The notes beneath the pieces were generated by a model. The model had not been told where the DNA came from, did not search any database, and saw only the letters and a list, made by a program, of their open reading frames with translations. From assembly GCF_036013955.1 (NCBI RefSeq), contig NZ_CP107903.1, forward strand, positions 248,001-312,000: 64,000 nucleotides of DNA. The letters run 5' to 3'. Below are positions 1 through 64,000 of this stretch, piece by piece. Position numbers and translations under genes: made by a program. The stretch comes from Streptomyces sp. NBC_00459 (GTDB lineage Bacteria > Actinomycetota > Actinomycetes > Streptomycetales > Streptomycetaceae). How positions within the stretch are numbered: position 1 is the stretch's first letter; each line of letters starts with the position of its first letter.

Positions 1-97
1 CCTCCAGTTTGGGAATGTCCTTCGCCGTCATCTCCAGGGAGAAGTCCTCAAGCAATGATGTGCTGACCGCTGTTCGTGTCGTGGTGGCGGGAGTCAT
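1..97 (-). CDS. metF: MetF-like methylenetetrahydrofolate reductase, 5' end only
   Basis: Only the first 32 codons lie in the window. Reading leftward from the ATG at 97-95, the product begins MTPATTTRTAVST and continues with LLEDFSLEMTAKDIPKLE, which resembles the N-terminus of MetF-type 5,10-methylenetetrahydrofolate reductases of C1 and aromatic demethylation loci. A purine-rich GAAAG precedes the ATG. This family interconverts 5-methyl-THF and 5,10-methylene-THF and would regenerate the methyl acceptor of the neighbouring demethylase, which lies upstream on the same strand (274-1617). The fragment is very short, so the family call rests on about 18 residues and on context. Confidence 0.55.
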   Translation of the reverse strand, partial: MTPATTTRTAVSTSLLEDFSLEMTAKDIPKLE

Positions 98-273
98 CGT
101 CTTTCGTCTCGCTTTCTCGTCCGGGGGGCGAATGCTGGGCACCCGGGGCACCGCCGAGGCGGAGGATCAAGCCCTGCGCCGCCCCCGCGCGCCGTCACCA
201 GGGCGCGGGGGCTGGACGGCGGAGGGAGCTCCGTGGCGCGGGGCCGGCGCGATGCGCGTGCGGCCGGCTGTCG

Positions 274-1617
274 TCAGCGGTCGCGGCGGTAGAGGGTGCG
301 CGCGTGCTGGTTGAACGGGGAGGGCTGCACGGTGGCACGGATACGGGGGAATCCGAGGTCGGCCCCGGGGTCGGTGCCTGCACCGGGGTGCTCGCCCCAG
401 GCCACCGTCACCTCTGTGCCCGGTACGGCGTGCTCGGAGTCGATCAGGGTCTGCGCGAGGACCGTGCCCATCGGGTCGATCGACGCGGTCTGCATCGTCG
501 TCCCGACCAGGCCCGCAGCGGTCTCCACCCGGTGGCGGGCGTAGGTGAGCACGAAGCCGGGATCCTCGCCACCGCCGAGGTCACGGCGTACGTCATCGGC
601 GTCGAGAACGAGGGTGACCTTGGTGCGGCGCACCTCGTCCTTGGCCTTCTCCAAGGCGTCGCGACCGACGAAGTCGTGGTTGAAGGAGATCATCTTCCCG
701 TAGCCCAGCTCGTACGGGGAGACGTAGTAGTCCTCGATGTCCTCGCTGAAGTAGCTGCCGTTCAGCGGACGTTTGCCCTCGATGCCGAACAGGGGCAGCT
801 GTCGGCGGTACTCCAGCAGTTCGGGGTCGGTGTAGATGCCGGGCACCGGTGAGGGGATCCAGCCGCTCTCCACGCTCGGCGTGGTGTAGGCCAGTGCGCC
901 CACCTGGACCAGGCCGAGCGGCTCGCCGGTCTTCAGGAACTTCTCGTGGACGTAACCGGCGTGCTCCCAGTGGCCGATGAACTCGAATCCGGCCTGGCCG
1001 GCCATACCATGGCGCAGGGCACGCAGGGGGCGTCCGTCGAGGGTGACCGCGGTGGAGTGGAAGAACTTCGTCTCCGGCAGCGGTCCGCCGAACGCGCGCT
1101 CGACCAGTTCCACGGCCAGCGGGCCCTGGATCTGGTAGCGGAAGAGCTTCGGGTCGCCGCCGCCCTGGCGGAAGGCGGAGGACGGGTCGGTGACGAAGCC
1201 GACGTCGTAGCCGCCCTTCTCCGCGTGGTACTGCACCCAGTGCTGTGCGGCCGGGATGCCGCTGAGCAGGTACTTGTTCTCGCCCTCACGGGCGAGGATC
1301 CCGTCGGTGACGATGTGGCCGCCCCGGGTGACCGGCACGTACTGCTTGGCCTGGCCGATCGCGAACTTCTCGAAGTTGTTCGCGCCGTGGTCGGCCAGCA
1401 CCTGCGTGGCGTCGGGGCCCTCGATCCACATGTCGTACATGTGATGCGAGAGGTTGAGCAGGGCCACGCCCTCGTGCCACGCGGCCTGCTCCCGGCGCCA
1501 GCCGGAGAACTCGCGCGCGACCACCTCGGGGGTCCACGGCTCGGCGCCCGGCTTCCACAGCAGATTGATCGCCGATCCGGCCTTGTCGATGCCGTCCTGG
1601 AGGGAGGGAATTGTCAT
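274..1617 (-). CDS. THF-dependent aromatic O-demethylase, LigM/GcvT family (copy A)
   Basis: A 447-aa aminomethyltransferase-fold protein. Its length and many motifs follow LigM, the vanillate/3-O-methylgallate O-demethylase of sphingomonads: EFSGWRREQAAWHEGVALLN and SHHMYDMWIEGPDA near residues 35-75, AKQYVPVT near 90, LRHGMAGQAGFEF near 200, ESGWIPSPVPGIYT near 255, and IEDYYVSPYELGYGK with HDFVGRDALE near 300-325. The family moves an aryl methyl group to tetrahydrofolate in the cytoplasm, giving a phenol and 5-methyl-THF. The ATG at 1617 has AAGGA seven bases upstream. Placement between a MetF start and folP supports folate-linked demethylation. Syringate, vanillate or another methoxy-aromatic could be the substrate. 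A sarcosine or DMSP demethylase is a less likely alternative. Confidence 0.82.
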   Translation of the reverse strand: MTIPSLQDGIDKAGSAINLLWKPGAEPWTPEVVAREFSGWRREQAAWHEGVALLNLSHHMYDMWIEGPDATQVLADHGANNFEKFAIGQAKQYVPVTRGGHIVTDGILAREGENKYLLSGIPAAQHWVQYHAEKGGYDVGFVTDPSSAFRQGGGDPKLFRYQIQGPLAVELVERAFGGPLPETKFFHSTAVTLDGRPLRALRHGMAGQAGFEFIGHWEHAGYVHEKFLKTGEPLGLVQVGALAYTTPSVESGWIPSPVPGIYTDPELLEYRRQLPLFGIEGKRPLNGSYFSEDIEDYYVSPYELGYGKMISFNHDFVGRDALEKAKDEVRRTKVTLVLDADDVRRDLGGGEDPGFVLTYARHRVETAAGLVGTTMQTASIDPMGTVLAQTLIDSEHAVPGTEVTVAWGEHPGAGTDPGADLGFPRIRATVQPSPFNQHARTLYRRDR

Positions 1618-1661
1618 CTGCGGGTCCTTCTCGTCGTTCGCCGGAATGTGTTCCGGCGTGA

Positions 1662-1695
1662 ACTAGATCGATCTAGTGCTATATCGATCCAGCAC
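1662..1695. promoter_or_regulatory. Tandem overlapping operator palindromes before demethylase A
   Basis: The perfect 16-bp palindrome ACTAGATCGATCTAGT (1662-1677) is overlapped by GTGCTATATCGATCCAGCAC (1676-1695), a 20-bp imperfect palindrome centred on ATCGAT. They lie 45-78 bp upstream of the minus-strand demethylase start at 1617. Close relatives occur before folP and the first lysR gene, so a common dimeric repressor or activator probably binds them. The binding protein is not identified from sequence. Confidence 0.6.
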
Positions 1696-1781
1696 GTTAG
1701 CGCAGCAACCTCATTCAGGTGACTACGGCGTTACGAATGCATTGCGTGCGCCACTTGCACCCTGCGGGCGCTCGCCGGCGC

Positions 1782-2735
1782 TCACGGACACGCGCCGGTG
1801 CCCAGGCGTCTCCCCAGGCATCCAGGGGCACTCAAGGTCGGGCCCGTCGCGGTCGAGGGCGCCACGTACGCGGCGGCCATGCGCACCGCGTCGAGGCTCG
1901 CGCGGACGTCGTGCACGCGAACACAGAACGCGCCCGCCGCAGCGGCGAGCGCGGAGACGGCGGCCGTCGCCGGGTCCCGCCCTCCGGGCGGCACGTCGCC
2001 GGCCCCTCCGCTCGCGAGGGCCGCGCCGATGAAGCGTTTTCTCGACGCGCCGACGAGCAGGGGGAACCCCGACTGCCGCAGCGTCCCCAGGCCGGCCAGG
2101 AGCGTCCAGTCGTGCTCGGTCCGTTTGGAGAAGCCGAGTCCTGGGTCGAGGACGATACGGGCCGGGTCGATCCCCTGTGCCGTCAACTGCCTTACGCGTG
2201 AGTCGAGTTCGGCAGCGACCTCGGCGACGACGTCACGGTACTCGGCGTGGCGGTCCATCTCCCGGCTGGGCGCACGCCAGTGCGTGGCGACGTACAGGAC
2301 GCCGGCCGCGGCGATCGCCGGTGCCATGTCCGGGTCGGCCAGACCGCCACTGACGTCGTTTACCAGACACGCTCCCGCTTCGACGGCGGCCCGGGCCACG
2401 GGGGCGTGCATCGTGTCGATGCTCACGCGCACCCCGGCGCGGGCGAGTTCACTCACCACCGGGACGGTCCGGGCCAGCTCCTCGGCCACGGCCACGGGCC
2501 GCGCTCCCGGCCGGGTCGACTCGCCGCCCACGTCGACGATGTCCGCACCCTGGGCGGCAAGCTCCAGCCCTCGGGCGATCGCCTGCCGGGTCCGCGCGTA
2601 CAGGCCGCCGTCGGAGAAGGAGTCGGGTGTCACGTTGAGGATGCCCATCACCAGACACCGGCCCGGCCGGGGCAGTCCCTCCGGCCGTGGGGATGCCCCC
2701 GGCTGCCGGGCGGCCGGGCTTTCCGTGGTTGACAT
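1782..2735 (-). CDS. folP: Dihydropteroate synthase (FolP family), catabolic-locus copy
   Basis: A 317-aa protein with the pterin-binding TIM-barrel signatures of dihydropteroate synthase: GILNVTPDSFSDGG near residue 31, DIVDVGGESTRPGA near 65, VSIDTMHAP near 105, VNDVSGGLADPDM near 125, DPGLGFSKRTEHDW near 195 and GASRKRFIGA near 230. The enzyme condenses 6-hydroxymethyl-dihydropterin diphosphate with p-aminobenzoate in folate synthesis. The ATG at 2735 is preferred over an in-frame TTG nine bases earlier because AAGGAGG sits nine bases before it. The gene is not in a folate operon. It sits behind a THF-dependent demethylase under similar operators, which suggests raised folate supply during demethylation. 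That role is inference. Confidence 0.85.
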   Translation of the reverse strand: MSTTESPAARQPGASPRPEGLPRPGRCLVMGILNVTPDSFSDGGLYARTRQAIARGLELAAQGADIVDVGGESTRPGARPVAVAEELARTVPVVSELARAGVRVSIDTMHAPVARAAVEAGACLVNDVSGGLADPDMAPAIAAAGVLYVATHWRAPSREMDRHAEYRDVVAEVAAELDSRVRQLTAQGIDPARIVLDPGLGFSKRTEHDWTLLAGLGTLRQSGFPLLVGASRKRFIGAALASGGAGDVPPGGRDPATAAVSALAAAAGAFCVRVHDVRASLDAVRMAAAYVAPSTATGPTLSAPGCLGRRLGTGACP

Positions 2736-3284
2736 CGGCGGCAACCTCCTTGGTCCCGCTCCTGCGGGGACGAGATGCTAAATCGATTTTGTCGGACGAC
2801 GCAAGAGTTTCGCTAAATCGTTCTAGTACGCTGCGCGGGCAGATGCAGGAATGGTGGGAGCGATCGTAGGGGCCGTCACACCCCCACCGGTCGAAAGCTG
2901 ATGTTGCGCCCCGAACGGGCACGGGCCGGGCGTCCGCGTCAGGACTGCGGCGACCTCGCATACGGGTGGCCGGCGGGCCGGGGCAGTGCGGGAAGCGCAA
3001 TCTTTGGTTGTCTCCCACGCCCTTCCGCGTGCCGGCCCATGTCCCGAGACTTCCCGCAATCGATCGCTCATCGGCCCGCCGACCGGGCCTGTGCGGCGCG
3101 GCGGGAGTGAGCGATGGACACCGTGCCCCATGGCCACCGGACAGCGCACACGCGGGCCCGACGCGGCCCGGACTCCCCTTCCCCTCGGACTCGTCCCCAC
3201 CACGGCAATCGCCCTGAGCGGCACCCGGCGGTGGCATGTGCCCGCCCGGGACAGCGCGAACTCTCGACCATGGAGGTACAAGCA
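2736..3284. promoter_or_regulatory. Divergent intergenic region between folP and the ABC importer, with two operators
   Basis: This 549-bp stretch has no convincing gene. It holds CTAAATCGATTTTG (2778-2791) and GCTAAATCGTTCTAGT (2812-2827), both variants of the CTAGATCGWTCTAG palindrome found at 1662 and 9408. The first lies about 45 bp before the folP start and the second about 80 bp before it. They could also control the importer, which is transcribed in the opposite direction. The importer start is preceded by GGAGG at 3272-3276. Confidence 0.5.
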
Positions 3285-4439
3285 ATGGCGCTTACCAGAA
3301 GAGGGTGGCCGGCCCTGGCCACGGCCCTGCTCCTCGCGTCGGCGGTGCTGGCAGGATGCGGCTCCGGCGGCGGCACCGCCTCGTCGGGCAGCACCGTCTC
3401 CGCCTCGGGCCTCAGCACGGCCGAGAAGAAGGTGGCGGCTCTCCAGGCCGGGGTCAGTGACTACCCCGTCCCCACCACCGACGTGCGGGGCGTCGCCGGG
3501 TTCAAGGGTCGCAAGGTCTACTACATCCCGTTCCTCCAGCAGATCCCCGCCTTCGCGGACGCGGCACGGTCGATGCGCGAGGCGCTCGCCAGGGCCGGGC
3601 TCTCCCAGCAGGTGTGTGACGGCAAGGCCCAGCCCAGCGCGATCGCCGCCTGCGTCCAGCAGGCCATCGCGGCGGACGCCGCCGGAATCATCCTGGAAGC
3701 CGTCCCCTACGGCATGGCCCAGAACGCCCTCGACACGGCCAAGGCCAAGGGCATCCCGATCGTCGTCGCGGACCAGGACCCCCCGGCCGGTTTCACCAAC
3801 AGCAACCAGGTGGCCTACATACCGGGGGCGACCACTCAGGCGAGCGCCATCGCCTGGTGGGTCATCGCCGACTCCAGGGGCAAGGCCGATCTGATCATCA
3901 CGGAGTCGGCCGACAACCCGTCGGCGACGAAGTACGTGACCGACTCGCTTCCCATCTACAAGAAGTACTGCCCCGGCTGCACCGTCGAGGTCAAGGTGAT
4001 CACCGCCTCGACGCCGGCGCTGCTGGCCTCGAACGCGAGCTCCAACATCCTGGCCAACCCGAAGGCCACCTACTACTTCACCCAGTTCGAGGACAGCCTC
4101 CAGCCCACCATCCAGGGCATCCAGCAGTCGGGGCGCGCTTCCGGCATCTCCCTGTCCGTGACGGCGGGTTCGGTGAACGGCCTGGGCCTGCTCAAGGGCG
4201 ACTCGGCGGTCAAGGCCGTCGTGGCCGTGGACATGGCCTATGCCGGATATGCCATGACCGACCAGATCCTGCGCATGATGACGAGCTCCGGGCCCGTCGA
4301 GGAGACCTTCCCGATGCGGCTGTTCACCGAGCAGAACATCGCCGGCATCAAGGTGACGGCCGCCGCCCAGACCTCCGGTGAGTGGTTCGGTGACGCGTCG
4401 TTCCACGAGGACTTCGCCAGGCTCTGGGGTGTCTCGTGA
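3285..4439 (+). CDS. ABC importer substrate-binding lipoprotein (sugar-type, periplasmic-binding family 4)
   Basis: A 384-aa exported protein. The N-terminus MALTRRGW is followed by a hydrophobic segment ending in the lipobox LAGC (cysteine near residue 25), so it should be a membrane-anchored lipoprotein. The body matches ribose-type binding proteins: KVYYIPFLQQIPAFADAA near residue 80, then AADAAGIILEAVPYGMAQNA and KGIPIVVADQDPPAG. The start ATG at 3285 has GGAGG eight bases upstream; longer in-frame starts lack a signal peptide. It opens an operon with the ATPase (16-bp gap) and the permease. The ligand cannot be read from sequence. Given the neighbours, an aromatic compound or glycoside is as plausible as a free sugar. 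Confidence 0.83.
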   Translation: MALTRRGWPALATALLLASAVLAGCGSGGGTASSGSTVSASGLSTAEKKVAALQAGVSDYPVPTTDVRGVAGFKGRKVYYIPFLQQIPAFADAARSMREALARAGLSQQVCDGKAQPSAIAACVQQAIAADAAGIILEAVPYGMAQNALDTAKAKGIPIVVADQDPPAGFTNSNQVAYIPGATTQASAIAWWVIADSRGKADLIITESADNPSATKYVTDSLPIYKKYCPGCTVEVKVITASTPALLASNASSNILANPKATYYFTQFEDSLQPTIQGIQQSGRASGISLSVTAGSVNGLGLLKGDSAVKAVVAVDMAYAGYAMTDQILRMMTSSGPVEETFPMRLFTEQNIAGIKVTAAAQTSGEWFGDASFHEDFARLWGVS

Positions 4440-4455
4440 CGAAGGGGTACACGCC

Positions 4456-6039
4456 ATGAACACTGTTTCCCGGGCCCACCCACCGGACGCGGAACGGCCC
4501 CAGCGCCTCGAAGTGGCAGGGCTGTCCAAGACGTTCGGCTCGACACGGGCGCTCAGCGACGTCCGGCTGCGGGTCGCCCACGGAGAGCTGCACGGGCTCG
4601 TGGGCCAGAACGGATGCGGGAAGTCCACCCTCGTCAAGATCCTCACGGGTGTGCACTCTCCCGATCCGGGAGCGTCCGTGACCGTGGACGGGCTGCGTCT
4701 GGACCTGCCGATCCGCCCGCTGCGGCAACGGGCCGCGGGAGTCTCGGTCGTCCATCAGAATCTCGGCCTGGTCGACGACTTGACGGTCTGGGAGAACGTG
4801 CGGCTGGGCCACTACCGCGCGGGCCGTCTCTCCCGGCGGATCAACCGCCGGGAGGAACAACGGGCGGCGCAGCAGGTGCTCGCCGGGCTGGGCCACCCGC
4901 TCGACGCCGACCGGAAGGCCGGTTCGCTCTCGGCCCAGGATCGAGCCGTGGTCGCCATCGCCCGGGCGGTGCAGGACCATCCACCCGGCAGCGGACTGAT
5001 CATCTTCGACGAGTCGACACGGGCCCTGGGCAGATCGGCGCGGACCCGTTTCTTCGAGATGGTCCGGTCCCTCGTCGCGGAGGGCACCTCGGTGCTGCTG
5101 ATCTCCCACCAGTTGGAGGAGATCGTCGAGGTGACCGACCGGGTCACCGTCCTGCGTGACGGCACGGTGATCGAGGGGGGCCTGCCCACCCGCGAGGTGG
5201 ACGAGACCTCGCTCACGCGCATGATGCTCGGACGCCACCTCGTCACCCAAGGCCCGCGGGCGAGCCACGCCCAGAGCCGGCCCGCGGCCTCCGTGCGGGG
5301 CCTCTCGGTCGGCGCGGTGAACGGCCTCGACCTCGCAGTCCGGCGCGGCGAGATCGTCGGCCTGACGGGTCTGGTCGGATCGGGGTTCGTGGAGGTGGCC
5401 GAGGCACTGGCGGGCGCACGCACAGCTCGCGCCGGCACCCTGTCCCTACGCGGGCACGACCTGGCCCTGGACCGTGGGCGGGGCAGCTCCGGGCCGTTCG
5501 TGCGGGCGGGGGTGGCGTTCGTGCCCGAACGCCGTCTGGAGTCGGGGCTGGCCGGTGAGCTCTCGGTGGCCGAGAACCTGACTCTGCCCCGGGTGGGCCG
5601 GCGCGGCGGCCCACTGCGGATCGGCGCGGCGTGGCAGGCCGAGGTGACCGCCGCGATGATCACGAAACTCGATATCCGACCGCCCGACCCCCACGCACCG
5701 GTCCACACGCTGAGCGGCGGCAACCAGCAGAAGGTACTGCTGGCCAAGTGGCTGGCCGACGCACCCGAGCTGCTCGTGCTGAACGAACCGACGCAGGCAG
5801 TCGACGTCGGCGCCCGCCACGACATCATCGAGGCGGTCCGGGCCGCCGCGCGCGACGGCTGCGCGGTCGTCATCGCCTCGATCGACCCGACCGACCTCGC
5901 GGTGCTGTGCGACAGGGTGCTGGTCTTCCGGGACGGCCAGGTCACCAGGGAACTCACCGGCGATCTGGAACAGGACACCGTCGTGCGCGCCGTCTTCGAC
6001 GACGACGCAAGGCCTCAGGGAAAGGAACAGGCCGACTGA
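4456..6039 (+). CDS. Sugar-type ABC transporter ATPase with tandem nucleotide-binding domains
   Basis: A 527-aa protein with two ABC domains, as in RbsA/XylG. Domain 1 has Walker A GQNGCGKST near residue 55, a signature-like LSAQDRAVVAIARAV near 160, and Walker B LIIFDEST near 180. Domain 2 has a degenerate Walker A (GLVGSGFVE near 315), the signature LSGGNQQKVLLAKW near 425 and Walker B LLVLNEPTQAVD near 445. One canonical and one degenerate P-loop is usual for the family. It powers import by the permease, whose start overlaps its stop by one base. The start at 4456 was chosen because it follows the lipoprotein gene at normal spacing with GAAGGGG upstream. Confidence 0.88.
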   Translation: MNTVSRAHPPDAERPQRLEVAGLSKTFGSTRALSDVRLRVAHGELHGLVGQNGCGKSTLVKILTGVHSPDPGASVTVDGLRLDLPIRPLRQRAAGVSVVHQNLGLVDDLTVWENVRLGHYRAGRLSRRINRREEQRAAQQVLAGLGHPLDADRKAGSLSAQDRAVVAIARAVQDHPPGSGLIIFDESTRALGRSARTRFFEMVRSLVAEGTSVLLISHQLEEIVEVTDRVTVLRDGTVIEGGLPTREVDETSLTRMMLGRHLVTQGPRASHAQSRPAASVRGLSVGAVNGLDLAVRRGEIVGLTGLVGSGFVEVAEALAGARTARAGTLSLRGHDLALDRGRGSSGPFVRAGVAFVPERRLESGLAGELSVAENLTLPRVGRRGGPLRIGAAWQAEVTAAMITKLDIRPPDPHAPVHTLSGGNQQKVLLAKWLADAPELLVLNEPTQAVDVGARHDIIEAVRAAARDGCAVVIASIDPTDLAVLCDRVLVFRDGQVTRELTGDLEQDTVVRAVFDDDARPQGKEQAD

Positions 6040-7067
6040 TGGACGTCGCCCGCCGGAAAGATCTCGCCCCTCCCCCACCCGCGCCGCAAGCGGCGCACGG
6101 CGCGAAGCAGGTATCGGCCTCCGCCCAGGTCCGGCGCGTGGCATCGCGCTACGCGGTGATCGGTGTCTGGGCAGTCATGATCGCGGTGTACACGGTCGCG
6201 GAGCCAGGGCTGTTCCTGACCGAGGGGACCTTCCAGACCATCTTCGGCTCCCAGCAGGCCCTGGTGTTCCTGACCATGGCGCTGCTGTGCACCATCTGTG
6301 TCGGGGAGTTCGTGGACCTGTCCGTTCCGGCGGTCTTCGGGTTCTCCGCCACCGTCCTGCCCGTTCTTGTCGTCGACCACGGGTGGGGAGTGTGGCCGGC
6401 GGCGGCCGTCGCCCTCCTGGGCGCGATCGCCGTCGGCGCGGTCAACGGGCTGCTCGTCGTCGTGGTCGGGGTCAACACCATCGTGGCGACGCTGGGAATG
6501 GGCACCCTGTTGGGAGGCATCAGCCTCTGGATGTCGCATCTCAACACGGTCAGCGGTCTGCCGACCGGGTTCGGCAGGTTCGCGCTGTACCCCGTGGCCG
6601 GCCTGCCGGTCTCGTTCTTCTACGGTGTGGTGCTGGTGGCCGGATTCGCCTACGTCCTCGCCTTCACCCCGCTGGGCCGCCACATCCGCTTCGTCGGAGC
6701 CAACCGGGAGGTCAGCCGGCTCTCGGGCATCCACGTGAACCGGATCCGCCTCGGCTCCTTCATCGCCTCCGGCGCCATGTGCGGCGTCGGTGCGGTCATC
6801 GCCGTCGCGGCCCTGGGCGGTTACAACCCGACCACGTCCGACACCCTGCTCCTCCCGACGTTCGCGTCCGTCTTCCTCGGCACCGCGGTACTCCAGCCGG
6901 GGCGCTTCAACCCGGTAGGCACGTTCGTCGGCATCTACTTTCTGGCGACCGGGATCCTCGGACTCCAACTGCTGGGCCTGGAAGCCTGGGTCTCCTCCGT
7001 CTTCTACGGAGGTGTCCTCATAGCAGCGGTCACCATCGCGACCGTGCTGCGCCGCCGAACCACGTGA
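6039..7067 (+). CDS. Sugar-type ABC transporter permease (RbsC/BPD_transp_2 family)
   Basis: A 342-aa integral membrane protein with about nine to ten hydrophobic segments, starting near residue 38 and ending with VLIAAVTIATVL. The family motif region appears as VGVNTIVATLGMGTLLGGI near residue 145 and VGANREVSRLSGIHVNRIRLGSFIASG near 225. It forms the transmembrane channel for the preceding ATPase and lipoprotein. The ATG at 6039 overlaps the ATPase stop (TGATG), indicating translational coupling. A single permease gene implies a homodimer. Confidence 0.88.
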   Translation: MDVARRKDLAPPPPAPQAAHGAKQVSASAQVRRVASRYAVIGVWAVMIAVYTVAEPGLFLTEGTFQTIFGSQQALVFLTMALLCTICVGEFVDLSVPAVFGFSATVLPVLVVDHGWGVWPAAAVALLGAIAVGAVNGLLVVVVGVNTIVATLGMGTLLGGISLWMSHLNTVSGLPTGFGRFALYPVAGLPVSFFYGVVLVAGFAYVLAFTPLGRHIRFVGANREVSRLSGIHVNRIRLGSFIASGAMCGVGAVIAVAALGGYNPTTSDTLLLPTFASVFLGTAVLQPGRFNPVGTFVGIYFLATGILGLQLLGLEAWVSSVFYGGVLIAAVTIATVLRRRTT

Positions 7068-7224
7068 CCGACGCGCGCTGCGAACCGACCGGCACCGTCG
7101 TCGTCGACGACGAGCCGGGCAGCGGTTCTGAGGGTCCCGTGCGCCCGCGTGTCGCCCGGGGCCGGTTTCGCCGCGCGCGCCACGGCAACGCAGGTCTTCG
7201 GCAGTGCCGGCGGCGGCGCGTCCG

Positions 7225-7719
7225 TCAGGGTGTGGTGCCGGCCAGGGGCCACATCGCGGCGCCGGCCGGGTCCTCGCCGTCCAGCGCGACGGTCAGCTCC
7301 CGGAGCCGTCCGAGGACCTCGTCCTTGCCGTCGCCCAGCATCGCCGTCAGGACGCCGTCGATCCGGGCCATGCGTGCGCGGCCGTCCACGACACCGGCGA
7401 GACCGGTCTCGGTGAGCTCGTGGAGGATGACGCGCTTGTGCACGGGGTGCGGCAGCCGCCGGACCCACCCGATGCGCTCCAACTGGGAGAGGGCCGTGGT
7501 CACGCTCTGCGGTGTGATGTGGAAGCGGCGCGCGAGGTCCGACGCGGAGAGCAGGCCGAGTTCGTCGAGGTGGACGGCGAGTCCGAGCTGGGTCACCGTG
7601 ACCCCGAGCCCGTCGAGTGCGGTGTCGACGCGGCGGTGCACCGCCTGCTGGGCCCGCCAGAGCACATGGGGCAGCCCGTGCTCCCACGCGAATCCCACTT
7701 CGCCCGTTGCCAACGACAT
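7225..7719 (-). CDS. MarR-family transcriptional regulator
   Basis: A 164-aa winged-helix protein. The core reads LGLAVHLDELGLLSASDLARR, then ITPQSVTTALSQLERIGWVRR, then KRVILHELTETG, the helix-turn-helix and wing of MarR proteins. MarR members usually repress a divergent gene and respond to aromatic acids. Here the divergent gene is the LigM-like demethylase at 7859, and the 139-bp gap holds an AT-rich inverted repeat. It is therefore the likely sensor for this promoter. Whether it also binds the CTAGATCG palindromes elsewhere is unknown. Confidence 0.85.
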   Translation of the reverse strand: MSLATGEVGFAWEHGLPHVLWRAQQAVHRRVDTALDGLGVTVTQLGLAVHLDELGLLSASDLARRFHITPQSVTTALSQLERIGWVRRLPHPVHKRVILHELTETGLAGVVDGRARMARIDGVLTAMLGDGKDEVLGRLRELTVALDGEDPAGAAMWPLAGTTP

Positions 7720-7772
7720 GGTCGCCCTCCGTTCCGAGTGAAGCCATTATCGGTGCGGAATATTGTTTCAGA

Positions 7773-7793
7773 CATCTTAAAACTTTTCAGATG
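7773..7793. promoter_or_regulatory. Candidate MarR operator between divergent genes
   Basis: CATCT and AGATG form inverted arms around an 11-bp AT-rich centre, within a strikingly AT-rich island (7740-7800) in otherwise GC-rich DNA. It lies between the marR start at 7719 and the demethylase start at 7859, where an autoregulatory MarR site is expected. Confidence 0.45.
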
Positions 7794-7858
7794 ACTGATA
7801 TAGCCTGACGCTCACGCGGACAACGAGGCCGTGCGAGTCGCAGTGCGGAAGGAATGCC

Positions 7859-9202
7859 ATGCCCAGTCTCGAAGAAGAGATCAACAAGGCGGGAGGGCCG
7901 CTCGCCCTCCTCCGACAGGGGCGCTCCGGGGCGTACCCGTTCCCCATCAGGGCGGAGTTCAGCAACTGGCGCGACGAGCAGGAGGCGTGGCGCAGCACCG
8001 CGGCGCTGATGGACCTGTCGCACCACATGACGGACCTCGTCGTAGAGGGCCCCGACACCTACCAGTTGCTCGAACACCTCGGGGCGAACAGTTTCCAGGG
8101 CTTCGGCCCCGGCAGCGCCAAGCAGCTCATCACGGTCCGGCCCGACGGCTACATGATCGGCGACTGCATCCTGTTCTGCGTCGGCGACCGCCACGTCCGG
8201 ATCGTCGGCCGCCCGCCGGCCCTCAACTGGGTCCAGTTCAACGCGGTCACCGGCGGCTGGGACGTCACCGTCCGCCGCGACGAGCGCACCGTGAACAACC
8301 CGAAGGGCCGGGAGCTCTTCCGGCTCCAGTTGCAGGGCCCGCACGCCGAGGCGATCTTCGAGAAGGTCAACGGCGGCCCGATGCCGGACATCCCGTTCTT
8401 CACGATGGGACGCTTCAACGTCGGCCCACACCGGGTCACCGCGCTCAACCACCGGATGTCCGGCTTCCCCGGCTACGAGTTCACCGGACCGTACGCGGAC
8501 ATCGAGGCGGTGAGCGGCATCATCCTGGAGGCCGGTGCGGAGTACGGCGTGCGCCAGGTCGGCGCCCGCGCGTACGCCTCGGTCGCCACCGAGTCCGGCT
8601 GGATCGCCAACACCCTGCCGGCGACCTACACCGGTGATGACATGAAGGCGTTCCGCGAGTGGCATTCGGCGCGCTCGTTCGAGGGCAACCTAGCGCTCGG
8701 CGGCAGCCTGGTCTCCGACCGGATCGAGGACTACTACAGCACCCCGTGGGACCTCGGCTACGGTCACGTCATCAAGTTCGACCACGACTTCGTCGGGCGC
8801 GAGGGACTTGAGGCGATCAAGGACCAGCCGCACCGCCGCAAGGCCTGGGTGCTCTGGGACCGCGACGACGTCGCGAAGATCTTCGCGAGCATGTACGAGA
8901 AGGAGGACCGGCGCTTCAAGTACATCGAGATGCCCGCCGCGTTCTACACGGCCTGCCAGTTCGACCGGGTGGAGAAGGACGGCGAACTCGTCGGAGCGGC
9001 GATGCTCACCTCGTACTCCGCGAACGTGCGCGGCTGGATCTCGCTCGGCACCATCGATCCGGCCGCGGCGGCCGGCGATCGGGTGGAGATCGTGTGGGGC
9101 GAACCGAACGGCGGGTCGCCGAACCCGGCTGTCGAGCGCCACTCCCAGACCCGGGTGCGCGGAACGGTCATGGCGCGCCCGTTCCCGACGAAGAAGCACT
9201 GA
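7859..9202 (+). CDS. THF-dependent aromatic O-demethylase, LigM/GcvT family (copy B)
   Basis: A 447-aa LigM-like protein, closer to LigM in phrasing than copy A: GAYPFPIRAEFSNWRDEQEA near residue 28, LSHHMTDLVVEGPDTY near 56, AKQLITVRPDGYMIGD near 85, RLQLQGPHAEAIFEKVNGG near 155, FPGYEFTGPYADIEA near 205, ESGWIANTLPATYTGDD near 245 and IEDYYSTPWDLGYGHV near 285. It should transfer an O-methyl group from a methoxy-aromatic to THF. The ATG follows GGAAGGA. It has its own promoter facing marR, and an exceptional hairpin follows the stop. Having two LigM paralogues plus a third relative suggests different substrates, for example first and second methoxy groups, but that is inference. Confidence 0.85.
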   Translation: MPSLEEEINKAGGPLALLRQGRSGAYPFPIRAEFSNWRDEQEAWRSTAALMDLSHHMTDLVVEGPDTYQLLEHLGANSFQGFGPGSAKQLITVRPDGYMIGDCILFCVGDRHVRIVGRPPALNWVQFNAVTGGWDVTVRRDERTVNNPKGRELFRLQLQGPHAEAIFEKVNGGPMPDIPFFTMGRFNVGPHRVTALNHRMSGFPGYEFTGPYADIEAVSGIILEAGAEYGVRQVGARAYASVATESGWIANTLPATYTGDDMKAFREWHSARSFEGNLALGGSLVSDRIEDYYSTPWDLGYGHVIKFDHDFVGREGLEAIKDQPHRRKAWVLWDRDDVAKIFASMYEKEDRRFKYIEMPAAFYTACQFDRVEKDGELVGAAMLTSYSANVRGWISLGTIDPAAAAGDRVEIVWGEPNGGSPNPAVERHSQTRVRGTVMARPFPTKKH

Positions 9203-9264
9203 CTCGGCCGTGACCCGCAGCGTCTGCCCGACGAGGAGGGCGACGCCTGCCGGGAAGGGCACCA

Positions 9265-9320
9265 GACCCGTCGCGCGACCTGTGGTGAGGCGCGTCGCAC
9301 CACAGGTCGCGCGACGGGTC
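9265..9320. terminator. 23-bp perfect inverted repeat after demethylase B
   Basis: Positions 9265-9287 are the exact reverse complement of 9298-9320, with a 10-base loop. This GC-rich hairpin lies about 60 bp after the demethylase stop and before the next plus-strand gene. There is no U-tract, which is common for Streptomyces terminators. A protein-binding role cannot be excluded. Confidence 0.65.
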
Positions 9321-9407
9321 CCGGGGAAACGCAGCGCGACGCCGAAGCCACTCGGAACTCAGGGCTCCCACCTCTCGCGGGAATGCCGGGGCCTCTGCTA
9401 GCCTCCA

Positions 9408-9423
9408 ACTAGATCGTTCTAGT
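9408..9423. promoter_or_regulatory. CTAGATCGWTCTAG-type operator before the first lysR gene
   Basis: ACTAGATCGTTCTAGT differs from the perfect palindrome at 1662-1677 by one base and lies 71-86 bp before the LysR start. As at the 1662 site, CCAGCAC follows within about 12 bp, so the two sites share extended context. Confidence 0.6.
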
Positions 9424-9493
9424 AGCGACCAGCACATCTCATGTCGGACACGGCCTGAGGGAGACCCGAGCCGTGGCCCGCTGGAGGATTCCC

Positions 9494-10405
9494 ATGGACC
9501 GCATGCTCCTGATGCGCAGCTTCGTCACCGTCGCACGGCTCGGCAGTTTCAACGGGGCCGCCCGAACGCTGAACTCGTCCGGCTCGCTCGTCTCACGACA
9601 TGTCGCGGAACTGGAGCGGCAGATCGGTGTCCGGCTCGTCAACCGCACCGCCCGTTCCATCAGCCTGACCGAACAGGGCCTGCGCTACTGCGAGTTCGCC
9701 GCCCGGATCCTTGCCGAGATCGAGGCGGAGGAGGCCCGGATCGGACAGCAGCACGACCGGGCGGAAGGCCAGCTGAGTGTCGTCTGCCCCAAGTGGATAG
9801 GGAGTCTGGACGTCGGCGACGCGATCGCCGCGTTCGCCGCCGCGCATCCCAGGATCGCCGTCCGGTTCGAGCTGGGAGGCCTCTCGGAGCGCACCTACGA
9901 CTTCCTGGACAGCGGCTTCGACGTCGCCCTGCACACCCGGGACCTGCGGGACTCCCGGGTGCACCTCAAGAAGATCGCGTCTCTCCCCTTCACCCTGTGC
10001 GCGTCCGAGGAGTACGTGAAGCGCCACAGTTCCCTCGCCCACCCCAGCGACCTGGCCGCACATGACTGCCTCGTGCATGTCAACGAGCCGGTCTGGCGTC
10101 TCGGGCAGGGGTCCACCTCCAGCCTGCACAAGATCCGCAACGTGGCCTTCTCCTCCAACTCGTACATCGCTCTGCAGAAGGCCGCCGTCCAGGGGCGCGG
10201 CATCGCCCTGCTCCCCCAGCGGTCGGCCTACGAGGACCTGGTTTCCGGGGCACTCCTGGCCCAGCTCCCCTCGGTCCCCGTCCCCGAGCGCCCGCTGTTC
10301 GCGGTCTACGGCCCCGGACAGACCGTGCCGCGGAAGACCGTAGCCCTGCTGGAGTTCCTCACCCGCTGGTTCAGGGAGAACCCGATTCCCGTGCTGGCGA
10401 CCTGA
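9494..10405 (+). CDS. LysR-family transcriptional regulator 1
   Basis: A 303-aa LysR protein. The winged helix-turn-helix spans residues 1-65 (MRSFVTVARLGSFNGAART, then SSGSLVSRHVAELERQIGVRL). The effector domain begins near 90 with LSVVCPKWIGSLDVGDAIAAF. The ATG at 9494 has GGAGG six bases upstream and gives the standard start; an upstream in-frame GTG is not needed. It is very similar throughout to the LysR at 25133-26044, so the pair arose by duplication and may recognise related sites. LysR proteins commonly activate aromatic catabolism genes on binding a pathway intermediate. Confidence 0.88.
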   Translation: MDRMLLMRSFVTVARLGSFNGAARTLNSSGSLVSRHVAELERQIGVRLVNRTARSISLTEQGLRYCEFAARILAEIEAEEARIGQQHDRAEGQLSVVCPKWIGSLDVGDAIAAFAAAHPRIAVRFELGGLSERTYDFLDSGFDVALHTRDLRDSRVHLKKIASLPFTLCASEEYVKRHSSLAHPSDLAAHDCLVHVNEPVWRLGQGSTSSLHKIRNVAFSSNSYIALQKAAVQGRGIALLPQRSAYEDLVSGALLAQLPSVPVPERPLFAVYGPGQTVPRKTVALLEFLTRWFRENPIPVLAT

Positions 10406-10528
10406 GGCAACCGCGCCCGCAAGAGTCCTCTCGGTGACGGTCAGCCGGTCAGTGGTCCGACTGGTGTGCGCGTGGACGCGGCGCGCCGCGTGAGGGGCCA
10501 CGGCGACGCTCGTCCACGGAAACCCCGA

Positions 10529-11890
10529 CTACAGCGCGGAGACGTCCGTTCGCCGCCTGTCGGGCTTGAAGGGGAGTGCGGCCACCGTCGCCCGGATCTC
10601 GCGCTGCGAGGTTCCCGGCCTCCCCCACACCACCACCACCTCGGTCCCGGGCTCCGCGTGGGCCGGGTCGATCCCGCACAGGGAGATGGTCGACCGCAGG
10701 TTCACGCTGACCGTCCGGCCCGTGGAGGCGCCGACAAGCCGTCCCCCGACGAGAACCTGGTCGAAGACCGGGCCGCGCCCCCGGGGCAGTTCCATGGCGT
10801 CGGGCAGGTCGCCTCCGCCCATCGTCGCGGCAAGGACACCCGTGACGTCGGAGGTGTTCCAGCGCAGGCCGACGAGCGTCCTGTACGGCTCCCCCTTGGC
10901 GGCGTCCGCCACCAGCGCGTCGCGGCCCAGGAAGTCGCGGTCGGGGACGCCCTTGCGGAAGCCCCAGCCCAGTTCGGCCGGCTTGCGGAAGTAGTCGGTG
11001 ACGCCGTTCTCCGGTACGAAGCTGCCTCCGGGAAAGGCCATCCTGAACTGCCTGGGCACGGCGGGGGTCACGACGGACGAGGCAACGTAGTCGAGGCCGT
11101 TCGTGGCGATGCCCGCCTCGATGTGCTGAACGGGCTGGGACCGGAAACCGAGCTGACGGATCCCGAACTGCCCTCCGCTCTCGACCGCGGCGGACCAGAT
11201 CTCGTTGGCATGTCCGGCCGGGCCGTGCAGTTCGTAGCCGAGTTCGCCGGAGATGCCCGTACGGAGGATGCGTACGGGGATGCCGGCGACGCTGGACATC
11301 CGGCTCCGGCAGAAGGCGATGTCGCGCAGGCTCTCCCCGGTCAGCTTCTCCATCGTGTCCAGGGCCGCCGGACCCTGGATGCCGAAGATGAACAGCTCGG
11401 GGCTGACGTCCTGGATCTCCGCGTCCCAGCTCCCCTGGCTCAGCTGCCACAGCAGCCAGTCCCCGCTGCCGGCCGTGTAGAGGAACTCCTCCTCGCCCAG
11501 GTGGCACAGGACCCCCTCGGACGCCACCCAGCCGTTCTCGTCGAGCTGGACGTGATGCTTGATCTGTCCGACCTCGAAGCGGGACAGGTCCCGCATGCCG
11601 TGCCAGGCGAGGAAGGCTCGCGCCTGGCTCCCCCGGACGACGAGCTTGTGCAGCGGCGACCAGTCGCCTATGTAGCAGGAAGCGACGTGCGCGATGCTCT
11701 CGTCGATCCAGCCGGAGTACTCAAGAGGCAGCAGGGTCTGGGCGAAGTGACCGTAGGCCTGCAGGTTGTTGCTCACGGCCTGGGCCGACGCGGCAGGGCT
11801 GAAGTAGGCCGGCCGCTCCGCGACGAAGGGGGCGTCCTTCAGTCGCAGGACCGCCTCGTAGGTGGCGCGCTGGACTTCGGTGATGTCCAC
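10529..11890 (-). CDS. GcvT-fold aminomethyltransferase-like protein (copy C, divergent)
   Basis: A 453-aa protein of the glycine-cleavage T/DmdA/LigM fold. It lacks the exact LigM phrasing. Recognisable features are LPLEYSGWIDE near residue 55, FEVGQIKHHVQLDENGW near 105, LFIFGIQGPAALDTMEKL near 165, RTGISGELGYELHGP near 210, GWGFRKGVPDRDFLGRDALV near 320 and a C-terminal barrel ending WGRPGTSQREIRATVAALPF. It probably transfers a one-carbon group to folate from a different donor than copies A and B. It is the last gene of the long minus-strand run, about 100 bp after the Ldh2-family gene. Alternatives include a methoxy-compound demethylase with another ring pattern. Confidence 0.75.
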   Translation of the reverse strand: MDITEVQRATYEAVLRLKDAPFVAERPAYFSPAASAQAVSNNLQAYGHFAQTLLPLEYSGWIDESIAHVASCYIGDWSPLHKLVVRGSQARAFLAWHGMRDLSRFEVGQIKHHVQLDENGWVASEGVLCHLGEEEFLYTAGSGDWLLWQLSQGSWDAEIQDVSPELFIFGIQGPAALDTMEKLTGESLRDIAFCRSRMSSVAGIPVRILRTGISGELGYELHGPAGHANEIWSAAVESGGQFGIRQLGFRSQPVQHIEAGIATNGLDYVASSVVTPAVPRQFRMAFPGGSFVPENGVTDYFRKPAELGWGFRKGVPDRDFLGRDALVADAAKGEPYRTLVGLRWNTSDVTGVLAATMGGGDLPDAMELPRGRGPVFDQVLVGGRLVGASTGRTVSVNLRSTISLCGIDPAHAEPGTEVVVVWGRPGTSQREIRATVAALPFKPDRRRTDVSAL

Positions 11891-11990
11891 GGGTGATCCT
11901 CCCGCTCATGGGGCTTGGTCTGTCGGGCTGTGGGGCCATGGACCCGCAGGGCGGTCCAGACCATCTGGAATGTGCGAGTACTTCCGCCGC

Positions 11991-13067
11991 TCACACGTCC
12001 GGCGTGGTCTCCGGTGGGGTGATGCCGAACCTGGCCGCGCTCTCCGTCAGTTCGCGCCAGACCTTCGGCGCCACCGGTACCCCCTGCGCGGCCCGCTGCC
12101 CGGCCACGCCGGCACTGCGCTCCCCGGGGTAGTACACGCCGTCCGCGCCGTCGGCGACCGGGAGCCCTTTGAGGGTGCCGAGGGTGGCGTCGGCGTCCGC
12201 GGTGAAGGTGCCGGGGTCGCCGAAGGCCGCTGGGGCGAGGGCGATGAGCAGGGCGTTCTGGCGGTGCTTGCGGCCCTTCGGGTCGTCCGAGTGGAACGCG
12301 GAGAAGATCGGCGCGCCGACCAGCACGCTGGTGAGCAGCTCAAAGGCCAGGGACATGCCGGAACCCTTGGCGCCGCCCAGCGGAAGGGGCATGACCGCCT
12401 TCTCCGGGTCGGTGGTCGGCGTGCCGTCCTCCGTTGCGGCGGCGCCCTCGGGCAGCGGGGTACCGCTCGCCCTGGCCTGGCGGATCTTGCCGAGCGCGAT
12501 GGTCGCGGTGGCCATGTCGAGCAGCAGCGGGGCGTGGTCCCGGGCGGGTACGGCGATGGCGAGCGGGCTGGTGGCCACGGCGGCGCCCTTGACGCCGGTG
12601 TAGCCCATGTTGGGCATGCCGGCGACGAACCCGAGGCCGACCAGGCCCTGTTCGGCGATCTTCGAGACGTAGTAGCCGATAGCGCCGGTGTGCACGGTCT
12701 GCCGTACGCCCACGGAGGCGATCCCGGTCTCCCGGGCCCGCCGCACCGCTTCCTCGGCAGCCATGGTGAGGGCCACCGGACCGGGGGCGCGGTCGGCGTC
12801 GAGGACGGCGGTGGCGGGCGTGCTGGACTCGACCCGGATGCGCGGCCGGGCGTTGGCCACGCCCTTGGCGAGCAGTTCCAGGTAGGCGGTGACGCGCCCG
12901 ACGCCGTGGGAGTCCACGCCGCGCAGCGAGGCCCAGACGAACACGTCGGCGGTGGTGCGGGCGTGCTCGGGGCTGAGCCCGCCGTTTTCGAGCAGCTCGG
13001 CGGCGAAGGTGCGCAGGTCCTCGGCCGAGACCCGGACTTTGCCCGGCTTGGGGGGTGTGTCGGTCAT
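11991..13067 (-). CDS. Ldh2-family NAD(P)-dependent 2-hydroxyacid/2-oxoacid dehydrogenase
   Basis: A 358-aa member of the malate/L-lactate dehydrogenase (Ldh2) family, which has a fold unlike classical lactate dehydrogenase. Seen here: VWASLRGVDSHGVGRVTAYL near residue 50 with the family DSHG histidine, TGIASVGVRQTVHTGAIGYY near 115, GFVAGMPNMGYTG near 145, ATSPLAIAVPA near 170 and LPLGGAKGSGMSLAFELL near 230. It should interconvert a 2-oxoacid and a 2-hydroxyacid in the cytoplasm. It lies 34 bp after the ThDP enzyme gene, so the two may act on the same 2-oxoacid. The substrate is unknown. Confidence 0.82.
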   Translation of the reverse strand: MTDTPPKPGKVRVSAEDLRTFAAELLENGGLSPEHARTTADVFVWASLRGVDSHGVGRVTAYLELLAKGVANARPRIRVESSTPATAVLDADRAPGPVALTMAAEEAVRRARETGIASVGVRQTVHTGAIGYYVSKIAEQGLVGLGFVAGMPNMGYTGVKGAAVATSPLAIAVPARDHAPLLLDMATATIALGKIRQARASGTPLPEGAAATEDGTPTTDPEKAVMPLPLGGAKGSGMSLAFELLTSVLVGAPIFSAFHSDDPKGRKHRQNALLIALAPAAFGDPGTFTADADATLGTLKGLPVADGADGVYYPGERSAGVAGQRAAQGVPVAPKVWRELTESAARFGITPPETTPDV

Positions 13068-13101
13068 GACGGTGGAAGCCTCCTGTGTCAGAGGTCTGCG
13101 G

Positions 13102-14811
13102 TCAGCGGGTGACGAGGACGTCGACGACGGCGGTGGTGCCGTCCGCCACGGCCTTGAGCGCGCGCTCCAGGGCGGGACCGAGGGAGTCGGGGGCGTCGAC
13201 GGTCTCGGTGTGCAGGCCGAACGGCTCGGCGAACGCCGCCAGGCGCGGCAGCCGGTGCAGGTCGGTGCCCAGCCACTCGCCGGTCTCGGCCGCCGCGCCC
13301 TCGGGGTAGAACCTGCGGTGGTTGAGGTTCATCGACTTGTAGACGCGGTTGTTGAACACCACGATCAGCAGCGGGAGTTGATACGTCCTGGACGCGTCGT
13401 ACGACGGGATCACCGGGTTGTAGGCGAAGGCGCCGTCGCCGATGGTGAGCACCACGGGGCGCTCCCGGGCGGCGAGTTTGACGCCGAGGGCGACCGCGAT
13501 GCCCTGGCCGAGGCCGCCCTGCACGTAGAAGTACGAGTCGGGGGCGTCGGTCCGCAGGTGGCGCTTGACCACGCGGCTGTGGGTGATGGTCTCGTCGACG
13601 ACGATGCCGTCCCGCCCGTCGAGGAGCGTGCGCAGGGTCGCGGCGACGAGCACCGGGTCGATGCCCTCGGCCCGCGCCGCTCCCGCCTCGGCGGCGGCGA
13701 TCGCGGCCTGCTCGTCGGCGTGCCGTTCCTCCTGCGCCGAGCGCCGGGCGGTGACGGCCGCCACGTCCAGGCCTGTGGCCCGCTTGGCGAGCTGGCGCAG
13801 CGTGTTGGCGACGTCGCCCTCCAGGTACCGGTCGGCGAACAGCACCTGGTAGACGACGTGCGGACGCTGCGGGACCCCGTCGATGACGACGACCTGTGCC
13901 TTCGCGGGGCGCCTGCTGGGCGGGTAGAACGGGGCCCGGCAGTTGACCAGGAGGATCAGGTCCGCCTCGTGCAGCCAGGATCCGATGTCGCTGCCCGCGT
14001 GCAGCGGATGGGCGCGAGGGAAGTTCCCGCAGACCGCCGAGTCGGGCTCGACGACCGGGATGCTCCAGGCCTCGGCGAAGGCGAGAAGTGCCTCGAAGCC
14101 GCCGTCCTCGCGGCCCGCGGTCTCCGTGACAACCACGGGGTTGGTGGCCTCGCGGATCATCTGGGCGACGGCGTCGACCTCGTCGGGCGAACTGTGCGTG
14201 GAGCCCGGCGCGACGACGGGCTTCGCCTCGCGGCCGTCCCACTCCTCGAGAAGGGTCTCCAGCGGGATGTTCAGGTACACCGGTCCCGCCGGGGCCCGCC
14301 AGGCCAGTTCCGCGGCCCGGGTGATCATCGTGGGCAGGGTGTGGACGCTGGCGGCCTCGGTGGACCACTTGGTGAACGGCTGGGCCACGCCCTGCGGGCC
14401 GCCCACGATGGACAGGTTGCGGTACCACTGTCCGCCCGGGTCCGGCCCGGGTCCGTCGCCGTACGTGGTCGACTCCGAGGAGGCGACCACCATCGGTACT
14501 CCGGCCAGGAGTGCGCCGTGCACGGCCATGGAGCCCTGGAGCAGGCCGGGGGCCGCGTGCAGCAGAACCCCCTGCGGGCGGCGTCTGACGAGTCCGTAGC
14601 CGGTGGCCATGCCCACGGCCACCGTCTCGTGGGTGAGGTCCAGGTACCGCGGGGCGCTCTCGCCGTCGCGGTGACGGCGGGCCAGCGACTCCCAGACGGG
14701 GGCCCACTCGGACCCCGACGCGCAGAAGAGGTGGTCGGCGCCGACGGCGTCGAAGGCGGATACGAAGGCATCACCGCCGTCAATGCCCGGTGTATTGCCG
14801 GTGTCTGTCAT
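13102..14811 (-). CDS. Thiamine-diphosphate-dependent enzyme (acetolactate synthase/benzoylformate decarboxylase superfamily)
   Basis: A 569-aa ThDP enzyme. The N-terminal PYR domain has the catalytic-glutamate region LDLTHETVAVGMATGYG near residue 50. The C-terminal PP domain has the cofactor motif IGDGAFAYNPVIPSYDASR followed about 26 residues on by VVFNNRVY near 440-475. Such enzymes decarboxylate or ligate 2-oxoacids. Position between an amidohydrolase (13 bp away) and an Ldh2 dehydrogenase (34 bp away) suggests a 2-oxoacid released from an aromatic substrate is processed here. Decarboxylase versus carboligase cannot be decided. Confidence 0.82.
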   Translation of the reverse strand: MTDTGNTPGIDGGDAFVSAFDAVGADHLFCASGSEWAPVWESLARRHRDGESAPRYLDLTHETVAVGMATGYGLVRRRPQGVLLHAAPGLLQGSMAVHGALLAGVPMVVASSESTTYGDGPGPDPGGQWYRNLSIVGGPQGVAQPFTKWSTEAASVHTLPTMITRAAELAWRAPAGPVYLNIPLETLLEEWDGREAKPVVAPGSTHSSPDEVDAVAQMIREATNPVVVTETAGREDGGFEALLAFAEAWSIPVVEPDSAVCGNFPRAHPLHAGSDIGSWLHEADLILLVNCRAPFYPPSRRPAKAQVVVIDGVPQRPHVVYQVLFADRYLEGDVANTLRQLAKRATGLDVAAVTARRSAQEERHADEQAAIAAAEAGAARAEGIDPVLVAATLRTLLDGRDGIVVDETITHSRVVKRHLRTDAPDSYFYVQGGLGQGIAVALGVKLAARERPVVLTIGDGAFAYNPVIPSYDASRTYQLPLLIVVFNNRVYKSMNLNHRRFYPEGAAAETGEWLGTDLHRLPRLAAFAEPFGLHTETVDAPDSLGPALERALKAVADGTTAVVDVLVTR

Positions 14812-14824
14812 GGCGTGTGGTTCC

Positions 14825-15685
14825 TCAGCCCTCGACCGGCCAGTTGAGGACCTCGGAGATGCCGCGGCCCATGATCCATTCGAGCTCTTCGGGCGTGAAG
14901 TCCCAGTGCTTGGTGAACTGCTCGATCGTGTCGGTGTAGGTGATGCCGTGGCCGAGCAGCCGGGTGATGTCGGTGCCGTAGAAGCAGCGCTGCGGGCCCA
15001 TCCTGTCGACCATCTCGCGCACGTACTTCTGGATGTTGTTGTTCGGGAAGGGCTGGGTGGAGTAGCCCGGCAGGGCCGAGACCTTGACGTAGATGTTCGG
15101 GTGGACGGCCAGGTCGGCGGTCTCCTGGACCCAGTAGCCGATCGCGTCGTCGACGCAGCGGGCCATGATGCCCATGTGGTCGATGATGATCTTCAGCTCG
15201 GGATGCTTGGCGGCGATCTCGCCGAGCTCGCGCTTCCAGATCGGGGCGTGGACCATCGTCGGGATGCGCAGTTCCTCGGCGATCGGCCAGTACCACTCGT
15301 TGGTGCCGTCGATCATCCAGTTGCGGTCGATCGGCCGGTGGAAGGTCAGCCGCGTGCCCTTGACGTGCGGGTTCTGCGCGAAGTCCGCGAGCATGGCCTT
15401 GCCCTCTTCGGGCTTGTTCTGCGGGATGCGCGCCATGATGCCGAAGCGGTCGGGGTGCGCCTCGCATGCCTTCAGGGCGTAGTCGATGCGGTCGCCCTCC
15501 CAGGACGGCGGCAGGATCAGCGCGCGGTTGACGCCGGCCTCGTCCATGAGCTCCAGGGCCTCCTCGTAGGAGAAGGGGTCCTCACGGTGGCCGTTCAGCC
15601 GGATCCGCTCACGCGCGCCCGGGACCCAGGGGCGGTCCGGGGTCTCCTCCAGCCAAATGTGGATCTGGGTGTCGACGACGAACAT
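14825..15685 (-). CDS. Amidohydrolase family 2 (metal-dependent TIM-barrel hydrolase/decarboxylase)
   Basis: A 286-aa protein beginning MFVVDTQIHIWLEE, with the metal-binding HxW-type N-terminal motif (usually HxH). Later come VKGTRLTFHRPID near residue 115, the histidine pairs MVHAPIW and IIIDHMGIMARC near 150-180, and the C-terminal aspartate CFYGTDITRLLG near 240. Family members in aromatic pathways include OMA hydratase, PDC hydrolase and non-oxidative decarboxylases. The start at 15685 is preferred because the upstream extension is proline-rich low complexity and GAGG precedes the ATG. It probably hydrolyses or decarboxylates a ring-cleavage intermediate. Confidence 0.8.
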   Translation of the reverse strand: MFVVDTQIHIWLEETPDRPWVPGARERIRLNGHREDPFSYEEALELMDEAGVNRALILPPSWEGDRIDYALKACEAHPDRFGIMARIPQNKPEEGKAMLADFAQNPHVKGTRLTFHRPIDRNWMIDGTNEWYWPIAEELRIPTMVHAPIWKRELGEIAAKHPELKIIIDHMGIMARCVDDAIGYWVQETADLAVHPNIYVKVSALPGYSTQPFPNNNIQKYVREMVDRMGPQRCFYGTDITRLLGHGITYTDTIEQFTKHWDFTPEELEWIMGRGISEVLNWPVEG

Positions 15686-15844
15686 GTCCCGAACCTCTTT
15701 CTCTACACGGGAGTGGGATGGGGGTGGGGATGGAGGGTGGGGGGTACGAAGGAACGCTAGGCGGGCCTCGCGTCCTTGCGGAGTCCCCAAAGGCGCAAGC
15801 TGTTCTTGCGGGAAAGTGCGCTGTGAGCAGGGCGTTCCCCGAAT

Positions 15845-17062
15845 TCACGGGCGCCTGGTCGCGGGCGCGTCCTCGAAGGCGGCGTGCACGATGTGCTCGG
15901 CGATCGCCATGGAGGCCGTGGCCGCCGGCGAGGGGGCGTTGCGTACGGCGGTGACACGGCCCGCCCGGTGGATGCGGAAGTCGTCCACGAGGGTGCCGTC
16001 GCGGTCCAGTGCCTGGGCGCGGACGCCCGCTCCGCCCCGTACGACGTCCTGGACGCCGACGCCGGGGACGTACAGCCTGGCGTCCCTCATGAAGGCCGTC
16101 CGGGAGAACGAGCCGCGGTACTCCCGGATGCCGGTACGCCAGTGCCGGGCGGCCATCCGCCAGGTGCCGGGGTAGGCGGCGAGGCCGATGAGGTCCTTCG
16201 GTGAGACACGGGTGCGGGTGTAGCCCTCCCGGGCCAGCGCGAGGACCGCGTTGGGGCCGACCTCCACCGAGCCGTCGACGCGGGGCGTGAAGTGCACGCC
16301 GAGGAAGGGGTAGCGCGGATCCGGGACCGGGTAGACCAGACCGCGGACCAGGTCGGTCCTCCCGGGCCTGAGCAGCAGGTACTCGCCCCGGAACGGGACG
16401 ATCCGCGGCTCCCGTCCGTCCAGGGCCAGTCTCGCCACCACGTCCGACTGCAGGCCCGCGCACAGGATCAGCCGGTCCACCCGGACACGCTCCCGCGCGG
16501 AGGCCACCTCGATGCCGCCGGGTACGTCGGTGATGCCGGTGACCGGGAAGCCGAGCCTCACCTCGCCGCCGGAGCCGGTCACGTCCTGGGCGAAGGAGCG
16601 GGCGATCGCCGGGTAGTCGGTGATCGCGGTGCGCGGGGAGTGCAGGGCGGCGACTCCGCCCACGTTCGGCTCCAGCTCGCGGATCTCCTCCTGGGAGATC
16701 CTCCTCAGATCGGGTACGTGGTTGTTCCTGGCCCGCTCGTAGAGGCTGTTCATGCGGCCGAGTTCGTCGTCGCGGACGGCGACGACCAGCTTGCCGATCT
16801 CCTGGTACGGCAACCGGCGGTCCTGGCAGTACTCACGCAGCAGGGACACGCCCCGGACCGTCAGGCCGGCCTTCAGACTGCCAGGGGCGTAGTAGATGCC
16901 TGCGTGGACGACGCCCGAGTTGTGGCCGGTCTGGTGGAGCGCGACCTCCCTCTCCTTCTCGAAGACCAAGACCCGGGTGCCGGGCCGCCTCAGGGCGATC
17001 TCGCGGGCCGTGGCCAGTCCCACGATCCCGGCCCCGACGACGCCCACGGTCTCGTCAGGCAC
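15845..17062 (-). CDS. lhgO: FAD-dependent L-2-hydroxyglutarate oxidase-like protein (LhgO/DAO family)
   Basis: A 405-aa flavoprotein. The dinucleotide-binding motif GVVGAGIVGLATAREIALRR begins near residue 6. Hallmarks of LhgO follow: HQTGHNSGVVHAGIYY near 50, LKAGLTVRGVSLL near 70, and the C-terminal GVGVQDVVRGGAGVRAQALD near 345. LhgO oxidises L-2-hydroxyglutarate to 2-oxoglutarate; related enzymes take other 2-hydroxyacids. The GTG at 17062 overlaps the stop of the aldehyde dehydrogenase by eight bases, so the two are translationally coupled. This is better than the long upstream extension in the other frame. Confidence 0.8.
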   Translation of the reverse strand: MPDETVGVVGAGIVGLATAREIALRRPGTRVLVFEKEREVALHQTGHNSGVVHAGIYYAPGSLKAGLTVRGVSLLREYCQDRRLPYQEIGKLVVAVRDDELGRMNSLYERARNNHVPDLRRISQEEIRELEPNVGGVAALHSPRTAITDYPAIARSFAQDVTGSGGEVRLGFPVTGITDVPGGIEVASARERVRVDRLILCAGLQSDVVARLALDGREPRIVPFRGEYLLLRPGRTDLVRGLVYPVPDPRYPFLGVHFTPRVDGSVEVGPNAVLALAREGYTRTRVSPKDLIGLAAYPGTWRMAARHWRTGIREYRGSFSRTAFMRDARLYVPGVGVQDVVRGGAGVRAQALDRDGTLVDDFRIHRAGRVTAVRNAPSPAATASMAIAEHIVHAAFEDAPATRRP

Positions 17063-18521
17063 CGGTCTGCTCCGGAGTACCGAAGTGGACGGCCACCGTC
17101 TTGACGCGGGTGGAGAACCGCAGGACCTCGTCGCCCTGCTCCTTGTACGCCGTGCCGGAGTCGCGGAACCCGCCGAAGGGCAGGTGCACGTCCCAGCCGG
17201 TGGTGGTCGTGTTGACGGCGACCTGCCCGCACTCGGCCTCGTCCGCGAAGCGGTACGCGCGGGCGAGGTCGCGGGTGAAGACGGCGGCGGCCAGCCCGAA
17301 GCCGGAGTCGTTGACGGCCTCGACGGCGGAGGTGAAGTCGTCGACCTCACGGACGGCGAGGACCGGGCCGAAGACCTCCTCGCGCCAGACGGCCGTATCG
17401 GGGGTGACACCGGCGAGCACGGTCGGCCGCACGTAGCAGCCGTGCACGCGCTCACCCTCGGTGTCCGCACGGCCGCCGGTGAGGACGGTGGCGCCCTGCT
17501 CGACCGCGCGTCCGATGTCGGCGAGGACGGAGTCCCGGTGCCTGGGGCTGGACAGCGGGCACAGGGTGGTCGCCGGATCGCTGCCCGGCCCGACCTTCAG
17601 CGTCTCGACCTCGGCGACCAGCAGCCGGGTGAACTCCGCGTACACGGGCCGCTCGACGATCACCCTGCTGGTGGCGGTGCAGCGTTGTCCGGCCTGGCCG
17701 AAGGCTGCGGCGACTACGGCCTTCGCGGCGGTCGGCAGGTCGGCGTCGGCCAGGACGACGGAGGCGTTCTTGCCGCCGAGCTCGCCCTGGAAGCGGACGT
17801 TGCGGTCGGCGAGGCGGCGCCGGATGCGGTTTCCGACGGAGTTGGAGCCGGTGAAGGTGACGCCGGCGATCCGCGGGTCGTCCAGGAGCGCCTCCTCGAT
17901 CTCGGCAGTACGGCCCGTCACGACGTTCAGCACACCAGCGGGCAGTCCGGCGTCGTGCAGGGCGCGCGCGAAGTGCAGTCCGGAGACAGGGGTCTCGGTG
18001 GCGGGCTTGAACACGGCCGCGTTACCGGCGGCCAGGAGCGGGGCGAGCTTGCGGGCCGGGGTGATCAGAGGGTCGTTCCACGGGCTGATCACGAGGATCA
18101 CGCCGATCGGCTCGCGCTGGGTGTGCGTACGGTGGTTCGGGCGTACGTCGTGCAGGAGGGTGCCGTAGCCCTGGCGCGCCAGCCCGGCGTAGTACTCCAG
18201 GAAGTCGGCGGCCTTCAGGGTCTCGCCCCGGGCCTCGGCCAGGGTCTTGCCGTTCTCGGCGGTGACGTCGGCCGCGACGGCGTCGGCCCGCTCGCGGATC
18301 AACCGGGCCGCGTCGGTCATGATCCGGGACCGCTCGAAGGGGCTGGTCCGCTTCCAGACGGCGAAGCCGCGCGCCGCGTGGTCGTAGGCCCGGGTGACGT
18401 CCTTGGCGGCGAGGGCGGGGACGCGGACGATCGGGGTGCGGACGTCGGCCGGGTCGTGGACGTCGATCCACTCCCCGGTCGTGACCCACTCCCCGCCGGA
18501 GAGGATTTCCACCGTGCGCAT
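17055..18521 (-). CDS. NAD(P)-dependent aldehyde dehydrogenase
   Basis: A 488-aa aldehyde dehydrogenase. The catalytic glutamate is in ELGGKNASVVLADAD near residue 265 and the catalytic cysteine in GQRCTATSRV near 300. ISPWNDPLITPARKLAPLLAAGN near 155 is the cofactor-pocket region, and EEVFGPVLAVREVDDF near 395 is also typical. Phrasing resembles 2,5-dioxovalerate and 2-oxoglutarate-semialdehyde dehydrogenases, which fits the coupled LhgO-type gene. The ATG follows GGAAG. It begins the distal half of the minus-strand run after the plus-strand gene at 18752-19039. Confidence 0.86.
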   Translation of the reverse strand: MRTVEILSGGEWVTTGEWIDVHDPADVRTPIVRVPALAAKDVTRAYDHAARGFAVWKRTSPFERSRIMTDAARLIRERADAVAADVTAENGKTLAEARGETLKAADFLEYYAGLARQGYGTLLHDVRPNHRTHTQREPIGVILVISPWNDPLITPARKLAPLLAAGNAAVFKPATETPVSGLHFARALHDAGLPAGVLNVVTGRTAEIEEALLDDPRIAGVTFTGSNSVGNRIRRRLADRNVRFQGELGGKNASVVLADADLPTAAKAVVAAAFGQAGQRCTATSRVIVERPVYAEFTRLLVAEVETLKVGPGSDPATTLCPLSSPRHRDSVLADIGRAVEQGATVLTGGRADTEGERVHGCYVRPTVLAGVTPDTAVWREEVFGPVLAVREVDDFTSAVEAVNDSGFGLAAAVFTRDLARAYRFADEAECGQVAVNTTTTGWDVHLPFGGFRDSGTAYKEQGDEVLRFSTRVKTVAVHFGTPEQTGA

Positions 18522-18751
18522 GAAAGTTCACTTCCTTCGTCCGCCGCGATGACGCGGGCTGTACCTCACAACGGCCATGCGGGCCGGATGCGACAAAACA
18601 CCATGTGGGAGCGGGCCACCAGCCCCTCCGGGGCACTCAATGCTTGCGCCGTGCGCGGGGTCGGCGGGCACCTGATCCGTGCTGGAATCTGCGGGCCGGA
18701 CGGCATGTGCGACGCCGCCGGGACCCGTGACACAGCCGAGGAGACACAGAC

Positions 18752-19039
18752 ATGGCCTGCACAGTCATCGCCCACTACCGCTGCGCGCCCACCGACGAGG
18801 CCACGGTCCGGGCCGCGCTGCTGAAGGCTCAGGAGGCGACCCGTACCGAGCCGGCCAACCTCATGTACGAGGTACACACCGTGACCGGTGAGCCCGGCGG
18901 TTTCCTCCTCTACGAGCGATACACCGATCAGGCCGGATTCGAGGCCCACAAGGCGGCCGAGCACTTCCAGGAGCTGATCGTGAAGACGACGTGGCCGCTC
19001 CTGACGGATCGGTCGGTGACGTTCGCCGAGTCGATCTGA
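18752..19039 (+). CDS. Antibiotic biosynthesis monooxygenase (ABM/YgiN) domain protein
   Basis: A 95-aa single-domain ABM protein. It starts MACTVIAHYRC and contains ANLMYEVHTVTGEPGGFLLY and ERYTDQAGFEAHKAAEHFQEL, the conserved beta-sheet and helix of dimeric alpha+beta-barrel quinol monooxygenases. Such proteins oxidise hydroquinones without cofactors or act as small auxiliary proteins. It is the only plus-strand gene within the 10.5-25 kb block and faces the aldehyde dehydrogenase divergently, so it may share a promoter region with it. The role in the pathway is inferred. Confidence 0.8.
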   Translation: MACTVIAHYRCAPTDEATVRAALLKAQEATRTEPANLMYEVHTVTGEPGGFLLYERYTDQAGFEAHKAAEHFQELIVKTTWPLLTDRSVTFAESI

Positions 19040-19075
19040 ACCGGTAGGGGGCCGGGATCCCCGGCCCCTCCCCCG

Positions 19076-20107
19076 TCAGAACTCGTTGCCCCAGACGTAG
19101 CGGGCGACCGTCTCCACCAGCACGATCTTCCCGTGCTGTGCCTCCGCACTCAGCAGCGGCCGGTCCGCCACGTCGGCGAAGCCCCGGGACGGCGACACGG
19201 CCGCGTCCTCCAGGTCCTTGAACTCGCCGACCGCGTCGATCCTGGCCATCACCGTGTCGAGGTCCTCCAGCTGCGGCACGGTCGCGTCCACGACGCCCAG
19301 GCACACGTCCCGGTCCTCGGGCAGCGCCCTGACGAGGTCGAGTTCGGCCGCCGTCCCCTGGTCGAACGGCAGGACCCAGCGGTCGGCCGCGATCGCGCCG
19401 TACAGCCTTTCGGCGCGGGCCATGTCCACCGCCACGGGCGCCGCCCAGCCGGGTGCCACACCGATCCGTACACCCTCCTGGCGCTTGCCCGGCCGTACCG
19501 CCAGCGCGTCGACGGCCAGCGCGTCCTCGAAGGACAGCGCGCCCGGGTCGGCCGGGTCGGTGGCCAACTGGGCCAGCAGGAGCGGGTTGTTGAGCTGGAT
19601 CAGACGGACTCCCCTGGTGACCAGCAGCTCGATCTCCGCGTGGATGATCTCCGCGAGTGCCTCGCCCAGCTCACGGGCGGAGGCCGGGCCGAGGCCGGGC
19701 CTGAACGTGGTGGCGGCGAGGTACGCGGGAGAGGGCAGCGACGCCTTCGGAGCGATCACCGTCAGCTCGGCGAGGCGCGCCGCCCAGTCCGCGAGCAGCG
19801 GGCCGTCGGCCTTGGGCAGCGACTCCGCCACCCAGCGAGTGAGTCCGTCGGCGCCCGTCTCGTCCGTACGGCGGAAGCCGGAGACGGCGTCGAGGACGGC
19901 GCTGCGGAAGTCCTCGCGCGGGAAGTCGCCGTCGGTGACGACGGTGGAGCGCAGCCTGCGCTGGTACGCCACGGCCTCCTGGACGGCCCGGAGCTCTGCG
20001 TCCAGCAGTGCCTGCGGGTCGCCGCCCGAGGTGCGGGCAGCGGTCAGCTCGGCGGGGCGGACCAGGCTGCCGTGGTGGTCGATCCGGTAGTTGAACGTAT
20101 CCGCCAT
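19076..20107 (-). CDS. MetE C-terminal-domain-like protein lacking zinc ligands
   Basis: A 343-aa TIM barrel related to the C-terminal half of cobalamin-independent methionine synthase (MetE), seen in HHGSLVRPAEL near residue 10, VTDGDFPREDFRSAV near 57, VRLIQLNNPLLLAQLA near 160 and CLGVVDATVPQLED near 250. The zinc-binding HxC pair is absent (VRIGVAPGW at the corresponding position), and the final ligand region reads VSPSRGFAD where MetE has a DCG cysteine. A conventional homocysteine methyltransferase reaction is therefore doubtful. In this locus it might use methyl-THF, or act as a hydrolase/lyase on a pathway intermediate; both are speculation. The gene begins three bases after the HbpS-like gene ends. 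Confidence 0.72.
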   Translation of the reverse strand: MADTFNYRIDHHGSLVRPAELTAARTSGGDPQALLDAELRAVQEAVAYQRRLRSTVVTDGDFPREDFRSAVLDAVSGFRRTDETGADGLTRWVAESLPKADGPLLADWAARLAELTVIAPKASLPSPAYLAATTFRPGLGPASARELGEALAEIIHAEIELLVTRGVRLIQLNNPLLLAQLATDPADPGALSFEDALAVDALAVRPGKRQEGVRIGVAPGWAAPVAVDMARAERLYGAIAADRWVLPFDQGTAAELDLVRALPEDRDVCLGVVDATVPQLEDLDTVMARIDAVGEFKDLEDAAVSPSRGFADVADRPLLSAEAQHGKIVLVETVARYVWGNEF

Positions 20108-20110
20108 GGC

Positions 20111-20590
20111 TCAGACGTCCTTTCCGGGCGTGGCCAGTGTGCCCGCGACGCCCCAGGCGGCGAACTCCAGCTCGTAGCCGAGGGATTCGAGGACCTCGTC
20201 GGCGATCTGCTGGTCCTCGTCCGCGGTGCCGCCAGCGATGCCGAGGCCGCCGATGATCTCGCCGTCCTTCTTGATGGTGACGCTGCCCTCGGTGGCCATG
20301 ATCGGCAGGGCCGCGCCGGGGAGCTGGGAGAGCTGGGAGAAGAAGACGGGCTGGGTCTCCTGCCACTTCTTCAGCATCCTGCCGGGCCGTTGCATCACGG
20401 CGGCGGTGTAGGCCTTGGCGCGGGCGATGTCGGGGGTGAGCGGACGGGCCCCGTCCGCGCGGCGGACGCTGATGACGAAGCCGCCCGTGTCCACGACGGC
20501 GACGCTCACCGCCTTTCCGCCGGACAGGGCGTGCTTCAGGGCCGCGTCGACGATCGCGTCGGCGGCGTCCAGGGTGAGGCGGCTGGTCAT
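20111..20590 (-). CDS. HbpS/GlcG-type heme-binding-fold protein
   Basis: A 159-aa protein of the GlcG/HbpS family. Typical segments are ADAIVDAALKHAL near residue 8, VSVAVVDTGGFVISVRRADGA near 28, RAKAYTAAV near 58, and GSVTIKKDGEIIGGLGIAGG near 108. Members bind heme or cobalamin or act as accessory proteins beside catabolic oxidoreductases. There is no signal peptide, so it should be cytoplasmic. Its start overlaps the end of the alpha/beta hydrolase gene (ATGA type), consistent with one operon. The exact function is unknown. Confidence 0.75.
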   Translation of the reverse strand: MTSRLTLDAADAIVDAALKHALSGGKAVSVAVVDTGGFVISVRRADGARPLTPDIARAKAYTAAVMQRPGRMLKKWQETQPVFFSQLSQLPGAALPIMATEGSVTIKKDGEIIGGLGIAGGTADEDQQIADEVLESLGYELEFAAWGVAGTLATPGKDV

Positions 20591-21390
20591 GCTGCTTCCT
20601 TAGGTGCGGTGAGGGTGCGGCGCAGGTGGGCGACGGCCGCGTTGTACCGGTCGGGGACCTCCCAGTACATGGAGTGCGGGGCGCCGGTGACGATCTCCAG
20701 GCGCGAGCCGGGCAGCAGCTCGTGGGCGCGGGTCACGGTCTTCACGCTGAGGACCGCGTCCTTCTCGCCGGCCAGGAAGGCAACCGAGACGCCCGCGTCC
20801 TGGATGTCCTCCAGGGTCGGGCCGCCGGTGTCGAGGTTGCGCAGGTCGGCCATCTTCGCGACGTTGAAGGTGCCCATCTGCTGGAAGAGGAAGGTGAGAT
20901 CGGCCCGCTCCCGCTGGAACCGCCGGGTGAGCAGGCGGTCGATGACGGGGAGTTTGACGGCCTCGGCCCGGTCGGCGGCGGCGAGCTCCTTGAGTTCGGG
21001 GTGGCTGATGCCGCCCAGGGAGTGTCCGAGGACGACCGAGCCGACCCGTTCGGGGCGCAGCAGGGCGGCGCGGAGCGCGGCGACGGAGCCGATGGACTGG
21101 CCGACGAGCATCACATCGGTCAGGTCTTCGTGGTCGAGGACGGCGACGATGTCTCCGGGGAAGTCCTGCCCGTCGAACTCGGGCCTCGACGAGCCCGGAG
21201 GGGTGGGTGCGTCGGAGTTGCCGAAGCCGCGCAGGTCCACGGTGACGACCGTGAACTCGTCGCGCAGGGCGGCCACTTGCTGCCACCAGGCGGCATGATG
21301 CCCGCCGCTGCCGTGCACGAACAGAATCGCCGGACCGCTGCCGTGGCGCTCGTAGTAGAGGGAGGTGCCGTCGGAGTCGGCAATAGGCAT
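20587..21390 (-). CDS. Alpha/beta-hydrolase
   Basis: A 267-aa alpha/beta-hydrolase. The oxyanion region ILFVHGSGGHHAAW is near residue 22, the nucleophile elbow GQSIGS near 95, and the probable catalytic aspartate (GEKDAVL) and histidine (GAPHSMY) near 215 and 243. It is similar to meta-cleavage-product hydrolases such as MhpC/TodF and to enol-lactonases. It sits within the run with a VOC protein and an FAH-family enzyme, so cleavage of a ring-fission product is the likely job. Confidence 0.82.
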   Translation of the reverse strand: MPIADSDGTSLYYERHGSGPAILFVHGSGGHHAAWWQQVAALRDEFTVVTVDLRGFGNSDAPTPPGSSRPEFDGQDFPGDIVAVLDHEDLTDVMLVGQSIGSVAALRAALLRPERVGSVVLGHSLGGISHPELKELAAADRAEAVKLPVIDRLLTRRFQRERADLTFLFQQMGTFNVAKMADLRNLDTGGPTLEDIQDAGVSVAFLAGEKDAVLSVKTVTRAHELLPGSRLEIVTGAPHSMYWEVPDRYNAAVAHLRRTLTAPKEAA

Positions 21391-21416
21391 GAGAGTGAAC
21401 TCCTGTACAGGCGATG

Positions 21417-21788
21417 TCAGTTGGGGCGTTTGCCGTGCCAGACCAGTTCGATCATGGTGTGGTCGGGGTCGTGGATGTAGCAGAACTTGGACTGGTTCTC
21501 CGGGCGTTGGATGGGGCGGGTGTGCCGGATGCCCAGCTCCTGGAGATGGGCGAGGAAGTCGTCCCAGTCGTCGACCTCCACGGCGAAGTGGTAGGGCGCC
21601 ATACGCTCCATCTCCTCGACCGGGGTGAAGTGCAGGTCGAAGTTGCCCCGGGTCATCAGCACCACGCGGGTGTTGGACTTGGGCATGATCCGCTTCATCC
21701 CGAAGACCTGGGTGTACCAGGCGGCGGTCCGGTCGGGATCGGTGGTGGGAAAGTTGACGTGGTGGATGTAGCGGGGCTCACTGCTCAT
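21417..21788 (-). CDS. Small VOC (glyoxalase/dioxygenase-fold) protein
   Basis: A 123-aa single-module vicinal-oxygen-chelate protein. Candidate metal ligands are in YIHHVNFPTTDPD near residue 8, PYHFAVEVDDW near 66 and TMIELVWHG near 112. One module per chain implies a dimer with shared active sites, as in glyoxalase I or small isomerases. The ATG at 21788 overlaps the stop of the FAH-family gene. It may isomerise a pathway intermediate. Confidence 0.78.
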   Translation of the reverse strand: MSSEPRYIHHVNFPTTDPDRTAAWYTQVFGMKRIMPKSNTRVVLMTRGNFDLHFTPVEEMERMAPYHFAVEVDDWDDFLAHLQELGIRHTRPIQRPENQSKFCYIHDPDHTMIELVWHGKRPN

Positions 21789-22555
21789 GACTGGCTTCCT
21801 TCGAGTAGTACGGGGTTGGACAGCACACCGATGCCGCTGATCTCGACGTCGACGGTGTCCCCGGGGGCGATTTGGCACGTGGACTCGGCGCCCATCCACA
21901 GCACGTCGCCCGGATGCACGGTGATGTGCCGGGTGATCTCGACGAGGTGGTCGAAGGGGTCGAACACCATGTCCCCGGTGGGGAATTCGGCGCGGACCTC
22001 GCCGTTGAGGCGAAGCGTGGTGGTCTGCGCGAGGGCGTCGACGTCGGTCTCGATCCAGGGCCCCATGGGCTTGAACGTGTCGCTGTTCTTGCTGCGCCAG
22101 AACGAACGGTCCTGGTGCTGCCAGGTGCGGGCGCTGACGTCGTTGCCGATGGTCCAGCCGAAGACCGACCCGCGCGCTTCCTCGTACGTCGCGTGCCGCA
22201 GCGTCCGGCCGACGACGGCGACGAGTTCGGGCTCGGCCTCGAACCGCCCTTCCACCTCCGCGGGCTTGACGATCGGCGAACGATGGCCGGTGAGCGCGTT
22301 GTTGGCCCGGTAGCCGACCTCGGGGCGGTCCGGAACCGCGGCACCGGCGTGCGCGATGTGCCGCGGATAGTTCAAGCCGACGGCGTAGAACACGGGCGGG
22401 ACGACGGGCGGCAGCCAGACGGCAGAGTCGCGCTGGACAGTACCGAGGACATCCGGGTCACCGTCGATCGGCGAGCCGGAAAGCAGCTCGACATCCGTCT
22501 CCCGCACCCGGCCCCACACCGCGCGCCCGCCCACCGAGACTCGCGCGTACCTCAT
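21785..22555 (-). CDS. Fumarylacetoacetate hydrolase-family protein
   Basis: A 256-aa FAH-family enzyme. The metal-binding pattern is visible as RFEAEPELVAVVG near residue 103 (E-x-E) and GWTIGNDVSARTWQHQDRSFW near 135 (aspartate ligand). NYPRHIAHAG near 62 and SGIGVLSNP at the C-terminus are also typical. Family members hydrate 2-oxopent-4-enoates, decarboxylate 4-oxalocrotonate or cleave acylpyruvates. Start and stop overlap the adjacent genes by four bases on both sides, showing tight coupling. It most likely acts after extradiol ring cleavage. Confidence 0.85.
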   Translation of the reverse strand: MRYARVSVGGRAVWGRVRETDVELLSGSPIDGDPDVLGTVQRDSAVWLPPVVPPVFYAVGLNYPRHIAHAGAAVPDRPEVGYRANNALTGHRSPIVKPAEVEGRFEAEPELVAVVGRTLRHATYEEARGSVFGWTIGNDVSARTWQHQDRSFWRSKNSDTFKPMGPWIETDVDALAQTTTLRLNGEVRAEFPTGDMVFDPFDHLVEITRHITVHPGDVLWMGAESTCQIAPGDTVDVEISGIGVLSNPVLLEGSQS

Positions 22556-24000
22556 GGCGCCAGCAAGTGGGAGACCCTCTTGGTGACCAGGTAGGCGTCC
22601 AGCGCCTCCGGGCCGCCCTCACGGCCGTAGCCACTGTCCTTGACGCCGCCGGAGGGCGCCTCGTGGACGGAGCCGCCGCAGTGGTTGATCGACAGGATCC
22701 CGGCCTCCAGCTCGGCCGACAGCCTCTCGGCGGTCGCCGCGGAGTCGGTGAACCCGTAAGCGGCCAGGCCGTACGACAGTGCGTTCGCCGTCCGCAGTGC
22801 CTCGTCGAGGCCGGTGAACGAAACGATGGGCGCGATCGGGCCGAACGGCTCCTCGTGGAGGAGTTCCGCGTCCTCGGGCACCTCGGTCAGGACGGTCGGT
22901 GCGAAGAAGTACCCGGGGCGGTCAAGGCGTTCGCCGCCGGTGAGGATCTTGGCGCCCCGGGCGACGGCGTCGGCGGTGAGCCGTTCCAGGGACTTCAGCC
23001 GGCGCTCGTTGGCCAGCGGCCCCATGGTGGTGCCCTCCGTCAGGCCGTCCCCGACGACGAGGGATTCGGCGGCCTTCACGAACTCGGCGGTGAACTCCTC
23101 GGCGAGGCTGTCGTGGACGAGGAAGCGGCTCGGTGAGGTGCAGACCTGGCCGGCGTTGAGGAACTTCGCCCGGGCGGCCCTGCGCGCGGCCTTCACGGGG
23201 TCGGCGTCCGCGCAGACGATCACCGGGGCATGGCCGCCCAGCTCCATCAGGGAGGGCTTCATCACCTTGCCGGCCTCGGCGGCGAGGAGCTTGCCGACGG
23301 TCACGGAGCCGGTGAAGGCGACCAGGCGGGTGACCGGCGAGGCGATCAGGTGTGCGGAGACCTCGGCCGGCTCGCCGAACACGAGGTTCAGCGCCCCGGC
23401 CGGGACTCCGGCGTCCGCGAAGCAGCGCACCAGCTCCATCGCGGTGGCCGGGGTCTCCTCCGAGGCCTTGATGACGATCGAGCAACCGGCGGCCAGGGCC
23501 GAGGAGATCTTCCGCATCGGCCCGCCCGCCGGGAAGTTCCACGGCACGAAGGCGGCGACGGGTCCGACGGGTTCGCGGCGCACGGTGAGCAAGGTGCCGG
23601 GTTCGGAGGGAATGACCCGGCCGTAGGCGCGCCGGGCGTCGTCGGCGTGCCAGCGCAGCGTGTCCGCGACCCGCCGGGCCTCGCCGGTCGCCTCGGCCAG
23701 CGGCTTGCCCTGCTCCAGGGTCATGGTCCGGCCGACCTCGGCGGCACGCCCGGTGAGCAGGTCGGCGGCGGCGTGCAGGATCGCGGTGCGCCGGGCGACG
23801 GGGGTGCCGCGCCACACTCTGAATCCCTCGGCTGCGGCATCGAGGGCGCGGTCGAGGTCGGCGGTGGTGGCGAGCGGTACCTCGCCGATCGTCTCCCCGG
23901 TGGCCGGGTTCACGATCGGGGCGGTACGTCCGGCTCCGCCCTGGCACCACTCGCCCGCTATGTACATGCGGACGGCGGGGTAGCCGTGGTCGGTGGTCAT
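22552..24000 (-). CDS. NAD(P)-dependent aldehyde dehydrogenase, succinate-semialdehyde/hydroxymuconic-semialdehyde type
   Basis: A 482-aa aldehyde dehydrogenase. It has FVPWNFPAGGPMRKISSALAAGC near residue 140, the general-base glutamate in MELGGHAPVIVCADAD near 250, and the nucleophile in GQVCTSPSRFLV near 285. NHCGGSVHEAPSGGVKDSGYG near 450 resembles succinate-semialdehyde dehydrogenases. The ATG at 24000 is chosen; the longer frame upstream is a shadow of the dioxygenase gene. The stop overlaps the FAH-family start. In this setting it may oxidise a ring-fission semialdehyde. Confidence 0.86.
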   Translation of the reverse strand: MTTDHGYPAVRMYIAGEWCQGGAGRTAPIVNPATGETIGEVPLATTADLDRALDAAAEGFRVWRGTPVARRTAILHAAADLLTGRAAEVGRTMTLEQGKPLAEATGEARRVADTLRWHADDARRAYGRVIPSEPGTLLTVRREPVGPVAAFVPWNFPAGGPMRKISSALAAGCSIVIKASEETPATAMELVRCFADAGVPAGALNLVFGEPAEVSAHLIASPVTRLVAFTGSVTVGKLLAAEAGKVMKPSLMELGGHAPVIVCADADPVKAARRAARAKFLNAGQVCTSPSRFLVHDSLAEEFTAEFVKAAESLVVGDGLTEGTTMGPLANERRLKSLERLTADAVARGAKILTGGERLDRPGYFFAPTVLTEVPEDAELLHEEPFGPIAPIVSFTGLDEALRTANALSYGLAAYGFTDSAATAERLSAELEAGILSINHCGGSVHEAPSGGVKDSGYGREGGPEALDAYLVTKRVSHLLAP

Positions 24001-24029
24001 GGCTGGATGCCCTCTCAGGCTTGGGGGAT

Positions 24030-24950
24030 TCAGGAGGCGGAGGCGTCCTGCTGATCGCGGTTGGTGCGCAGCGCCCAGATGTGGTGGGGCGGGGCGGCCT
24101 CGTGCACGCGCGTTCCGTACGAGTCGTCGACGCGGTCCATGTCGGCGGCGTACTCGACCCGGCCGCCGCAGGGGGCGTGCAGGAAGCGGAAGACGTTGGA
24201 GCCGACGGTGTGCCGACCGAGCCGGCGTGCTTCCCGCCAGCCTTTGTCGATCATGTGGTTGCCGCCCTCGACGACATCGTCGAAGCCCGGTACCTCGTAG
24301 GCGATGTGGTTGATCCCCGCCCGGTCGGGACGGTGGCACAGCAGCATGGTGTGCTGGTCCTCGTCGCCCGGGGCCTGCATGAACACGCCCATGGGCTCGA
24401 CCACGTCGGTGGGCCGGAAGCCGAGGCGCTCGGTGTAGAACGCGAACGCCTCCTCCCTGCCCTCCTTCGGGATGTTCAGCGCCACATGACACATGCGCAG
24501 CGGGCGCACCCGGGTGATCGGCTCCAGGACGGTGTTCCAGCGGTCAACACTGCCCAGCGTGTTGGCGGGCCGCGGTGTGACGGACGCCGGCTTCGGCCGG
24601 GCCAGGGTCAGACCCACCCCGAAGCCGGTCCCATCGACGGTGTGGTGGACGCCGTCGGCGCTCGCTCGGACCGTGCGGTCGCGCCCCGCCTCGGCGACCA
24701 GCCGATGGAGCTCCTGCCCGGTGTCGACGCCCCACACCACCTCGCGCAGAGTGGGGCCGTCCTCGACCGGGGGCGGCAGCGACGGGCCGGGGCGGGTGTC
24801 CAGGTGCAGGCTCTGCCCGGTGAGTGTCTCGAACACCGCGTGCTCGTCGGTCCTCTCGACGAGGAACAGGCCGAAGTCGTCGAAGAACCGGACGCAGGTG
24901 CCGAGGTCGTCCACACCGTAGGTGACCGATTCGATTCTCTGGATTCCCAT
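24030..24950 (-). CDS. Two-module VOC extradiol-type dioxygenase
   Basis: A 306-aa protein with two VOC modules, the architecture of type I extradiol dioxygenases. The C-terminal module carries the likely Fe(II) ligands in MCHVALNIPKEGREEA near residue 153, GINHIAYEVPGFDD near 215 and GGRVEYAADMD near 265. The N-terminal module (RIESVTYGVDDLGTCVRFF) has lost its ligands, as usual. It would cleave a catecholic ring next to a hydroxyl, the central step after O-demethylation. It is the first gene of the minus-strand operon. The first module is divergent, so a substrate other than catechol or biphenyldiol is likely. Confidence 0.78.
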   Translation of the reverse strand: MGIQRIESVTYGVDDLGTCVRFFDDFGLFLVERTDEHAVFETLTGQSLHLDTRPGPSLPPPVEDGPTLREVVWGVDTGQELHRLVAEAGRDRTVRASADGVHHTVDGTGFGVGLTLARPKPASVTPRPANTLGSVDRWNTVLEPITRVRPLRMCHVALNIPKEGREEAFAFYTERLGFRPTDVVEPMGVFMQAPGDEDQHTMLLCHRPDRAGINHIAYEVPGFDDVVEGGNHMIDKGWREARRLGRHTVGSNVFRFLHAPCGGRVEYAADMDRVDDSYGTRVHEAAPPHHIWALRTNRDQQDASAS

Positions 24951-25057
24951 GGATTCCTCGCTTCGTCGCAGCTCACGCTGCGGGTCTCATTCGGTCACCG
25001 GCCCTCGGCTGCCGGTGTCGGTGATCGTAAAATCGCGGCTCGGGCGACCTCAATAGA

Positions 25058-25079
25058 TTCGCGACGCAGGCATCGCAAA
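25058..25079. promoter_or_regulatory. Candidate LysR-type operator before the dioxygenase operon
   Basis: TTCGCGA and TCGCAAA form near-perfect inverted arms (one mismatch) separated by eight bases. The site is about 110 bp upstream of the dioxygenase start at 24950 and downstream of the lysR gene at 25133. A T-N11-A pattern fits inside it. It is the best candidate for LysR control of the operon. Confidence 0.4.
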
Positions 25080-25132
25080 CGTTTCTTGCACAATCTGTCG
25101 GCCGGCCGGAGCCATGGCCTGGCCCGGTCTGC

Positions 25133-26044
25133 TCACCTGCTGATGGCCGGTATCGGATTTCCGGAGAACCACTCGGTCAGGAAGTCGAGGAAAACGGTGA
25201 CTTTCCGCGGACTGGCCTGACCGGGTCCGTGGATCGCGTACAGCGGGCGGTCGGGTACGGAGAGCCCGGGAAGCAGGACCTCCAGCGCACCGGACATGAG
25301 GTCGTCGTAGACCGGCCGCTGTGGGAGCAGGGCGATGCCGCGTCCGTGCACGGCCGCCTTCTGCAGGGCCAGGTAGGAGTTCGACGAGAACGCCGCGTTG
25401 TGGATCTTGTGCAGGGTGGAGGCGGGGCCGTGCCCGATGCGCCAGACGGGGTCGTTGACGTGCACGAGGCAGTCATGGCCGGCGAGGCCGTGGGGCTCGG
25501 TGAGCGGCCCCTTGCGGTCCAGGTATTCCTTCGACGCGCACAGCACGAAGGGCAACGAGGCGATTTTCTTCAGCCGGACGCTGGAGTCCCGCAGATCTCG
25601 GGTGTGGAAGGCGATGTCGAATCCACTGTCCAGAAAATCGTAGGTCCGGTCGGACATTCCGCCGAGTTCGAAGCGGACGTGAATCTTGGGATGAGCCACG
25701 GAAAATGCGGCGATGGCATCCCCTAGATCCAGGCTTCCGATCCATTTGGGACAGATGATGCTCAACGCCCCCTCGGCACGATCGTGAAGCTGGGCGATCC
25801 CGGCGTCCTCGGCGTCGATCTCGTCCAGGATGCGTGCGGCGAATTCGGCGTACCGGTGGCCCGGTTCGGTCAGGCTGACCGATCGGGCCGTGCGATTGAC
25901 CAGGCGGACACCCACATGTCTTTCCAGTTCGGCGACATGCCGGGACACCAGCGAGCCGGAGGAGCCCAGTCTCTTGGCTGCTCCGCTGAAGCTGCCGACC
26001 TGCGCGACGGTGACGAAGCTGTGCATGAGAAGCAGACGATCCAT
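25133..26044 (-). CDS. LysR-family transcriptional regulator 2
   Basis: A 303-aa LysR protein, paralogous to the one at 9494-10405. They share SSGSLVSRHVAELER in the recognition helix, CPKWIGSLD at the start of the effector domain, ELGGxSxRTYDFLDSGFD near residue 125 and AFSSNSY near 225. The DNA-binding domain is residues 1-65. It lies directly upstream of the dioxygenase operon on the same strand, with a 182-bp gap holding a candidate operator, and is its likely activator. Confidence 0.88.
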   Translation of the reverse strand: MDRLLLMHSFVTVAQVGSFSGAAKRLGSSGSLVSRHVAELERHVGVRLVNRTARSVSLTEPGHRYAEFAARILDEIDAEDAGIAQLHDRAEGALSIICPKWIGSLDLGDAIAAFSVAHPKIHVRFELGGMSDRTYDFLDSGFDIAFHTRDLRDSSVRLKKIASLPFVLCASKEYLDRKGPLTEPHGLAGHDCLVHVNDPVWRIGHGPASTLHKIHNAAFSSNSYLALQKAAVHGRGIALLPQRPVYDDLMSGALEVLLPGLSVPDRPLYAIHGPGQASPRKVTVFLDFLTEWFSGNPIPAISR

Positions 26045-26143
26045 GTTTCCTCCCGGGGTGCTTCCTCCCCGCTCACGCGATGCCGGTGGGACACAGCTGC
26101 ACGTCCCTGGGCATGCGGACCCGATTCGGGCCGACGGATACCG

Positions 26144-26743
26144 CTACGGGCGCTGTCGCGGCCGGTCTCCGCCGGGGACCACGCGCTCGAAGCCTCGGAT
26201 GTCCGGGAAGGGAGGCTCGCGGTCGGGCTGGAGATCGACTTGGAAGGTGTTCAGGCACATGCCGAGCATGGTGAAGTTGCCCAGCGCACCGATGGTGTCG
26301 ACCAGCCCCTTGGATCCGAAGTGCTCCAGGGCGGCGGCGAAGGTGGCGTCGGAGACGAAGTGCCGGTCGAGTACTTCGTGGCAGAACCGGTAGAAGGCCT
26401 GGTCGGCCTCATTGCCGAAGACCGCTTCGCGCCCCTCGGCGATGGCCTTGACCGCGCCCTCCGGAATGCCGGCCGCGATCGCCTGGTGCGCATGGGCGTT
26501 CCAGGAGTACTGCGCGTCCCAGTTCCGCGCGGCCATCAGAAGCGCGAGTTCGCGCAGATGCTCGGGCAGGCTGCAGTCGAAGCGGGCGAAGGCGCCGAGG
26601 GACTCGGCACGTTCACACATCTCCGGGCTGTGCAGCCAGACCCGGAACGGACCGCGGACGGCACCACGACGGCCTGCGATCCGGGCGGCCAGTTCCTGCT
26701 GACGCTCGGTCATTTCCTCTTCGGTGAGAACGGGGAGCCTCAT
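26144..26743 (-). CDS. Carboxymuconolactone decarboxylase/AhpD-like protein
   Basis: A 199-aa all-helical protein of the CMD family, starting MRLPVLTEEEMTERQQE. The core reads LPEHLRELALLMAARNWDAQYSWNAHAHQA, with the conserved W and H-x-H cluster near residue 85, and AFYRFCHEVLDRHFVSDATF near 130. CxxC cysteines typical of AhpD are absent, pointing to a decarboxylase or related role rather than peroxidase reduction. The ATG at 26743 is used because the upstream extension has no family similarity. It precedes lysR 2 on the same strand. Confidence 0.75.
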   Translation of the reverse strand: MRLPVLTEEEMTERQQELAARIAGRRGAVRGPFRVWLHSPEMCERAESLGAFARFDCSLPEHLRELALLMAARNWDAQYSWNAHAHQAIAAGIPEGAVKAIAEGREAVFGNEADQAFYRFCHEVLDRHFVSDATFAAALEHFGSKGLVDTIGALGNFTMLGMCLNTFQVDLQPDREPPFPDIRGFERVVPGGDRPRQRP

Positions 26744-26956
26744 GAGGCGATACCTGCCTTTTCTTCCCGGCACGTTGCGGGCGCTCACAGATGCGGAACG
26801 CGACGCCGCGGGGTGCCAGGTGACCGTACAGCCGGGTCCGGGGTCGCCGACCCCTCCAGAAGCGCAAGGTAAAGCTGCACGCCAGAGGGCATCCAATCAC
26901 CGGGCGGCGCCCTAGTGTCGACCGACGCACGACCGTGGACTGGAGAGGAACCAGGG

Positions 26957-27361
26957 ATGACCACCATCATCAAGGCCGCGTCCGTACCCCGGCTCGACCG
27001 GGGCGGCGCCGTCCTGACGACGCCGCTCATCACCACGTCCTCGGCGGGAGGCGAGAACCTCATCACCAGCGGGATGAGCGTCTACCCCGTCGGTTCCGGA
27101 GCACCGCTGCACTCGCACAACTGCGACGAGCACGTCACGATCCTGGAGGGCGAGGCGGAGGTGGTGGTGAACGGCGAGGTGACCAAACTGGAGCGGTTCG
27201 ACACCACCTACGTCCCCTCCCCCCTCCCCCACCTGTTCCGGAACATCGGCGACCGCCCGCTGCGCATCCTGTGGGTGTACTCGTCCGGGCACGTGACGCG
27301 GACGTTCACCGAGACCGGCAGGACGGTGGAACACCTTTCGGCCGAGGACCAGATGGGCTGA
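26957..27361 (+). CDS. Cupin-domain protein
   Basis: A 134-aa single cupin. Motif 1 is [20 protein letters not shown] (near residue 50) with two histidines and a glutamate. Motif 2 is [21 protein letters not shown] (near 90) with the third histidine. It should bind a divalent metal. Small cupins beside aromatic genes act as isomerases, dioxygenases or oxygen-independent hydratases. It is divergent from the CMD-like gene, and a GAGAGGA stretch lies upstream of the ATG. Confidence 0.8.
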
Positions 27362-27569
27362 AAACATCCGATGACCGTCACGGCCCGCCCCATGCCAACG
27401 GCACCAACCCGGACGGACCCAATTCAGAAGTATTCGGGTGAGCAGATTCCACGCTTTCTGTCAATTCAGGCATTATGCCGACCAGGTTCCATGGACTGTG
27501 TCAATACTTGAGACCGAGGGGAATCATCACTCGCTATACGGACGCCCCACGGGCTGACGTACGAGCTAG

Positions 27570-27584
27570 AATCGATCGTCGATT
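27570..27584. promoter_or_regulatory. Inverted repeat before the dienelactone hydrolase gene
   Basis: AATCGA-TCG-TCGATT is a perfect 15-bp inverted repeat, 28-42 bp before the ATG at 27612 and preceded by GCTAG. It resembles the central ATCGAT of the 1662 operators but is not identical, so shared control is only possible. Confidence 0.4.
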
Positions 27585-27611
27585 TCTTTCAAAAGGAAGG
27601 GAGAGGTGCGT

Positions 27612-28367
27612 ATGAGTACTGCATATGGGGTGACCGTGGACATTGCGATGCGGGACGGCACAGCCGATGCCTACCTGGCACACCCTGATGGAGCAGGACC
27701 GTTTCCCGCCGTTCTGCTCTACATGGACGCCTTCGGGCTGCGACCGCATCTGAAGAAGATGGCCGATCGTCTGGCCTCGGCCGGCTACGCGGTTCTGATG
27801 CCCAACGTCTTCTACCGCCATGGACGGGCGCCGGTGATCGACCTGCCGGAGTTCGTGGACCCGGCCGAGCGCCCGGAACTCTTCCAGCAGCTCGGGCCGA
27901 TCATCCGGTCCCTGACCCCGGAGTCGACCATGGCGGACGCCGACACCTACCTGCGCTGGCTGGCCGAATGGCCGCTGGCCAGGAGCGGACCGGTCGGCAT
28001 CACCGGCTACTGCATGGGTGCCGGCCTGGCGCTGCGGACGGCAGGCACCTATCCGGACCGAGTGGCCGCCGCGGCCGGCTTCCACGGCGCCAACCTCGCC
28101 TCCACCGCGCCGGACAGCCCGCACCTGCTCGCCGACCGCGTCAAGGCCGAGCTGTACTTCGGCCACGCCGACCAGGACCGGGCACTGCCACCCGAGCAGA
28201 TCGACCGTCTGGACGCGGCCCTCGACGCGGCGGGCGTACACCACCACTGCGAGGTGTATACCGGCGCACACCACGGCTTCACGCAGGCGGACACCGCCGC
28301 CTACGATCCCGAAGCCGCGGAACGCCACTGGGCGGCGCTGCTGGACCTCTTCGGGCGCACGCTCTGA
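27612..28367 (+). CDS. Dienelactone hydrolase-family protein
   Basis: A 251-aa alpha/beta-hydrolase of the DLH family. The nucleophile is cysteine in GYCMGAGLAL near residue 137, with the acid in FGHADQDRALPPEQ near 184 and the histidine in GAHHGFTQ near 220. The cysteine separates it from serine esterases and fits hydrolysis of dienelactone or similar enol-lactones. ATG at 27612 is chosen after GGGAGAGG; a GTG two codons earlier is also possible. It is the first of two plus-strand genes with the FAD monooxygenase. Confidence 0.83.
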   Translation: MSTAYGVTVDIAMRDGTADAYLAHPDGAGPFPAVLLYMDAFGLRPHLKKMADRLASAGYAVLMPNVFYRHGRAPVIDLPEFVDPAERPELFQQLGPIIRSLTPESTMADADTYLRWLAEWPLARSGPVGITGYCMGAGLALRTAGTYPDRVAAAAGFHGANLASTAPDSPHLLADRVKAELYFGHADQDRALPPEQIDRLDAALDAAGVHHHCEVYTGAHHGFTQADTAAYDPEAAERHWAALLDLFGRTL

Positions 28368-28574
28368 CGCGCTGAAGAAATACCGCGGGCCGAAACCCGG
28401 CTCGCTCCCACCGGTGAAATTCCGGTGAACAATTCCATTGCACACAAAATTGCGTCCCGGTCGGTAGTCCGGGGCACAGCCTTTCACTTTCACATCCGGC
28501 TGTGTCAATATTCCTCTCCTCCAAAGAGGCCCAGTGTGCTCCCTCGTACGAATCCAATTGCACTGGGAGTACTT

Positions 28575-29789
28575 TTGTCTGGGACACGTTTTGTCATCGC
28601 CGGCGGCGGTCTTGCCGGGATGACCCTGGCCCACTATCTGCACCGGCACGGTCTGGACGTCGCCGTCTACGAGCGTGACACCGGCATCGCCGCCCGCGAG
28701 GCGGGATACCGCATCCACATCAACTCCACCGGCACCTCCGCCCTGCACGCGGCCCTGGAACCGCGGCTGTGGGAGCTGTTCCTCGCGACCTCCGGCATGC
28801 CGAACGACGACATGCTGCTGTTCGACGAGCAGCTCAACCTCCGCCCGGGCCGCGACAAGTCCGCCACCGAGGGCACCGGGGTACCCACCGACATCCCCGA
28901 GCACCTGGTGGTGTGCCGCTCGACACTGCGCCGGATCCTCTACCTCGGGCTGGAGAAGGTCGTCCACTTCGGGGCCAGGGTCACGGGATACCGCTCCAAC
29001 CCCGACGGGACCGTCACCGTGCTCCTGGGCAACGGGGAGAGCGTCGAGGCCGACGTGCTCATCGCCGCGGACGGCATCAACTCCGACGTACGGGCCCAGA
29101 GGCTGCCCCAGGTGAAGGTCGCCGACCTGGCCGCCCGTCACATCGCCGCGAAGGTCCCCATCACCGAGGAGACCAAGGCCAAGCTTCCGGCACAGCTGTT
29201 CAACACCTTCTCGCTGGCCTACGCCTCCGACTGGACCGGACTCACACTCGGCCCGCTGGAGCGCAGCAACCCCGGCTCTCCGCTGGTCAAGGAGCAGGAC
29301 CCGGACTTCCAGGACGAAGCCACGAGGAACTACGCGCTGAGCATCTTCAACTCCGTGGAGAGCCTCATGATGCCCGACGCCGAACTGTTCACCGCCACTC
29401 CCGAGCAGCTGAAGGCATACGCGCTGGAACGCGTGGCCTCCTGGCACCCGGCCCTGGTGGAGACGGTCCGGCTGTGGGACACGGCCACGGTGCAGGCGCT
29501 GACGTTGCGCAGTTGTGTGCCCGTCAGCGCCTGGGAGCCCTCGAACGTGACCGTGGTGGGCGACGCGATCCATGCCATGAGTCCGTCCTGTGGCATCGGC
29601 GCCAACACCGCGCTGCGTGACGCACACGTTCTCGGTGGGGAACTACTCGCCGCCGCGCGGGGTGACAAGGACGTCGTGGACGGCATAGGCGCCTACGAAG
29701 AGGCCATGCGGGACTACGGGTACAAGGCCCTGCGGATGTCCGCGGCGGTGGGCGAGAAGGTGATCGGCCACCTGCCGCTGCCCGAGTAG
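28575..29789 (+). CDS. FAD-dependent aromatic monooxygenase-like protein
   Basis: A 404-aa flavoprotein of the PHBH/UbiH class. The FAD-binding motif is VIAGGGLAGMTLAHYL from residue 5, the middle motif EADVLIAADGINSDVR near 158, and the second FAD motif VTVVGDAIHAMSPSCGIGANTALRDA near 325. It should hydroxylate or decarboxylatively hydroxylate an aromatic ring with NAD(P)H and O2. No ATG fits; TTG at 28575 with GGGAG five bases upstream gives the standard N-terminus. The frame is open further upstream without family similarity. Confidence 0.78.
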   Translation: MSGTRFVIAGGGLAGMTLAHYLHRHGLDVAVYERDTGIAAREAGYRIHINSTGTSALHAALEPRLWELFLATSGMPNDDMLLFDEQLNLRPGRDKSATEGTGVPTDIPEHLVVCRSTLRRILYLGLEKVVHFGARVTGYRSNPDGTVTVLLGNGESVEADVLIAADGINSDVRAQRLPQVKVADLAARHIAAKVPITEETKAKLPAQLFNTFSLAYASDWTGLTLGPLERSNPGSPLVKEQDPDFQDEATRNYALSIFNSVESLMMPDAELFTATPEQLKAYALERVASWHPALVETVRLWDTATVQALTLRSCVPVSAWEPSNVTVVGDAIHAMSPSCGIGANTALRDAHVLGGELLAAARGDKDVVDGIGAYEEAMRDYGYKALRMSAAVGEKVIGHLPLPE

Positions 29790-31070
29790 GCAGCTCCTGC
29801 GCGGCCACGCCCGGCCCGCGGGCGCCGCGCGGGGCCGACGGTCATCGGTGTCGGAGCCCTCGGTAGACGCTGGGGCCCGGCACCGATGACGGCCGGGCCG
29901 GACCGACGCCAAAGACCTCGGCCGGGCTGCCGGCGCCAGAGGGTCTGCCAACTGCCAAAAGCGTCCACGCCGACAGCAGCGCGCGAATCCCGATACGTCT
30001 GTCGGAGAGTTGTCCGTACGGGTTTAGGTTCTCCGCCACCGCTTGGCACAGGGCTCCCACGAGGGCTTCATCGCGTCCCCGGAGGCGGCGAGGTTTTTCT
30101 GCGCCCGTTGTGCGGATTTCTCTGTTTTTCGGGAATTGCTGTACTGGCAGAGTGTCGCCTCTCGCTGTCTCATATCTCTCCGCAGGCGCGGAATTTGTCG
30201 TAGCAGATGAGCCGGACGTTCATGCCGCGGCGAAGCAGCGGCAGTGGGCGCACAGGCCGTGGAGTTCGGAACAGACGCCGTCCTGGACGCATACCGGGGC
30301 GGCGCTGACGTCTGTGATCCGGGCGGCCGGATCCAGTGCTCGTGGGTCATCGTGCCGGACCGTATGTGGTGCAGGACGACACGGACTTCGGCGGTCAAGA
30401 TCCGCGGGCCAACCTCGTCGCGGTCTCCTTCGAGGGTCAAGGCGGTCGCTGGGAATAGCGTGCCGGACGCCGGCTGAGCAGACGAAGCCGAGTGCCAGGG
30501 CGGTCTTAGCGACCTTGCCCGACGCGGGGCAGGCGCCGATAGCAGTCAGCTGACCAGAGCGAGTTCCGCCGATGAGGGAGGCGAGTCGATGCGGCCCGTG
30601 TGTCCGCCATGACGTCACGGGGAGGACCGGCCGACGGGCTTGCGGGGACGCAGCTGACGCCGGTTCGACTCCACCGCGACCGGCTTCAGCACCGATGGTC
30701 GCCGGTATTCGTATACAAGAAATTTGGAAAACAATTCTGCATTTCACAGCGCCCCCGTTCATGCTCGAAAAATTTCGACATATTGCCGCTCGATCACAAA
30801 TCCGTCGCCCTGGTCAAGCGCGAAAATAGTCACATGCGGAAGGGTGCCCATCGTCGAAATCCAAGGTGTTATGGTCCATTCGACTCCGAGGCGGGACCGC
30901 GCTATGCATCCATCTCCACCGACAATCGGGCAACAAAGGTTGCAAACGTGACCACTGCGACGTCCAGCTCACCGTCTGCGATCTCCCGGAAATCAAATCG
31001 CTGTTCAACTTCCCTTTCTCGCTCTCACGCAATTACCGCACCTCCTGACCATCCTTGAAGGAGTTCTCCG
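29790..31070. other. Gene-poor interval with a decayed helicase fragment
   Basis: No intact gene is evident in these 1281 bp. Its right half is noticeably AT-richer than the flanks (30700-31060), consistent with foreign DNA plus the promoter of the MFS gene. A broken DnaB-like sequence lies at about 30300-30600 on the minus strand and is listed separately. Confidence 0.5.
30300..30600 (-). pseudogene. Fragment of a DnaB-like replicative helicase
   Basis: One minus-strand frame reads IGGTRSGQLTAIGACPASGK and TALALGFVCSAGVRHAIP, resembling the Walker A region of DnaB-type helicases (GQLTVIGARPAMGK) with the lysine region distorted. The next part appears in another frame as LEGDRDEVGPRILTAEVRVVLHHIRSG, matching the LEMSRDE...RILSAEARV block after Walker A. 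At least one frameshift separates them and both ends are missing. It is a relic of a chromosomal or plasmid/phage helicase gene, probably from a lost mobile element. Confidence 0.5.
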
Positions 31071-32603
31071 TTGTCTGCCGACAGTACGATCACCACTCCC
31101 ACTCGGGCGGGTGCCGATCAGACGGGGGCCTCCCCGGGCACCCGGCACCTCGGCGTCGCGCTCTTCGTGATCGCCGCGGCCCAGCTGATGATGGTCCTTG
31201 ACGGCACCATCACCAACATCGCCCTACCCTCCATCCAGACCGACCTCGGCGTCTCCGAGGCGAACCTGGCCTGGATCGTCAACTCCTACGCGCTCGCCTT
31301 CGGTGGCCTGCTCCTACTCGGAGGCAAGGCCGGCGACCTGTTCGGACGACTGCGGATGTTCCAGGTCGGCATTCTCACCTTCACCCTCGCCTCGCTGCTG
31401 GGCGGACTCGCCGCGAACGAAGAGCTGTTGCTCGGCGCCCGTGTCCTGCAGGGCGTCGGCGCCGCGCTTGCCGCTCCCAGCGCGCTGGCTCTGATCACCA
31501 CGACTTTCCCGACGGGCAGGTCACGCAACACGGCCATGGGTGTGTACGCGGCCATGGGCGGCATCGGCGCCACGGTCGGAATGCTGCTGGGCGGTACGTT
31601 GACCGACGCTCTCGACTGGCGCTGGGTGTTCTTCGTCAACATCCCCATCGGCCTGGCCGTCCTCACCGGAACAAAGAGCCTGGTCGAGGCCGAGCGTCAC
31701 CCAGGCCGCCCGGACATCCCCGGCGCGATCACCGGCACAGGTGGCCTGCTCGCGCTCGTCTACGCCATCACCCGAGGCGGCGAACACGGTTGGACGAACG
31801 GCCTGACACTGGTCTCCTTCATGACGGCCGCCGTGCTGCTGTCCGTGTTCCTGGTCCTCCAGTCCCGCGTATCGGATCCGATGATGCCGTTGCGCATGTT
31901 CAAGGACCGCAACCGCAGCGGCAGTTACACCACGATGCTGCTGATGGGCGCGGGCATGTTCGCCACGTTCTACTTCCTGACGCTGTACATGCAACTGGTC
32001 CTGGGCTACAGCGCCGTCAAGACCGGCTTCGCCTATCTGCCCTTCAGTATCGGTATATCGGCTGCCGCCGGCATCAGTTCCAAGCTGGTCACCCACTTCG
32101 CACCGCGGCTGATCGCCGCACTGGGCCTGACGATAGCCGCGGCGGGCATGTTCTCGTTCGCGACCTTGGAGACCGACTCCTCGTACGCGGCTCATCTGGT
32201 GCCCGCGATGTTTGTCACCGCCATAGGGCTGGGGGCGGCCTTCGTCCCGCTGACGGTGACCACGGTCAGCGGCGTGGACCACCGGGACACGGGTGTCGCC
32301 TCGGCACTCCTGAACACCGCCCAGCAGATCGGCGGAGCGCTCGGTCTCGCCGTCCTGTCGACGATCTCCACGTCGGCAGCCGACGACAAGCTGCCCGAGG
32401 CGGCTTCCAGCCTCTACCGGGGCCTCGCAGTCAAGGACTTCGGCCTGGTGTCGAAGGCGAGCGCTGCGCTGACGCACGGCTACACCATGGCCTTCGTCGG
32501 CGCGGGCGCCATGTTTCTGGTCGGCGCGATGGTCACAGCCCTGGCTGTGAACGCCGGCAAGCAGCAGCACACGGAGGGCGCGGCGCCCGTCCACATGGGT
32601 TGA
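31071..32603 (+). CDS. MFS transporter, DHA2 (EmrB/QacA) family
   Basis: A 510-aa transporter with 14 predicted membrane segments. Family signatures are LMMVLDGTITNIALPSIQTDL near residue 42, WIVNSYALAFGGLLLLGGKAGDLFGRL near 73 (motif A), and ALALITTTFPTGRSRNTAMGVYAA near 140. It is a proton-driven exporter of drugs or small molecules in the cytoplasmic membrane. The start is TTG at 31071 with AAGGAG seven bases upstream. A downstream HxlR gene on the same strand (157 bp away) is a likely local regulator. It could export toxic aromatics or an antibiotic. Confidence 0.86.
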   Translation: MSADSTITTPTRAGADQTGASPGTRHLGVALFVIAAAQLMMVLDGTITNIALPSIQTDLGVSEANLAWIVNSYALAFGGLLLLGGKAGDLFGRLRMFQVGILTFTLASLLGGLAANEELLLGARVLQGVGAALAAPSALALITTTFPTGRSRNTAMGVYAAMGGIGATVGMLLGGTLTDALDWRWVFFVNIPIGLAVLTGTKSLVEAERHPGRPDIPGAITGTGGLLALVYAITRGGEHGWTNGLTLVSFMTAAVLLSVFLVLQSRVSDPMMPLRMFKDRNRSGSYTTMLLMGAGMFATFYFLTLYMQLVLGYSAVKTGFAYLPFSIGISAAAGISSKLVTHFAPRLIAALGLTIAAAGMFSFATLETDSSYAAHLVPAMFVTAIGLGAAFVPLTVTTVSGVDHRDTGVASALLNTAQQIGGALGLAVLSTISTSAADDKLPEAASSLYRGLAVKDFGLVSKASAALTHGYTMAFVGAGAMFLVGAMVTALAVNAGKQQHTEGAAPVHMG

Positions 32604-32760
32604 CAGACCACGAAGAAGGCCCGGCCCACCCCTGCGTGGCGACGGCATTCCCAGCTGTGCGGCCCAGTGGGTCCAACCGAACCTCAAGTCGGCCAGAACG
32701 ATGTGTGGCGCGAGACATCGCATCGTGATGCCTCGCGCCCGCAGAGAGAAGACACGCACG

Positions 32761-33141
32761 ATGAACACCCCACGCTGTGCTCCGAAGGAGCACCGGTCCG
32801 ACGCCCCGTGGCTGCCCGCGTCCCTTCTGGCCGCTGACCGAGCCTTCACCCTGCTGGGCAAATGCTGCAACGGTCTGATCATCGCGGCCTTGGCCAAAGG
32901 TCCGGCCGACTTCGCTCAGATTCACGACCATGTTCCCGGCATCGGCGACCGCATGCTCGCCGAACGCCTCAGGGAATTGGCCGCGGTTGACCTCGTTACT
33001 CGTACTGTCCCGCCCGGCCCCTCCTCGCGAACCCTTTACGCGCTGTCACCGCATGGCAACGCCTTCCTCATTCCCCTCGCCGCCGTGATGGTGTGGGCGG
33101 AGGACCATTTCCCCGCGACCGGCTCACCAGCGACGGAATGA
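32761..33141 (+). CDS. HxlR-family transcriptional regulator
   Basis: A 126-aa winged-helix regulator. After RAFTLLGKCCNGLIIAALAKGP comes the recognition helix region FAQIHDHVPGIGDRMLAERLRELAAVDLVTR and the wing PSSRTLYALSPHG. HxlR proteins respond to reactive electrophiles or quinones. The first helix normally reads W-x-L-x-I-L-x-x-L; here it is CCNGLIIAAL, with adjacent cysteines that could be redox sensors. An alternative start lies 33 bases upstream. It probably controls the adjacent MFS exporter. Confidence 0.8.
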   Translation: MNTPRCAPKEHRSDAPWLPASLLAADRAFTLLGKCCNGLIIAALAKGPADFAQIHDHVPGIGDRMLAERLRELAAVDLVTRTVPPGPSSRTLYALSPHGNAFLIPLAAVMVWAEDHFPATGSPATE

Positions 33142-33357
33142 CCGGCCGTACCGGATCGTCGAGTTCCGTTCCCGCGCAGGTACAGGTACCGGCGGTCCGG
33201 GAGCGGCAGCGGTGTGAGACACACAGCTGCCCGGTGTCCTCGTTCCGGTGTGTCGCACGCGCCATTGACCTGGCTCTCCGCTCTCTCCATGGATGCATAC
33301 AGGACACCGGTCGGCTGAAAACTCGCCGCCCAAAGGAATCAAGAGGAAACATCTGTC

Positions 33358-33936
33358 ATGCGTAAGGCGCCCCTGCTTTCCCTCACCCTCATTGCTCTGA
33401 CACTCTCGATGACGGTCGGCTGCACCGACAACGAGCCGGAGCCGGCTCTGGCCGCGAACACCGCGTCGGCAATACAGAGCCCCGGCCTGACACGTGCCGT
33501 TGGCGGCACTGGCTCGCCCGCTGCCGGTTCGACGAGCGTCCCGGACTCCGCAGCAGAAATTCCCACCGGCAGTGACCCGTCACTCACCATCGACAGCAAC
33601 TACAGCGCGCGGACCACCGACTGCGCAGGGCGCGACGTCGTCATCGAAGGCCAGGCGAACACCATCGGGCTCACCGGAACGTGTGGAACGGTCGCCATCG
33701 GCGGCCGGTTCAACACCGTCACGGTGGAGACAGCCAACACCATCAAGATCACGGGCAACTCCAGCACGGTGATCGCGGAGACGGTCGGCGCCATTCGGCT
33801 GGACGACGCCGCCTTCATCACCGTGAACTGGGTCAACGGGGCCGGTGGCAACGAACCCGCCATCTCCGGAAACAGCAAGGCCTCCACCGTGAACAAGATC
33901 AGCGGCCAGGAGTACGAAAACCGGATGAGGCCCTGA
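33358..33936 (+). CDS. DUF3060 lipoprotein
   Basis: A 192-aa exported lipoprotein. The signal sequence MRKAPLLSLTLIALTLS is followed by MTVGC, a lipobox with cysteine near residue 22. After a Ser/Pro/Thr linker, the DUF3060 repeat region begins near 80: DCAGRDVVIEGQANTIGLTG, GTVAIGGRFNTVTVETANTI, GNSSTVIAETVGAI, with short beta-solenoid-like turns. The function is unknown. The last codons run directly into the transposase remnant that starts in the same frame after the TGA, so the natural C-terminus may have been replaced. Confidence 0.75.
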   Translation: MRKAPLLSLTLIALTLSMTVGCTDNEPEPALAANTASAIQSPGLTRAVGGTGSPAAGSTSVPDSAAEIPTGSDPSLTIDSNYSARTTDCAGRDVVIEGQANTIGLTGTCGTVAIGGRFNTVTVETANTIKITGNSSTVIAETVGAIRLDDAAFITVNWVNGAGGNEPAISGNSKASTVNKISGQEYENRMRP

Positions 33937-34620
33937 ACGGGCCTACGCCTGGGCCACCGCGTCGGCGCCTCCACCATCCGACGCATCCCGCGCAGCGCCG
34001 GCCCCGGCCCCGCACCCTGACGAAAGCGCGGCGCCCCGACCTGGCGCGAGTTCGTACGCGCCCAGGCCTCCGGCCTGCTCGCCGCCGACTTCTTCCACGT
34101 GGACACCGCCGCGCTGAACAGGCTGTACGCCTTCGTGGTCATGGAGGTCGGCACCCGCACCGTGCACATCCTCGGCGTCACCGCCCACCCGACCGCAGCC
34201 TGGGCCACCCAGCTCTCGAGGAACCTCCTCGCCAACCTCGCAGACCGCTCCGCCCGCTTGCGCTACCTGCTACGCGACCACGACAGCCGCTACACCCAGG
34301 CGTCCGACGCCGTCTTCACCGCCGACGGCATCGAGACCCTGAAGAGCGCGCCACAGACACCGCGGATGAACGCCCACGTGGAGAGGTTCATCCGCAGCGT
34401 GCGGGCCGAGTGCACCGACCGGATGCTGATCTACAACGAGCAACACGCACGGCGTGTCCTCGCCGAATACGCCAAGCACTACAACTCCGGAAGGCCGCAC
34501 CGGGCCCTGCACCTTCGCGCACCAGCCGACGATCCGGACGTCATCCCCTTCCCAGCCCAGCACATCCAGCGCCACGACGTCCTCAGCGGACTCATCCACG
34601 AGTACCGCGACACAGCCTGA
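33937..34620 (+). pseudogene. Transposase (integrase-core, DDE) C-terminal remnant with an in-frame stop
   Basis: Frame 1 reads LGHRVGASTIRRIPRSAGP, a TGA at 34018-34020, then TWREFVRAQASGLLAADFF and HVDTAALNRLYAFVVMEVG. It continues through LRYLLRDHDSRYTQ, NAHVERFIRSVRAECTDRML and HYNSGRPHRALHLRAPADD to the stop at 34620. These are the HTH-to-rve linker and the catalytic core of a Streptomyces integrase-core transposase: D in FFHVD, D in LLRDHDSRY, E in NAHVERF. The N-terminal half is gone and the stop interrupts the linker, so it is inactive. Confidence 0.8.
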
Positions 34621-34911
34621 CAAAGATCACGACAGTCTGGCGAACGCCCAGCTCAACGCATGTGCGGGACTTTGGGCACCCAACAGGGAACGCATCGATC
34701 CGGTCATCAGCCAATCCCTGAGTGCACGCGACATCACCGCCACCGTCTACGACTACGCCTGAGCCCGGCTCTCCGCCTGGCCGCCGAGCCGCAGATTCAC
34801 TGTCAACCTACGGGTGCACCTCGACCGCAGGCCACCGGCACCGGGCCACGACCCGGATGCGCACACCGTGCCCTGTCTTGCCGTCCGGTGGCGCGGGACT
34901 CCAGCTGACCA

Positions 34912-35682
34912 TCAGGTGGAGGAGCGCTCCATCGCCCTGTCCAGATGCGTGATGACGGTCGGCACGTCACCGCTCTCGGTCCGCCGGATCAGTTCCAGGG
35001 CCGGTCGGACGATACCGGTCGGCCGTGCGATCAGCCTGGCGAGCACAGCGGCCCGGATGTCGAGGCGCTCGATGGTGGCCTCGCGCTCCCGCTCGCTCTG
35101 GCCGGCGAGCAGGACGGCGTTGTACCAGGCCTCCTCACGGGACTGGCGGATGCTGAAGTCGAGGATCTGCTCGTCGGTCCGGCCGCCGACCTTGTCCAGC
35201 AGCGACAATAGGGGCGACAAGGCGTCGACCGAGCCCTGCACGGCCAGCACCACCCGCGCGAGGATGTCGTTGATCAGCAGGAAGTCGCGGCGCAGCGCAT
35301 GGATGTCCGCGCCCGGGCCGGTCCGCGCGGCCGCGACGGCCAGGTCAAGATTGATGTGCGCGTTCACGCCGAGCAGCAGGTGCTGGACGATGACGGTGTC
35401 GGCGTCGTCCAGCAGCCCAAACGTCTCCCGCCAGCAGCGCGGCCCGCTCCGATCGCGACGCCAGGCGTCGTACGCCTCGAAGTAGCGGTTGCCGAAGTGG
35501 GTGTCGAAGCGATCCATGCGGGGACCGTCGTCGAACAGGTCTTCATGGATGCTCTTGCGGACCTCGACGGTCACCTGTCGGTACAGCGCGGCGAAGTACC
35601 CGATCCGGTCTCCCGTACGGACGGCCTCGCGCACGATCCCGGCAAGGCCGTCGACGACATCGTCGATGTTCTCCGCCACCAT
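34912..35682 (-). CDS. DUF5995-family protein
   Basis: A 256-aa soluble protein, mostly helical. Visible blocks are GDRIGYFAALYRQVTVEVRK near residue 25, MDRFDTHFGNRYFEAYDAW near 57, DTVIVQHLLLGVNAHINLDLAVA near 95 and DFLLINDILARVVLAVQ near 130. The H-x(3-6)-H-x-N arrangement with LGVNAHINLDLA matches the DUF5995 family, of unknown function. ATG at 35682 has a strong GGGGGGAG upstream; the long frame beyond is not coding. It is isolated between an IS relic and a PKS stub. Confidence 0.72.
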   Translation of the reverse strand: MVAENIDDVVDGLAGIVREAVRTGDRIGYFAALYRQVTVEVRKSIHEDLFDDGPRMDRFDTHFGNRYFEAYDAWRRDRSGPRCWRETFGLLDDADTVIVQHLLLGVNAHINLDLAVAAARTGPGADIHALRRDFLLINDILARVVLAVQGSVDALSPLLSLLDKVGGRTDEQILDFSIRQSREEAWYNAVLLAGQSEREREATIERLDIRAAVLARLIARPTGIVRPALELIRRTESGDVPTVITHLDRAMERSST

Positions 35683-35874
35683 GTCCGGCTCCCCCCTCGT
35701 GACTCCCTCACCCCTAGGACTGTAGGCCAAATGCCTTGCTTGAAAGAGGAGTTGACGTTTCCCTGATGCGGCTTGGTGACTGAAAGGTGGATCGAGGCAC
35801 CGGTGGGACTGTTCCCGCAGCGGGCAGAGGTCGTCGCCGTCGAGGGCTGGCTCAAAGGCGTCGCACCGCGATAG

Positions 35875-36557
35875 CGGGATGCCGGTCCTGCCGTCGCACG
35901 AGCTCAGCCGGATGAGCTGTCTGAGGCCGAACGGCGGCGGGTCCTGCTGGAGTTGATCACCGATCACGCGGGTGCCATCCTCAGCCACCCCGACCCCGGG
36001 GCCCTCTCCGCCGACACTGGCTTCAGGTCCCTGGGCTTCGACTCCGTGACGTCCGTGGAGATGAGCAACAGGCTGGGCGCGGCGACCGGGCTGAGCCTGT
36101 CGGCGACCGCGGTCTTCGACCACCCCACCCCCGCCGCCGTCGCGGACCATCTCGGCGAACGGCTGGCCGAGATCAGTGCCCCCGTCGCGCCTGTGGCGTC
36201 GTGGGCCGGCCGCCGGGAACGGCCGGAGGGCGCGCTGCTGCGCCAGGCGGTCACCCAGGGGCGGGTCGCGGAGGGAGTGGGCGTACTGGCGGCGGCGCGG
36301 CTGCGGCCGGTGTTCTCCCATCCCCCGCTGCCCGAGCACACGCCCGCCGCGACCTGGCTGCGCCGGGCCGGACGACCCGTGCTGATCTGCGTGGACTCCT
36401 TCATCCCCGCCGCCGCCAACCTCACCTACCAGCGGCTGGCCGTCGCCCTGGAGAGCCGGTACGACGTGGCGGCCGTCCAACTGCCCGGCTACCGGGACGG
36501 CGAGTCGCTGCCCGACAGCGCCGACTCCGTGGCCGAGGCCGTGGCCACCGCCGTCGA
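35875..36557 (+). pseudogene. Polyketide synthase remnant: acyl-carrier protein plus thioesterase start
   Basis: Starting just after an in-frame stop at 35872, the frame reads PDELSEAERRRVLLELITDH and then a complete ACP: FRSLGFDSVTSVEMSNRLGA with the phosphopantetheine serine in GFDSV, and VFDHPTPAAVADHLGERL. A linker leads to RPVLICVDSFIPAAANLTYQ and DVAAVQLPGYRDGESLP, the beginning of a type I PKS thioesterase. The frame leaves PKS similarity at 36557, exactly where the duplicated segment begins. There is no KS, AT or complete TE and no start codon, so it is a scar of a deleted biosynthetic cluster. Confidence 0.8.
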
Positions 36558-37365
36558 CGCGTCGAAACGCTCACGGCTTTCGACAGCAGCACTGGCACTG
36601 CGAAGTCGCTGCCGGGGTGCTCGGCGGCTGCGGTCTCAGAGTGTCCCTGGACATCCTGCGTGAGCTGCTCGACGGCACCACCGGCGGGTAGAGCGCCTGC
36701 CCGCGCCCGATCGACACGCCGCCCTCCACCTGACGAAATCGGGTGCAGGGCACCGGCGGTGGGCCGAGGCACTGCCGCCACACACAGGCGGCCTTGGGGT
36801 TGTAAAGGCCGCTCCAGGTGTTCGGGCCCACGACCCCGTCCTCCTGGAGACCGTTGCAGCGCTGCACCCACGTGATGCCGTCGTACGGGTTGGTGCCGTG
36901 GTCACCGTCCCTGGACATGCAGGTGGGGGAATCCGCTGTAGTAGTCGATCAGGCACTGGACTGCTTCGTCGCGGGTCCGTCCCGATTGACGTACACGGTC
37001 GGACGCGACGAGTCCGAGATGTAGTTGCAGAAGTCCTCCGCGGACGCGGTGGGGCCAAAGGCGACCATGCCCCCGAGGGCCAGGGTGCCGACGGCCGCAG
37101 CGATGGTCAGCCTTCGGATCAGCGCGAGCATGCGGATACCTCCGGATTCGGACGGTCCCACCATGGGCCGAGCACAGGCCCCCGAAGCCGACCGACTACG
37201 GGCGTCGCACCGAAACCCTCACCCTGCCAGCCTTCAGGAAAGAGCAAGGCCACGTGACAACACGCTCAGCTCACCCCTGCCGACCAGCTCCAGGACGCAC
37301 TCCTCCCACTCACATGACTCCCACAATGACGCCCCGCCTCCTATGACACAGACAGGCGGAGCCGG
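36557..37365. repeat. Direct duplication, copy 1 (long form)
   Basis: Two blocks match the segment at 45599-46139 almost base for base: 36557-36657 and 36904-37365. Between them are about 246 bp absent from copy 2. The missing part is bounded by two 12-bp direct repeats GTCCCTGGACAT (near 36646 and 36903). The left edge coincides with the end of PKS similarity. The right edge, after an inverted pair CCGCCT...AGGCGG, is at the CCGG where flanks diverge. Confidence 0.85.
36571..37131 (-). pseudogene. Secreted peptidoglycan-binding-domain protein, frameshifted (copy 1)
   Basis: From ATG 37131 (GGAGGT upstream) the product starts MLALIRRLTIAAAVGTLALG with a signal peptide ending near ASAEDF, then CNYISDSSRPTVYVNRDG. 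After PATKQ a one-base deletion near 36960, compared with copy 2 (TGGACTGC against TGGACCTGC), breaks the frame. The next frame continues NPYDGITWVQRCNGLQEDGV and GPNTWSGLYNPKAACVW, the C-terminal half of a PG_binding_1 domain. The C-terminal end is uncertain. The intact gene would be a small extracellular cell-wall-binding protein. Confidence 0.7.
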
Positions 37366-37517
37366 CCGCTGTGCGGGTCGCCGGGTCGATCGCACAGCGC
37401 AGCACGGCCCCCGTGGAGGCGACCCGATGACGACCGAGGCAACACCCGAAGCGGCGACCGGAACGGTGACCGCAGCGACGAACAGCGCGACATCGGCCGC
37501 CGGGCCCTCCGACCCGC

Positions 37518-38546
37518 GTGGACCGGAAGCTGTACGTCCAGGACGTCACCCTGCGGGACGGCATGCACGCCCTCCGACACCGCATTGACCCCGCCGACGT
37601 GGGCCGTACCGTGGCCGCGCTCGACGCGGCAGGGGTCGACGCCATCGAGGTCGCCCACGGCGACGGCCTCGCGGGCGGCTCGGTGAACTACGGCCCGGGC
37701 AGCCACACCGACTGGGAGTGGATCGAGGCAGCGGCCGACAGCATCCGCTCCGCGGTCCTCACCACGCTCCTCCTGCCCGGCATCGGCACCATCACCGAAC
37801 TGGAACGCGCCCACGCGCTCGGCGTCCGCTCGGTACGCGTGGCGACCCATTGCACCGAGGCCGACATCTCCGAGCAGCACACCGCCAAGGCCCGCGAACT
37901 GGGGATGGACGTCGCGGGCTTCCTGATGATGAGCCACATGGCCCCGCCCGACGAACTCGCCGCCCAGGCAAGGCTGATGGAGTCCTACGGCGCGCACTGC
38001 GTGTACGTCACCGACTCCGGCTGCCGCCTCACCATGGACGGAATGCGCGAGCGCGTCCGCGCCTACCGCGACGTGCTCGACCCGGCCACCGAGATCGGCG
38101 TGCACACGCACGAGAACCTGTCCCTGTCGGTCGCCAACAGCGTCGTCGCCGTGGAGGAGGGCGTTACCCGGGTGGACGCCTCCCTCGCCGGCCAGGGCGC
38201 GGGGGCGGGAAACTGCCCGATCGAGGCGTTCGCCGCCGTGGCGACCCTGCACGGCTGGCAGCACGGCTGCGACCTGTTCGCCCTCCAGGACGCCGCCGAC
38301 GACCTGGTCCGGCCGCTGCGGGACCGCCCCGTACAGGTCGACCGGGAGACGCTGACCCTCGGCTACGCGGGCGTGTACTCGTCCTTCCTCCGGCACACCG
38401 AGATCGCCGCCGCACGCTACGGCGTGGACGCCCGGACCCTGCTCCTGGAAGGGGGCTGCCGTGGTCTGGTGGGCGGCCAGGAGGACATGATCGTGGACAT
38501 CGCGCTCGACCTGGCAACGTCCGGGCACACGACCTCCCGACGCTGA
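37518..38546 (+). CDS. 4-hydroxy-2-oxovalerate aldolase-like protein (MhpE/DmpG family)
   Basis: A 342-aa HMGL-like TIM barrel of nearly full family length. It begins with [19 protein letters not shown] (metal-binding RD motif near residue 13). [16 protein letters not shown] near 40, [15 protein letters not shown] near 195 (metal-ligand HxH, the fourth position E in place of the usual H), and [20 protein letters not shown] near 282 follow. The loop usually VVDSAG is VTDSGC here. The enzyme splits 4-hydroxy-2-oxovalerate to pyruvate and acetaldehyde in meta-cleavage pathways. The usual partners (acylating acetaldehyde dehydrogenase, oxopentenoate hydratase) are not adjacent. GTG 37518 has a weak ribosome site, and the gene begins 153 bp after repeat copy 1. 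Confidence 0.82.
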
Positions 38547-38672
38547 CTGCCCGCCTCGAAGCGGCGGCTGTCAGGAGGCCGGCGGCCCTCAGGACCGTGA
38601 AAATCACAACTCGGGCAAACGCGTCGGCTCGTCCAGTCCTGCCCGCGGTCACTGCGGGCTTGGACCGGTGCC

Positions 38673-39041
38673 ATGCCACAGCCGCAGGACGTCGAGATCA
38701 CCCCACGGCTCGGCACGGCCCTTCGTGCCTCCGCGGACGTCACGCTCAGCATCACTGTCTCCGCCGACGCCCCGCCCGATCGCGTCCGGCCCGCGCTGCG
38801 CCAGGTCCGGGAGGCCCTGTGGCAGGTGGGCAGCACCACCCCGCTGCCCACCGGCGACCTCCCCACACCGTCGTACGTCTCCCTGCCGGCCGGCAGGGGA
38901 CACGGCCCCTGGACCATCACCGTGGACTTCGACTTCGCACCGCGAGAGGAACGCACACGCGTGCCGGATCTCATCGCCGGCATCCTGCGGGAGTTCCAGG
39001 TCACGCCCGCGCACCTGGACGTCTTCGTGGACGACTCGTAG
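38673..39041 (+). CDS. Hypothetical protein (122 aa)
   Basis: A 122-aa acidic protein with no recognised domain. Segments such as VTLSITVSADAPPDRVRPAL, YVSLPAGRGHGPWTITVDFD and LIAGILREFQVTPAHLDVFV suggest an alternating beta/alpha ferredoxin-like fold. No signal or membrane segment is seen. It lies 127 bp after the aldolase gene on the same strand. Base composition is typical of the genome, so it is probably expressed, but the function is unknown. Confidence 0.5.
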   Translation: MPQPQDVEITPRLGTALRASADVTLSITVSADAPPDRVRPALRQVREALWQVGSTTPLPTGDLPTPSYVSLPAGRGHGPWTITVDFDFAPREERTRVPDLIAGILREFQVTPAHLDVFVDDS

Positions 39042-39568
39042 TGTCGTGCGCCGGAAGTTGCGGGCTCAAGTCAGTCTCAGGGTCCGGTGGTGGTCGGCCG
39101 GTGGCCGGTGGGTTGATTCTGGTGAAGTAGTCGGCGAGGAAGTTGAGGATCTCGTCGGCGGTCTTGGTCCAGAGGCCGACAGGACCGCCTTGTCGATCGC
39201 GGCCAGGAACCTCTAGTAATCGTGGGTGCGCCGCTCGCGCATGCCCGGCAGCATCGGCAGTACGGGCGTCAAGGGCCCCTGGCCGACGAGGCCTCCCGAT
39301 AGAGCGGCTCCGTCACGCTGGTGGGTTTCACAGAACATACGGACGCCTGGCAGAGCCTGAAAATCTCCCCTGCCGTGAGGGCTCACGAGAGAGCGGTGCG
39401 GTTCCGGCGGCCAGGAGCAGAGTCACCAACCGCGTGAGCCAGGTGCGAACTCGGATGCCACCTCGCCACATGGGGCTGCCCGCCATGAGCACCCCGTCCG
39501 TCCGACCGGCCCGGGACGGACGGATACAGTGCGCGCGACGGTAGCCTGGTTGATTTAGGAGGGGAAGC
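39042..39568. other. Intergenic interval with a small IS630-type relic
   Basis: No intact gene in 527 bp. On the minus strand around 39085-39180 the frame reads LWTKTADEILNFLADYFTRI, which resembles the C-terminus of IS630-type transposases (WTKTADEIL). The rest shows no recognised coding sequence. The last 30 bp carry AGGAGGGG before the GTG of the phosphoesterase gene. Confidence 0.4.
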
Positions 39569-40801
39569 GTGACCGCCACCAGCGAAGCTCGCTCCGACGA
39601 CAGCGCATCGCACAAAACCCAGCGGACCCGACTGCACCGCCTGATGCGCTACCTCCCCCTGATCGCCCCCGTCCTGCTGTGGGCCGTGCCCTGCTGGGTG
39701 CTGCTGTACGCCGGCCAGCACTGGCCGCTGCCCGTGACGCTGGGCGGCACCACCCTGTTCGCCCTCGGCCTGATCGGCATGCCGCTCGCGATGGTGCGCG
39801 GCCACGGCCGACGGCAACAGGACTGGGCGGCGATCATCGGGGACACCCTGCTCGGCACCAGCTGGGTCCTGTTCACCTGGTCCGTCCTGCTCGGCGTCCT
39901 GCTGCGCCTGACCCTGACCGTGACGGGCGTCGGCGACGGCCAGGACCGGGCCCGGATCGTCACCTGGGCGGTCCTCGGCACAGCCGCCGCACTACTTGCT
40001 TGGGGGTACGCCGAGGCCCGCCGAGTCCCACGGGTGCGCCGGATCGACGTACAACTCCCGCGCCTGGGAGCCGGATTGGACGGCACGCGCGTCGTCCTCA
40101 TCACCGACACCCACTACGGCCCCCTCGACCGCGCCCGCTGGTCGGCGCGGGTGTGCGAGACGGTCAACACCCTGGAAGCCGACCTGGTCTGCCACACCGG
40201 CGACATCGCCGACGGCACGGCCGAACGCCGCCGCGCCCAGGCCGCCCCACTCGGCACCGTGCAGGCCAGCCGGGCCAGGGTCTACGTCACCGGCAACCAC
40301 GAGTACTACAGCCAGGCCCAGGGCTGGGTCGACCTGATGGACGAGCTGGGCTGGGAGCCGCTGCGCAACCGCCATCTGCTGCTCGAACGCGGCGGCGACG
40401 CCCTCGTGGTCGCCGGCGTGGACGACGTCACCGCCGAAGCCTCCGGCCTCGCCGGCCACCGCGCCCACCTCGCCGGAGCCCTCAACGGCACCGACCCCGA
40501 CCTGCCCGTCCTGCTCCTGGCCCACCAGCCCAAGTTCGTCGACCGGGCAGCAGCAGCCGGCATCGACCTCCAGCTCTCCGGCCACACCCACGGCGGCCAG
40601 ATCTGGCCCTTCCACCACCTCGTCCGCCTCGACCAGCCCGCCGTCTCCGGCCTCAGCCACCACGGCACCCGAACCCTCCTCTACACCAGCCGCGGCACCG
40701 GTTTCTGGGGCCCACCCTTCCGCGTCTTCGCCCCGAGCGAGATCACCCTGCTCGTACTCCGCTCCCCGCAGCAGTCCCCTTCTCGACGGCATCCGCGATG
40801 A
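39569..40801 (+). CDS. Membrane-anchored metallophosphoesterase
   Basis: A 410-aa protein with about four hydrophobic helices in residues 30-145 and a calcineurin-like phosphoesterase domain after them. Metal-binding motifs in order are LITDTHYGPLD (near residue 175), VCHTGDIADGTAERR (near 210), VTGNHEYYSQ (near 243), LLAHQPKFVD (near 310) and LSGHTHGGQIWPFH (near 335). It resembles the YkuE/YaeI group, which hydrolyse lipid-linked phosphates at the membrane. GTG at 39569 follows AGGAGGGG. The last residues after ITLLVLRSP look unnatural, because a gene fragment is spliced on. Confidence 0.85.
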   Translation: MTATSEARSDDSASHKTQRTRLHRLMRYLPLIAPVLLWAVPCWVLLYAGQHWPLPVTLGGTTLFALGLIGMPLAMVRGHGRRQQDWAAIIGDTLLGTSWVLFTWSVLLGVLLRLTLTVTGVGDGQDRARIVTWAVLGTAAALLAWGYAEARRVPRVRRIDVQLPRLGAGLDGTRVVLITDTHYGPLDRARWSARVCETVNTLEADLVCHTGDIADGTAERRRAQAAPLGTVQASRARVYVTGNHEYYSQAQGWVDLMDELGWEPLRNRHLLLERGGDALVVAGVDDVTAEASGLAGHRAHLAGALNGTDPDLPVLLLAHQPKFVDRAAAAGIDLQLSGHTHGGQIWPFHHLVRLDQPAVSGLSHHGTRTLLYTSRGTGFWGPPFRVFAPSEITLLVLRSPQQSPSRRHPR

Positions 40802-41015
40802 CACGGAACGCGAAGTCTTCCTGCACGACTGGATCGCAGGCCGCAGACCTGGCGACATCCCGCCCGAGATCACGGCCATCATCGACCGGCACGCACGTCC
40901 TACCGTCGTCGTGGACTCCTTCTTCCGCCGTCTGTGTACCGAAAGCAAGCAGACGCCGTACCCGGCGGCGGAGATAGAGCGGCAGTTGGGCGCTGGCGTC
41001 ACAACCCCGAGTTGA
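40777..41015 (+). pseudogene. 3' fragment of an unrecognised gene
   Basis: In a frame different from the overlapping phosphoesterase end, the sequence reads LLDGIRDDTEREVFLHDWIA, then PPEITAIIDRHARPTVVVDS and FFRRLCTESKQTPYPAAEIE, ending at TGA 41013-41015. Composition and periodicity look like a genuine C-terminus, but no start codon fits and I do not recognise the family. It seems to be a truncated gene joined to the phosphoesterase gene. Confidence 0.35.
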
Positions 41016-41464
41016 TCAATGCCCTCGCCTCGGCCTGTCAGCGGCAGCCAGGGGGCGGTGTCTCCGGTTCTGGGACTGATCAGGGTGACGCCGCTGTGGG
41101 CCTGAAGGGCGACTCGCAGGGCCTCGTTCGCCAGGGTCAGGCGCCGGATGTGGTCTTCGTAGATGTACAGGTGGCGGGTGAGGCATCCACTACCTCCGAC
41201 ACCGAGGACGCCAACTCCCGTGCCCCACGCGGGCAGTACGCGCTCGCGCTGTACGATCTCGCCGACTACCCCCGGGAAGAACACCTGGACCAGGGCCGGC
41301 ACCTGGCTGCGCAACTCCGCCGGCGGGACCACCGGAAACACCGTGTCCTACTACATCGGCATCAGCCACCGCATCTGTCTCTCGCGCGACAGCGACGGCT
41401 ACGACCACTTCACCGACGGCACCGACAGCGGCCGCATCGCGGGCTACGCCTACCGGACCTGCAG
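41016..41464. other. Interval without a convincing gene
   Basis: Plus-strand frame 3 ends with GNTVSYYIGISHRICLSRDS and a stop at 41466-41468. This could be the end of a lost secreted protein, but nothing upstream in that frame is coding. Otherwise no feature is seen. Confidence 0.3.
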
Positions 41465-41713
41465 CTAGAACCGGTGCGGCACAGTGTGTGAGGGATACCT
41501 GGCACCCTCGCCCACCGCCGGGCCCGGCCCGCCGGTCCTGCGCCGCAACTCCTTGATCTCGCCCCTCTCGTACGAGCCCCACGTCTCGTACCAGCCCCGT
41601 GCCAGGGCGAGAAGCCGTTCCCGGGCGGTCTCCGCAAGCCGCAGCCGAAGCGCCTTGCGCCGCGCAGATGGAAAGGGACGTGCGGGCCGTGCCCGGCAAC
41701 ACTGTCGAGGCAA
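41465..41713 (-). CDS. Small hypothetical protein
   Basis: An 82-aa frame containing RLAETARERLLALARGWYET and WGSYERGEIKELRRRTGG, an amphipathic, charged helical pattern that looks coding. The first 15 residues are low complexity and the true start may be further in. No domain is recognised. It is divergent from recQ. Confidence 0.4.
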   Translation of the reverse strand: MPRQCCRARPARPFPSARRKALRLRLAETARERLLALARGWYETWGSYERGEIKELRRRTGGPGPAVGEGARYPSHTVPHRF

Positions 41714-41872
41714 AAGCCCATGAAGGCAGACGTGACGCTCGCGGGCCTGCCGTGGGTGTGCCGTCGCAGTCCGCGCCTGGCGATCGGACTGCTTCGGGCC
41801 GGGGCGGGCACTAGAACCACCACCGCCCGTCCGGTTGTGCCCCGGTCGCGCGCAAACGCTACGGGAGTCCCT

Positions 41873-43555
41873 TTGCCGATCAGCCTGTTCGTCGCCCGAC
41901 GTCTCCGCAGAGCCGCACGGGTGGCCTTCGGATGGGACGAGTTGCGTCCCGGTCAGCTCACCGCGATGAAAGCGGTCATGCGCCGCAGGGACGCCATGGT
42001 GGTGATGCCGACCGGCTCGGGCAAGTCGGCGGTGTACCAGGTGCCGGGCATGCTGCTGCCCGGTCCGACGCTCGTCGTGTCACCGTTGATCGCTCTCCAG
42101 CGGGACCAGATCGCCGGACTGCTGCGCAGCAGCGGCCAGAGAGCCGTCGCCGTCAACTCGTCGATGTCCAGGGCGCAGAACGAGCAGGCATGGGAGAGCG
42201 TGAGCGACCGAACGGCCCGGTTTCTCTTCCTCTCCCCGGAACAGCTCGCCAAGCAGGACGTGCTGGAGCGGCTGGCCGCGCTGAGACCGTCCCTCTTCGT
42301 CGTGGACGAGGCGCAGTGCGTGTCCTCCTGGGGCCACGACTTCCGGCCGGACTACCTCAGGCTCCGTCAGGCCGCCGAGAGCATCGGGCGCCCTCCCATC
42401 CTCGCCCTCACCGCCAGCGCAGCCGCACCGGTCCGAGCCGACATCGTCGAGCAGCTCGGCATGCGCAAGGCCCACGAGGTGGTGGCCGGGTTCGACCGGC
42501 CCAACATCCGCCTGGAGATCACCCACTTCCTGGACAACGCGGCCAAGCGACGCGCGGTGGTGGAGCGGGCTGCGGCCGAGCCCAAGCCGGGCATCGTCTA
42601 CGTCGCCACCCGTAAGGACGCCGATGCGTACGCCGCCGAGCTCAGCGAACTCGGCCTGAGCGCCGCCGCCTACCACGCGGGCAGCCGGTCGGCCGACCGC
42701 AGCGCGGTCCACGACCGCTTCCTCAGCGGCGAGTTGGACGTGGTGGTGGCCACCTCGGCATTCGGTATGGGCATCGACAAGCCCGACGTACGGTTCGTGC
42801 TGCACGCCTCGGTGCCCGGGTCCCTCGACGCCTACTACCAGGAGATAGGCCGGGCGGGCAGGGACGGCGAGCCGTCCCGGGCCATCCTGCACTATCGCGT
42901 CGAGGACCTGGGCCTGCAGAAGTTCTTCTCCACCGGCCGCCCGGACGCGGATACCATCGCCGACGTCTCCCGCCTCGTACGGGACCGTGCGACCCCGCTG
43001 ACACCGACGGATCTCCAGGAGGAGACCGGCCTGTCCGCCGGCCGCCTGACCGCCGTCCTCAACCTCCTGGAGAGCGCCGGAGCCCTCACCACGGAACGCG
43101 GAAAGGTGGCACCGGTACCCGGGGCCGATGCGGAGGAAACCGCCACGCGGGCCGTGGAGTTGGGCACCGCGCACGAGAGCATGGAACGATCCCGGGTCGA
43201 CATGATGCGCGGCCTGGCCGAGACCACCGGCTGCCGACGGCGTTTCCTGCTCGGCTACTTCGGCGAGCGCCTCAACTCCCCCTGCGACAATTGCGACCGA
43301 TGCGAACAGATGCCCACCGGCGTCGAAGCCCCAGCCGGCGCCGTCCCTGGCCTGTCCCGCCCCCGAACCACCTCACCCACACGCCACGACCACCCCTTTC
43401 CGCCCGGCACCGCGGTCCACCACCCGCAGTGGGGTGACGGCGAGGTCCTCAGCGAGGAGGAGAACAGGATCACCGTCCTGTTCGCCTCGGTCGGCTACCG
43501 AACCCTGTCACTGCCGGTGGTCCTGGAGAAGAAACTGCTCACAACCGCTTCCTAG
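41873..43555 (+). CDS. recQ: RecQ-family ATP-dependent DNA helicase
   Basis: A 560-aa superfamily 2 helicase. In order: FGWDELRPGQLTAMKAVM (Q-motif region), Walker A MPTGSGKSAVYQVPG near residue 46, DEAQCVSSWGHDFRPDYLRL (motif II, DEAQ in place of DEAH), ALTASAAAPVR (motif III), VVATSAFGMGIDKPDVRFVLH (motif V) and YYQEIGRAGRDGEPS (motif VI). A zinc-binding CRRRFLLGYFGERLNSPCDN-CDRC follows near 455, then a short C-terminal domain. It unwinds recombination intermediates. The start is TTG 41873 with GGGAG five bases upstream; the upstream in-frame extension is arginine-rich and unlike the family. Confidence 0.9.
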   Translation: MPISLFVARRLRRAARVAFGWDELRPGQLTAMKAVMRRRDAMVVMPTGSGKSAVYQVPGMLLPGPTLVVSPLIALQRDQIAGLLRSSGQRAVAVNSSMSRAQNEQAWESVSDRTARFLFLSPEQLAKQDVLERLAALRPSLFVVDEAQCVSSWGHDFRPDYLRLRQAAESIGRPPILALTASAAAPVRADIVEQLGMRKAHEVVAGFDRPNIRLEITHFLDNAAKRRAVVERAAAEPKPGIVYVATRKDADAYAAELSELGLSAAAYHAGSRSADRSAVHDRFLSGELDVVVATSAFGMGIDKPDVRFVLHASVPGSLDAYYQEIGRAGRDGEPSRAILHYRVEDLGLQKFFSTGRPDADTIADVSRLVRDRATPLTPTDLQEETGLSAGRLTAVLNLLESAGALTTERGKVAPVPGADAEETATRAVELGTAHESMERSRVDMMRGLAETTGCRRRFLLGYFGERLNSPCDNCDRCEQMPTGVEAPAGAVPGLSRPRTTSPTRHDHPFPPGTAVHHPQWGDGEVLSEEENRITVLFASVGYRTLSLPVVLEKKLLTTAS

Positions 43556-43690
43556 ACGAAGGCCCGGGCGGCCCGGCGCAGCACCGCGTACAACCCCGTG
43601 CTCACCGCGAACCCGACCAGGAAGGTCACATCCCCGAACGACGGCCACTGCTCCGGCACCCACCCCACGTACTTCTCCTGGTTCGCAGGC
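43553..43690 (-). pseudogene. C-terminal fragment of a membrane transporter, possibly NCS1 permease
   Basis: The minus frame ends EKYVGWVPEQWPSFGDVTFL and VGFAVSTGLYAVLRRAARAF before its stop. It resembles the last membrane helix of cytosine/purine (NCS1) permeases (GADVSWLVG...YAVLRR). Only about 45 residues remain. It is convergent with recQ and has no start. Confidence 0.35.
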
Positions 43691-43739
43691 GGCCTCGCCT
43701 GCCGTACTGCCCTTCCCGGGCAGCAGGAATGATGCCTGC

Positions 43740-44237
43740 ATGGCGACCAACCTTGAGCTCTTCGCGGACTACTCCCAGATCCACGTTCTGGACGACGACT
43801 CAGAGGCAACCGAGACCGGCATCGGTGACGTGTGGACCGAACAGGCCGTCCTGGACGGGCTCGGCGTCGCCGAACACGCCCTGGCTATCGGCACAGCGGT
43901 CAACGTAACCGTCGACGTCACCTTCGACCTCTTCACGGGCCAGCCGGACGATGACAGCGCCGAGTTCGACCACGTCGTCGAGGCAAGTCTCAACCTGGCC
44001 TCGGGACGACTCGTTGTGTTGGGCTGCACCGACTACGTCCCCGACGCGGCACGCTTCGACATGCCCGCCGGATGGATCCGCATCCGGACGTCCCGGCGGA
44101 ATCTCGAAGCCGCGGCCTTCCCCGACCTCGAGTGCGAGGACGAGCCCGAAGACATAGAGGAGATCCGGATACAAGCATGGCCGGCACCGCAATCTGAGCC
44201 CAACATCATCAAGCGCTGGGCCCCGCCGGACGCATAG
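43740..44237 (+). CDS. Hypothetical protein (165 aa)
   Basis: A 165-aa acidic protein starting MATNLELFADYSQIHVLDDD, with TAVNVTVDVTFDLFTGQP and HVVEASLNLASGRLVVLGCT as probable beta strands, and an acidic tail DLECEDEPEDIEEIRIQAWP. No known domain. The pattern recalls small competence/immunity-like proteins in which two beta sheets pack, but no function can be assigned. ATG at 43740 follows a GGAATG context. It stands alone. Confidence 0.6.
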   Translation: MATNLELFADYSQIHVLDDDSEATETGIGDVWTEQAVLDGLGVAEHALAIGTAVNVTVDVTFDLFTGQPDDDSAEFDHVVEASLNLASGRLVVLGCTDYVPDAARFDMPAGWIRIRTSRRNLEAAAFPDLECEDEPEDIEEIRIQAWPAPQSEPNIIKRWAPPDA

Positions 44238-44577
44238 ATCGCGAGTTGCTCTTCGTGGTCGCTCTGTCGTCGCGCACCGAGCACTCCTCAAGCACCCAAG
44301 CCCTGCCCGGGACATCGTCATCGTGAACGTCGCCGAGCCACTGGCTCCTGCTCACGCTGAGAATCGGCCGACAAGAGGCCGGCTCGGCGAGGTCGAAGGT
44401 CTTCAGGTCAGCCTGGTCGGCGCAGAGTAGAACCTCTGCCCGCTGGATCGGGGCCACGGGCAGCGTACGGCCGTGGACCTGGGTATCCCCCACCACACGT
44501 GGGTGGGGGATGAACCCATGAAGGTGGGCTGCCGCATGGCTCAACCAGGATCGAGAACAACTTCGAATGAGCGTGCG
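44238..44577. other. Non-coding interval
   Basis: About 340 bp between two convergent genes. CCCCCACCACACGTGGGTGGGGG (44487-44509) forms an inverted repeat around CACGTG. It could terminate transcription of the phosphotransferase-like gene. No gene is seen. Confidence 0.4.
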
Positions 44578-45474
44578 TCAAACGCCCTTCAGAACACGGT
44601 CCAGTGCCGCCCGGCCTACGGGTCCCCAGTTCGGCTTGCCGCCGGGAAGGCCCCGATCTCCGTTCTGCCCCATGAGCATCAGAAAGAGGCTCTTCATGGC
44701 GGCCAGCCCTCGGGCGCGCCGAATCGCCGCCTCGTCTGCACGCGCGTACGTGTCGAAGAACCGTGAGGCCGTGCCTGCGGGCAGCAACACCCATGCGGCG
44801 GCGAGGTCCAATGCCGGATCACCGGCGAACATGTCACCGAAGTCGACGATGCCCGAGAGCGTTCCGTCCGAGACCACGACGTTCGCGGGATGGAGGTCAC
44901 CATGGACCCAGAGCGGTGGCCCCTCCCACTCGGGCGCTGCGACGGCGTCTTCCCAGACGGCCCGGACATCGTCGGCGAGGTCGTCGAGAGCAACGGCGTG
45001 GAAGAAGTGGTCGAAGCCGCCCGTGCAGTTCCTGGGATGGGCACCGCGGTCCTTGGCGATCGGCGCCTCGGCGGGCGCCTCCACATGGAGCGCCCGGAGG
45101 AAGTCCGCCAGCGTGTCGGCCGCATGCACACCGCGGCTGATCGAGCCGTGGTCCAGCGGCTCGCCGGGAACCCACGTCATGACGGTCCAGTGCTTGGGGA
45201 AGCGATCGGACGGCTCGCCGAACCGCACCGGGACCGGCACCGGGAGCGGCAGGCGCGGGGCCAGCACGGGCAGCCAGCGCCGCTCCTTCAGCTGGAGCTC
45301 GGGGGTGGGGTCCATACGCTGCATGCGCACGGCCAACTCGTCCCCAAGACGCCACATTTGGTTGCCCCAGCCGCCCGCCACCTCGCGGATGGCCAGCCCT
45401 GCAAGGTCTGGATGCTGCTCCTGCAGCAGGTTGCGTACCAGGTCTGCGGTGATCTCGATCTCGGTGTCGGTCAT
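44578..45474 (-). CDS. Aminoglycoside phosphotransferase-family kinase (APH)
   Basis: A 298-aa kinase-like protein. The Brenner motif is WVHGDLHPANVVVSDG near residue 190, and the metal-binding DFG-like segment GIVDFGDMFAGDPALDLAA near 210. The N-lobe has WGNQMWRLGDELAVRM near 37, with the usual lysine position less clear. Many Streptomyces members phosphorylate metabolites rather than drugs, so antibiotic resistance should not be assumed. It lies just inside the right copy of the duplicated segment. Confidence 0.82.
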   Translation of the reverse strand: MTDTEIEITADLVRNLLQEQHPDLAGLAIREVAGGWGNQMWRLGDELAVRMQRMDPTPELQLKERRWLPVLAPRLPLPVPVPVRFGEPSDRFPKHWTVMTWVPGEPLDHGSISRGVHAADTLADFLRALHVEAPAEAPIAKDRGAHPRNCTGGFDHFFHAVALDDLADDVRAVWEDAVAAPEWEGPPLWVHGDLHPANVVVSDGTLSGIVDFGDMFAGDPALDLAAAWVLLPAGTASRFFDTYARADEAAIRRARGLAAMKSLFLMLMGQNGDRGLPGGKPNWGPVGRAALDRVLKGV

Positions 45475-45512
45475 GCGAAGTCACAGTACCGAGGCGACAG
45501 GCGGAGCGGCTC

Positions 45513-45905
45513 TCACTCTCCGGAACGTCTCACTGCGTGGCTCCGTTCGCGAGAACGGACAGCCGATGTTCGCGGTTGGGAGGCAGCCGGCCCGGCGAAC
45601 GCGTCGAAACGTTCACGGCTTTCGACAGCAGCACTGGCACTGCGAAGTCGCTGCCTGGGGGCGGCTGCGGTCTCAGAGTGTCCCTGGACATGCAGGTGGG
45701 GGAATCCGCTGTAGTAGTCGATCAGGCACTGGACCTGCTTCGTCGCGGGTCCGTCCCGATTGACGTACACGGTCGGACGCGACGAGTCCGAGATGTAGTT
45801 GCAGAAGTCCTCCGCGGACGCGGTGGGGCCAAAGGCGACCATGCCCCCGAGGGCCAGGGTGCCGACGGCCGCAGCGATGGTCAGCCTTCGGATCAGCGCG
45901 AGCAT
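45513..45905 (-). CDS. Truncated secreted peptidoglycan-binding-like protein (copy 2)
   Basis: A 130-aa frame from ATG 45905 (GGAGGT upstream). Residues 1-55 equal copy 1, including the signal peptide ending at ASAEDF. Here the frame stays open through PATKQVQCLIDYYSGFPHLH. The deletion between the GTCCCTGGACAT repeats then joins it out of context (HVQGHSETAAAP), so the second half of the PG-binding domain is lost. The tail SAAVESRERFDAFAG is read from non-homologous DNA. It is probably non-functional but could still be secreted. Confidence 0.6.
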   Translation of the reverse strand: MLALIRRLTIAAAVGTLALGGMVAFGPTASAEDFCNYISDSSRPTVYVNRDGPATKQVQCLIDYYSGFPHLHVQGHSETAAAPRQRLRSASAAVESRERFDAFAGPAASQPRTSAVRSRERSHAVRRSGE

Positions 45906-46139
45906 GCGAATACCTCCGGATTCGGACGGCCCCACCATGGGCCGAGCACGGGCCCCCGAAGCCGACCGACTACGGGCGTCGCACCAAAACCCTCGCCCTG
46001 CCAGCCTTCAGGAAAGAGCAAGGCCACGTGACAACACGCTCAGCTCACCCCTGCCGACCAGCTCCGGGACGCACTCCTCCCACTCACATGACTCCCACAA
46101 TGACGCCCCGCCTCCCATGACACAGACAGGCGGAGCCGG
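45599..46139. repeat. Direct duplication, copy 2 (deleted form)
   Basis: It matches 36557-36657 plus 36904-37365 with few substitutions, starting ACGCGTCGAAACG and ending GGCGGAGCCGG in both. The intervening ~246 bp of copy 1 are missing precisely between two GTCCCTGGACAT repeats, only one of which remains here (near 45686). GTCGAAA and TTTCGAC form a short inverted repeat at the left edge of both copies, similar to LacI-type operators. Confidence 0.85.
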
Positions 46140-46450
46140 GCAAGCAGTAACAGCAAAGCCCTTCCGGGCGAGCAGTCACACAGAATTCCCACAGCATTCC
46201 TGTGGCTCATCTCACGTTTCCCGATGGAGCGCATGAGATTCACTCGCACCGAAATCCGAAAAGTCTCCACGATGCTCCAACAACCCGGACATATCGATAG
46301 TCTCTAGGTAGGGCAAATTTCCTGGACCGGCACGCATCAACGCCTGCAGGATCTGCAAGGATCGAATTCAGGAAAAGCTGCGGGGACGGACCGTGCTGGA
46401 TCTTTCCGGCGGTCCAGGACTCCACGCCGGGACCGGGGGGAAAGCCACCG

Positions 46451-48703
46451 ATGGATGACATGGTGCTGCAGGCGCAGAAATTCATCAACACCACGTACGC
46501 GGGAGTCCCCGGTATACCCACGGTCGTCGAGGACGGCACAACCGGCTGGGACGTCATGTACGCGCTGACCCGGGCTCTCCAGTACGAGCTGGGTATCACC
46601 GCACTGTCCGATACTTTCGGCCCGACCACACTCGGCAAACTCACAACGCTTTACCCGGTCATCGACGGGACGAACACGAACGCCAACATCAACCGCATCG
46701 TCCAGTCCGGCCTCTACTGCAAGGGATACGACGGCAGCGGAATATCCGGATCGTACGACTCGACGACCGGCTCCAGCGTGACCCAGCTCAAGGCCAATAT
46801 GGGCGTCGCGGCTACCTTTCCCGGGAACGGTGTCACACCCAAGGTCTTCAAAGCGCTGCTGACAATGGATCCCTACGTCCTTATCAGCGGCGGCAGCGAC
46901 CAGGTGCGCGCGATCCAGCAGTGGATGAACGCGAGTTACATCAACCGCGCAAATTTCTTCATCATCCCCTGCGACGGCTACTTCTCGCGGGACGTCCAGA
47001 AGGCGCTGATGTTCGCGATCCAGTTCGCCATCGGCTATGACGACGCCACAGCGAACGGCGTCTTCGGACCGGGGACTCAGGCCGGTTTGAAGGCCAATAC
47101 CCTGTCGGTCGGTTCGAGTGGCACCTTCGTTCAGCTCTTCACTGCCGCCATGGTCTTCAACAAGCGCTCGGGGGCGGTTTTCTCCAGTTCCTTCGGATCG
47201 GATCTGGCGGACGCGGTCTCGAACTTCCAGAGTTTCGTGCGGCTTCCCGTCACCGGTACCGGAAACTTCCAGACCTGGGCCTCCCTGCTGGTCAGCACCG
47301 GAGATCCGAGCCGCTCGGGCACTGCCTGCGACTGCGTCACCGAGGTCACCGCCGACCGTGCGGCAGCGCTCAAGGCGTCCGGATATTCGATCATCGGCAG
47401 ATACCTGACCAACGTCGCGGGCACCACCCTCAACAAGAAGATCCAGGCCGGAGAGTTGGACACCATCGCCGGTGCCGGCCTGCGGGTGTTCCCGATCTAC
47501 CAGACCTACGGCGGCTCGGTCAGCTACTTCAACCACAGCCAGGGGGTGGCGGACGCGTCGGCCGCCATCGACGCAGCCCAGGGTTACGGCTTCAAGAGGG
47601 GAACGCGGATCTACTTCGCGGTGGACTACGACGCACTCGACGCCGATGTCACCAGCAATATCATTCCGCATTTCCAGGGAATCCAGGACCGTTTCGACCA
47701 GTATGCGGCCGGCTACAAAATCGGCGTATACGGACCGAGAAACATATGCAGCCGCGTCGCCGCCTCCGGTGCAACCTCCGCGAGCTTCGTCTCGGACATG
47801 TCGACCGGATTCAGCGGAAATCTCGGATTCTCGATGCCGGAGGACTGGGCCTTCGATCAGATTTCCACGATATCCATCGGATCGGGAACCGGCGCCATCC
47901 AGATCGACAACGACATCTCCTCCGACCGGGACAGTGGGCAGAACACCTTCGATCCCGTCCCCACGCAGAAGCTGGACGTCGCGTTCGACACGGCAAACCG
48001 TGACGCACTGCTCGCCGACATTCGGGCGACCATGCAGTCCCTGGGTGTGGACGAGACGACCTGGTACACCAATCATTCGACGGAGGACGCCCTGAACGTC
48101 GTTCTCCAGTACGACTCCTACATCACCGGACTCGCCCGCTCGCTGAAAATGCGCAAGTCTCTCATTCAGGTTCCGATCTTCTGGGAATACCGGAAGTACA
48201 CCTATCTGGACGATGCCGCGAACACCTTTGTCCAGGAGTACTACAGCTACATGGAGCAAATGGAGGCATGGAACAACATGCCCGTCTGGCAGCAGCTCAT
48301 CACTCCGGTCCCGGAAATGCCGGTCGGTTCCAGGGAGGATGCCAGTGCAGGGCTGGGCCAGATTTTCGCCGCCACCGCCATCAGTGCCCGCAATTACTGC
48401 TCCTCGGTGGGAATCACCGACGAGGCGACACTCGATGCGTCGGACTGGCACACAATGGAAACCGTCTGGAACAATCTGTACACGGACAACGAGTACAACA
48501 TCACCACTGCAGCCCTCGTCCACATATCCGATGCTCATTCCATCGGTCAGCGCGTTCCCGGTCTGGATTATACGGACGCTGAAACACAGGCCGTCCTTGC
48601 ACGCTACAACGGCACCGGCGACGATGCGACGGAGTACGGGGTGCAAAACCTGAGCGTCTACCAGACGTTCGAAAAGTACAACGCGCCTGCCCGAAACCTG
48701 TGA
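46451..48703 (+). CDS. DUF1906 glycoside-hydrolase-like protein with N- and C-terminal extensions
   Basis: A 750-aa protein. Residues 1-280 hold two or three peptidoglycan-binding-like modules (TFGPTTLGKLTTLYPVI near 55; ANGVFGPGTQAGLKAN near 200; SDLADAVSNFQSFVRLP near 250). Residues 290-510 are a DUF1906 TIM barrel: YSIIGRYLTNVAGTTLNKKI, GLRVFPIYQTYGG, RIYFAVDYDALD and EDWAFDQISTISIGSGTGAI. The remaining 240 residues are unassigned. DUF1906 proteins such as Rv2525c are cell-wall-associated and structurally like lysozyme-type hydrolases. No N-terminal signal peptide is visible, which is odd for a wall enzyme. The gene uses more AT-ending codons than its neighbours and may be acquired. Confidence 0.8.
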   Translation: MDDMVLQAQKFINTTYAGVPGIPTVVEDGTTGWDVMYALTRALQYELGITALSDTFGPTTLGKLTTLYPVIDGTNTNANINRIVQSGLYCKGYDGSGISGSYDSTTGSSVTQLKANMGVAATFPGNGVTPKVFKALLTMDPYVLISGGSDQVRAIQQWMNASYINRANFFIIPCDGYFSRDVQKALMFAIQFAIGYDDATANGVFGPGTQAGLKANTLSVGSSGTFVQLFTAAMVFNKRSGAVFSSSFGSDLADAVSNFQSFVRLPVTGTGNFQTWASLLVSTGDPSRSGTACDCVTEVTADRAAALKASGYSIIGRYLTNVAGTTLNKKIQAGELDTIAGAGLRVFPIYQTYGGSVSYFNHSQGVADASAAIDAAQGYGFKRGTRIYFAVDYDALDADVTSNIIPHFQGIQDRFDQYAAGYKIGVYGPRNICSRVAASGATSASFVSDMSTGFSGNLGFSMPEDWAFDQISTISIGSGTGAIQIDNDISSDRDSGQNTFDPVPTQKLDVAFDTANRDALLADIRATMQSLGVDETTWYTNHSTEDALNVVLQYDSYITGLARSLKMRKSLIQVPIFWEYRKYTYLDDAANTFVQEYYSYMEQMEAWNNMPVWQQLITPVPEMPVGSREDASAGLGQIFAATAISARNYCSSVGITDEATLDASDWHTMETVWNNLYTDNEYNITTAALVHISDAHSIGQRVPGLDYTDAETQAVLARYNGTGDDATEYGVQNLSVYQTFEKYNAPARNL

Positions 48704-48750
48704 CCCATGCCGAGCGAGTGAAAAAGAGTGCGGAAATGACTGGAGATCCG

Positions 48751-49521
48751 ATGTCCGAACAGCAAGGGAACGCGAAGAAGACCGCCCGGCGCCCGACCCG
48801 CCGGTCCGTTCTGACGACCGGCACCGGGGTGCTGGCCGGTACGGCCCTGTCCGGCTTGGCGGGGCAGGTCCCGGCGATGGCCGCCGGCAGGGGCAGGACA
48901 GTGCAACCCACCCGGCCGCCCGCACCTACCGACGAACACCCGACGCCGAAGAAGACCCCGGCCAGCGCCAACGGCTGGGCGACGGAGGCGAAGGCCAACG
49001 ACGGCGGCACCATATGGTCCAGAGCCGTCAACGGCAGCGATCTCTCGGTGGAAGTACGGACCGGGGACGTTGCCGCGGTCCTCCTCTACGTGGTGCGCCG
49101 TTTTCACTACGAGATCGACACCCTGCGGACCGGCGACGTGGTGGGCTTCAGGAAGCTGGGCAGCACCAGCCTCTCCTCCCCGCAGAGCAACCAAGCCTCG
49201 GGGACCGCGATCTCGATCCGGAGCGGCTGGTACCCGGAGGGCATATCCGGAGGCTTCTTCGCGCCGCAGCTGGCCGTCATCCGGGACATCCTCGCCGAGT
49301 GCGACGGCACGGTGCGGTGGGGAGGCGACGACAAGCGGCCCTACGAGGCACTGTTCTACATCGACGTCCCGCCCAGCAGCGAGGAACTGAGCACGATCGG
49401 CAGTCGCATTCTGGGCTGGAACCAACAGCCCGGCCAGGGGGCAGGTCAGCTCCCGGACCCGTCGCAGCCGACGCGCCGGTCCGCCGCCCTCGCCCTGGAG
49501 CGTGTCCAGCACGGTTCGTGA
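48751..49521 (+). CDS. Tat-exported M15-peptidase-like protein with degenerate active site
   Basis: A 256-aa protein. A twin-arginine signal is visible (RRPTRRSVLTTGTGVLAG, cleavage near AMAAG at residue 45). The mature part ends in an M15-type fold: FHYEIDTLRTGDVVGFR, SNQASGTAISIRSGWYPEG, FFAPQLAVIRDILAECDGTV, RWGGDDKRPYEALFYID. Where M15_4 peptidases have SxHxxGxAxD and a late HFE, this has SNQ...AIS and LFY, so the zinc ligands are missing. It may bind wall peptides without cutting. ATG 48751 follows GGAG; 48736 is an alternative start. It lies 47 bp after the DUF1906 gene, as a two-gene operon. Confidence 0.7.
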   Translation: MSEQQGNAKKTARRPTRRSVLTTGTGVLAGTALSGLAGQVPAMAAGRGRTVQPTRPPAPTDEHPTPKKTPASANGWATEAKANDGGTIWSRAVNGSDLSVEVRTGDVAAVLLYVVRRFHYEIDTLRTGDVVGFRKLGSTSLSSPQSNQASGTAISIRSGWYPEGISGGFFAPQLAVIRDILAECDGTVRWGGDDKRPYEALFYIDVPPSSEELSTIGSRILGWNQQPGQGAGQLPDPSQPTRRSAALALERVQHGS

Positions 49522-49786
49522 CCTGACCTTTCCGCGCACTGACCCGCCAGGACGGACCGGCACCGGTCCCCACCACATCGCGCCGGATTGACGGCCCCGG
49601 CATCCCGCCTACCGCTGCCGTCGTCCGCCGCAGGGGTGACCAGCGGCCGTTGTTACTCTCTCCTCTGAAGGACCCCCGCTCCGGGCACGTCCCACACATC
49701 GGCAGCCCTCATACGGCGCCCTCGGCCACCCCCCTAGGGACGATGGCGGCGAGCCGCCCCGCCCGGGCCACCAGGACAGGACAGAT

Positions 49787-50098
49787 GTGAATACCAGCGC
49801 TGCTGGCGCCGCCCCTCGTACACGGTCCGCGCAGGAAAGCCGCCGCATACGGATCCGGGCCGGTTTCGGTCTCGGTCTACTACCCGTCTCTTTCGTGCTC
49901 GCCGCCCTGATCTGGCTCTACTGCGCGGACCAGTACGCCCATTCCGGCGCCGACTGGACCACCCACTGGCCCCTGGGGCTCACGTTCTTCGCCGCTTCCG
50001 GACTTCTCGGACTGCTGGCGTTGGCCCTGCCTCGACGATGGCTCGTGTGGCTGCAACTGCTCCTGCTGCTGCCGGCCATGGTGCTGTTCGCCTTCTGA
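49787..50098 (+). CDS. Small integral membrane protein
   Basis: A 103-aa protein with a charged N-terminus (residues 1-22) and three hydrophobic stretches: GLLPVSFVLAALIWLYCA, THWPLGLTFFAASGLLGLLA and VWLQLLLLLPAMVLFAF. No domain recognised. GTG 49787 is used, preceded by a GGACAGGACAG purine run. Confidence 0.6.
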   Translation: MNTSAAGAAPRTRSAQESRRIRIRAGFGLGLLPVSFVLAALIWLYCADQYAHSGADWTTHWPLGLTFFAASGLLGLLALALPRRWLVWLQLLLLLPAMVLFAF

Positions 50099-50205
50099 CA
50101 GAGCTGAGACCTGTCCCGTAGAGATCTACGAGTTATCGGGGCCGTGATCGGCTACCGCCTGCTCTGATCGCCTGTCAGCTGAGTGCGCGAGGGGGCCTTC
50201 CCCCG

Positions 50206-51053
50206 TGAAGGTGGGCACGCGGTTATTGATCACGCGGCGAGCGTGAGTTTAGCGGTGTGGTGTCGGTGTTCGTATTCGTTGGGGCTGAGGTGGCCGTTGG
50301 CGGAGTGCCGGCGGCGGGTGTTGTAGCGGGTCAGCCAGGCGAAGACGGTCCTGCGGCAGGTGTCGGCGTCGCCGTAGTCGTGGGCGCCCTGGAGAGGCTC
50401 GCGTTTGAGGGAGGCGTGGAAGCTTTCGCAGGCCGCGTTGTCGGCCCTGGTGCCGACCGCGCCCATCGACGGGATCACTCCGAGTTGGTCGCAGAGGCCG
50501 GCGAAGGCCCGGGAGCCGTACTGGGCGACGCGGGCCTCGGCGTCGGCGAGCCACTTGTAGTAGCTGGACCGGTTCACGTCCAGGACCTGGCAGAGCCGCT
50601 TCACCTCGTAGGTGTCCCGGTGGTCGTCAACGAACTGGAAGCGGCTCATCACCAGTTCGTCTCCCCGGCGAAATACTTGGCCGCCTTGCGGAGGATGTCC
50701 CGCTCGGTGGCGAGCTTGCGCTCACTCGCCTCCAGCTCGGCCACCCTCGCCTCCAACTGCCGCACCCGCTCGTCCGGATCAACGGACGCCACCGCCTCCC
50801 GGGGCCGGGCGGCCGGCCTCGCAGCCGCAGCGGTGACGCCACGGCGTTCGCGGTCCCGCAGCACCCACTCCCGCAGAGTCGCCCGGTTGACGCCCAGGTC
50901 AGCGGCGATGCTCTTGTAGGTCACCCCGGGTGTGGACTCGTACAGGGCCACGGCATCAGCCTTGAACTCGTCCGAATAGTCCTTCATCGCCATCGGCGGT
51001 CTTCTCGCTTCCTCCGGATCAAGCAGATCCAGTATCAGCGTGTCCACCACTCA
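50206..51053 (-). mobile_element. IS3-family insertion sequence, internally deleted
   Basis: OrfA (50649-50993) is intact: MKDYSDEFKADAVALYESTP, a helix-turn-helix, and a leucine-zipper-like RQLEARVAELEASERKL. OrfB (50230-50652) begins MMSRFQFVDDHRDTYEVKRL and after EARVAQ jumps to YGSRAFAGLCDQLGVIPSMG. About 170 residues carrying the first two catalytic aspartates are therefore missing; the final E (NAACESFHASLKRE) remains. Imperfect ends TGAAGGTGGGCACGC (50206) and TGAGTGGTGGACACGC (complement, to 51053) mark the element. No target duplication is seen. It is immobile without a helper and adjoins an IS630 fragment. Confidence 0.8.
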
Positions 51054-51054
51054 G

Positions 51055-51258
51055 GTGGAGGCCCCGCCCGCCTATGCACCCGACTTGCACCCTCAGCAGG
51101 GCATTTGGTCGCTGGTTGGACGCAACCTCGGCAACCTTGCCGCAGCTGACCTCGCCCAGATCACCGGGGCTGTGAAGCGCAGGCTCAAGCAGATCCAGTC
51201 CCGGCCCGATCTGGTCGACGGCTGTCTGGCGGGCACTGGCCTGATGATGGGCGGCTGA
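51055..51258 (+). pseudogene. IS630-family transposase, C-terminal fragment
   Basis: About 63 residues, AYAPDLHPQQGIWSLVGRNL then GNLAAADLAQITGAVKRRLK to LVDGCLAGTGLMMGG. It matches the end of the intact IS630 transposase at 57593-58650 (AYAPDLNAQEGIWSLVKRDI). The catalytic glutamate position is Q here (PQQGIW against AQEGIW). The 5' part was removed where the defective IS3 element joins at 51053. Confidence 0.85.
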
Positions 51259-51336
51259 CCGACCTGCCCCGTCCTGTCCGTGAGGTGAGGGGGTATTCGA
51301 TGGCAGACCAAGCCTCCCGGCTGACAGGCTTTGCCC

Positions 51337-52188
51337 ATGAGTCTCCAGCCCAACGACGTATCCGACCCTTCCTGGCTGGGCAAGCCGATTGACGCTCGCC
51401 CACTGTTCGGGTCAGAGCTGGCGTCGCTCCTCGACGTGCTAGGCGGTCTGCGGCGCAGTGAGTGGAGCAGAGCTGCGGTCCCAGGCTGGACCGTGCAGGA
51501 TCTTGCCTCCCACATCCTCGGCGACTACCACGGCCGCCTCGGCTGGAGCGCAGAGAGCCACCAGCGCGCCATGGCCTTTGGGGAGACGCTGGAAGCGTTC
51601 ATCCACCGGGTCAACCAAGAATGGATCGACCTCCACGCCGATCACAGCCCCGCCGAGATCATCGAGGCCCTGGAACTGTCCGGGACCCAGGTCGCCCGTC
51701 AATTCGAGGGTGACGACCTCGACGCAACGGGTCTAGGAGTGTCCTGGGCAGGGGCCGACCCGGCACCCAAGTGGCTGGACATCGCCCGGGAGTTCACCGA
51801 GTACTGGACCCACCGCCAGCAGATCCGCCACGCCACCGGCCGGGACACCGATCCGGAGCCCAACGCTCTGTCCACGGTCCTGGACACCTTCATGAGGGCC
51901 TTGCCTCACACTCTGCGTGACACTCCCGCACCCGCCGGGACACAACTCCAGGTGGTCATCGATGAGCCAGCCGCCGGCACCTGGACCGTGACCGCCACCG
52001 CGGACCGCTGGTCACTGGCCGCAGCACCCAGCGGTCGGCCAACCGCATCAGTGGGACTGGACCCAGAGACCGCCTGGCGACTCTGCACCCGCGGCATTGA
52101 TCCTGGCACTGCCCTCGCCCGGGCCCGCATCAGCGGAGACCGCCAGATCGCCGAAGCCGCCTGCCAGATCGTGTCCATCGTCTACTGA
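51337..52188 (+). CDS. DinB/maleylpyruvate-isomerase-like protein (mycothiol-dependent type)
   Basis: A 283-aa protein of the MDMPI/DinB superfamily. The N-terminal four-helix part contains VPGWTVQDLASHILGDYHGR (first metal-ligand histidine region) near residue 52 and FTEYWTHRQQIRHATG near 158 (later histidine). The C-terminal part, VDEPAAGTWTVTATADRWSL then SVGLDPETAWRLCTRGID, is the SCP2-like MDMPI_C domain. Such proteins use mycothiol as cofactor in isomerase or transferase reactions. The gene lies between an IS630 3' fragment and an IS630-type inverted-repeat end, so it could be transposon cargo. ATG 51337 chosen; a TTG six bases earlier is less likely. Confidence 0.8.
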   Translation: MSLQPNDVSDPSWLGKPIDARPLFGSELASLLDVLGGLRRSEWSRAAVPGWTVQDLASHILGDYHGRLGWSAESHQRAMAFGETLEAFIHRVNQEWIDLHADHSPAEIIEALELSGTQVARQFEGDDLDATGLGVSWAGADPAPKWLDIAREFTEYWTHRQQIRHATGRDTDPEPNALSTVLDTFMRALPHTLRDTPAPAGTQLQVVIDEPAAGTWTVTATADRWSLAAAPSGRPTASVGLDPETAWRLCTRGIDPGTALARARISGDRQIAEAACQIVSIVY

Positions 52189-52539
52189 TGGACGCTGCGC
52201 GTCGAGGTACATCGCCCTGGTGTGACGGCACCTCTCATAGACGGCAGACCGACATCACGCATTCCAGTTCAATAGCCCAGCTGACGGCCCCGCGGGGCCG
52301 GATCACAGTCGAGTTGCTCAAAGTAGTGGGCAACGATCTCGGTGCCGGGCAGCATTCGGGCGTGTCGCGCTGCCAACTCCGGCCGGGTTGCCCCTCAACG
52401 GGTGTCCGGGCGTCGGGGTACACCCGTATCTGCTCAGGACGGTACAACCGATGGTGTTCAGCTTGGCCGCGACGAGGGCACGGCGAAATCGGGACGCGCT
52501 TCGGGCGGGGGATGTGGAACACTTCGCCGGGTGATCGTC
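52189..52539. other. Intergenic interval containing an IS630-type end
   Basis: Contains the 24-bp inverted-repeat end described at 52249-52272. The rest shows no recognisable gene or promoter. Confidence 0.5.
52249..52272 (-). repeat. Single IS630-type terminal inverted repeat, followed by TA
   Basis: On the minus strand this reads TGAACTGGAATGCGTGATGT after a TA and one T. It agrees with the two ends of the 57001-58720 element at 20 or more of 24 positions, counting the shared TGTCGG inner end. The flanking TA is at 52273-52274. Its inward side faces the DinB-like gene and the IS630 fragment at 51055-51258. Confidence 0.75.
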
Positions 52540-53172
52540 ATGCAGCCTGTCCTGGAGATCTACGCCCCTGACGGCTTCGACCTCTGGCCCATAGCCGCGA
52601 TCGAGCCGTTCAGCTTCCTGCCTCTCAGCGGTGATCTCTCACCCGCCGAGGTCGGGACGGCGGTGATGCGCATCGCGGGCTGCAATGACATCGACCCCGA
52701 CGGCGACCGCCCGCCTCGTCCGGCCGACGCGCTCAGCTCGTTCCTCCACGGACTGCTGACCTTCGAGTGCCTCTTCGCGGCCGGCGGCCTGCGGGTCACC
52801 GACAGCTCCACAGGCGTCACCTTCGCACCCGGCTGCTGCGACGGCCTGGACGACTGGCGCGACTGGCACCAGTTCGTCGACGACGGCACCCTGCTCGGCT
52901 TCGGTCACGAGCCCGTTTCACCGGTTGCGGAGCGTACGGGCGACACAATCCGGCTCACCGTCAACGCCGAACAGAGCGACAGCCCGCTGATCGAACTGTC
53001 CGACACCGAGCTCCGCCAGCTGCTCGCCGGTGCCGAACGCGACCTGGCCGACTTCCTCGAACTGGCAGCAGACTGGGCCTCCGAACACCTGCCGGCCCAC
53101 TGCGCTCCCGTCACAGCCGCCCTCGCCCGCCTTCTCGATCTTCCCGTGCCGGCCATACCGCAGGCGCCGTAG
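52540..53172 (+). CDS. Hypothetical protein (about 210 aa)
   Basis: A soluble protein starting MQPVLEIYAPDGFDLWPIAA (a GTG three codons earlier is also possible). It contains LTFECLFAAGGLRVTDSSTG, APGCCDGLDDWRDWHQFVDD and ELRQLLAGAERDLADFLELA. The GCCDGL...DW pattern recurs in uncharacterised Streptomyces proteins of similar size. No signal or membrane segment; likely cytoplasmic. Function unknown. Confidence 0.6.
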   Translation: MQPVLEIYAPDGFDLWPIAAIEPFSFLPLSGDLSPAEVGTAVMRIAGCNDIDPDGDRPPRPADALSSFLHGLLTFECLFAAGGLRVTDSSTGVTFAPGCCDGLDDWRDWHQFVDDGTLLGFGHEPVSPVAERTGDTIRLTVNAEQSDSPLIELSDTELRQLLAGAERDLADFLELAADWASEHLPAHCAPVTAALARLLDLPVPAIPQAP

Positions 53173-53299
53173 TACGGCGGCCCAGCCGTTCGCCGATACA
53201 ACGGCCTCGGGGCTGTCATCGTGTGCGACGCGGTGAGCATGTTCGCGTCTACCCGCCTGGGCACTTCGACGTGTATGCCGACACCGGGGACGGCGGAGA

Positions 53300-53893
53300 A
53301 TGCAGCGTATGGATGATGCCTTCACACTCCTTCGGCAGGCCGTCGACCTGCTGCCTGACGACGCAGTGGCAGAGAACGGACAGACGGTCGGGGACGTGCG
53401 CGAGGACATCCGGCGCCAAGAGTGGGAGATGGTGCTCGGCGTTCTCATCGAGATCGGGGATGTCCACCCCGTGTCCGTGGACTTCTGGGAACTCCTCGCC
53501 GAAGCAGCTCGCCAGATGATGCTCGATCGCAGCCGCCGTTGGTGCGAGTGGCGGGGCTGGGAAGCCCAGCACGGCACCGTCCGGGCGACCCTGAGCCTGG
53601 TGGGTTCGGGGGAAGGCCGACGCGAAACTGTCTTTGCCGCAGACGGACAGCTTCGGCCGATGTGGGACATCGGCAACCGCACCGCTGAAGGGGAGCGTGA
53701 GCTGAACGTCGCAAGGCTCTGGGTGGAGTATGCGCAGGAGCTCTGCCCGGGACAAACCGCGGACGTTCGGCTGGCTCCCCTGAGCCCCGAGCAGTGGAGG
53801 CATCTGACGTGCGGTGATGTGATCACCATGCACGAAGCCCGACCTGTTGTCGGAAGGGCCACCGTGATCGAGGTCTTGCCGCCGCGCGCCTGA
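53300..53893 (+). CDS. Hypothetical protein (197 aa)
   Basis: A 197-aa protein. Residues 1-85 are helical (MDDAFTLLRQAVDLLPDD, MVLGVLIEIGDVHPVSVDFW). Residues 90-197 are mostly beta (RETVFAADGQLRPMWDIGNR, LNVARLWVEYAQELCPGQTA). The end, DVITMHEARPVVGRATVIEV, resembles the third domain of EF-Tu-like proteins. I do not recognise the family. It is the last apparently intact gene before the integrase relic and IS3 element. Confidence 0.6.
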   Translation: MQRMDDAFTLLRQAVDLLPDDAVAENGQTVGDVREDIRRQEWEMVLGVLIEIGDVHPVSVDFWELLAEAARQMMLDRSRRWCEWRGWEAQHGTVRATLSLVGSGEGRRETVFAADGQLRPMWDIGNRTAEGERELNVARLWVEYAQELCPGQTADVRLAPLSPEQWRHLTCGDVITMHEARPVVGRATVIEVLPPRA

Positions 53894-53939
53894 GCCCATC
53901 TCGTGGCTCCTGGTGCGCGGCAGTAGCACGAGGCTCGTC

Positions 53940-54205
53940 AGCTGCTACCGGGGCACGGGATGAGTCGGCCTGCGTTGGTGCGGAAGTCGGGCATGCCGAG
54001 GTGAACGATGCTGTGCCGGGTGGCGACATCGTGCATCACCTGGAGCTTTTGCTCGGCGGCGAGGCCGGCCTCGATCGCGGCGACCTCGACGAGCCAGCCC
54101 TGCTCTCCGGCCGCGTGGAGACGGTGGAGGACCAGGTTGGCGCGGATCTCCTCCAGGCGGGGCATCTGCTCAGAGTCCGGCCGAAGGACGGGGGCAGCGC
54201 ACGCA
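53940..54205 (-). pseudogene. Tyrosine integrase C-terminal remnant 1
   Basis: Minus-strand frames read REACVRCPRPSAGL, then after a frameshift LRPDSEQMPRLEEIRANLVL and HAAGEQGWLVEVAAIEAGLA. This is the characteristic tail of a Streptomyces tyrosine-recombinase family (HEACVRC-x-LRPDPAQ...EIRDNL...EGWLGEVE). Everything upstream of the cysteine motif is gone. Two other remnants of the same tail occur at 56150-56352 and near 58860. Confidence 0.7.
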
Positions 54206-54291
54206 GGCTTCTCTGAACTAGCCGTTGCGCGGTGATCGAGTCAGGAGGTTCTTACTCGCAGTTGAGTTCGTGGTAAGCCCGAAAGTCGAAG

Positions 54292-55621
54292 TGAACCGCT
54301 CCGGGTTCGATAGGGACTCGATCATTTGAGAGGATCGAGTCATGGCACGCCCTTCCCCTTACCCCCTTGAGCTGCGCAAACGTGCGGTCCGCATGGTCGC
54401 CGAGGTGCGGCCCGAGTACGACACCGAGTGGTCCGCGATGAAGGCGGTCGCCGCCAAGCTGGGGATCGGGACGACCGAGACGCTGCGCAAGTGGGTCCGC
54501 CAGGACCAGATCGACAACGGAGCCCGGCCGGGGACCACGACAGAGGAGTCCGCGCAGGTCAAGGCGATGAAGAAGGAAATCGCCGAACTCAGGCGGGCGA
54601 ACGAGATCTTGAAGGCGGCGGCGAGTTTCTTCGCGGCCGAGCTCGACCGGCCACACACGCGCTCGTAGCGTTCATCGACGAGCACAAGGGCCGCTTCGGC
54701 GGTGTCGAGCCGATCTGCCGCGTGCTCACCCAGCACGGCTGCAAGATCGCCCCTTCCACCTACTACGCCTGCAAGAAACGCCAGTTGGCGCCCTCGCCGC
54801 GGTCCGTGCGGGACGAGGGGCTCAAGGAACAGATCAAGGAGGTCTACGAGGCCAACTACCGTGTCTACGGTGCGAGGAAGGTCTGGCGCCAGCTGAACCG
54901 CCAGGGCCAGAAAGTGGCCCGCTGCACGGTCGAGCGTCTGATGCGCGAGATCGGCATCGCCGGCGCCGTCCGCGGCAAGAAGGTCATCACGACCATGCCG
55001 GACCCGGCGGCGGCCAGGGCCCCGGACCTGCTCGACCGCGAGTTCGTCGCACCGGCGCCGAACCGGACCTGGGTCGCCGACTTCACACACGTCGCCGCCT
55101 GGGCGGGCGTCGTCTATGTCGCCTTTATCGTGGACACCTTCTCCCGCCGCATCGTCGGCTGGTCCGCATCGCTGTCGAAACAGACCCAACTCGTCCTGGA
55201 CGCCCTGGACATGGGCCTGTGGCAGCGCGACCGAGACGGTCGTCCACCCATCCCCGGCGAGTTGGTGCACCACTCCGATGCCGGGTCGCAATACACATCA
55301 TTTCGCCTCGCCGAACACCTGGACTCGGTCCGGATCGCGGCCTCGATCGGGTCGGTTGGCGACGCTTACGACAACGCGCTCATGGAGTCGACGATCGGCC
55401 TGTTCAAGACCGAGGTCATAAAGCCGCAGCGGCCGTGGAAGACGCTGTCGCACGTCGAGCTCGCCACTGCCGAGTGGGTCGACTGGTACAACCACCGCCG
55501 ACTCCACGGTGAGATCGGGCACATCCCACCCGTCGAATACGAAGCCAACTTCTACCGAGCAACCACGAATCTCCAGGTCACAGCCAACATCTGAGATCTC
55601 TATCGAACCCGGAACGGTTCA
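54292..55621 (+). mobile_element. Complete IS3-family insertion sequence, 1330 bp, AAG target duplication
   Basis: Terminal inverted repeats start TGAACCGCTCCGGGTTCGAT at 54292 and, on the complement, TGAACCGTTCCGGGTTCGAT from 55621. They are flanked by direct AAG repeats at 54289-54291 and 55622-55624. It holds the two transposase frames listed next. The intact ends, matched target duplication and open frames indicate recent insertion and possible activity. Confidence 0.92.
54342..55594 (+). CDS. IS3-family transposase, OrfA and OrfB
   Basis: OrfA (54342-54668, 108 aa) has the helix-turn-helix AMKAVAAKLGIGTTETLRKW and a C-terminal heptad region KAMKKEIAELRRANEILKAA. OrfB (about 54665-55594) starts AFIDEHKGRFGGVEPICRVL and carries the DDE triad: D in TWVADFTHV, D in VHHSDAGSQYTSF and E in NALMESTIGLFK, ending in the W-x-x-x-N-x-R-R-L-H block WYNHRRLHGEIG. 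The overlap fits programmed -1 frameshifting to an OrfAB transposase. OrfB lacks a good independent start. Confidence 0.9.
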
Positions 55622-56147
55622 AAGAAGCGCAGGCTGGCGTTCAATGCTCCAGACTTGATCTCCTGCAAGGTCCAGGGGTGGCCGGAATAGTCGTCGGTCG
55701 CCACGCCTTTATGCTCAAGCAACAGCTCGACCAGTTGGTGAACCTCTGTGGTGCCGCCGATTCGTCCGGAGATGTCAATCTTCACTGCCCAGGTGGGGCG
55801 ATGCCCGACGGCCGCTTCCAGGGCCGCCACGTCGTCGGGATCCCAGTCGGAGAAGAGGTAGCCGGTCTGCTCATCGTCAATCTCGATGTAGAGGTTGTCC
55901 TCCACAGTCCAGGGATCGCTCTGCTCGGGCAGATGTCGATCGAGCGACGCGACTGTCTCAGCACGCTCACCTGCAGGGAACACGAACACACTGCGCATGG
56001 AGTGGATCGTAGGTGTGCAGCTCCTCAGCGACCACGGATATCCACTGGGCATCGATCAGCTTGCTTTCATGAGGTGCTGGTGGAGGCTCTCGGCGGAGCA
56101 CGGAGGCCGCGGTCGATGGTGCTGTGGCTGATGGGGCGGCGGTCGAG

Positions 56148-56834
56148 CTAGGCAAGTTCCTCCGGTGAGGCTGGCCTGGAGTCTCTCGACATCGCCCAGC
56201 CAGCCTTCGCAGTCGGCTTCGGCAATGCGGGCGAGGAGGTTGTCGCGGATGTCGACGAACCGTGCCCGTTGGGCTGGATCCGGCCGGAGGAGCGAGCATC
56301 TGACACAAGCTGCTCTAAAACTACATTCGCTTGGTTGGGGTCTGATCGACACGCGGTGTCAAGTGACGACTGCCACGGAAGCGGGTCGGGGAACGGCATC
56401 ATCTCCCATCCCAAGGGCCAGTCAGGATCTCGTTGTTCTGCAGCCTCGACCTCAAGGCGCCGGGGAACACGCCATGTCCACCATCGAGCACCTTCCTCGG
56501 GGCGGTCAGGCCATGGAATCGTCGCGCGGCGATAGCGAACGTCGATGCAATCGAGTTCCGGTTGCCTGAGCGCGCGAACACGTGAGGGCAGCAGCGGCCA
56601 GACTCCCGCGAGCGCGCTCCGGCACGAGAGATCGTGGTCGAGCTCCGGCGCGCACCACGAGTAGCCCTCCTCTACCTCGTGCACCAAGGCGCTCCACTGT
56701 GCGAGGAGGGAGTTGAGGGAGTGGGCTTGTGCTCCGCCTCTGGTGCTGGTGACACGGGCGAGGGCTGCCCTGACGGCGTCGTACTCTTCAGCGCTCAGAG
56801 CGATTTCGTCCGCGTGACCATCTGCCGGATCCAT
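56148..56834 (-). CDS. Hypothetical protein with replaced C-terminus
   Basis: From ATG 56834, 228 aa: EIALSAEEYDAVRAALARVT near residue 10, LNSLLAQWSALVHEVEEGYS near 40, LDCIDVRYRRATIPWPDRPE near 92, WPLGWEMMPFPDPLPWQSSL near 138. The domain is not recognised. After NQANVVLEQL (near 175, position ~56305) the frame reads across an integrase remnant in the wrong phase (HGSSTSATTSSPALP), so the natural C-terminus is lost. It lies 43 bp after the end of the frame restored by removing the IS630 element. Confidence 0.55.
   Translation of the reverse strand: MDPADGHADEIALSAEEYDAVRAALARVTSTRGGAQAHSLNSLLAQWSALVHEVEEGYSWCAPELDHDLSCRSALAGVWPLLPSRVRALRQPELDCIDVRYRRATIPWPDRPEEGARWWTWRVPRRLEVEAAEQRDPDWPLGWEMMPFPDPLPWQSSLDTACRSDPNQANVVLEQLVSDARSSGRIQPNGHGSSTSATTSSPALPKPTAKAGWAMSRDSRPASPEELA
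56150..56352 (-). pseudogene. Tyrosine integrase C-terminal remnant 2
   Basis: In the second minus frame: ACVRCSLLRPDPAQRARFVD, IRDNLLARIAEADCEGWLGD, VERLQASLTGG. This is the same integrase tail as near 54.1 and 58.8 kb, here with cysteines and the EGWLGDVE block intact. No catalytic part precedes it; the upstream DNA belongs to the unrelated gene at 56834. Confidence 0.8.
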
Positions 56835-57088
56835 GCGGCGACTCCTGCTGAACTTGATGGGACGGCGCGGGTGAACTCACCTGTTGTCGGAGCTGATTGT
56901 CGCGCTCAGAGCGCGCAAGGCGTCGTCGTATTGGCGGCGGTCGAAATGGAACGGGCCGAACGCCGTATAGTCGCGTGTTGTGCGGTGGGGCTGCTCGATA
57001 CTGAACTTGAATGGGTGATGTCGGGGAACGGTGAGCGTGGTGGTACCCCGAGCCGTTCCACGTATGGCTGTTGCGTCAAGATGACCGC

Positions 57089-57583
57089 ATGACCGAGAGT
57101 CAAGCGGATCTGCTGGCGTTGCTGTGCGGGCTCGATGACCCGGAGTGGCTGGAGTGGCCGCAGCACTACAACCGTGCCGAGACTGCGGCCTTGTTCAGCG
57201 GTCTGGTGAGCCGGCTCGAAGGTGACTTCGCAGCTCGGTGCACGGCTGAGCACGACACTCAGGACTCCAGCGAGTACGGACGTGTCGTCGTGCCTGCGGA
57301 CGCGACCGTATGCGGAACCCGGATCGTGGTCTGTGTGAGCAAGTTCGGCTCATTGGCTCTGGTCTGCGCGGACAACCCGGGAGCCTTCTTCGGGACGGAG
57401 GATGCCCAGGCTGAGGGCGCACTGGACGGTGTCGACCTTGCCAAGGTGAATCGCGCGTTGGTCGAGCTCGGCTACGTGGTGGTCGCCGAGGAAGTGTTGG
57501 AGCTCGACTACGACGGGCCGAGCCGACTGCCCTCGCACGTTCAGCGGCCCAGCTGGTGGCATCGCTTCTTCGGCATCTTTTGA
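57089..57583 (+). CDS. Passenger gene inside the IS630-type element (unknown function)
   Basis: A 164-aa soluble acidic protein: MTESQADLLALLCGLDDPEW, LEWPQHYNRAETAALFSGLV, EYGRVVVPADATVCGTRIVV, CVSKFGSLALVCADNPGAFF, VNRALVELGYVVVAEEVLEL, ending WWHRFFGIF. No family recognised; the central strands and late helix recall small immunity or SUKH-like proteins, but this is a guess. It begins 64 bp inside the left inverted repeat and converges on the transposase with nine bases between stops, so it moves with the element. A TTG 18 bases upstream is an alternative start. Confidence 0.65.
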   Translation: MTESQADLLALLCGLDDPEWLEWPQHYNRAETAALFSGLVSRLEGDFAARCTAEHDTQDSSEYGRVVVPADATVCGTRIVVCVSKFGSLALVCADNPGAFFGTEDAQAEGALDGVDLAKVNRALVELGYVVVAEEVLELDYDGPSRLPSHVQRPSWWHRFFGIF

Positions 57584-57592
57584 CAATCACGA

Positions 57593-58650
57593 TCACAGGG
57601 TCAGGCCGGTGCCGGCGAGGCAGCCGTCGATTACCCCCGGTTGGTACTGCAACATCTTCAGCTTGCGCTTCACAGCGCGGGTGATCTGGCCGAGGTCCGC
57701 GGCGGCGAGGTTGCCGATGTCGCGTTTGACCAAGGACCAGATGCCCTCCTGCGCGTTGAGGTCGGGTGCGTAGGTTGGAAGCTGGAACACGGTGAGCCAA
57801 TCAGCGTTTGCCCCGAAGAACTCCCGCAGGGGCGCGACCAGGTGCATGCGTAGGTTGTCCCACACCAGAACGATCGGCCCGCCGAGCTGTGTACTGGCGC
57901 GGATGACCAGGTCACGATAGTCCTTCCAGCCGAAGCCCTTCGGCTCCTCCTTGCGGCCCCGGTACTCGCGGATCGCATAGATCAGACGGGACCGCTCACC
58001 AGCCTTGTAGCAGGTCATGCCCGCCATCGACACACGGCCCGATCCCCGTCCGCGCACCCGGATGACCGGAGTGCTGCCCTTGCGACCCCACGTCTTGGCG
58101 CGCGGCGGCGTCATCGACTGGCCGGCCTCGTCCTCGAAGACCACCCAGGCTCCGTTCGCCGCCGCGGTGCTCTTACCCGCGGCCACACCTCCCGCTTCCA
58201 CAGCTCCACCGCGTCGTCGTCACGCTCGATCGCGCGCCGGGCGGGCTGCTGCCACGACCAGCCATGGCGCCGCAGCAAACGCCATGTGCCCTCCACGGTG
58301 TACGAGACGTGGAACAGGCGGCCGATCATCGTCTTCACCCGAGCCAGGGTCCATCGCTGGTCGATCCACCCGTGTGCCAGAGGCCCACGCTCCAACTCGC
58401 GCTCCAACCTGGCCATTTGTGCGTCAGACAGCCGAGGTCGACCAGGTGACCCCTTGGACGCCACCCCGGCGTGGCCGCCCTCACGCCACTGGCGTCGCCA
58501 GCGTTCCACCGACCGCTCCGAGACCCGCAATGCGTCAGCGACCTCCCGGCTCTTCGTCCCACTCTCGAAGCAAGCCACAGCCTGGAGCCGGACCCGCTCC
58601 CGTGCGTCCCTCTCGGTGTCAGTCAAGCCGCCACCCTGCGGATATCTCAC
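57593..58650 (-). CDS. IS630-family transposase in two frames
   Basis: OrfA (58650-58111) has the helix-turn-helix REVADALRVSERSVERWRRQ and the winged region WIDQRWTLARVKTMIGRLFH. OrfB (about 58165-57593) has the catalytic triad: D in VVFEDEAGQSM, D in VLVWDNLRMHLV, E in APDLNAQEGIWSLVKRD, and the tail GCLAGTGLTL. OrfA drifts into APRRRTEPGWSSRTR where the frame changes. Many actinobacterial IS630 transposases are encoded this way, so a programmed frameshift is likely rather than decay. Confidence 0.88.
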
Positions 58651-58722
58651 CTCGCCAGGACTACCGAGGCCACCTGCGCGCTGTCCGGCGAACAGCCCGA
58701 CATCACCCGATCAAGTTCGGTA

Positions 58723-60476
58723 GCGTCCCAGGTAACGAGGTCGGCTGTCGCGGTGATGCGGGCAACGGGGTTGTCTCGAATCTCCTCCAACAGGCCGCGC
58801 TGGGCCGGGTCCGGCCAGACGAGCGAGCAACGAACACAGGCGTGTTCATGAACACAAGGGCTTGAAAAAACGCGCGAGCGCAGGTGCCGATGGACGCCTT
58901 GCGCTTCTCGAAGTGCGCAAGGAAAGCGTCCCATTCCTCCTCGGTGTGCGTCCGATATTCGTCGCTGGGTCGGGTGGTCCGGCGACGGCCGATGAAGGCG
59001 CGGTGGGCCTCGATCGTCTCGGCCGGGTAGATCGCCTTGTAACCCATCGTCGTATCAAGACTCTTATGCCCGCAGATCACTTGGGTGATAGGCGGTGGCA
59101 GGCCGTTCATGATGGCGTCGGTCACGAAGATCCTTCGGAAGTCGTGCAGGGAGAAGACGAGCGGTTCGCCGGCGGCATCAGTGAGGCCCGTGGCGGCCAG
59201 CGCGTTGATCAGAAACTTGCGGAGCGCGGTCGGGGTGAAAGCGCGGTGTTCGGTGCCGATATCGCGCTGGAACACCAGCGGCATCGGCGGGTTCCAGACC
59301 CGCTCGTGGACGTCGTAGGAGGTCACCGGCGGGATCACACCGCTGCTTCCTCGCAGGCGGCGGATGATGGTGGAAATGATGTCCGCCAGTTCCGGGCTGA
59401 CCAGCAGGAGCCGTTCGCTGTCGGTCTTGGACGGGGCGACCTGCAACAGGGGCACGACTTCGCCGGTGGTTGGGAGCCGGGTTTCGGTGATGCTGTGGTG
59501 GGTCAGCTCCAGGAGCTCCTCGTTGCGGATGCCAGTCAGGCGCAGGACCTCGATCGCGGCGAAGGCCCAGAAGGCTTCGCTCTCCTCGTAGGTGAGGTTC
59601 CGCCGCTGCCCGGTCAAGGTCTCCTCGGCCCAGGTCAAGTGCCCGGCGGCCTTGGGCGCAACGGTTCTGCGCAAGGCTCCGGCGGTGTCGGGGATCAGAT
59701 CCCCGGGCCTGGGTGTGCTCGGCCGCGGTGCGTCGCCTGCGGTCCACTGTGTCGCCCAGCACCGGCAGGGCGGGAAGCCATTCGCGAGTGCGCTGGTCCA
59801 TCCGGGCCTTGCGGTGTTTGCGGTCCTTGGCCTTGCTGATCTCCTCATTGCTGATCGGGCGGGGCACCACCCACGGTGCCCCGCGGGCTGGCTCTGCCGC
59901 AGCACAATGGGCGACGTCCAGATAGAAGGCGCGGACGCGAATGAGCTCGTCCTTGGCGTTCAGCCTGGGACTGACGACCTCGACGGCGGTGCCGTCTGGA
60001 CCGATCGTGCTGCGTCTCTTGGTGGCGATGTCTGTCGTCCAGGCTCGGGCCAGTGCCGATGGCAGCCTCAGGGAATCGATGCCCGGTGAAAGTGCTTCGA
60101 CCCTGGTCCAGAACAGCCCGGCCAGCGTGCGCGACACAGTGTCCAGGCTGGTGTAATCCAACGATGGCTGCCGTTCGTGCAGGTTATCCACGATCAGGTC
60201 GCGGACCGGGCGGCACCGGATCGGATAGCGATCCACGAGTTCTTCGATGCTCAGCCGGCCGACGGCGAGCCTGAACGCCCGGATTGTGGCCGGGGCGTAC
60301 TCAGGGACGAGATCCAGTGCCCGCGGCCGAAGGTAGAAGTCGACTTTGCGCTGACCCCCGCGGACATCGACTCGACGCATGGTGTCGACCCGTTCCACGC
60401 AGCCGCCGACGGTGATGTCCGTGACCGACCCGCCCTCGTGGCAGGCTCCACGGCCGACCTCTGCGGACCGTGTCAC
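58723..60476 (-). pseudogene. Tyrosine recombinase/integrase with two frameshifts
   Basis: The N-terminal half (frame ending near 59720) contains RALDLVPEYAPATIRAFRLA and PISNEEISKAKDRKHRKARM to LPVLGDTVDRRRRTAAEHT. The catalytic half continues in another frame: VLRLTGIRNEELLELTHHSI (first Arg), FSLHDFRRIFVTDAIMNGLP (H-x-x-R), ITQVICGHKSLDTTMGYKAI (GH and Tyr). A second frameshift near 58860 moves the tail CVHEHACVRCSLVWPDPAQR-GLLEEIRDN to a third frame. The IS630-type element is inserted just beyond (58721). The integrase is therefore inactive, although the catalytic residues are intact. Confidence 0.82.
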
Positions 60477-60684
60477 CTTCTTCGTACCGCAGCTGCGACA
60501 CCAGCGTGCCGAAACAGCGAGGGCTCAACCCAGTGAACGGGGCTGCCCAACACGGCTGCGACGCTGTGATCACAGCAGAACACCGCGAGATCATTTCGCC
60601 TCGCCCAGGTGCCCCGTTCACGGCCGTTCTGGACGGTCCCACCGAATTTCGAGCAGCGCTCCTAACCGACCCTGGTGACCTGGG

Positions 60685-61212
60685 TCAATCAAAGAGGGCA
60701 ACAACTCCATTTACCCAGATCGCGACGAACGCAAGAACCCCCACCAGGCAGCCGACACCCGCCAGCACACCGCCGACCGTCCACGGCTCGGAGGGCGCTT
60801 CGTACTTTTCCTCCAAGCCGTCCTTGTAGGAGGCGGGGTCGTCCCAGCCGACGGGGTGCCCCAGCTCCTCGGCGCAAGCAGTCCGCACCGCGACCAGCTG
60901 CCTCTTCGCGAATGAGGTGGCAGCCATCGCCTCAGGGTCGCGCCAGGCGAGGGCCTTCATGCGCCACCCGGGAGACCCGTACCGCGCCTCGAAGGCGGCG
61001 GTCTCGTCGGCGTTGCGGTCCTCTTCGAGGTACATCCAGCGTCCGGCCTCGGCGGAGTCGCCATAGAGCCGGTACACCTCGGCCAGACGCCGACGGAGCG
61101 TCAGGTCGTACGGGAAGGAGGAGACGAGACCGCGCAAACGCTGGCGCGCGACCGGAACCCGGCCGGCGGCCAGGTCCACATCGACTCGGGCAAGGGTCTC
61201 TCTCAGCGGCAT
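60685..61212 (-). CDS. DUF6584-family protein
   Basis: A 175-aa protein starting MPLRETLARVDVDLAAGRVP. TPR-like residues follow: ARQRLRGLVSSFPYDLTLRR and LAEVYRLYGDSAEAGRWMYL (residues 20-65). CAEELGHPVGWDDPASYKDG comes near 120, and a C-terminal membrane helix WTVGGVLAGVGCLVGVLAFVAIW near 150. This layout is that of DUF6584 proteins, common single genes in Streptomyces with unknown function. The start at 61212 gives the usual N-terminus; GTG 61233 is in frame upstream. Confidence 0.75.
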   Translation of the reverse strand: MPLRETLARVDVDLAAGRVPVARQRLRGLVSSFPYDLTLRRRLAEVYRLYGDSAEAGRWMYLEEDRNADETAAFEARYGSPGWRMKALAWRDPEAMAATSFAKRQLVAVRTACAEELGHPVGWDDPASYKDGLEEKYEAPSEPWTVGGVLAGVGCLVGVLAFVAIWVNGVVALFD

Positions 61213-61267
61213 GACCACATGATCGGTTACCACACTGATCCACGTCGACCTGGTTTTCGCTCAGCAC

Positions 61268-61615
61268 TCACTCGCTCTCAACAGCATCGACCGAACCCCA
61301 CTGAGACTGGACACCATCACTTACGGGACAAGTCTTGGACAGCCCTGTCTTCGACCACGGTGGGTCGGCCGGACTGTGTGATGGAAGATGTGGGCCCTCC
61401 AGGCCCTTCGCCAAGTCGAGGACGTACACGGTGTTGGTGTCCGTGTCGGGGCGGGCGACGAGTTGGCGGACCGCGTCGAGCGCGTCTCCCCCGCTGAAGG
61501 CGGCCTGCTGCTGGTCGCACGTGGTGTAGAAGTGGTAGGCGCCGATGCCCTCGTCGGCCGGCGTCAGAAGCTGGGCGGGTGTGGACAGGCGAGCGAAGGT
61601 GTCCGGGTGCGTCAT
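61268..61615 (-). CDS. Hypothetical protein (115 aa)
   Basis: A 115-aa protein: MTHPDTFARLSTPAQLLTPA, GAYHFYTTCDQQQAAFSGGD, ALDAVRQLVARPDTDTNTVY, VLDLAKGLEGPH. The last 30 residues are low-complexity and may be non-native. ATG 61615 has a strong GGAGGAGCGGG upstream, so expression is likely. No family recognised. Confidence 0.5.
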   Translation of the reverse strand: MTHPDTFARLSTPAQLLTPADEGIGAYHFYTTCDQQQAAFSGGDALDAVRQLVARPDTDTNTVYVLDLAKGLEGPHLPSHSPADPPWSKTGLSKTCPVSDGVQSQWGSVDAVESE

Positions 61616-61908
61616 CCCGCTCCTCCTCGCGTGGTGAGCAGGTAACGACTTCCCGGAGTGCGGTCGTCGGCGCCCGAGGATCCAGCCCGCGTCGGTCAGC
61701 GTGGCCGGGTATCTGCTGACCTACACGCTCACCAGGGTTCCGAGGTGAACCTGGTCCTCCAGCTGATCTTGAAGCGTTATGAGAAGAGCTCGATCACCCT
61801 GACCACGAACAAGACCTTCAGCAAACCGCACATGTTCCGGCGAACCTGTGTCAGGCAGTGCCGAAACATCACTGGTTCGACCTGGGCAGAGAGAGCAGGT
61901 CGGTGCCG

Positions 61909-62571
61909 TTACCGTTGCCGCTCTGTCTGGATGCCGATGACATAGTGGATCGCGGATGCGACGTTGTCGGCGACATGGGTGGGTCGGTAGGCCGCCTCGG
62001 TCCACGGTCGGCCGCCTGACACCCAGACGCTCGAGACATCAAGCCTGTGCGCACCGGCGATGTCGGCCTGGGGTGAGTCGCCGATGATCCAGGCCTCCTG
62101 GAGGGAGGCTCCGACGGCCGTTGCCGCCGCCTTGAAGATCGCCGGATCGGGCTTCTTGTGGCCCACTTCCTCGGAGATCGTCCATCCATGGACCAGCCGG
62201 TCGAGTCCGGTGTTCCGGATCTTGGCTTCTTGTTGCACGGTTCGGCCGTTGGTGACGATCATGCAGGACCAGCCCTCGGTGGTTGCCTTGCTTAGCGCGT
62301 TGCGGGTGGCTTCGGCCAGGACAACCCGATCCGCGGCGCCACGATCGAGAAAGACGCGGATGGCGGTCTCGCGCAGGGACGCTCCGTACCGTTCGGCTAC
62401 GGCCGTGGCGAGAGCTTCCCTGGATGTGTATCCGCTGGCGTCGGTGGACATCAGCCATTCAATGTCGGATTCGGGCAGTGCGTGCTCGGCCAGGAAAGCG
62501 GCCGTCGCGTCCCGGAAGGCGGCATCGCGATCGACCAAGGTGTTGTCGAGGTCGAGCATCAGCAACGGCAT
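61909..62571 (-). CDS. HAD-superfamily hydrolase
   Basis: A 220-aa HAD phosphatase-type protein. Motif I is LLMLDLDNTLVDRDAAF (nucleophile Asp near residue 6), motif II SCMIVTNGRTVQQ near 105, motif III lysine in HKKPDPAIFKAAA near 135, and motif IV IIGDSPQADIAGA near 160. A helical C1 cap lies between motifs I and II. It is close to YjjG/PGP-like and N-acylneuraminate-9-phosphatase-like hydrolases; the substrate is not predictable. ATG 62571. Confidence 0.86.
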   Translation of the reverse strand: MPLLMLDLDNTLVDRDAAFRDATAAFLAEHALPESDIEWLMSTDASGYTSREALATAVAERYGASLRETAIRVFLDRGAADRVVLAEATRNALSKATTEGWSCMIVTNGRTVQQEAKIRNTGLDRLVHGWTISEEVGHKKPDPAIFKAAATAVGASLQEAWIIGDSPQADIAGAHRLDVSSVWVSGGRPWTEAAYRPTHVADNVASAIHYVIGIQTERQR

Positions 62572-62733
62572 GCCCGGCAGTAGATCACGTCCAGTACTGC
62601 GAGGGCAGGCACTGTAAGACGTTTGGCGGTCCCCCGCGATCTCCTGACCGGCGCTGGTCGCTCTTGTCGGTCCCCACCAGTTGGCGGGGGCGGACCCGGC
62701 GGGCGGGCACCGAGTAGAGGTTGCCGCCAGTGG

Positions 62734-63246
62734 CTATCGGGCAGTCCTTGCCGACCGGCGCCTCCGCGATCCGCGATGTGCGATGTGCCCGGCCCGGAAA
62801 AGACGCTTGGCCATGCCGAGGCGTTCATACGTGGCGATGGCCGGGGCGTTGCCGGTGAGCACCATGAGCGTGGCCCGGCCGTGCTGGTTGACGAGGGTGT
62901 CCACCAAGAAGCCGTACACGGCCCGCGCAAGACCGCGCCTGCGGGCGCCTGGGTGGGTGACCACACCGCCCATGAACCCGCATCCGGCCGCGGTCCATGT
63001 GTCCGCCGCCACCGCCAGCGGTTGCGCCCCGACGCTGCTGTCCACTTCGCCGTCGCCGCGTCGTGGCACCAGGCGCGTACCCCCCGGCCCCAGTCCGTCA
63101 CCGCCTTGTCCCTGGGCGGCCCAGACCGGATGCCCGTCGCCGGCCGCGGCTGCTCGATGTCGCTGAGCCGTGCAAGTTCCTCGATACGCCGTGCCTACCA
63201 GGCGTTCTTGGAGGCCCGCTGCCACCCAGCCCTCATCGATTGCCAC
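62734..63246 (-). pseudogene. GNAT acetyltransferase, probably frameshifted
   Basis: The C-terminal GNAT core is clear: CGFMGGVVTHPGARRRGLAR (acetyl-CoA P-loop, near residue 90), AVYGFLVDTLVNQHGRATLM, LTGNAPAIATYERLGMAKR. The N-terminal 85 residues of this frame (AQRHRAAAAGDGHPVWAAQG) look unnatural, while the overlapping minus frame reads WGRGVRAWCHDAATAKWTAA. One frameshift near 63000 would join them. It may be a pseudogene or contain a sequencing error. Confidence 0.55.
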
Positions 63247-63621
63247 ACATGATCACGTATCTGACCATACTTGGGGAATGCGAATGCGAGGTGGCCGCCG
63301 ACATCCTCCGCCCTCGATCTCAATGGCCCCCGCCGCGCCCTCACCCACTTCGATCAGGCACGACACGTCCGGTACGCGGCCGACCGCTAGGTCCGCGACC
63401 ACATCGTCGGCCTCACCCGCACCGTCCCCGCCCACCTGCAGACCGGTGCCCCGGACGCCGCGTGCGCCGTCGCGACCAACGCCTGCACCCGGAACGCCAC
63501 CCTCAACTCTTCACGGCCTTCGAACGCCCTTGAGACCCTCCGCAACGAGCTCACGACCACCGGCACATGCGGGTGGTCCGACACTTTCTGCTGCTCAGCG
63601 CCTGCCCTCAGGGAGACCCGG
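63247..63621. other. Interval without an intact gene
   Basis: A plus-strand frame reads ALTHFDQARHVRYAADR, a TAG, then VRDHIVGLTRTVPAHLQTGA, which looks like a decayed coding sequence of unknown family. No other feature is seen. Confidence 0.3.
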
Positions 63622-64000
63622 TCACCACGAGAGCCCGTCGCTCTCCCGCCAGATCTCGTGGACTTGCAGATCCGGAGACGAGTAGAACAGCACACCACCG
63701 TCGTAGAGGCGGTAGCGATACCGGCCGACCCGCTCCAGGTGACGCCGACGCGACGGGTCGCCTTCGGGCAGAACGAGCGCAACGGACCCGCGACAGTCAC
63801 GCAGGACGCCCCGCGACGTGATCTTCCCGGTGATGATCGCCACGAAGGTGTCGACCATGAGCTGGGCTGCGTTGCCGTGCATCGGGTCGGGGCCGCAGAA
63901 TCCGGTCATGCCCGCCACTCCCGTGATCTCGATGTCCTCGGAGCCGGGCGCCCGCCCAAGGGCGATTGCTTCCCGTACTCCGGTGATCGTGAGGCGGTGG
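63622..64000 (-). CDS. Hypothetical protein, 5' end outside the window
   Basis: The frame is open to the right edge: TITGVREAIALGRAPGSEDI, then GVAGMTGFCGPDPMHGNAAQ, LMVDTFVAIITGKITSRGVL, RYRYRLYDGGVLFYSSPDLQ, ending SDGLSW. At least 125 residues are present. An ATG at 63918 is possible, but the similarity in composition upstream suggests the protein begins beyond the window. Family not recognised. Confidence 0.5.
   Translation of the reverse strand, partial: HRLTITGVREAIALGRAPGSEDIEITGVAGMTGFCGPDPMHGNAAQLMVDTFVAIITGKITSRGVLRDCRGSVALVLPEGDPSRRRHLERVGRYRYRLYDGGVLFYSSPDLQVHEIWRESDGLSW

Follow-up and report, generated by a model that had tools for sequence, protein, structure and literature searches.

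A family of IS630-type transposons in Streptomyces that probably captures, swaps and spreads host genes

Introduction

Canonical IS630 elements carry a transposase only and measure about 1.1 kb. The locus investigated here deviates from this usual form: In a stretch of 64,000 nucleotides from Streptomyces sp. NBC_00459 (termed the window in the following; coordinates refer to this whole stretch unless a locus is named), an IS630-type transposase and an unrelated 164-aa gene are enclosed by the same pair of terminal repeats, which results in a length of 1,720 bp including the additional gene. The question is therefore whether the 164-aa gene is a passenger of the element or simply its neighbor and, in the former case, by which route host genes might enter such an element and be replaced. 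The locus is read here with considerable confidence as a 1,720-bp IS630-family transposon that would move with its passenger as a unit, the passengers of its family having been acquired by putative capture and swap.

Structure and borders of the window element

The element extends from position 57001 to 58720 (1,720 bp) between two TA dinucleotides. Its features are as follows (strand after the coordinates; basis of the assignment in brackets):

56999..57000, no strand: target duplication, left copy, TA (flanks joined with one TA gap-free in 10/10 loci)
57001..57025, plus strand: left (distal) terminal inverted repeat (family end pattern)
57089..57583, plus strand: passenger gene, 164 aa (open reading frame, homologues, dN/dS)
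57593..58201, minus strand: transposase frame orfB, DDE domain (PF13358; second half of NF033545)
58111..58650, minus strand: transposase frame orfA, helix-turn-helix part (PF13592 and other HTH families; first half of NF033545)
58170..58178, minus strand: predicted frame-shift region, conserved GGTAARAG (motif in the rows with WxxxxWP)
58696..58720, minus strand: right terminal inverted repeat, 72 bp outside orfA (family end pattern)
58721..58722, no strand: target duplication, right copy, TA (flank comparison and empty-site alignments)

A preceding sequence-only reading of this DNA had described matching 24-bp ends with TA on each side, enclosing the transposase and an unrelated, convergent 164-aa gene whose stop is separated by nine bases from that of the transposase. 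Indeed, the two ends are identical at 21 of 24 positions with TA at both flanks, and the coordinates of the open reading frames leave exactly the nine bases 57584-57592 between the stops of the 164-aa gene and orfB; to be added is the division of the transposase into two overlapping frames, orfA and orfB. Within 5 mismatches of 20, the family end pattern occurs at three sites only in the 64-kb window: Two are the termini of the element, and the third belongs to a second family member (see below).

The window flanks represent two parts of one conserved gene, the homologue of which is annotated as hypothetical protein in S. cynarae. When the flanks were joined with a single TA, in the manner of the empty-site comparison proposed along with the earlier reading, the sequence aligned gap-free through the junction in 10/10 loci aligned (three further loci, whose matches end before the junction, are omitted from this count); the borders of the window element therefore hold. 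The relatives carried AG (8 loci), AA (1) or TG (1) at the target position, and TA in none of the ten. Inverted repeats and a TA target duplication, as in IS630 elements, are present in the window element, and its empty-site relatives are devoid of the TA. The right arm of these alignments is limited to about 32-41 nt by the change to an integrase gene at this point of the window. The clean empty site was obtained from the left-flank search, and a search with the right flank in plasmids led to the integrase gene and to no simple empty site. As a separate observation, a fusion at 58751-58764, about 40 nt to the right of the element, joins the interrupted gene to the 3' portion of the integrase gene; in the loci L171-L173, the two matching stretches are about 470 bp apart, and a small deletion or recombination beside the window element is therefore likely.

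Transposase frames

The orfB product matches PF13358 (73.0 bits versus a cut-off of 28.6) and is accordingly an IS630 DDE transposase. The profile NF033545, for which the whole-protein cut-off is 100 bits, is covered at positions 2-138 by orfA (92.9 bits) and at positions 139-297 by orfB (78.3 bits). In 32 of the 51 family elements collected (see below), exactly 90 nt separate the orfA stop from the preceding W codon of the WxxxxWP motif, whereas WxxxxWP is absent from the frame read in 17/51 and the orfA stop is positioned elsewhere in 2/51; beside this stop, GGTAARAG is conserved in the elements with the WxxxxWP motif. Since frameshifting is mentioned for the IS630 family (in a passage of PMC5009743), a programmed -1 frameshift that joins orfA and orfB is predicted as likely from these sequence features. 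The transposase made in this way would cut at both element ends.

Distribution of the family

The family end pattern TACTGAACTTGANNNNGTGATGTCGG (one mismatch allowed) was present in 84/295 genomes of the genus; a control with TACTGAACTTGANNNNGTGATGTCGG read backward in the same genomes gave 0 among the matches listed, so that the occurrence of the element ends is beyond chance. Among 149 genomes sampled across the phylum, the pattern was found in two, both of the same genus, and family elements reside on two Kitasatospora plasmids (L139, L149). Parts of the match lists yielded at least 51 distinct elements that have a transposase and the full pair of ends, the filter requiring the right end close to orfA; this end is located 71-73 bp from orfA in 49/51 elements. 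The distance between transposase and left end is bimodal: It amounts to 35-49 bp in 9/51 elements, the cargo-free relatives of 1,162-1,175 bp that represent the plain IS630 form, and to 511-1,856 bp in 42/51, among them the window element, with a gene inside. The ratio of 9:42 is a sample ratio and not the natural one, because one source search ordered its matches by their resemblance to the window element; four of the 51 (L006, L008, L022, L027) were retrieved with the window passenger as query and favor the cargo side by design.

Outside the 51 are 18 more loci with the transposase C-terminus present and without a left end in the stretch examined; six of these are shorter cuts of counted elements (L069, L085, L089, L090, L091, L093), and the others are truncated, decayed, or running off the stretch examined. 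Loci with a broken transposase or a single end (L039, L053, L117 and others) are likewise kept apart. Equal 2-bp flanks were found in 47/51 elements (40 TA, seven other), and because the seven other pairs differ from TA, these flanks constitute a target duplication and do not belong to the terminal repeat. Family-end pairs without a transposase, miniature-like in appearance, were encountered at L126 (61 bp), L127 (81 bp), L111 (409 bp) and L102 (562 bp); in genome G166, two family ends face each other at 61-81 bp.

The relatives include elements with the cargo of the window element (L034, L040) and elements with other cargo. The window element and its cargo recur, flanked by TA, as L034 on a plasmid of Streptomyces sp. 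NBC_00342 (86% over 1,724/1,724 bases) and, with the same borders, as L040 in another genome of the genus. Close relatives that end just after the transposase stop, which had been named as an observation that would speak against a passenger, do exist (9/51); the cargo is, however, not thereby placed outside the element, given the distal end in 42/51.

If the cargo-free relatives of 1,162-1,175 bp are taken as the measure, the element could be thought to stop at the transposase, with the 164-aa gene as a neighbor and the distal repeat as coincidental or derived from another copy. The gap-free empty site with the distal borders contradicts this explanation, as do the same borders and cargo in L034 and L040; moreover, a scan of the window slot for an inner end beside the transposase stop found none. 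Its probability is considered practically nil, and the interpretation as an IS630-type transposon with passenger is supported by both the empty-site alignments and the cargo-bearing relatives.

The second family member in the window is truncated, carries another passenger and occupies positions 51067-52274, i.e. two members with different cargo are located 4.7 kb apart:

51067..51249, plus strand: C-terminal transposase tail of the second member (orfB residues 142-202, 69% identity)
51337..52188, plus strand: passenger of the second member, 283-aa maleylpyruvate isomerase-type (similarity to the L146 passenger)
52249..52274, minus strand: left end of the second member, with TA (2 mismatches of 20)

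Its passenger is 87% identical (246/283) to that of L146, an element on a plasmid of Streptomyces sp. NBC_00080, the passenger of which matches TIGR03083 and PF11716. An IS3-like transposase frame (rve, HTH_21) was noticed at 54428-55594, between the two family members.

The passenger genes

The slot genes were chosen by a script (length, third-position G+C) and clustered by tblastn at E 1e-8. The 42 slots fell into 15 passenger clusters without detected similarity at this threshold; remote kinship between some of the clusters may exist. The largest clusters are the 164-aa family of the window (8 elements) and a 120-aa family (7), followed by SUKH-4 (6 elements; PF14435), DUF5959 (5) and a 137-aa family (3), three families of two elements and seven singletons; the singleton passengers include a methyltransferase, a GNAT and a mycothiol-dependent maleylpyruvate isomerase-type enzyme. 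The Pfam cut-off was reached by 5/15 clusters, and the slot genes occur in either orientation. Outside the 51, a SUKH-4 gene is present in L039; the slot of the decayed member L117 was observed to hold a P-loop gene matching AAA_33 and Zeta_toxin. Median dN/dS values ranged from 0.17 to 0.33 across the six clusters tested, which argues that the passengers are maintained as proteins (pairs with L022 are unreliable: the script took an inserted gene as the open reading frame, and the cluster range thereby reaches 1.0).

For the 164-aa passenger of the window, 352 homologues were obtained at E 0.001 (120 of them listed), and the median dN/dS of 0.23 (27 pairs of its cluster) indicates that its gene family is under purifying selection. 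A left end (at most 5 mismatches of 20) or a transposase tail (E of at most 0.01) was present in 15/28 genome loci of its homologues; the scanned stretch contained neither in the other 13/28, and stand-alone copies of the gene are therefore likely. A remnant of the same passenger together with a solo left end (2 mismatches) was seen in the window's own genome at G000:C1:2154063-2154233 (L002).

Purifying selection on the 164-aa gene, as well as its invariable position adjoining the transposase stop in its element type, would also suit an accessory transposition gene (regulator or helper) in place of a passenger. Against this role stand the 15 dissimilar families that occupy the slot in either direction, the 9/51 elements without any such gene, and the 13/28 homologue loci free of left end and transposase tail in the scanned stretch; an accessory function is therefore regarded as very improbable, and the gene is treated as a passenger in the following.

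As to the identity of this passenger, comparison with Pfam and NCBIfam profiles revealed nothing above cut-off, the PDB sequence search gave no relative at E 1, and the fold search against PDB and viral models no convincing match; the gene neighbors in seven homologue loci (L011, L015, L018, L020, L024, L026, L030), inspected by eye, comprised no recurrent partner. The name SUKH-4, borne by two of its homologues in UniRef (among the matches listed), was considered and is not borne out by Pfam, which finds no SUKH domain in the window passenger or in these two homologues.

The SUKH-4 (PF14435) cluster of 6 elements, among the larger ones, the second SUKH-4 gene in L039 and the two UniRef names (among the matches listed) could indicate that the family chiefly carries orphan immunity genes against the toxins of rival bacteria. 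However, the homologues so named are those in which Pfam shows no SUKH domain; 10 passengers (one each from 10/15 clusters) were negative in PADLOC at E 0.01; and a methyltransferase, a GNAT and an isomerase-type enzyme are found among the other passengers. A predominant role in immunity is thus unlikely.

Movement, exchange and capture of passengers

The window element is the sole full-length copy in its own genome, so that movement as a unit is seen in sister elements only. Two cargo-bearing elements of one genome are identical at 1,790/1,790 positions and flanked by TG and AT, respectively; for the AT-flanked copy, the uninterrupted site with AT in place was found in 7/7 loci aligned. In a second genome, two cargo-bearing elements agree at 1,729/1,733 positions, with AA and TA as flanks. 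Since identical or near-identical copies are present at two sites with different 2-bp duplications, cargo-bearing elements move as a unit; by sequence comparison, the window element likely moves its transposase and 164-aa passenger together in the same way.

Passengers are not strictly tied to one transposase lineage. On a transposase tree of 45 of the 51 elements (six were left out for odd transposase length), the passenger labels required at least 21 changes, the least possible number being 13 ('none' as one label); clusters 1 to 4 accounted for 3 to 4 changes each, 2 to 4 of them forced by starred branches. Shuffled labels gave a mean of 32.4 changes, and 0/200 shuffles were as low as 21. 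In consequence of this clustering, passengers are also inherited with the transposase, and much of their distribution is vertical.

Individual chimeras point to the place of exchange. In L115, the region 475-600, situated to the left of the transposase stop, shares 76-88% identity with L105 versus 28-44% with L145, while from 625 on the values are 88-96% to L145 and 68-96% to L105. The passenger side of L099 (400-475) is 84-100% identical to L038, followed by about 50 nt around the transposase stop that are unlike either parent; within the transposase gene, L038 remains closer in 4/5 steps over the first 145 nt or so from the stop, after which L034 takes over as the nearer parent. Because the nearer parent switches about 145 nt from the stop, the exchange in L099 is placed within the transposase 3' end. 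A third case, L045, displays a less sharp joint. Passengers are thus likely to be exchanged by homologous recombination through the transposase 3' end: The modules 'left end + cargo' and 'transposase + right end' would recombine at or through this region.

With regard to the origin of cargo, a decayed left end was detected beside the transposase stop in 5/42 slots (L061, L055, L110, L140, L145), with the working end 0.7-1.4 kb further out. These five inner ends outscore every control stretch of the same slots; those of L048 and L045 are also above the controls, and were left out of the 5/42 with their weak scores. The remaining 37/42 slots, including that of the window, exhibited no clear inner-end trace. 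The distal end is of the right-end sequence type in 9/42 cargo elements versus 0/9 cargo-free elements, which is suggestive of a supply by another, inverted copy. L118 represents a mirror case: Its right end is decayed, and a further end follows after 764 bp, with predicted frames in between (1473-2237); since 46 bp separate its left end from the transposase, it is assigned to the cargo-free elements. The stretch 1473-2237 of L118 may be cargo located on the side of the transposase opposite to the usual slot.

The combination of decayed inner and working outer ends agrees with a transposase that passes over a damaged end in favor of the following one. In this scenario, the left end first present at the transposase stop would decay; the transposase would then use the next family end outward, sometimes one shed by another copy; and the host gene between the transposase and the new outer end would become cargo.

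Passengers might instead have entered the slot by illegitimate recombination or insertion after the transposase stop. The 37/42 slots without clear inner end are in line with such an origin, and so is the position of the slot on the same side in all 42, even though the filter required the right end near orfA. On the other hand, the five decayed inner ends are situated where cargo-free elements end, right-type distal ends occur in 9/42 cargo versus 0/9 cargo-free elements, and L118 offers the mirror case with its decayed right end. Insertion into the slot is therefore a conceivable but rather doubtful route, and recruitment by end-skipping is retained as the preferred explanation.

Comparison with known mobile elements

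Insertion sequences with passenger genes are called transporter ISs in passages of PMC9330008 and PMC3129680, and the term is named for the IS1 and IS1595 families in a passage of PMC8496243. As in the elements described there, the ends of the window element enclose a gene unrelated to transposition; exchange of passengers is not mentioned in these passages (PMC9330008, PMC3129680, PMC8496243). In contrast to transporter ISs, the present family possesses an IS630 transposase and a 2-bp target duplication, and its slot takes at least 15 dissimilar passengers, with chimeras between related copies. Passenger exchange of such kind is not known from transporter ISs.

With canonical IS630 elements, the window element shares the transposase, the inverted ends and the TA target, and nine relatives keep the plain form; it differs by the additional 164-aa gene and its length of 1,720 bp. 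The mobilization of DNA between two family ends, as well as the nine distal ends that resemble right ends, are reminiscent of composite transposons, in which two full IS copies flank the cargo; the window element, however, has one transposase and no second full IS copy, the third family end in the window belonging to the truncated member 4.7 kb away. By analogy, and not by membership, the family resembles integron gene cassettes, as both combine a constant recombination module with a slot into which individual small genes are taken up; it differs from these in that one gene is carried at a time and exchange would proceed by homologous recombination and end-skipping.

Among the best literature matches, no IS630 group was found whose passengers can be exchanged, an absence of little weight with subscription journals mostly outside the scope of this search. 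Insertion sequences carrying passengers are known as such; what appears to be new, as far as this weak evidence of absence allows, is an IS630 group with an exchangeable slot.

Conclusions

According to the comparisons presented, this IS630 family likely captures, swaps and spreads host genes. More tentatively, and with slightly less than even confidence, it may be viewed as an integron-like gene sampler distributed across Streptomyces, in which 'transposase + right end' would be fixed, 'left end + single gene' would be exchanged and new genes would be recruited by end-skipping. Several 'hypothetical' Streptomyces genes are now placed as mobile passengers. Within one family, candidate stages in the transition from insertion sequence to gene-carrying transposon are displayed side by side (cargo-free elements, decayed inner with new outer ends, finished cargo elements, chimeras whose breakpoints could be mapped, and identical copies that have moved), a transition that is usually argued from finished cases. 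The family constitutes a directly testable system for gene capture and exchange.
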